Virus record (IMG/VR): IMGVR_UViG_3300030451_002003 | Location: 1 to 25,863 of that record | Reading direction: 5' to 3' (one strand) | Length of the DNA: 25,863 bases | Source of the DNA: a virus | Shown: positions 1 through 25,863 of the stretch, piece by piece | How the letters are laid out: each line of letters begins with the position of its first letter | How positions within the stretch are numbered: position 1 is the first letter of the stretch | Position numbers and translations under genes: made by a program | The notes under the pieces: generated by a model | The model's input: only the letters and a program-made list of their open reading frames with translations | The model's database searches: none | What the model was told of the DNA's origin: nothing

Positions 1-2
1 GT

Positions 3-1757
3 CTTGCTTATCAGGATTATTGGGAGGAAGAGTTAAATAGGTGTATTAATGGTTATAAACCCCCTGGCGGAGAATGGATACCTGGTAATTATTACTGGTA
101 TTTAAATTACTACATGATTTTAGGTAATGATGGTAGTAATTCTAACCGTAAAACACTTATTTACCCTTGGTACAGGGATATGGATAAAGAATACTTTAAC
201 CTATTCCACACATGTAGGGAAGAAGGTAAGGGCATGATAGTTATTAAGGCTCGTGATAAGGGATTCTCTTACATGAACTCAGGTTTAGTAGCTCATGAGT
301 TTACTTTCTTTCCGCATTCCGAAGTAGGAATTGCGGCTGGACTAGGTGTTACGGCACACTCTTTCTTTGACAAAGTCAAAAAAGGGTTAATGAACCAACA
401 CGCTAATTTTCGGCACGGCTGGTTAAAGGATACGAAAGATGTGTTACGGGCAGGGTATAGACAGAAGAATGCTGAGGGCCGATGGGAGATAGGAGGCTAT
501 CAATCTGTAATACATTGTAGAACAATGGATGATCCAGAGGTATATAAAGGTGAGCGTTTATCAATAATGATATTTGAAGAGGCTGGTGAGTTTAAAAGAC
601 TTAAAAATGCATACATGTCATCAAAAGCATGTTTTATGGATGGTGCATTTCAGTATGGTGTGCCTGTAGTAGGTGGTACTGGTGGTGATATTGACGCAGC
701 ATCTGCTGATTTTATGGATATGTACTATAATGCAGAAGCATTTAATTTAATTCCTATGTTTATACCTGCATCTAGAGCATTACACGGATTTTTTAGTCCT
801 TCTACTGGTGTAGATGACGAAAAAAAGGCGTTTGAGTACATACAAACAGAAAGACAAAAAATATTAGATGGCGGTGGAGACAGTAAGGCATACAATTTGC
901 ATTTACAAAACTACCCCTTAACTGTACAGGAAGCTTTCCTAAAAACAAAAGGTTCTAGGTTTGATATAGCACTGCTTAATCAGCAAAGAGCTAGAGTTCA
1001 AACACTAGCAGATCCAGAACAACATATTACAACTGGAAATCTTGATTGGGTAATAGATGATGATGGATTAACTGATAAAGTTAAGTTTACGCCTCATCCG
1101 CATGGTCCATATAAAATATTACACCAGCCACAAACGCATTTATCTGGTTTAGATATTGGTGGTATTGACTCATATGATCAAGATGAGGCAGGAGCATCAG
1201 AATCTATGGGTTCTGCAATAATATTTAGAAGAATAGCTGACACTAATCAGCCATATAGGCTTCCTATAGCAGAATATACTGACAGACCTGAAACAGCAGA
1301 GCAATTTTATGAAGGTTGCTTAAAATTAGCTGTTTATTATAATTCTAAAATGTTAGTCGAGTATACAAAGATTGGTATATTAGATTATTTTTTAAGAAAC
1401 AGAGCTCAAAAGTATTTAAAAACAAAACCTAGGTCTGCACACTCACCTGGGACAAGAACTAGAAATAATTATGGTGTGCACATGAATAAACAAGTTAAAG
1501 CTTACATGGAGTCTTTAATGTATGACTATATTAAAGAAAGAGGTGATGAAATTTGGTTTATTGACCTGTTAGACGAGCTTTGTGATTGGGGTACACGCAA
1601 TACAGATAGGGCTATTGCCTTCGGTTTGTGTTTAATACATGAAAATGATAACTTTGCAATTGAAGTTAAGGACAGGGAAAAAGAAACAATAAAAGAAAGC
1701 GGATTTGTATATTATAAATACGATAGTAATGGAATACCAGTTAAACATACAAGATAA
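3..1757 (+). CDS. terL: Terminase large subunit (partial, 5' end outside window)
   Basis: ATP-driven motor and nuclease that packages phage DNA through the portal. The frame is open from base 3, so the first in-frame ATG (114) is internal and the true start lies upstream. An ATPase Walker A-like motif, ARDKGFS, is at bases 249-269; it is a deviant P-loop, as is common in terminases. A Walker B hydrophobic run ending in two Glu (IMIFEE) is at 564-581. The C-terminal RNase H-like nuclease shows the expected acidic residues: Asp codon 1152 (in GLDIGG), Glu codon 1359 (in LVEYTK) and Asp codon 1605 (in NTDRAIAFG). The stop overlaps the portal start by one base (TAATG), suggesting coupled translation. 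The position before portal and capsid genes fits. Confident in function; crAss-like affiliation is inferred from overall character. Confidence 0.93.
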   Translation, partial: LAYQDYWEEELNRCINGYKPPGGEWIPGNYYWYLNYYMILGNDGSNSNRKTLIYPWYRDMDKEYFNLFHTCREEGKGMIVIKARDKGFSYMNSGLVAHEFTFFPHSEVGIAAGLGVTAHSFFDKVKKGLMNQHANFRHGWLKDTKDVLRAGYRQKNAEGRWEIGGYQSVIHCRTMDDPEVYKGERLSIMIFEEAGEFKRLKNAYMSSKACFMDGAFQYGVPVVGGTGGDIDAASADFMDMYYNAEAFNLIPMFIPASRALHGFFSPSTGVDDEKKAFEYIQTERQKILDGGGDSKAYNLHLQNYPLTVQEAFLKTKGSRFDIALLNQQRARVQTLADPEQHITTGNLDWVIDDDGLTDKVKFTPHPHGPYKILHQPQTHLSGLDIGGIDSYDQDEAGASESMGSAIIFRRIADTNQPYRLPIAEYTDRPETAEQFYEGCLKLAVYYNSKMLVEYTKIGILDYFLRNRAQKYLKTKPRSAHSPGTRTRNNYGVHMNKQVKAYMESLMYDYIKERGDEIWFIDLLDELCDWGTRNTDRAIAFGLCLIHENDNFAIEVKDREKETIKESGFVYYKYDSNGIPVKHTR

Positions 1758-3934
1758 TGAGAAATTTTCCTAGTCAATTAATACCTGATTCTAAGAAAGA
1801 CAAAAAATGGTGCGAGCACATGCTCGATGCTATCGTATCGCACACAGACGCAGTTGATAGCCCAGAAAATAGGTATCGACTAAAAGATATAAGAAATTAC
1901 GACATATATAACGGTGATTTTAATCGTGATGATTATAAATACCTTACAGAGCAATATGGATACAATTATCCTGCTCGATTAGTAAATTACCCTATAGTAC
2001 AACCTAAAATAGACTTATTATTAGGTGAAGACTTACATAGACCTTTAGATACAAAAGTTGTAACAATAAATCAAGAAGCTATAAATAGAAAAGAAGACCA
2101 TAAAGTAACTATGGTTATGAATAAGCTACTTGAAGAAGTTAAAGAAGAAATGAAAAATTTAGGAATGGAAGTTAGGACTGAAGGCCAAGATATTCCATTA
2201 CCTGATGATATTGATACATTTATGCGTTACAACTATAGAGAATCTATAGAAGAAGCAGTTCAAGATGGATTAGAGTTTTTAGTAAATAGATATAAAATTA
2301 AAAACAAATTCAAAGAGGGCTTTAGGGATCTACTAATAACTGGTAAAGAATGCTATCGAGTTGAAATTAAAGATGGCGACCCACAGGTTAGGCGCGTAGA
2401 CCCAAGGTCTCTCTGTTATGACTTAACTAGTGAAACAGATGATTTAGGTGAGGCTAACTGGATAACAGAAGAAAGATTTTTATCTCCTAGCGATGTAATA
2501 GATGAGTTTGGTGAGCAATTAGATGACAAGCAAATTAAGCTTATAGAATCTATGTCTCAACAAAATAAAATAGATATGTTTTCTGAATACCGTAATTGGT
2601 ATGTAAGAGGAGAGTCTGGTGAGCTTAGAGTAAAAGTTGTACATGCTGAGTGGAGATCGCTTAGAAAAATACAATACAAAATAAGCCCTAACAAACATGA
2701 CAATGATAAGCCATTTAGAAAAATGGTTTCTGATAGATATAGAAAACGTAAAGGTGAAAAAGTTCGTAAGGTTGTTGTTGATGATATTTGGCAAGCTACA
2801 AAGATTGGTGGTTCGATTATGGTTAATTGTCAGCGAGTTCCTAATCAGATACGTTCTACAGACGATCCTAGTGCTGCTAATTTAAGCTATGTAGGTGTAA
2901 TAAGAAATCATACTACAGGTAATCCTGTATCTATGGTTGACTTACTTAAAAATGTACAAATGCTTTATAATATTACTATGTATCACATAGAGTTGTCTAT
3001 GGCTAGATCAGGTGGTAAAGCAGTTGTATATGATGTAGCACAAATGCCAGCAAATCTTGGAATGAATATGCAGGATATAATGTATCACATTAAAAATGAT
3101 GGTATTATACCTATTAACTCTAAAGATGAAGGGTTACAAGCGCAAACATTTAATCAGTTCCAGCAAATAGATTTTACGTTGTCTAATTCTGTTCAGCAAC
3201 TTATAAATTTAAAAATAATGCTAGAAGATATGGCTGGTCAAGTATCAGGTGTAACTAAGCAGCGTGAAGGACAGATTGAACAGTATGAACAAGTAGGTAA
3301 TCAAAAACGAGCTGTAGTGCAATCAGCAACTATTACTAGATCTTGGTTTTACTCGCATGACATGGTTAAGCAAGACGTGTTAATGCGTTGTGCTAATCTT
3401 ATGAAAATGTGTTGGTCTGAGGGTAAAAAGACTGCAACTGTATTTGGTGATGGAACATATAAGTTTATATCTATATTGCCAGATGTAGCATTAAATGATT
3501 ATGGTGTATTCTTGGGTGATGGTGGTAAAGATGAAGAAATGAAAGCTGCTGTATCTCAATTAGCGCAATCTGCACTACAATCTGGTCAAATAGATATGTT
3601 AGATGTAATTAGAATATTTAAATCTGATACATTAACAGAAGCAGAGCATATATTAGAGAGAGGTTTAGAGGCAGCTAAAGAAATGCAAGCTCAACAGCAA
3701 CAAGCTGCAATGGAGCAAGCACAAATGGAAGCTCAAGCTAAAGAAAAAGAATTACAAACAGAAGTTGAAATGAATCAACTTGATAATGAGACTAGAATTA
3801 AAGTTGCAGAAATACAACATCAGTCTAAATTAGAAACAGCAGAAATACTTTCTGATGACCAATATGGTACAAGAAAAGCTGATGCTGCGTTAAGACAAAT
3901 GGAAGGACAGCTTAAAGGTCAAGTTAAAAATTAA
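1757..3934 (+). CDS. Portal protein
   Basis: Predicted dodecameric ring at the capsid vertex through which DNA enters and leaves, and the docking site for TerL and the tail. The 725-residue length is in the range of crAss-like portals, which are larger than most. The N-terminal third has a portal-like stretch around residues 45-95 (RNYDIYNGDF, then LVNYPIVQPKIDLLLGE). The C-terminal 85 residues or so are Gln/Glu/Ala-rich and should form a long helix or coiled coil, as in portal barrel segments. The ATG shares one base with the terL stop. The assignment rests on position immediately after terL, length and sequence character. No obvious frameshift or truncation. Confidence 0.88.
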   Translation: MRNFPSQLIPDSKKDKKWCEHMLDAIVSHTDAVDSPENRYRLKDIRNYDIYNGDFNRDDYKYLTEQYGYNYPARLVNYPIVQPKIDLLLGEDLHRPLDTKVVTINQEAINRKEDHKVTMVMNKLLEEVKEEMKNLGMEVRTEGQDIPLPDDIDTFMRYNYRESIEEAVQDGLEFLVNRYKIKNKFKEGFRDLLITGKECYRVEIKDGDPQVRRVDPRSLCYDLTSETDDLGEANWITEERFLSPSDVIDEFGEQLDDKQIKLIESMSQQNKIDMFSEYRNWYVRGESGELRVKVVHAEWRSLRKIQYKISPNKHDNDKPFRKMVSDRYRKRKGEKVRKVVVDDIWQATKIGGSIMVNCQRVPNQIRSTDDPSAANLSYVGVIRNHTTGNPVSMVDLLKNVQMLYNITMYHIELSMARSGGKAVVYDVAQMPANLGMNMQDIMYHIKNDGIIPINSKDEGLQAQTFNQFQQIDFTLSNSVQQLINLKIMLEDMAGQVSGVTKQREGQIEQYEQVGNQKRAVVQSATITRSWFYSHDMVKQDVLMRCANLMKMCWSEGKKTATVFGDGTYKFISILPDVALNDYGVFLGDGGKDEEMKAAVSQLAQSALQSGQIDMLDVIRIFKSDTLTEAEHILERGLEAAKEMQAQQQQAAMEQAQMEAQAKEKELQTEVEMNQLDNETRIKVAEIQHQSKLETAEILSDDQYGTRKADAALRQMEGQLKGQVKN

Positions 3935-3957
3935 ATAAAATTTCGTAATATTGCAAA

Positions 3958-5004
3958 ATGGAAGAAACAATGGAAAAAAAAGAGACAATAAGTGAAGAAG
4001 TAAAGGAATTTAATCCTGAAGCCTTCGCTGGGCTTGACAACTTAGTAGAAAAAGTAGGTCAAGTTGATGAGCAAGAATCTGCCAAAGAAGAGCCTACGGC
4101 TCTGGTAGAGGAAACTGAAACAGAAACTGAAACAACTGAAACAACTGAAAATGTTATTGAACAAGTTGAAGAAGATGATGATTCAGATTTTGATTGGGGT
4201 GTAGAAGATTCTGAAGAACAAACTGAGCCTGAAGCAAAAGAAGAAGCTGAAGAAGACTGGGATTTTGAAGAAAAACCAGAGGCTACAGAAGAAACTACAG
4301 AAAAAACTACAGAATCCAATGAAGTAAATTGGGATGCAGTTGCAGAGCAGCTTGGACTAGAAGGCGCATCTAAAGAAGATATTGTAAAAGCTTTAAACTC
4401 TAAAAATGAGCCAGAAGTTCAAAATGATACAATATCAAAATACGAAGGATACCTTAAGCTAACAGATAGAGAACTTTTAGCGGCTGACATGAAAGCTACA
4501 GGTATGGATGAGTATGATGTTGATGACTCTTTAGATAGAATGGAAGATTCTGGAATGCTTAAGCACGAAGCTCTTAAGATTAGAAAGCAATTAAGAAATG
4601 CTATTCGATCTGAAAGAACTACAGTTAAGCAAAAAGAAGAATCTGCAGCTCAAGAAAAAATACAAGCCCAAGAGAATGCAAGAAAAGAATTGCAAGCTCA
4701 CTTAAAAGGCTTTAATAATTACCTTGGAGGCAAGGTAACAGTAGAACAAAGAAAAGATCTGTATAAATATATAACAACTGGGAATTTCAACGAAGACATT
4801 TATAAAACTCATGCCAATGTTGCGGAGGCTGCGTTTCTTTGGAAGAACAGAAAACAAATACAGAAAATGTTGAGGTCGCAAGGCTTCGAAGACGGTAAGG
4901 GTAGCGTATTAGATAACCTTACTAATAAAGGTGGTAGAGGAAACAGTAAACCTAAAAGAAAAACAGGAACTGGCTTTGATCCATCGGCATTTATGGGAGA
5001 ATAA
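3958..5004 (+). CDS. Acidic Glu/Thr-rich protein, candidate capsid assembly/scaffold protein
   Basis: A 348-residue protein between portal and major capsid genes, where phages commonly encode scaffolding or assembly factors. The first ~125 residues are extremely acidic and low in complexity, with Glu-Thr runs (about residues 52-64 and 108-119) and a DDDSDFDWG patch near residue 75; this part is probably disordered. The remainder is helical and charged, with a basic C-terminus ending in a short hydrophobic tail (FDPSAFMGE). Acidic, largely helical proteins of this kind can be removed from the mature head, but no protease site or scaffold domain is recognised. Start at 3958 follows an A-rich leader; a second in-frame ATG (residue 5) at 3970 is possible. 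It could instead be a minor virion protein. Confidence 0.6.
   Translation: MEETMEKKETISEEVKEFNPEAFAGLDNLVEKVGQVDEQESAKEEPTALVEETETETETTETTENVIEQVEEDDDSDFDWGVEDSEEQTEPEAKEEAEEDWDFEEKPEATEETTEKTTESNEVNWDAVAEQLGLEGASKEDIVKALNSKNEPEVQNDTISKYEGYLKLTDRELLAADMKATGMDEYDVDDSLDRMEDSGMLKHEALKIRKQLRNAIRSERTTVKQKEESAAQEKIQAQENARKELQAHLKGFNNYLGGKVTVEQRKDLYKYITTGNFNEDIYKTHANVAEAAFLWKNRKQIQKMLRSQGFEDGKGSVLDNLTNKGGRGNSKPKRKTGTGFDPSAFMGE
4111..4150 (+). repeat. Short tandem repeat encoding Glu-Thr run
   Basis: Imperfect tandem copies of the units GAAACT, GAAACA and ACTGAAACA encode a run of alternating Glu and Thr residues in the acidic protein. A related, more diverged EETTEKTTE-type stretch lies at about 4285-4314. 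The region is prone to slippage, so length variation between relatives would be expected. Confidence 0.75.
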
Positions 5005-5094
5005 TTTTAATGCTGTCAAGGTTACGTTTTAAAAGAATAAAGAAGTAAATGCAATTTTTAAATAATTATTAATATTTCTAAATTGTAAAAAGAA

Positions 5095-6561
5095 ATGAAA
5101 ACAACAACAGGATCGTTTGGAACGGACACTCAGATGTCTAATTCCTTGGTAACTAACATGTTGAAGTACCCAGAAATTTCTAGTACTTTAATACAACAGT
5201 ACCCTCGTTACGCACTAACATACCTATTAGAAAGAACAGGTCGTTTTGCTGACGTAAAAATTTTAGGTGACAAATCTTTCGAGTGGAAAGTTTTAGGTCG
5301 CTCAAATCGTGCAATTACTGCACATACAGGTTATTCAATTGCTGCTGATACTAGTGCTGCAGAGATTGTATTCGTAGAAGCTGCTGCTGAAGGAGCTTTA
5401 TTATCTGTTCATGATGTAGTTATGGACTCTGCAGGTAATGTAGGTCAAGTAACTCACGCTTTAGCTGCTGATGCATCTACTGAAATTTCTGGTAATAAAC
5501 CAGCAGCTGTAACAACATCTGCTGCAAATTCTGCAACAGGTGGTTATGGTTATAAAATTAATTTTGCTAATGGACACGCTGCAATTTCAGTTTCTTCTGG
5601 TATTGGTGTTATTGGTACATCATTTGGTGAGGCTTCTTTAGGTACGTCTGTTTCTGAATACATGACTTATCCAGATACTTACAAAAACTGGTTAACTCTT
5701 AACAGACGTAAATTATCTATTTCTGGTTCAGCTTTAACTGATGTAACTTGGATTGAAAACAATGGATCTAAATTGTGGTACTTTACTGCTGAAAAATTGT
5801 TTACTGATGAATTTATGTATCAATTAGAGCTACAACGATGGTTTGGTAGAGCTAATGTTGCTGCAACTGATGCTGATGATTTCCCTGGAGACAGCGGATC
5901 AAAAGCAGCTGCTGATCACGGAATTATGGGTGATGGTATCCTTGCACAAATTGAAGGTACTATTAGTCAAACTTATGATATTAGTGATGGTCTTAGTGAA
6001 GACGATTTAGCATCTTTTATTGCTAAATTATCTCGCAATGCTCAATCTCCTGAAGGAAATGAGTATGTAGTATTTACTGGTACTGAAGGTAGATACCAAT
6101 TCCACAAAGCTATGAAAGGACTTACTGTAGGTGCAAATAATGCTACTGGTGGTTCTATGCAGTCTATGAAAACTGGATCTGATGTAGCTTTAGGTGTTAA
6201 CTACACATCATATAATGTTTTAGGTAGTAAATTAACTATTGCTTATTGCCCAGTATTTGATGACGTTAATGTTCATGGTTCATCTGCTGCTGGTCATGGT
6301 GGAACTATGTCTGGTAAAATGGTATTCTTAGACTTTTCGTCTGTAGATGGTGTACCTAATATTCAGTTAGTTGCTAAAGGTCATGATGGTCACAACCGTA
6401 ACTATGTTAAGAAATACATTCCTGGTATGGTTAACCCTTATGATCAACAATCAATGCTTGCTGCTAACGGTGATGACTCATTCACATGTCAAATCATGTC
6501 TGAATCTGGTATCATTGTTCGTAATCCATTATCTTGTGGTATTTTAGGAGCCACAGCTTAA
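5095..6561 (+). CDS. Major capsid protein
   Basis: Predicted HK97-fold shell protein of 488 residues, close to the usual size in crAss-like phages. It starts with a short polar arm (MKTTTGSFGTDTQMSN), followed by a helical segment (LLERTGRFADVKILG, about residues 43-57) and a core rich in Ala, Gly, Ser and Thr, typical of an abundant structural protein. The composition is more balanced and less charged than its neighbours. The gene is set apart by a 90-bp AT-rich gap upstream and a hairpin downstream, consistent with separate control of a highly expressed product. Its position downstream of the portal and acidic protein genes supports the call. No maturation cleavage site can be pinpointed. 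Confidence 0.85.
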   Translation: MKTTTGSFGTDTQMSNSLVTNMLKYPEISSTLIQQYPRYALTYLLERTGRFADVKILGDKSFEWKVLGRSNRAITAHTGYSIAADTSAAEIVFVEAAAEGALLSVHDVVMDSAGNVGQVTHALAADASTEISGNKPAAVTTSAANSATGGYGYKINFANGHAAISVSSGIGVIGTSFGEASLGTSVSEYMTYPDTYKNWLTLNRRKLSISGSALTDVTWIENNGSKLWYFTAEKLFTDEFMYQLELQRWFGRANVAATDADDFPGDSGSKAAADHGIMGDGILAQIEGTISQTYDISDGLSEDDLASFIAKLSRNAQSPEGNEYVVFTGTEGRYQFHKAMKGLTVGANNATGGSMQSMKTGSDVALGVNYTSYNVLGSKLTIAYCPVFDDVNVHGSSAAGHGGTMSGKMVFLDFSSVDGVPNIQLVAKGHDGHNRNYVKKYIPGMVNPYDQQSMLAANGDDSFTCQIMSESGIIVRNPLSCGILGATA

Positions 6562-6578
6562 TAGATTAAATACTATGT

Positions 6579-6601
6579 GTGGAGAGTTTATTCTCTCCCA
6601 C
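6579..6601 (+). terminator. Hairpin after the capsid gene (attenuator or mRNA 3'-end stabiliser)
   Basis: The arms at 6579-6586 (GTGGAGAG) and 6593-6601 (CTCTCCCAC) pair over 8 bp with one bulged C at 6599 around a six-base loop TTTATT. No T-tract follows, so it does not look like a classical intrinsic terminator. Lying 18 bases after the capsid stop and 35 bases before the next start, it may protect the capsid message or partly attenuate downstream transcription. Confidence 0.55.
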
Positions 6602-6635
6602 TAGAACGCAAACAAGTAATTTAAAAAAGAGAAAA

Positions 6636-7298
6636 ATGAAACATCCAGTAATTGTAAGGGTAAAAAAACCCAAAAGATTTGTTCACCTAGGATTAGGTAG
6701 TACATATAAAGACCCAAAAGATAAGGGTAGAAGAAAAACGTTAAAAGACATAAATGGTGAAGTAATGGAATTTAACATGTCAACACCCTCTATTGTGTTT
6801 GATATAAGTGATGATTATGATAAATCAGTTTATACTTGGTTGAAAAATCATCCATCTATAGATCAACATTTAATTTTTGAAGACACTATACAACAAGAAA
6901 TGGTTTCTACAGAAAAAATGGTTGAATCAGCAGAAGCAATTCAAATTGCTGTTGCAATGACAGATAAGCAAATATTAGATTTTTGTAAGCTAACAGGTAT
7001 TAGAACTAAAGATAACTCTATTGAGTTTGTTAAAGCTCAGGTTATTAAGTTAGCTAATGATAATCCAAACAAATTCTCTAGAATAATAAATGATAGAGAT
7101 AAAGATTATAGGGTGTTTATTGAAAATGCTATTGACGCAAAATTGATTAACTTTGTAAATGGAACTTATAAGTACAATACTGAAACTATAGGTTTAACAG
7201 AAGATCAAGTAGTATTGTGGCTTAAAGACAATAAAGACATTCACGCATTGTTGCGAAAAGAAATGTCTGGTAATAAAAAAGTAAAAGCTAAAAAATGA
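6636..7298 (+). CDS. Unknown virion-region protein downstream of the capsid gene
   Basis: A 220-residue protein of unknown function. A longer reading from GTG at 6579 is possible, but that start sits inside the hairpin after the capsid gene and adds a low-quality N-terminus; ATG 6636, preceded by an A-rich leader like its neighbours, is preferred. The N-terminus is strongly basic (MKHPVIVRVKKPKRF), followed by a segment (VYTWLKNHPSI) that looks like short head-protein motifs in phages. The middle is helical (residues about 105-180) and the C-terminus is Lys-rich. Its stop overlaps the next start by four bases (ATGA). Between capsid and connector genes, an auxiliary capsid or head-completion role is plausible but is inference only. 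Confidence 0.7.
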   Translation: MKHPVIVRVKKPKRFVHLGLGSTYKDPKDKGRRKTLKDINGEVMEFNMSTPSIVFDISDDYDKSVYTWLKNHPSIDQHLIFEDTIQQEMVSTEKMVESAEAIQIAVAMTDKQILDFCKLTGIRTKDNSIEFVKAQVIKLANDNPNKFSRIINDRDKDYRVFIENAIDAKLINFVNGTYKYNTETIGLTEDQVVLWLKDNKDIHALLRKEMSGNKKVKAKK

Positions 7299-7900
7299 CA
7301 TACGCACAGGCGCAATCGCACATAGATAACTTGTTAGACAAAACAGGTACAGCATATTTTACTCCTACAGAAAAAAATCAATTTATTGATTTAGCTGTAA
7401 TGGAATATACTAAAGGTTTAGTAAATACTTTAGAGTCTGATGCTCAATCTATGGAAAAAATAGCGCCTTTAGTTACAGTATCTTCTTCTTTAACGCAAAG
7501 TAGTGGATCTGTTACTTTACCTACAGGTACTCCTGTGTATCATATATTAAGGGCTTATACTGCAACAACTGGATACGACATTAATATAATGGGGCATGGT
7601 GAGTATGCTTCAGCTAAAAATGATCCTTATCATAAACCTAACTCTGAAAATCCAATAGGCTTACTTAGAGGTAGTAATTTAGATATTATAGGTACAACAG
7701 AAAATATATATATAGAATATATTGCGGTTCCTGTTCTTTCAGACGAAGGAACAGTTTCTGGAAGTACTCAGTTTTTAGGTGGATACGATTTAAACTCCTC
7801 AGAGGAGATAGTAAATATTGCAGTTAGAAAGATGATGTTATCGTTGGAAGATCCACGGTATCAGCTTCAAATTAACGAGCTGACCGCTGACAAGCGTTGA
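7295..7900 (+). CDS. Head-tail connector / ring-type structural protein
   Basis: A 201-residue protein beginning with a helical segment (YAQAQSHIDNLLDKTGTAYFTP, then TEKNQFIDLAVMEY) that resembles phage connector proteins, which start with a helical bundle. Then comes a Ser/Thr-rich beta-type core (about residues 64-150) containing SVTLPTGTPVYHILRAY, a pattern reminiscent of the adaptor-type protein further downstream. The start overlaps the upstream stop (ATGA) and the stop abuts a possible tiny ORF and a strong hairpin. In crAss-like phages several small proteins stack as rings beneath the portal; this is a candidate. Which ring it forms cannot be told from sequence alone. Confidence 0.65.
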   Translation: MTYAQAQSHIDNLLDKTGTAYFTPTEKNQFIDLAVMEYTKGLVNTLESDAQSMEKIAPLVTVSSSLTQSSGSVTLPTGTPVYHILRAYTATTGYDINIMGHGEYASAKNDPYHKPNSENPIGLLRGSNLDIIGTTENIYIEYIAVPVLSDEGTVSGSTQFLGGYDLNSSEEIVNIAVRKMMLSLEDPRYQLQINELTADKR

Positions 7901-7974
7901 TGACTCTCTTTTTTCCTGCGTTAGTTTGGGTGGTAGAGAAATCTACCCCCATTCTTTTAAAATATAAAATATGA
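7900..7974 (+). CDS. Possible 24-residue hydrophobic mini-ORF filling the intergenic gap
   Basis: An ATG overlapping the upstream stop by one base (TGATG) opens a frame of 24 codons whose TGA stop overlaps the next gene's ATG (ATGA). The peptide begins MTLFFPALVWVVEK and has one hydrophobic run. The perfect fit on both sides is striking, but the same bases form a strong hairpin and 24 codons may be open by chance. It may be a coupling leader rather than a functional peptide. Confidence 0.2.
   Translation: MTLFFPALVWVVEKSTPILLKYKI
7928..7960 (+). terminator. Strong GNRA-loop hairpin with following T-rich stretch
   Basis: GGG at 7928-7930 and GGTAGA at 7932-7937 pair with TCTACC at 7942-7947 and CCC at 7948-7950. 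This gives a 9-bp stem with one bulged T (7931) and a GAAA tetraloop, followed by ATTCTTTT. It is the best terminator candidate in the window. Since tail genes follow at once on the same strand, it is more likely a partial terminator or attenuator than the end of the late operon. Confidence 0.65.
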
Positions 7975-8594
7975 CTTTAAACGAAATTGTTTACAATATT
8001 AAAAATTTAGCCGAAGGTGGTTATACAACTGACGACAATAAACTTAGTACTCGTCAAATTAAAGCTTGGGTAAACTATCATAGATTAAACATATTAGAGT
8101 CATACACTAATAATGGTAAAAATATACCGCAAGGTGCTACACAAAACATAGGAACTTTTATTGTTCCAGATGAAGGTGAATATTTAACTTTACCTAGAGT
8201 TGCTTCTTACAGCGACACAAGAGGTATAACTAGCATTACATCTGTTGATGGTAATATGATTTTTGCTAGAACAACTCAAGATAAAATATCTTATCAAGAG
8301 CAAAGTAGATTTACATCAGCTATGCCTAAGTTCTTTTTAGAAGAAGGTGTTCGACTTTATTTTTATGGATCTGGTGGTGGTGAACAGGTTAAAATAATAG
8401 GTGTATTAGAAGACCCTACATCTGCACCTGGTTGGGGTAGTGATGACGACAATTATCCGTTACCATCTCAGTTAGTTAATCCATTAATTAAAATGATTGC
8501 AGAAGTTGAATTAAATTTAACACTTAAAACTCCAGGAGATTTAATTAATAATGAAGTAGAAGCAGATAGAGAAGTACAAACAAGAAAACAATAA
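7971..8594 (+). CDS. Ring/connector-type structural protein conserved in crAss-like phages
   Basis: A 207-residue protein whose N-terminus (MTLNEIVYNIKNLAEGG, then DDNKLSTRQIKAWVNYHR) matches a recurring pattern in crAss-like phages: a short helix, a Gly-rich turn, an acidic D-D step, an S-x-RQI helix. A beta-rich core follows (about residues 55-140) and the C-terminus is helical. Its position between other small connector genes fits a tail-ring or head-tail joining role. The stop and the next start overlap by one base (TAATG). Its ATG has no Shine-Dalgarno sequence but an A-rich leader. The function is inferred from pattern memory and context. Confidence 0.7.
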   Translation: MTLNEIVYNIKNLAEGGYTTDDNKLSTRQIKAWVNYHRLNILESYTNNGKNIPQGATQNIGTFIVPDEGEYLTLPRVASYSDTRGITSITSVDGNMIFARTTQDKISYQEQSRFTSAMPKFFLEEGVRLYFYGSGGGEQVKIIGVLEDPTSAPGWGSDDDNYPLPSQLVNPLIKMIAEVELNLTLKTPGDLINNEVEADREVQTRKQ

Positions 8595-9007
8595 TGTATA
8601 CAACATATAAAGATATTTACAATAAAATATCTAAAAGAGTAAGAGTAGAAGCGTCTGGCAGGAAAAAGACTAAATCTATACCTTACTCTTTGTATTTTAA
8701 TATAGTTACTAAATTCTTCGACATCCTAGTTAGAGATTTGGTAATAAGAAAACAGAGAATTTTCTTACCTTTGAATTTAGGATTTTTATTTGTAGAAAAA
8801 AAAGAACATACTAGAGCTTTTCATATAAGAAAAGATAATTTAGAATCTAAATTGAAAGGTGAGCCTGTAAGATATAAAGTCCCTATTTTAGATAATTATT
8901 ATTATAAAATAAGTTGGGCTAAAAAAGGTTCTGCTTTGCGTAAATGCAAATTGTATCCAGCTAAAAAAGTTAGAGAATTAATTAAAGAAACATATAATGC
9001 AAATTAG
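8594..9007 (+). CDS. HU/IHF-fold-like small basic structural protein
   Basis: A 137-residue, strongly basic protein. A helix at about residues 33-52 (YFNIVTKFFDILVRDLVIRK) followed by a beta hairpin at about 54-70 (RIFLPLNLGFLFVEKKE) parallels the HU/IHF layout, where a helix leads to a 'V-x-L-P-G-F-G-x-F' hairpin and a basic arm. CrAss-like phages carry IHF-like genes at this point in their structural block, and their products are thought to be tail ring components rather than free DNA-bending proteins. The terminal region (residues 92-110) supplies further beta strands. It overlaps the downstream gene by 11 bases and ends in TAG. The fold call is moderately confident; the virion role is inference. 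Confidence 0.62.
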   Translation: MYTTYKDIYNKISKRVRVEASGRKKTKSIPYSLYFNIVTKFFDILVRDLVIRKQRIFLPLNLGFLFVEKKEHTRAFHIRKDNLESKLKGEPVRYKVPILDNYYYKISWAKKGSALRKCKLYPAKKVRELIKETYNAN

Positions 9008-9617
9008 CGTTAAAAGAATAATTGGAAATGTAGCTCGTAATTTAGGGCTTAATAATCCTTCAGAATATTTAGAATCATTTATAGAATGGGCTTTTGAAGC
9101 TGAACAAAAAATAGGTAGTTTTAATACTTTTTTAGAAAAAGAAGCTGATTTGACTGTAACTGGAAATAAGGCTTTATTACCTGCAGATTTAATAAAATTA
9201 ATAGACGTTAAAAATAGTAACGATGTTTTAATGGAGCCAACACAAAAAACATTTAAAGGTGATGCGTCAGGAGATAAGTATTGGATTGTTGGTAATTATA
9301 TACATTTTGTTAGTATATCAGACGGAACCGCTCATATAGCATATAAAGCTTTAGATACAGATTCTGATGGATTTCCTACAATTAAGCAAGGTCATGAAGA
9401 TGCTGTTGCTCAATACATTATGTGGAGACACAAATCTATAGAATATTATAACGGTAAAATTGCTAGATATATAGTTAAAGATTTAGAGCAAAGATGGTAT
9501 TGGTTGTGTGCTCAAGCAAGAGGAAATGATAACTTACCTTCTGAATCTGAAATGAGAAACATAGCAAAATATTGGAATACTTTAATACCAGAAAGAGAAA
9601 ATGGCGGAACAGTCTAA
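8997..9617 (+). CDS. Tail adaptor / tail tubular protein, P22 gp4-like type
   Basis: A 206-residue protein with the layout of head-tail adaptors. It has an N-terminal helical pair (about residues 1-45), a beta core with ALLPADLIKLIDV (55-67) and WIVGNYIHFVS (95-105), a Y-K-A-L-D-T-D-x-x-G-F-P-x-I segment (115-128), and C-terminal helices (EDAVAQYIMWRHKSIEYYNG, 133-152). Such a protein sits below the portal and connects the tail. It overlaps the upstream gene by 11 bases and the muzzle gene by 17, consistent with tightly coupled expression of proteins that assemble together. Assignment to the gp4-like group follows known crAss-like gene order. Confidence 0.75.
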   Translation: MQISVKRIIGNVARNLGLNNPSEYLESFIEWAFEAEQKIGSFNTFLEKEADLTVTGNKALLPADLIKLIDVKNSNDVLMEPTQKTFKGDASGDKYWIVGNYIHFVSISDGTAHIAYKALDTDSDGFPTIKQGHEDAVAQYIMWRHKSIEYYNGKIARYIVKDLEQRWYWLCAQARGNDNLPSESEMRNIAKYWNTLIPERENGGTV

Positions 9618-12600
9618 ACCTAATACTTTTGGTAAAGGTATGATGACGGATTTAGATCCTGGATACCAACCAAAAGACTCATACTTTACAGGACTAAACA
9701 TTAGGGTTATAACTAATGGAGAAAATTCTTATTCTTTAGAAAACATTCAAGCACCTAAAAGGGTGTATGATTTAGACGCAAAAAAAACAGATTCAGAATT
9801 TACTGTACCTATGGCGTTTTTAAGTAGTACTGATAGATATTTAATACATGGAGCTGTAGTTGTTGATGATTATATAATAGCGATAGAGTCTCAAAATTCT
9901 ACTGCCAGTACTAAAAATTGGAAAATAAGAAAATATGTAATTGATCAAAATGGAAATATATTAAATTCTAATGGATATTCTACTGTTGGTCCAGGTAGTT
10001 TATGGTCAGGTTACGACTTATTTAGTTCTAATGCAGGAGAAATAGAATTAGAATCTATAGTTGAAACAGAAACAATACATAGAATATATGCTACTGATGG
10101 TATAGGAGAATTGTTATCTATTAATGTCAAAGACTCAAATTTATCTAGTAAAACTATTACAGATTTTAAAGCATTTAAACCTAACATTATGGTTCAGGCT
10201 AATTTATCTGGATACAATGATGTAGGTGGTGGATTAAAATACGGATCTTATAGTTACACATATAGATTAGCATCAAGAGGTCAATCTAATTATTCAAATT
10301 GGGCTCCTATATGTAGGCCTATTAATGTAGTTAATGGTAGTTTATCTACAGGCGATAATCTTACAATAAAAGGAGAAACAAGTTCAGAAACATCTAACAA
10401 ATCTATAAAGCTTTCTATAACAGGAATATCAACTGAATACGAAGTAATTGAAATTGCAGCTATACATTATAGTAGTGAAAATGTTTCTACTATAGAAATT
10501 ATAGAAACAGGATCTATAAGCTCTTCTACTTATGAATTAGTTCATAGTGGATTTGAAACTACTACTGTTGTTTCTGGTGGAATAGCATCTGTAGTAATTA
10601 GTAATAAAACTTGGAATACTTGTAAAACACTTGCGCAAAAAGACAATAAATTGTTTGCAGGTAATTTAACAAGTACACCAATGAATATAAATATTAAGTC
10701 ATCACCTAGAGCAAGTGATGATGCAGAATCTTTGGTTAGTTATAAATTAAAGTCTTATAAAATTACTCCTAGCTCAAGTGGTGATACAGACTCTAATGAT
10801 TACAGCACTATAGTTTACTCTAGCGATAAATTTGAAACTCACTCTGAAGAAGCTAATCCACATAGACATCAAAATGGTAGTGCTGGACTTAAAATATATG
10901 ATCATATAAATATTGCTAACGATAAAAATCATTATAAATTTTTGGGAAAAAACTTTGGAAGCTCAATGAACCCAACATATTGTCTTGGAGCAGAAACTCC
11001 AGGTTTTAGTCATGATCCTAATGTTTATGGTTTTAGATTAACTTTTAGTCAAATAGGGTATAAGATTAGCGATTCAGCAAATCACACTACATATGCTGGT
11101 GCTACTGGCGGAGATAATAATGAAGAATACGAAGCAATACCATATAGTATTGGTGTAAATCAAAATAGATCTGAATTTGGTGGAGGAAAACCAGGTCCTC
11201 ATAATCCTGCTTGGGACTTTAAATACAGAAGCTTTAAAAGAGGTGAGTGTTATAGATTTGGTATAGTATTTTTTGATTTAAAAGGTGTTCCAGGTTTTGT
11301 TCATCATTTAGGTGATATAAAAATGCCTGAAGCAATGGATCAAAATAATCGACAATTAGCACCTCCTGGTAGTGGTGGTTCAGGTCTTCAAGACAATAGA
11401 AGTATATTAAGTAATGGAACTACATTAACTGATGATGATTTCATGATTAAAGGTTGGCAACCTTTTAGTCAAAAAAAGGGAAATCAAAATCATTATGGCT
11501 GGGCGTTGATACCAAAAATAGAAGTAAGATTACCTGATAGTATTACAAGTCAAATATCTGGGTATAAAATTGTAAGAGCTGAACTGCAAGATAATGATAA
11601 AACTATTATAACTCAAGGTGTTTTAAATCATTGCGTTGTTCATCATTCTTCTCAAGGTTTAAATTCTTTAAGAAGTAAAGCCTTACCAAAGCCGTGGCCT
11701 TATTCTGTTGTAGAATACGATGATGCTAGTTACACTAATGCTAACGGTAATCCTTATCAAATTCATGATAACGCATGGACTTTAGATACTCCAGATGTAA
11801 CTATAGGTGGTAAATCTTATAATTTTTCTGATGGTGGTTATGACATAAGAAATGTTTGCCCAATTATTATGGGTAATGAACATATGGATATAAACTCACT
11901 TACTTATGGTACGAGTTATAATTACAGCACATTAATTTGGGGTGGTGGAATAGTATTAAATGACGGTCTTGCAAATGCAAGCTATTCTGTTGGTAGTGGA
12001 AGTGTTAATATGTATAAAACAGCAGTTGGTTTTAGATACAGATGGATGACTAAAGAAGATTTAGGTCTTAGTACAGATGATGAAGATGCTTTTAATATAA
12101 CAGAATTAAAAGCGTCTACTGGTGTTGGTTTATTTATGACTTATCATGATATTGATTTTGGTAAAACTGTAGTAAATGGTGAGCAAGTAACTACATCTGA
12201 ATCTGGATTAAGTGAGGTTTTTGAAAATGTAATTCCAGAAAACACAAACTCAAATACAGGTACAGGACTATCAGCTTATTATGGTGAAGCAAGCATTATA
12301 GCTAGTCAGCGTCATAGAGCAGATTATAAAGGAAATGCTGTTACAACAATATTATTAAAATGTTCATCAACATCTCCTTCTGAAATAGAATATGAAGGCG
12401 CATACGATCATGTTGGTAGAGCTTTAGGTTATATTAATAATAGTGGGGGTAATGATTGGAATAATGGTAAACGTTATAATAATATTAACAGTAAATGGAT
12501 TTCTGAAATAGTTAGAGATACTAGTTCTGGTTTTGAACAATATGGTGGATATAATGATTCAGCTATAGAAAATACTAGATTTTATGATTGTAGTAATTAT

Positions 12601-14091
12601 CAAGATAAATCTGTAGCATTATTTGAAATTACTGGTGGTGATACTTTTTGTGATTATTATACATATAAAAATAGGTGGCCTAGCGGAGATACAGGAAGTC
12701 CAGGAGAACATGCAGATGCAAATACAACAGGTTTAGCTTATTATTACAATACAGCTGTGCCTTTAGAGTCTTCATACAACACGTCATTAAGATACGGAAC
12801 TTATTATGGTTCTTCAAAAATATTAACACAAGCAGGAGAAGATAATTATTCTTACAACACAGCTTATAATCAAGAAACTAATTTAGTTAGTTCTGTAACT
12901 AAGCCCTTGTATTGGGATGATAATAATATATTTAAAAATAAAATTGCTGCATCTAGAACTAAAATACCTGGAGAGCCATTTGATGCATGGACTCAATTTC
13001 CTGCAAATGATTTTATAGAGGTAAATTTACAGCAAGGTAAAATAACAGATTTAGTAAATTACAAAAATAATTTGTATGCAATACAAGATCAAGGTGTAGC
13101 TGCTTTATCTGTAAATCCTAGAGCTTTAATATCAGGCGAAGGTGCTGCGGCAGATATACAAATTGTTAGTGGTTCTGGCGCTGCAATAGAAAGATTTGAT
13201 TACATAACAAGTAAATATGGGTCGCAGCATTTTAATAAATCTATAATAACTCCTACAGGTTTTTATTTTTTAGATTCACAAAATAGTGAAATTATAAAAT
13301 TTAACGAGCAAGGTATAAACCCTTTATCTTTAAGTAATCAGTATAAAAGTTATATAACAAGTTTTACTCAAAATAAAAATATTCCCGTAAGCGTTAATAA
13401 CAATATTGGCAGTTTAACTCAAGGTATTTATTCTGGTTATGATAACGAATTTAGAGAATGTTATTTTACAGTAGTTGATTCTACAAATTCTCAAAATAGT
13501 TTTGTAATTTCTGATTTAGACGGAAAGCTTATTACAAAATTAGATTTAAGAGATAAAACTAGAGCTTCTAGTAATGGAGCAATATTTTTTAAAAAATACA
13601 TATCATATCAAAATAGATTTTACGGTATAGGTCATGAAGTTATTTCTGGAACTCAAACACAAATTAATGGAGATGTTTTATTAAATTCTACAGTTGGATA
13701 TAACAATGATGCTATATTTTTATTTAATAGTGGTGTTTATCAAAACTTTAATGTTGGGTTTGTTGTAAATGATAATGCTGCAATAAATAAAATTTTCGAT
13801 ACATCAGAAATAATAAGTGATGTTGCAAACACAACAGATAAATTTACATCTCACTCTATACAGGATTCAAATGGAATTAATATTACAGCTGGAAGTACAG
13901 AAGAAAGAATTAGAGAAGGTATTCATAGAGTTTATTTAAGAAATGAATCAGTTTCAAATAGAGCTAGAGGTAATTGGATAAAACATACTATATCGTACTA
14001 CCAATCTCTTAGTTCTGAATTAATTAATCCAGATGCTGACAAAAAATTCAATATATTTGCAGTAAACACAAGATATAGACAATCAAGATAA
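9601..14091 (+). CDS. Tail stabilization / muzzle protein
   Basis: At 1496 residues this is the largest complete gene in the window. Its opening (GKGMMTDLDPGYQPKDSYFTGLNIRV, residues about 12-37) matches the N-terminal signature of crAss-like tail stabilization (muzzle) proteins: G-M-x-x-D-L-D-P, then Y-x-x-x-x-N-I-R-V. Another typical stretch lies at about residues 1158-1230 (YAIQDQGVAALSVNPRAL, later GFYFLDSQNSEIIKF), resembling beta-propeller-like repeats with a conserved F-L-D. The rest is Ser/Thr/Asn/Tyr/Gly-rich beta sequence. It likely forms the distal part of the short tail that closes the DNA channel. It starts inside the adaptor gene and is followed four bases later by the next gene. 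Confidence 0.82.
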   Translation: MAEQSKPNTFGKGMMTDLDPGYQPKDSYFTGLNIRVITNGENSYSLENIQAPKRVYDLDAKKTDSEFTVPMAFLSSTDRYLIHGAVVVDDYIIAIESQNSTASTKNWKIRKYVIDQNGNILNSNGYSTVGPGSLWSGYDLFSSNAGEIELESIVETETIHRIYATDGIGELLSINVKDSNLSSKTITDFKAFKPNIMVQANLSGYNDVGGGLKYGSYSYTYRLASRGQSNYSNWAPICRPINVVNGSLSTGDNLTIKGETSSETSNKSIKLSITGISTEYEVIEIAAIHYSSENVSTIEIIETGSISSSTYELVHSGFETTTVVSGGIASVVISNKTWNTCKTLAQKDNKLFAGNLTSTPMNINIKSSPRASDDAESLVSYKLKSYKITPSSSGDTDSNDYSTIVYSSDKFETHSEEANPHRHQNGSAGLKIYDHINIANDKNHYKFLGKNFGSSMNPTYCLGAETPGFSHDPNVYGFRLTFSQIGYKISDSANHTTYAGATGGDNNEEYEAIPYSIGVNQNRSEFGGGKPGPHNPAWDFKYRSFKRGECYRFGIVFFDLKGVPGFVHHLGDIKMPEAMDQNNRQLAPPGSGGSGLQDNRSILSNGTTLTDDDFMIKGWQPFSQKKGNQNHYGWALIPKIEVRLPDSITSQISGYKIVRAELQDNDKTIITQGVLNHCVVHHSSQGLNSLRSKALPKPWPYSVVEYDDASYTNANGNPYQIHDNAWTLDTPDVTIGGKSYNFSDGGYDIRNVCPIIMGNEHMDINSLTYGTSYNYSTLIWGGGIVLNDGLANASYSVGSGSVNMYKTAVGFRYRWMTKEDLGLSTDDEDAFNITELKASTGVGLFMTYHDIDFGKTVVNGEQVTTSESGLSEVFENVIPENTNSNTGTGLSAYYGEASIIASQRHRADYKGNAVTTILLKCSSTSPSEIEYEGAYDHVGRALGYINNSGGNDWNNGKRYNNINSKWISEIVRDTSSGFEQYGGYNDSAIENTRFYDCSNYQDKSVALFEITGGDTFCDYYTYKNRWPSGDTGSPGEHADANTTGLAYYYNTAVPLESSYNTSLRYGTYYGSSKILTQAGEDNYSYNTAYNQETNLVSSVTKPLYWDDNNIFKNKIAASRTKIPGEPFDAWTQFPANDFIEVNLQQGKITDLVNYKNNLYAIQDQGVAALSVNPRALISGEGAAADIQIVSGSGAAIERFDYITSKYGSQHFNKSIITPTGFYFLDSQNSEIIKFNEQGINPLSLSNQYKSYITSFTQNKNIPVSVNNNIGSLTQGIYSGYDNEFRECYFTVVDSTNSQNSFVISDLDGKLITKLDLRDKTRASSNGAIFFKKYISYQNRFYGIGHEVISGTQTQINGDVLLNSTVGYNNDAIFLFNSGVYQNFNVGFVVNDNAAINKIFDTSEIISDVANTTDKFTSHSIQDSNGINITAGSTEERIREGIHRVYLRNESVSNRARGNWIKHTISYYQSLSSELINPDADKKFNIFAVNTRYRQSR

Positions 14092-14095
14092 TGTT

Positions 14096-14650
14096 ATGGC
14101 TTTAACTCTAGAAAATCAAAATTTATTTAACAACTTGTTTCCAAACAGTCAATCTTCAAATCAAGGAGGTTTGTTTCAAACATATAATTCAGGTGGTTTT
14201 AGTAATGTATTAAGCGGAAACTTAGAAAGCAATAACGAATCTAATGTTTCTAATACTGAAAGTAGTGGTGGAAGTGGATTAAATATTGGTAATGCTGTTA
14301 ATATGGGTATATCTACTGCACAACAATTAATACCTGGAGCATCGAGTAATCCTTATTTAAATGCAGCTAAAAACAATCCTTTAATGAAAGCTGGTTTAAA
14401 GACAATGAATCCTGTTATTATTGGGGCTGGATTGCTTAGTACAGCTTTTTTAGGTAGTAGAGCAAAAAAACAACAAGAGCAGTTAAAAAAACAAACAGAT
14501 ATTAATAGTCAAAACCAACAAGTTTTAGCTGAAGGTTTACAGTCAAAAAGAAATGAAGTTTCTGATTTTTATGCAGGGCAAAGAAAAGCTGCTGGCAATG
14601 CTTACGGTATAAGTGATATAGATAATTTTTTAAAACAAAATAGAGTATAG
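14096..14650 (+). CDS. Small virion protein with hydrophobic segment, candidate cargo/ejection protein
   Basis: A 184-residue protein with no recognised enzymatic domain. The first ~65 residues are Asn/Ser/Gly-rich and probably disordered. Gly/Ala-rich hydrophobic stretches follow (about 66-85 and 102-120; the second is NPVIIGAGLLSTAFLG), then a charged Gln/Lys helix (KKQQEQLKKQTDINSQNQQ) and a final helix. Hydrophobic Gly-rich segments next to coiled coils are a usual look of podovirus internal or ejection proteins, and the gene stands just after the muzzle gene and before two larger proteins of the same style. It ends in TAG two bases before the next ATG. The role is inferred. Confidence 0.6.
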   Translation: MALTLENQNLFNNLFPNSQSSNQGGLFQTYNSGGFSNVLSGNLESNNESNVSNTESSGGSGLNIGNAVNMGISTAQQLIPGASSNPYLNAAKNNPLMKAGLKTMNPVIIGAGLLSTAFLGSRAKKQQEQLKKQTDINSQNQQVLAEGLQSKRNEVSDFYAGQRKAAGNAYGISDIDNFLKQNRV

Positions 14651-14652
14651 CT

Positions 14653-17151
14653 ATGAGTACAGAAGCAAATAAAAGGCCTAAAGGTGTAACACATGGAACT
14701 TGGAATAAAAACCCAGGCAACATAAAAGGATATAGAGATAATGGTGGTAAAACAGATTTTACTAAATGGTTAGATAAACAAGGCATTCCTTACAGTAAAG
14801 GAACTGCTGCTGCTGATGGTGGTTATTTTATAAAGTTTGAAAATGATGAAGACGGCTTAAAAGCTGCTGATAACTTTTGGAGTGTAGTTAAAACTTGGAG
14901 TCCATATAAAGGTAAAACTGTACAAGAAGCTTTAGGTGTTTATGCTGCTGATGGCTACGACAAATCTTTTTTAGATAGCCTTGCAGAAAAAGGTATAGAT
15001 TTAAATGCTAAATTAGATTCTTTACCTGCTGATTCTTTAGCTACTATATCTCATCATCAGATGCAAACTGAAGATCCTAATCAGTATAAAAACTTACAAT
15101 CATCTGGCTTAATATCTAAAGATGGTAAGTCACAATATGAAGGCGCTCCTAAGTCATTTACTAAAAAAGAAAAAAGCGAGTTATCTAGAATATCAGAAAT
15201 GGATAACATTGTTGCTTTGCACAGAGAGCAATCTAATGCATATACTGATTTAACTGATGGTCAAAAATTAGAAGCTGAAACAAAATTAACAAATATTCTT
15301 AAAGGAATAAATGTTGATATGAAATCTGGTGAGTTTGATAAAAGATGGATAGCTGAATATGAAGAAAAAGGAGATGTAGTTCCTTTATTTAAAGATGCAT
15401 CTAGGGCTTTTAAAGTTTCTCAAGTTATTGCTAAAGAAATGGGTTGGAATGAGGCTGACTTGAATGACCCAAAAGTATTAGGATTACTTAGAGCTAAATC
15501 TGACTACATGTATAATTTGATGCGTCAAAAAGATTTTCAAGAATCTATTGGTGGCGATCAATTTATAGATTCTACACTAGAAGACGTTTTAGAAGATAGC
15601 ATGTTTACATCAGGTAATTTTGCAAAATATAGCGGAATACCAGAATTAGGATATGCTACACAAAAAATAGAAAAAAAGGTTAGAGGAGCAGGTACTGAGC
15701 CTTTTATGGGAGCTAAAGAGGGGGATGTAGGTTTTTGGGATGAACCAGGAAAAGATGGAAAATTAAATCTTGATGGGTATGAAGAGTGGCGTGAAAATTA
15801 CGCAAAAAAATATGTTCCAGAATTAATTTATAATCAAACATCAAATGAAAGTGTAACATCTATAATAGATGATGCTCAAGAAGAACTAAAAAAACAAGAA
15901 ACAACATCAAGAGTTTTTACTCCATCAGAAGCTGATGGTAGTGTAGAATATGAAAAATATTTACAAGAACAAGCAGATAAGCAACTTGAAGACGATGTAA
16001 TGTATGACTCTGAAGGTAATGTTTATGATGCAAACAATTTACCTGCTTTTTTAGATAATAGTAATTTACTTACAACAGACGAATATCAAAGTTTTACTAA
16101 TTGGCAGCAAGAAAATCCAGAAGGAACATTTGAAGACTACAATAAAACATCAACAATTGAAGAAAATAAAGAAGGTCAAAATGAAGGTGAAGGCGAAGAT
16201 GATAATACAAAGAAATATTTTGATTTAAGAGGTGAAAGCGGAATAGGACAAGAGTCGTTTTTAGATAAGATAGGTGGTTTGTCTTCACTTATAGGTTTAG
16301 CTACAGGAGCTGCTGGTATAGGTTCTGCATTAAAAGATGTTGATATACCTAAAGACCCAAAGCTTGGTCCTGCTTTTCAACAAAGATTAGAAGAATCTAA
16401 ACGTATGGCTCAACAAGGATTAACTCCTTCTGAGTTAGCTAAAGCACATAACGAATTAGACTCTTCTTATGCTACTGGTATAGAAAATATTGTTCGTGGT
16501 TCTGCTGGTAATAGAGCTCAATTTATGGCTGGACTTGGCGGTCTTGATGTTGCTCGTCAATCTGCATTAATGGACATCGCAGTAGCAGACGCGCAAATGC
16601 AAAGACAAAATCAAGAAAAATATGACGGCATGATGTTGATGAATGAGCAGTATGAAGCTGCTAGGCAAGCAAAATATCAAGATGCTAAATTTAAGCAAGA
16701 CACTGCAAGACAAGCAGCAGGTGCTGCGTTAGTAGGTAATTCTATAGCTATGATTTCAGATGCTGTAGGAAGTCGTCATATTAATAGATACAATAAAATT
16801 AAGACTCAAAAACTTTTAATGGATATGGGGTATGTTACTGATAAAAATGGGAAATCAGGTCAAGACAAAGTAGGAACAGATGAAAATGGTAATGATGTTC
16901 AGACCTCATTTACTTTACCTAATAATTTATTAGATAGTGATGATGTAGCTGTAAATACTACAGTTAATAATCAAAATACAAATTCATTGTTCGTTCCTCA
17001 AACACAACAGCCTAACCAAACTCCTGTTAGTAGTCTTTATTCTAACGATGACAATTCTTATATTGGTGGTTTGCGTAGTTCTGGGTTAATTGGTAATACA
17101 GATACACAAGTTAATTTAGGCTCTAACTTGTACGATATATTTAACAAATAA
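14653..17151 (+). CDS. Virion cargo/ejection protein with N-terminal lysozyme-like (NPGNI) domain
   Basis: An 832-residue protein. Residues about 15-135 form a distinct domain: an N-K-N-P-G-N-I-K motif at 18-25, then GYFIKFENDEDGLKAADNFW near 57-76 and a VYAADGY-type segment near 96-102. This layout ('NNPGN' followed by 'F-x-x-x-x-x-G') recalls the N-terminal domain of phage virion proteins linked to peptidoglycan processing, but a catalytic residue cannot be assigned with certainty. The centre is acidic and low in complexity (about 400-525). Residues 535-565 are Gly/Ala-rich and hydrophobic. A conserved helical part (560-700, with GSAGNRAQFMAGLGGLDVAR) and an Asn/Gln-rich tail close the protein. 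Context suggests it is packaged and helps DNA cross the cell envelope. Confidence 0.68.
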   Translation: MSTEANKRPKGVTHGTWNKNPGNIKGYRDNGGKTDFTKWLDKQGIPYSKGTAAADGGYFIKFENDEDGLKAADNFWSVVKTWSPYKGKTVQEALGVYAADGYDKSFLDSLAEKGIDLNAKLDSLPADSLATISHHQMQTEDPNQYKNLQSSGLISKDGKSQYEGAPKSFTKKEKSELSRISEMDNIVALHREQSNAYTDLTDGQKLEAETKLTNILKGINVDMKSGEFDKRWIAEYEEKGDVVPLFKDASRAFKVSQVIAKEMGWNEADLNDPKVLGLLRAKSDYMYNLMRQKDFQESIGGDQFIDSTLEDVLEDSMFTSGNFAKYSGIPELGYATQKIEKKVRGAGTEPFMGAKEGDVGFWDEPGKDGKLNLDGYEEWRENYAKKYVPELIYNQTSNESVTSIIDDAQEELKKQETTSRVFTPSEADGSVEYEKYLQEQADKQLEDDVMYDSEGNVYDANNLPAFLDNSNLLTTDEYQSFTNWQQENPEGTFEDYNKTSTIEENKEGQNEGEGEDDNTKKYFDLRGESGIGQESFLDKIGGLSSLIGLATGAAGIGSALKDVDIPKDPKLGPAFQQRLEESKRMAQQGLTPSELAKAHNELDSSYATGIENIVRGSAGNRAQFMAGLGGLDVARQSALMDIAVADAQMQRQNQEKYDGMMLMNEQYEAARQAKYQDAKFKQDTARQAAGAALVGNSIAMISDAVGSRHINRYNKIKTQKLLMDMGYVTDKNGKSGQDKVGTDENGNDVQTSFTLPNNLLDSDDVAVNTTVNNQNTNSLFVPQTQQPNQTPVSSLYSNDDNSYIGGLRSSGLIGNTDTQVNLGSNLYDIFNK

Positions 17152-17155
17152 TAAT

Positions 17156-19051
17156 ATGGCAATAGATTACGGAGCAATGATGGCTTTAAATGAAGCTATC
17201 AGAGGTACATCAGAAGCAAGAAGAGCTAGGCGACAAGAAGAAGCTCAAATGCGTAATGAAATGCTACAGCAAGAACAGTTGGATTTTCAGAACGCTCAAA
17301 TGATTGGTCAAGAGCAACAAGCTTTAGAAAAATCAAGAGAAAACTATTTAAAGCAAGTGCAAAAAATACCGCACATGCGTGATTATGTAAACAACTATTT
17401 TGATGAAAAAACTGCTGAGTTTAAAGGTTTAATTAAATCTTTTAACGGTAGATACTCTACTGCTATGAGTAGTGGTAAGGTATTAGACTTTAGAGACAGT
17501 TTAATGTCTGACCTAAAGAAAAGCGATAAATATCAAATAGGTGTGCAGTCGGCAAGTCAATTAGCTCAATTAGATGCTTATGCTGCAGACGAAAAAACTG
17601 CAGATAAAATATCTAGAAGAGATCAGATTAATAAAATGAGATACCTTAAAGGTGAAATAGATTCATTTGAGTTGAGTGGATTAAGAGCAGAATATAATGC
17701 TGTAGATGCTGCTAATTATTACGAAGGTGAAAGACCTGATTTTAATCAAATATTTAGTCAGCAATATTCTGCAATAGTACATAACTGGTCTTTAGAAAAT
17801 GATGATGCTAATCATAGCAAATTAACTGCGTTAGCAGAAAATATGTATCCTGGTGATCCTAATGGTAAAGAAAAAGTTCTTAAAGAATGGGCTGAAGAAG
17901 ATATGGGAATGAAAGGAGTTTATGACCAACGAATGGTAGGTACTAAAGAATTACCTCCAGTAGAAGCTACATCAAGAGTTAGGAATATATTTAATCAAAC
18001 AGCTACAGGCCCTAACGCTGCTTACGGTATGCTTGCTAATGCTGCAAGTCAGCCAATGATGCAACAGTTTGGTGTTAGAGCTGGTGGTCCTGAACAAAAA
18101 GGTGATATGCAAATAGCAGGATACGAAGTGTTTACTGCTGCACCTGATGCTATTTTAAAAGAAGCTCAATTTCAGTTTGGTGATGCTATGTCAAATAATG
18201 GTGATGGTACATACGACTTTAGACATGTTAAAAGAACGTTTGATGCAAATGGTGTTTATTTAGACGATAAAGACGGAGATGATTGGAGAGGATATAAGAA
18301 TATGACTTATAATGGGGCTCACATGGTGACTAAAGCAAGATTTAGATTACCTGACGGAACTATTAAAGAGCAAATAATGGGTGACCCTAAAGATAGAGAT
18401 TTAATTAAGTCTTTACAAAAAGAATGGGGTAACGATGTTAGTTATGTTCCTACTATGGTAGCTACATTTCAAAACGACAACTCACTTAGATGGTGGGATA
18501 AACAAATTATGATTGAAATGGATCCTAAGACTATGTCTATGGAAAGAATTATGGAGTCTACTGGAATGGAAGAGAAAATGCAAAAATCTGCTGAAAGCTC
18601 TAGAGTAATAGCTAAAATCTCTCAAGCTCCTCAGCAAGATTTAGAAACTAATTTAAATGCTGTTAGAGCACAACAACAAAAAGATGGTAACGCATATTAT
18701 AAAGGGGTTAAAAATGATGATGGAGATGCTACAATGGATGAAGTTGCAAGCTATCTTGCTCCTAACTTTGATTTAATGCCTGAAGCACAAGATTCTAAAG
18801 GAATACTTTATGCTATTGCTTCTACTGCAGCTAAAAATGAAAGTGGTGATTTTGCTAAAAACTCTTCTTTATACATGAGTTCATTTAAAAACTTATTAAA
18901 AGGAACAGATTCAAATAGTAAAAAATTCCAACACGCAATAGAATCTAAAAATCCAAATAGTATTTACGATGTTATAAATAGAATGTTTGGAAATATTGGA
19001 GACAAAAATGAAATCCTTAAATTAGCAGAAATTTGGTCGAACTATAATTAA
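17156..19051 (+). CDS. Helical virion protein, candidate cargo/ejection protein
   Basis: A 631-residue protein of unknown biochemical function. After the opening DYGAMMALNEAIRG, residues about 15-70 form an Arg/Glu/Gln-rich probable coiled coil. Further helices follow, then a mixed alpha/beta region (about 300-470), including a DGTYDFRHVKRTFD stretch and a KGYK-type Trp/Tyr-rich patch (DDWRGYKNMTY). The gene begins four bases after the preceding stop and is followed by only ten bases before the giant gene. Its position between an envelope-processing-like protein and the giant ORF suggests it is packaged with them. No signal peptide, transmembrane segment or catalytic motif was seen. Confidence 0.62.
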   Translation: MAIDYGAMMALNEAIRGTSEARRARRQEEAQMRNEMLQQEQLDFQNAQMIGQEQQALEKSRENYLKQVQKIPHMRDYVNNYFDEKTAEFKGLIKSFNGRYSTAMSSGKVLDFRDSLMSDLKKSDKYQIGVQSASQLAQLDAYAADEKTADKISRRDQINKMRYLKGEIDSFELSGLRAEYNAVDAANYYEGERPDFNQIFSQQYSAIVHNWSLENDDANHSKLTALAENMYPGDPNGKEKVLKEWAEEDMGMKGVYDQRMVGTKELPPVEATSRVRNIFNQTATGPNAAYGMLANAASQPMMQQFGVRAGGPEQKGDMQIAGYEVFTAAPDAILKEAQFQFGDAMSNNGDGTYDFRHVKRTFDANGVYLDDKDGDDWRGYKNMTYNGAHMVTKARFRLPDGTIKEQIMGDPKDRDLIKSLQKEWGNDVSYVPTMVATFQNDNSLRWWDKQIMIEMDPKTMSMERIMESTGMEEKMQKSAESSRVIAKISQAPQQDLETNLNAVRAQQQKDGNAYYKGVKNDDGDATMDEVASYLAPNFDLMPEAQDSKGILYAIASTAAKNESGDFAKNSSLYMSSFKNLLKGTDSNSKKFQHAIESKNPNSIYDVINRMFGNIGDKNEILKLAEIWSNYN

Positions 19052-19061
19052 AATAAAATAA

Positions 19062-22000
19062 ATGGCAGATTTAAACGATCTTATCAGCCAAGCAAGTAGC
19101 AATCAATCTGGTACAACAGGTAAAGCCAGTTTATTAGACTATGCTGATAAGCCTCAAGAAGTAGAACTAGGACAAGAAGAAGTTGGGCAAGACCCAATGT
19201 TATCACAACAAGATGTACAACAGATGTCACGGCAAGGTGCGGTGTCTGCTGTTGAACAACAAATAGATCCAGGAGTTGCTGGGTTATCACAAAGAGACCA
19301 ACAAGCTATTACAGATACAGGAGTAGATCCTGAATTAATATTCGAAGGTAACGCAGAGAAGTTTGGTAAAAGTTTAGTTGCAGGTACAGGTATTGTTGTT
19401 AACGATATAGGTAATATGATTGACTATGCTGCAATGACAATATTACCAGACGAGGTTACAAAATCAGATACATTTCTTAAGATTACAGAAAGACTACCAT
19501 CATTCCATAAGTGGGGTGAGTCAATGCAAAAGTGGGGTGAGATACATCAGTCTCCAGGTCTTGACGAGTTTACATTAGATGATATGTTTAAAATAGAGTT
19601 TTGGGCTACAGACGTAGCTAAGACTCTTCCTTATATGGCATCTATGATAGTGCCTGGTAAAATGGGTGTAAACGTTGCTACAGGCTTAATGAAAGCAGGT
19701 GCTCGTAGTGCAGCTAAACGAGGTATGTTTGGTTCTGCAAAACGATTAGTTAAAACTAGATCTGCTGCCGCAACAGCACAGGCTGCAGCAAAAGGTGGAT
19801 CTAAAGCAGTTGCTGGTGCAGAAGCTGCGTTAGGGGGTGAAGGTTTAATGGGAGCGTTAGCTACACAAACTGCAGCAGGTGAAGTTGGACTTTCAAGTAT
19901 GGGTTCAGGTATCGCTGCATTTTTAGGCTCAGGTGGCGCAACTACTGCTGTTATTGGTGCAGGTCTTGCAGGTGATGTTTACAATAGAGCTTTAGATATG
20001 GGCCTTACAGAAGAAGAAGCTCAAGAAGCAGCGCATGGTACGTTTATAGATAACTCAAAATGGTTTGCATTAAACGGATTATCTTGGGGTGTGCAGTTTG
20101 GAGGTTTGTCTGGTAGAGCATTTAAGCAGTTTAATAAAATGCGTGGTGGTGCAGAATCAGCAAAAGCTATACAAAAAACATTTGGTCAAAGATTAATGCA
20201 GCATGCTAGTAGAGGTGCTGCTGCAGGTACATTTGAAGGAACAGAAGAAATGTTCCAAGAAACATACGAAGAATGGATACAACAAAAAAATCTTGCAGAA
20301 GTTCAAGGTAAAGATTTTGTTTCATATACAGATTTTTTAACGTCAGAAGAAAACAAAAAAACATTAGGTGTTTCTTTTGCTGCTGGTTTCCTTATGGGGG
20401 GTCGTGGTGGATTTATGGATAGCGTTGCAGAAAACGGTAGACGTATAACTAATAAAAGAATTTCTATAGATGACGATATTAATTCTTACGAAAACATGAG
20501 TGAAGCTCAGCGTAAAGTAAGAACTAATGAAATTATTGAAGCAGCTGTAAGAGAAGATCAAGTAGACGGCCTTAACGGTATGTTAGATAAATTACAATCT
20601 GCTGGTAAGATAAGCGCAGAAGAAAGAGCAGAGTACGACAATATTATAATGGAGTATTCTAAGATTGCCGCAGAATTACCTTTCCAAGAAAAACTAACAG
20701 AAGTTGGTCAGCAAGCATTATTTAATATTAAAGTTGCAGAAGCTCAATCTAAAAAGTCTTTACAAAACTTAGAAGTTCTTAAAAACAAAAATATAGCTGA
20801 AGCTAATAACAATTTAGAAGGCGAAGCTTTAACTAATGAGCTTGCTAAAATTGAAGCACAACACAAAATGAATGTTGATGCTGTTAATAAATCAATAGCA
20901 GAAGGTAAACAATCTATTGCTAAGTTATTAGCAGCTAAAAAATATACAAGCGAAGGTAAAAAAGCAGATACTAAAAGACTTGAAGAAATTAAAAAGTTTG
21001 AAGCGTCTGAAGAATATAATGATTTAAATGATGCACAAAAAGCTGATCTTAATTCTGAAAAGTCAAACTTAGAGCAAAAGCTTAAAGAAGATTCTTATGC
21101 TATAGAAGAAGCTGATGCAGTTGCTGATCAGATGACAGAAGAAGAGTATGAGCAATTTACAAAAGAAGGTGCAGTAGAAAAAGCAGAAAAACAAAAACAA
21201 CAAGCAGAAGATGTTGTTGATAAAGTTGTTGATAAAACAGAGGAAACTGCTGATACTGTGGTATCTAAGGCTAAGTCTTTTGCTGGTAGAGCAGTTGATT
21301 TTGTAAAGCAAAAGTTTGCGGATGTACAAAAAGGTAGAGAGTTTAGAAAAGCTATGCGACCTTTTGATGCGCAAATACAAGAGTTGCAAGAACAAGGCAA
21401 AACAACTGAAGAAATATTAGAAGCTATTAAGCCTAATATAGAATTAGAAAACATTACTGACGAAGACATTACGTCTTACATTAATACTACTACTGGTCAA
21501 GTAGATGTTGAAGCAAAAAATGCAGGACCATCAGGTACAGGCGCAACTGAAGAAAAAGAAATAGAAGGTGTTACAGATGAAGAGGTTTTTGCTGAAATAA
21601 GAAGAAGACGTGAGGAAGCTGGCAAAAAAGGTAAAGGATCTGGTCTTGAAGGTGCAACAACTCAGGAAGAGATAGACGCTGTAAGAGAAGAATTAATTAA
21701 AGCTAAAGCAGATGAAAAATCAACAGCAGAAAACGTTGCAACAGAAGAAGCAGCAGAAAGCGAAGAACAAACAGGAGAGGCGCAAACACAGCCAAGCGAT
21801 ACAAAAACTAAAGAAAAGTCTGAAGTAGATGAAGATATAACTTTTGCGGAAAGAGTTAGAAAGACAGCAGATAAAATTGCTAAAGACCTTTCTAAAAAAG
21901 CATATAGAATTAAAAAGAAAGCTACTGCAGAAAACATAAAAGGTTTATTTAAAGAAGGTTTTGGTAAAGTGCCTAAAATGAAAACTGGTGTTGAAAGTAA

Positions 22001-25000
22001 ACAAACAGTTTTACAATATTATGCATCTTTAAATCCTGTATTAGAATCTGCTATTATAGGTGCAGCATCTAAAAAGTTTCCTAATAAACAACTTTTAATT
22101 CTTAGAGAAGTTATTGATGAACATGGATCTGAAGTTGCAGGTATGGCTCTTGGTTCTGCTGTACAAGTACAGTCTGGACAAGATGTTGGTATAAAAATAA
22201 TGCACGAATATGGTCACGTCTACTATGGAATGATGAAAGATAATCCATCGTTTAAACGTGGTGTTGCTAAAATAATTAACTCTAAAATATTTAGAGATAC
22301 TAAATCTTTGTATTCTGAAGAATTACTTTATAACTTAAAAGGTGCAGACGGACAGAATGTACAGTTAAGAGGTGATGAAATATTTGCATCTGCTATGAGT
22401 AATAAGTCTATGTTTTTAGAAGAAATGCAACAAGACTTAGACGCATTTAACGAAGCACAAGCTGCAAATGACTATGAAACAGCTAGAGCAATTTTTGATA
22501 AGTTTTTAAATAAACTACAAGAAGATGGTGCTATAGAAATACTACCTGATAATCAACAAGAAAACATTATAGAAGAAGCGTTTGTTACATCACTTGCTCC
22601 ACAAATGGCTGGACAGTTAAATGTAATGTTTGATAAATCTAATGACGTAGTACAATACGAAGGTTTCTTAAAAAGATTAAAAAGTAGAGTAGCTAAAATG
22701 ATTACGCCTAGCGATGCTAAAGAAATTCTTAAAAACGTTGATCGTAAGTTTGAGAATATGTCTTTAGAAGAAATAGGTAATGAAATTATTAATGATATTT
22801 CTACTGGTGTAAACGGAGGAAAGTTTAAAAGTGGTAAAGCTAAATACATGAAGTTTGGTAAGCTTTCTAAACAAGTTGCTCCTGTAGCATCTATAGAAAT
22901 AAATAAGATGTTATTATCTACAGAAAACCTACCATTTGAAACTATGGTAGATAGAGTTGTAGACAATATATCTAATGAGTTGCAAGATCCAAATATTAAA
23001 GAGCAAATTAAAGACGAAGTTGCTTTACGTTTAGCATCTGAAATAAATACAAGAGCAGGTAATACATTAGATCCTGATGGAGTTAAATCAAGCGGTGTAA
23101 GCAAGGTTTACGAAGAGGCTGGATATGACACAGCAAAAGTAGAAGAAGAGACCGATGAAGACTCTTATATTGATCCTGAAGATACAATGGAGAAAGAAGA
23201 AGAGATTGGTATTAATATTACATCAGACGAAAATGCTAGACAGGCAGCAATGCAAAACTCATCATCTGAGTTTATGAAAGCATTAATGATGATTGCTAAT
23301 CCGCAAGGACAAAACAGACAGTATGAAAAAACAAACTTAGAAGCTGCTGTTTTTAATTTAGCTAAAACACATAGAAACAATGTAGGAGCGTTTATTAAAG
23401 CAATGAATGCATCTAACGATCCTCATATTGTAAAAGCATTAGAGATAATGAATAAATATATGGAGCCGCTAGAAGTTATGCATGTGCAAAGAGAGTTCCA
23501 TAAAAACTTTAGTAATAAACATATGGAAAGTATTACTAACACTATTATAAAAGGTGATGGTAATATTGTAGAAGCAGAATCTTTAGCGTCTTCTGAGGAA
23601 TCTAAAATAAAGTCTATAACTAATTCTGCTAATAAAGTTTTCTTTGGTAAAAGCGCTAACAAAGTTAGACAAGATGTTGCTAATAGATTAGTTGCTGCTA
23701 AACAAAAAGTAGATAATGGTGGTAAAATAACAACAAGAGAATCTTTAATGATACTAGCGCCAATATTACACATGTCAGATAGTTCTATGTATTTAGACAT
23801 GAATGCATTAGTTGGTTTAAGAATACCAGTAAAAGGTAAGCAATACAGTATAGAGCAGTTTGTAGAAAACTTTGTTAAAAGTCCTTTGTTTAATAAGCAT
23901 ATTAAAAATGGACAGATAACTATTAAGAATCCACACATGAGTTCTTTAATAGAAAACATGGTTGTAAAGTCTAGAGGCAAAAACATGATAAAGACTGTAA
24001 GTAATGTTAATGGTCGTAAAACTATGACGCTTAACATGAATAGTCATTTATTAAACTCTAAAGAGACAATTGAAAAAATGGCATCTACTGAAGAAGGTAG
24101 ACAGGAGTTGTTAGAAAAATATCCTGGCAATCCATTTATAAAAATGGTTGTTGCTTTAGGTCAGCAAGGTTTAGAATCTGAAGCTTTTAAATTGTCAATA
24201 GATGGTGGTACAGTATCATTAACAGGTTCTAAAAGTAAAGCTGTAGCTTATCAAAATAAAACTAAAGAAGATATTTTATTTGGTGATTTAGAATCATTTA
24301 TTTCTTCTTACGATAAAGGTAAGCCTGGTAGTTCTAGAACTTATTATTCTCAGCCTGTAAGTGTATTTTCTAACTCTAAAAGAAGATACAACATACAAGC
24401 ACCTATGATTACTACTGAAAAACAAAAGCAAAAAGTTTTAGAAGAAATTAAATCTAATGGTTTAGATAAACAAACCTATGAAGATGGAAGTTCTGTTTTA
24501 GGTATAAAAATAACAGGTAAAAAAGGCACATATAAAGTTGATCTTACAGAACAAACAGAAGCTCTTAAAAGTTTTATAGAAAACAATCCAGGAGTTTTAA
24601 AAGACAATCCTTTGTTATCACAAATTGCTACTGTAGACGAACTAGGTAATGTTGTTTTTTCTAAAGAAGGTTTAAAAATATTAGAAGATTTTAATTTTAA
24701 CTCTATTGTAAATTCTACATATGCACAAAAATTATTTGTAGGTGAACACACTCAAGCAAAAAGTCAATCTGATTTTGTTAAAAGAGCTACAGGAGCTATA
24801 GCAAGACACGATGGTTCTCTTAGAGGTGTTGCAATAGAGCCTCTTATTATTAAAGATATAGAGTCTGAAGCAGGTAATGAAACTGATGCAGCTTCTTATA
24901 TATTACCTGAAGATGTTCCTTTTCTACAAGATAAAGTAGGACCAAGAATGGGTCAGGTTTTAAAGTTTGTTTATTACGGAAACGATAAAAGAGGTAATAA

Positions 25001-25863
25001 TGCAAATGAAGCATTAGAAAATGAAGACATTTATTTTAAAACAGTTGTTACAGTTTTGCATCCAGAAAACATCGGAGAATCTGAAGTTCTTCAAAATATT
25101 GCAGATAAACTTAGAGCTAGAAGAAAAAAGAATGGTTATAGTGAATCTTTAAATATTGCTGTGTTTGAATCTGGAGCTAAAAAAATTCCTGCAATACACA
25201 ACGGAGAAAAAGCTATAGATCATGACGCAGAGTTTGGTCCTGATAGTGAAGCGCAAAAACAATTAGATGCAGCTTACATGGTGGGCGATAAATTAGTTGG
25301 TATTGATGGTGCTAATATGGGTATACAATTACCTATGGATAAAGATAAAAAAACAACTAACCTTCCTACACAACACATAGGAAATACAAACAATGATTTA
25401 TCTGCAGAAGAAGCTTTACAAGTTGACGAAATACAAGCATTAGAGGGTGAAATATTTGATGCTAACTTAGAAGAGGCTGTTGGTGCTATGATTGCTGACA
25501 ATCAAAAAAGCACTCCTGAATCTAGAAGAGCAGTTAAAGAAATGTTAGGTAGAGTTGTTGGTAGAAATGCTATACGCTCTGTCTCTAATGGTACTGCAAA
25601 AATGATTGCAGCATCAAATCCAGATGTTAGTTTAAATTTACCAGGATTGCAAAAATATTTTAACAATGCTATTAGATCATTAATTAAAAAATCATCTAAG
25701 ATTATTACTAATGGTACTATAGGTATACAGTCTACATCTGTAGGTAGAGGCTTAAAAGCATATACACAAGGAACAAGATTTAATGCTAATGGTGAAAGAC
25801 GTAAAGTTACGTTAGCAGCAGAGGCTATTGTTCCTGCATCTTTGAAAGGTAAATATTTAGCTA
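19062..25863 (+). CDS. Giant multidomain virion protein (partial): zincin metallopeptidase plus RNA-polymerase-like C-terminal region
   Basis: One frame runs from ATG 19062 to the window edge with no stop: 2267 complete codons, 3' end outside. An Asp/Gln-rich start is followed by Gly/Ala-rich hydrophobic segments (about residues 188-209, 276-306, 435-450) flanking a Glu-rich EGTEEMFQETYEEW stretch (392-405), then a charged, probably coiled-coil zone (about 550-830). A zincin motif HEYGH is at 1048-1052, with candidate third metal ligands Glu1106 (GDEIFASA) or Glu1171/1172 (IIEEAF). An acidic linker follows (about 1360-1385). From about residue 1880 the sequence (VKRATG, DAASYI, FESGAKK, GIQLP...PTQ) resembles the region preceding the DxDxD loop in giant phage RNA-polymerase-like proteins. 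Probably a packaged polyvalent protein of a crAss-like virion. The ATG follows an A-rich leader. The metallopeptidase call is fairly sure; the polymerase call is tentative. Confidence 0.85.
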   Translation, partial: MADLNDLISQASSNQSGTTGKASLLDYADKPQEVELGQEEVGQDPMLSQQDVQQMSRQGAVSAVEQQIDPGVAGLSQRDQQAITDTGVDPELIFEGNAEKFGKSLVAGTGIVVNDIGNMIDYAAMTILPDEVTKSDTFLKITERLPSFHKWGESMQKWGEIHQSPGLDEFTLDDMFKIEFWATDVAKTLPYMASMIVPGKMGVNVATGLMKAGARSAAKRGMFGSAKRLVKTRSAAATAQAAAKGGSKAVAGAEAALGGEGLMGALATQTAAGEVGLSSMGSGIAAFLGSGGATTAVIGAGLAGDVYNRALDMGLTEEEAQEAAHGTFIDNSKWFALNGLSWGVQFGGLSGRAFKQFNKMRGGAESAKAIQKTFGQRLMQHASRGAAAGTFEGTEEMFQETYEEWIQQKNLAEVQGKDFVSYTDFLTSEENKKTLGVSFAAGFLMGGRGGFMDSVAENGRRITNKRISIDDDINSYENMSEAQRKVRTNEIIEAAVREDQVDGLNGMLDKLQSAGKISAEERAEYDNIIMEYSKIAAELPFQEKLTEVGQQALFNIKVAEAQSKKSLQNLEVLKNKNIAEANNNLEGEALTNELAKIEAQHKMNVDAVNKSIAEGKQSIAKLLAAKKYTSEGKKADTKRLEEIKKFEASEEYNDLNDAQKADLNSEKSNLEQKLKEDSYAIEEADAVADQMTEEEYEQFTKEGAVEKAEKQKQQAEDVVDKVVDKTEETADTVVSKAKSFAGRAVDFVKQKFADVQKGREFRKAMRPFDAQIQELQEQGKTTEEILEAIKPNIELENITDEDITSYINTTTGQVDVEAKNAGPSGTGATEEKEIEGVTDEEVFAEIRRRREEAGKKGKGSGLEGATTQEEIDAVREELIKAKADEKSTAENVATEEAAESEEQTGEAQTQPSDTKTKEKSEVDEDITFAERVRKTADKIAKDLSKKAYRIKKKATAENIKGLFKEGFGKVPKMKTGVESKQTVLQYYASLNPVLESAIIGAASKKFPNKQLLILREVIDEHGSEVAGMALGSAVQVQSGQDVGIKIMHEYGHVYYGMMKDNPSFKRGVAKIINSKIFRDTKSLYSEELLYNLKGADGQNVQLRGDEIFASAMSNKSMFLEEMQQDLDAFNEAQAANDYETARAIFDKFLNKLQEDGAIEILPDNQQENIIEEAFVTSLAPQMAGQLNVMFDKSNDVVQYEGFLKRLKSRVAKMITPSDAKEILKNVDRKFENMSLEEIGNEIINDISTGVNGGKFKSGKAKYMKFGKLSKQVAPVASIEINKMLLSTENLPFETMVDRVVDNISNELQDPNIKEQIKDEVALRLASEINTRAGNTLDPDGVKSSGVSKVYEEAGYDTAKVEEETDEDSYIDPEDTMEKEEEIGINITSDENARQAAMQNSSSEFMKALMMIANPQGQNRQYEKTNLEAAVFNLAKTHRNNVGAFIKAMNASNDPHIVKALEIMNKYMEPLEVMHVQREFHKNFSNKHMESITNTIIKGDGNIVEAESLASSEESKIKSITNSANKVFFGKSANKVRQDVANRLVAAKQKVDNGGKITTRESLMILAPILHMSDSSMYLDMNALVGLRIPVKGKQYSIEQFVENFVKSPLFNKHIKNGQITIKNPHMSSLIENMVVKSRGKNMIKTVSNVNGRKTMTLNMNSHLLNSKETIEKMASTEEGRQELLEKYPGNPFIKMVVALGQQGLESEAFKLSIDGGTVSLTGSKSKAVAYQNKTKEDILFGDLESFISSYDKGKPGSSRTYYSQPVSVFSNSKRRYNIQAPMITTEKQKQKVLEEIKSNGLDKQTYEDGSSVLGIKITGKKGTYKVDLTEQTEALKSFIENNPGVLKDNPLLSQIATVDELGNVVFSKEGLKILEDFNFNSIVNSTYAQKLFVGEHTQAKSQSDFVKRATGAIARHDGSLRGVAIEPLIIKDIESEAGNETDAASYILPEDVPFLQDKVGPRMGQVLKFVYYGNDKRGNNANEALENEDIYFKTVVTVLHPENIGESEVLQNIADKLRARRKKNGYSESLNIAVFESGAKKIPAIHNGEKAIDHDAEFGPDSEAQKQLDAAYMVGDKLVGIDGANMGIQLPMDKDKKTTNLPTQHIGNTNNDLSAEEALQVDEIQALEGEIFDANLEEAVGAMIADNQKSTPESRRAVKEMLGRVVGRNAIRSVSNGTAKMIAASNPDVSLNLPGLQKYFNNAIRSLIKKSSKIITNGTIGIQSTSVGRGLKAYTQGTRFNANGERRKVTLAAEAIVPASLKGKYLA
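22203..22217 (+). other. Zincin HExxH metal-binding motif codons (HEYGH)
   Basis: Codons for His-Glu-Tyr-Gly-His, preceded by a hydrophobic strand (GIKIM) and followed by an aromatic helix (VYYGMM), the expected setting of a zinc metallopeptidase active-site helix. The two His would bind zinc and Glu1049 would act as general base. The fitting downstream Glu-rich helices favour a gluzincin-type third ligand. Confidence 0.75.
24720..25862 (+). other. C-terminal RNA-polymerase-like region of the giant protein (tentative)
   Basis: Residues 1887-2267 carry a spaced series: SDFVKRATGAI (about 1902-1912), ETDAASYILPED (1940-1951), AVFESGAKKI (2033-2042), MGIQLPM (2086-2092) and LPTQ (2101-2104), then a beta-rich segment ending in EAIVPASLKGKY at the edge. 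I recall a similar order in giant proteins of Bacteroidota phages that carry a DFDxD loop shortly after. No DxDxD loop is present inside the window, so the assignment depends on the adjacent sequence. Confidence 0.4.

Follow-up and report, generated by a model that had tools for sequence, protein, structure and literature searches.

A giant gene of a distant crAss-like phage predicted to join a virion RNA polymerase region, a probable zincin and a gp49-type module on one chain

Among the proteins packaged by crassviruses are three giant ones related to transcription, gp47, gp49 and gp50, which were found in the virions of crAss001 and are thought to be ejected in a partly unfolded state (PMC6235969, PMC10172136). 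The virion polymerase of phi14:2 transcribes early genes (PMC10136315), and phi14:2 and crAss001 are the only phages of this kind for which virion packaging and early transcription are known (PMC10172136, PMC10136315, PMC6235969). Giant crassvirus polymerases of up to ~6,000 aa have already been mentioned (PMC10136315). The virion polymerases of N4-like phages are almost always fused to a zincin-like domain, and such zincins have been proposed to process multidomain chains (PMC5512222). Similarly, the tape-measure polymerase of P23-45 is fused to a metallopeptidase domain (PMC10770324).

The window analyzed here is the entire virus record IMGVR_UViG_3300030451_002003 (25,863 bases), and its last gene, the subject of this study, is therefore cut off by the contig end (Table 1). 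Crassvirus-type capsid, portal, terminase and muzzle genes, the structural block that characterizes the Crassvirales, are all present in the window. Among the matches listed, the terminase large subunit (TerL) was at most ~30% identical to those of named phages and 32% identical to that of the contig carrying locus L041, indicating no close relation to a named Crassvirales family by this measure, and it was 60-95% identical inside its own group of environmental contigs. As judged from sequence, the source phage is a distant crAss-like lineage, in agreement with an earlier sequence-only reading of the window that had called it a crAss-like phage. A scan of genome contigs returned only two Intestiviridae-like contigs and no clue to the host. 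Following the muzzle gene are ORFs of 184, 832 and 631 aa and then the giant gene. Sequence comparison of the 832- and 631-aa genes with the cargo proteins C1 and C2, whose places they occupy, gave no relation, and ORFs similar in size to the 631-aa gene were found upstream of the giant gene in relatives. The N-terminus of the 832-aa protein (GTWNKNPGNIKGYRD...) resembles by eye the start of a phage structural lysozyme or transglycosylase; family searches with this protein gave no match.

From its ATG, the giant frame runs through 2,267 codons to the window's final base without a stop, as the sequence-only reading had noted. The same stretch contains 193 and 325 stops in the other two plus-strand frames and 51-212 in the three minus-strand frames, and substitutions between the window and its relatives L014, L015 and L018 were about twice as frequent at third codon positions (0.46-0.59) as at second positions (0.19-0.30), which together argue that the frame is a gene. 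Besides the open-ended frame, the ORF list shows only antisense ORFs in this stretch, consistent with the earlier remark that closed ORFs in this region are antisense shadows; those beneath the giant gene reach at most 204 aa (e.g., 23423-24037 on the minus strand). One reverse frame under the gene has just 51 stops in 2,266 codons, which most likely mirrors codon usage. Two relatives, L002/L014 and L003/L015, continue to a stop at 3,922 and 3,916 aa, respectively, and are 65% and 63% identical to the window protein over its whole length. From these relatives, we estimate the full length of the window gene at ~3,900-3,950 codons, of which ~58% is visible. A stop or frameshift just past the window, with no further domain, had been named as an outcome that would overturn the reading of a giant multi-activity protein; the contig itself ends here, and none occurs at the matching place in the relatives. 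Membrane-like segments and a coiled coil had also been suggested. In the visible part, the highest score over any 19 residues on the Kyte-Doolittle scale was 1.26, below the usual 1.6 for a transmembrane segment, and membrane-like segments are not supported. The charged, proline-poor composition around residues 450-900, taken by itself, fits a coiled coil.

Table 1. Features of the window, with residue numbers of the giant protein in parentheses
Feature	Position	Strand	Basis
Terminase large subunit (5' end open)	3..1757	+	phrog_6681 E 1e-92
Portal protein	1757..3934	+	phrog_6547 E 2e-115
Major capsid protein, Crassvirus type	5095..6561	+	PF23898 Crass_capsid E 8e-34
Muzzle protein, Crassvirus type	9601..14091	+	PF25731 crAss_MUZ E 3e-113
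832-aa protein, place of crassvirus cargo protein C1	14653..17151	+	position only
631-aa protein, place of crassvirus cargo protein C2	17156..19051	+	position only
Giant gene, 5' 2,267 codons	19062..25863, ATG at 19062	+	3' end outside window
N-terminal conserved domain (~92-202), relative of gp47-type N-terminus	19335..19667	+	hhalign
Coiled-coil-like stretch (~450-900), charged, proline-poor	20409..21761	+	composition only
Probable gluzincin domain (~985-1245)	22014..22796	+	invariant H1048, E1049, H1052, E1172
HEYGH zinc-site motif (1048-1052)	22203..22217	+	sequence
E1172 (IIEEAF), candidate third zinc ligand	22575..22577	+	invariant in clade
RNA polymerase region, 5' part (~1878-2267)	24693..25863	+	hhalign E 6e-9

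Single-sequence searches of the window protein for polymerase likeness gave no match, and the RNA-polymerase-like tail that the sequence-only reading had proposed became visible only with family profiles. The ~390 codons of this region that lie in the window, used as a family profile that included the window row, matched crassvirus RNA polymerases by hhalign at E 6e-9, and residues 1864-2590 of L014 matched a Steigviridae polymerase set that included phi14:2 gp66 at E 3e-20; reversed controls gave E 0.2 or worse. When an independent crassvirus RNA polymerase profile was run by hmmsearch, 14 of the 16 rows were detected, at E 4e-15 to 2e-5, and no reversed or shuffled decoy was. The two rows missing from its output were the window fragment and L018, although L018 has the motif. 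The catalytic motif of the polymerase, DHDGD at residue 2372 of L014, should lie ~119 codons beyond the window end in the window gene, and DxDGD is present in all members of the window clade that are long enough to reach its position. Pfam, PHROGs and phmmer searches against PDB gave nothing useful, either with the window protein or with its full relatives, and profile searches of PDB sequences returned only the designed repeat protein 8v2d with A6 and nothing convincing with A5. When compared with named phages by tblastn, the window protein had no match, and the polymerase region of a relative had 14 weak matches (E 0.02-7), 13 of them to phages whose taxonomy or name identifies them as crassviruses and one to Dulem virus 41. 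For the structure predicted for the polymerase region, the single PDB match below E 0.001 was 6vr4 (E 5.6e-5, probability 0.98), and the top named BFVD matches were crAss-like phage proteins. Because this AlphaFold2 model is poor (pLDDT 57, pTM 0.33, TM-score to 6vr4 0.15), the similarity to 6vr4 should be read as local only. By these matches, the giant chain is predicted to include a crassvirus two-barrel virion RNA polymerase region of the gp50/gp66 type. This is the match to double-psi beta-barrel polymerases that had been proposed as a test, and with the 6vr4 match it upholds a giant virion-type RNA polymerase chain, its packaging being deduced from related phages.

The sequence-only reading had also placed a zincin on this chain. 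Residues H1048, E1049, H1052 and E1172 are invariant in the 12 of 12 clade members that cover them, at pairwise identities of 18-66%, and the expected number of HExxH motifs in the shuffled window protein was 0.045. A comparable EE-x-F pattern follows HExxH in other crassviruses. HEYGH and E1172 together form a gluzincin pattern, and the region is a probable, not proven, metallopeptidase, since its profile relation to other crassvirus zincins reached only E 0.015 and the fold was not confirmed. The model of the region was weak (pLDDT 55), no convincing Pfam or PDB match was obtained and no known protease fold was recovered, and one member matched Peptidase_M54 at only E 0.083. Scanning for the zincin region gave no loci beyond the two relatives already known, and a scan with the two-sequence alignment gave uninformative patterns. 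The motif part of the earlier claim holds, and the zincin fold stays provisional. HExxH was not found in the upstream proteins of phi14:2 (gp078) and cr111, and therefore a zincin site in that protein is not common to all crassviruses. In phage cr271_1 (L013:8888-10837), an HExxH protein is encoded upstream of the polymerase and has an ADP-ribosyltransferase domain at its end (ART-PolyVal PF18760, E 1.2e-18); the zincin region of the window clade gave no ART-PolyVal match. With an RNA polymerase region and an HExxH domain, provisionally a zincin, encoded beside virion genes, the chain corresponds to a polyvalent protein as defined by Iyer et al. 2017.

A scan for the polymerase motif yielded 30 loci. 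HExxH (~970-1108) and DxDGD (~2250-2470) were found on one chain in ten complete open frames of 3,644-3,993 aa; the other records of this clade were a truncated one, in which both motifs are present, and an identical copy. At Intestiviridae-type loci, HExxH lies on the upstream gene and the polymerase has its own gene, 3.7-4.6 thousand codons long. The zincin and polymerase motifs are again on one frame in a third group (L036, L041/L042, L043). In L041, whose group looks separate from the window clade, HExxH is at 1622 and DFDID at 3056, and the zincin end of L041/L036 shows a clear relation to crAss001 gp47 (E 1e-16). Azobacteroides phage ProJPt-Bp1 (L009:13017-23462) encodes a 3,481-aa chain without HExxH, in which DNDGD (~2371-2375) is close in position to the motif of the window clade and likewise ends in DGD. 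As had been postulated for a metallopeptidase, an HExxH signature is on the same chain as the polymerase region, but the pairing is less isolated than was supposed, with HExxH on the separate gene just upstream in other crassviruses and with the N4-like and P23-45 cases.

Relatedness to the neighboring crassvirus genes extends to both ends of the chain. The N-terminal domain gave a shorter gp47-type match, at E 1.1e-5 to the Intestiviridae set, 7e-4 to the gp47 set and 1.8e-3 to the L041 set, with reversed controls at E 0.13 or above. Near the C-terminus, residues 3153-3831 of L014 (~680) matched gp49 at E 1e-15 over ~750 profile positions. All hhalign E-values are per single comparison, and as ~60 comparisons were made in total, those for the polymerase and gp49 hold up because they lie far beyond this number, the N-terminal 1e-5 less so. 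The predicted chain is therefore colinear with three neighboring crassvirus genes (gp47-type, RNA polymerase and gp49). Dulem virus 41 has three consecutive genes in the same order of N-terminus, zincin, polymerase and gp49, and cr111 has separate genes in this order, but without HExxH. We read the giant gene as a putative fusion of three genes, with fusion or splitting both conceivable for the ancestral state, and since in most of the crassviruses compared the zincin is encoded upstream by a gene of its own, it would represent a gene-fusion variant of the known virion transcription module.

The gene is likely to code for a virion transcription cargo of a crAss-like phage that combines all parts in one protein. 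In order, the chain would consist of a gp47-type part (N-terminal domain and C-terminal zincin), a two-barrel RNA polymerase and a gp49-type part. From phi14:2 and crAss001, we infer packaging, ejection and early transcription: the giant chain would be made late alongside the structural genes, packed into the virion and ejected with the DNA via the portal and muzzle into a presumed Bacteroidota host, where it would refold and transcribe early genes. The zincin, which follows the N-terminal module and precedes the polymerase, might then cut the chain, allowing the ejection and polymerase modules to separate.

Self-processing by the zincin is the leading reading because of its place in the chain, the N4-like and P23-45 precedents and the published proposals, although by such analogy it can be advanced only tentatively. 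Its fullest version, in which the zincin would cut the ~3,900-residue chain in the host into ejection module, polymerase and gp49-type partner, is possible but calls for somewhat more caution; if true, one self-cleaving chain replaces three separately packaged proteins. We rank as its main rival the same three-in-one chain with a zincin that, once injected, targets a host protein as a takeover effector. The junction of the cr271 HExxH protein with ART-PolyVal, a predicted effector enzyme, agrees with such a role, as does the proposal that polyvalent phage proteins carry host-directed enzymes (PMC5512222), whereas the fixed place of the zincin between N-terminal module and polymerase over 12 members, and the suggestion in the same study that such zincins process multidomain chains, speak against it and leave it possible but doubtful. 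It is unlikely that the zincin site has become inactive or purely structural, as a relic on what is otherwise just a giant RNA polymerase: its four residues are invariant down to 18-24% pairwise identity, even though the phi14:2 and cr111 counterparts lack HExxH and no known protease fold emerged.

Two further explanations dispute the chain itself. If the protein were purely structural, serving in ejection or as a tape measure, with no polymerase and an HExxH that arose by chance, the empty single-sequence searches and the low-confidence polymerase model would be expected, but this is strongly disfavored by the RNA polymerase profile matches, for which reversed and decoy controls were clean, by 6vr4 as the sole PDB match below the threshold and by the occurrence of DxDGD in every member reaching that far. 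An artificial loss of the stops between separate genes, through assembly or sequencing, might be suspected because the window record is a short fragment; the one-frame arrangement in ten complete relatives, each from a different metagenome record, together with the truncated record and the identical copy, refutes this for the clade.

In the searchable open-access literature, we found no described zincin-polymerase fusion in crassviruses and no chain with all three modules. Giant crassvirus polymerases were already known, as was a zincin-like annotation, ZnMc_tr, on a separate Rudgehvirus gene. The joining of three proteins in the same order argues that they work jointly, in about one copy each, and links both gp49 and the zincin of gp47 with the polymerase. 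The idea that a protease drives the maturation of injected polymerases becomes testable on a single protein.

The polymerase region resembles those of phi14:2 gp66 (KC821624 gp077; PDB 6vr4) and crAss001 gp50 in its predicted two-barrel, single-chain type, in the DxDxD motif that relatives of the window have in a RIP...GSD context and in its place after the muzzle and cargo genes, those two being virion proteins. They stand alone, at 2,180 and 2,412 aa, whereas the region here lies inside a ~3,900-aa chain, and their motif is DFDID or DFDVD as compared to DHDGD in the relatives of the window. Similar to crAss001 gp47 and the Intestiviridae upstream protein, the chain has the N-terminal domain and HExxH...EE-x-F on one protein with the polymerase downstream; in those phages, however, this protein is a separate gene product of ~2,000-2,750 aa, and its zincin is only weakly related to that of the window clade (E 0.015). 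The separate gp47-type gene of Rudgehvirus jaberico is annotated ZnMc_tr. Likewise, gp49 of crAss001 is a separate gene in Steigviridae and part of one chain in the relatives of the window.

Flavobacterium phage Fpv3 gp32, a virion protein of 4,287 aa (L046:33939-46802), also has an RNA polymerase-like motif and HExxH on one giant chain. In this protein, to which the clade profile gave no match, HExxH follows the polymerase motif near the C-terminus (HEVIH at 4065, with a weak SprT-like match at E 0.0025, versus DYDID at 3116), in contrast to the window clade, in which the zincin precedes the polymerase. The N4 polymerase is of an unrelated, T7-like single-subunit type. What the N4-like and P23-45 systems share with the window chain is the fusion, in one giant protein, of a virion polymerase and a metallopeptidase domain, a probable one in the window chain (PMC5512222, PMC10770324), and unlike the window chain, the P23-45 polymerase is fused to the tail tape measure. 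After N4-like phages and P23-45, the window clade would be the third kind of phage to have a polymerase with a probable protease beside it.
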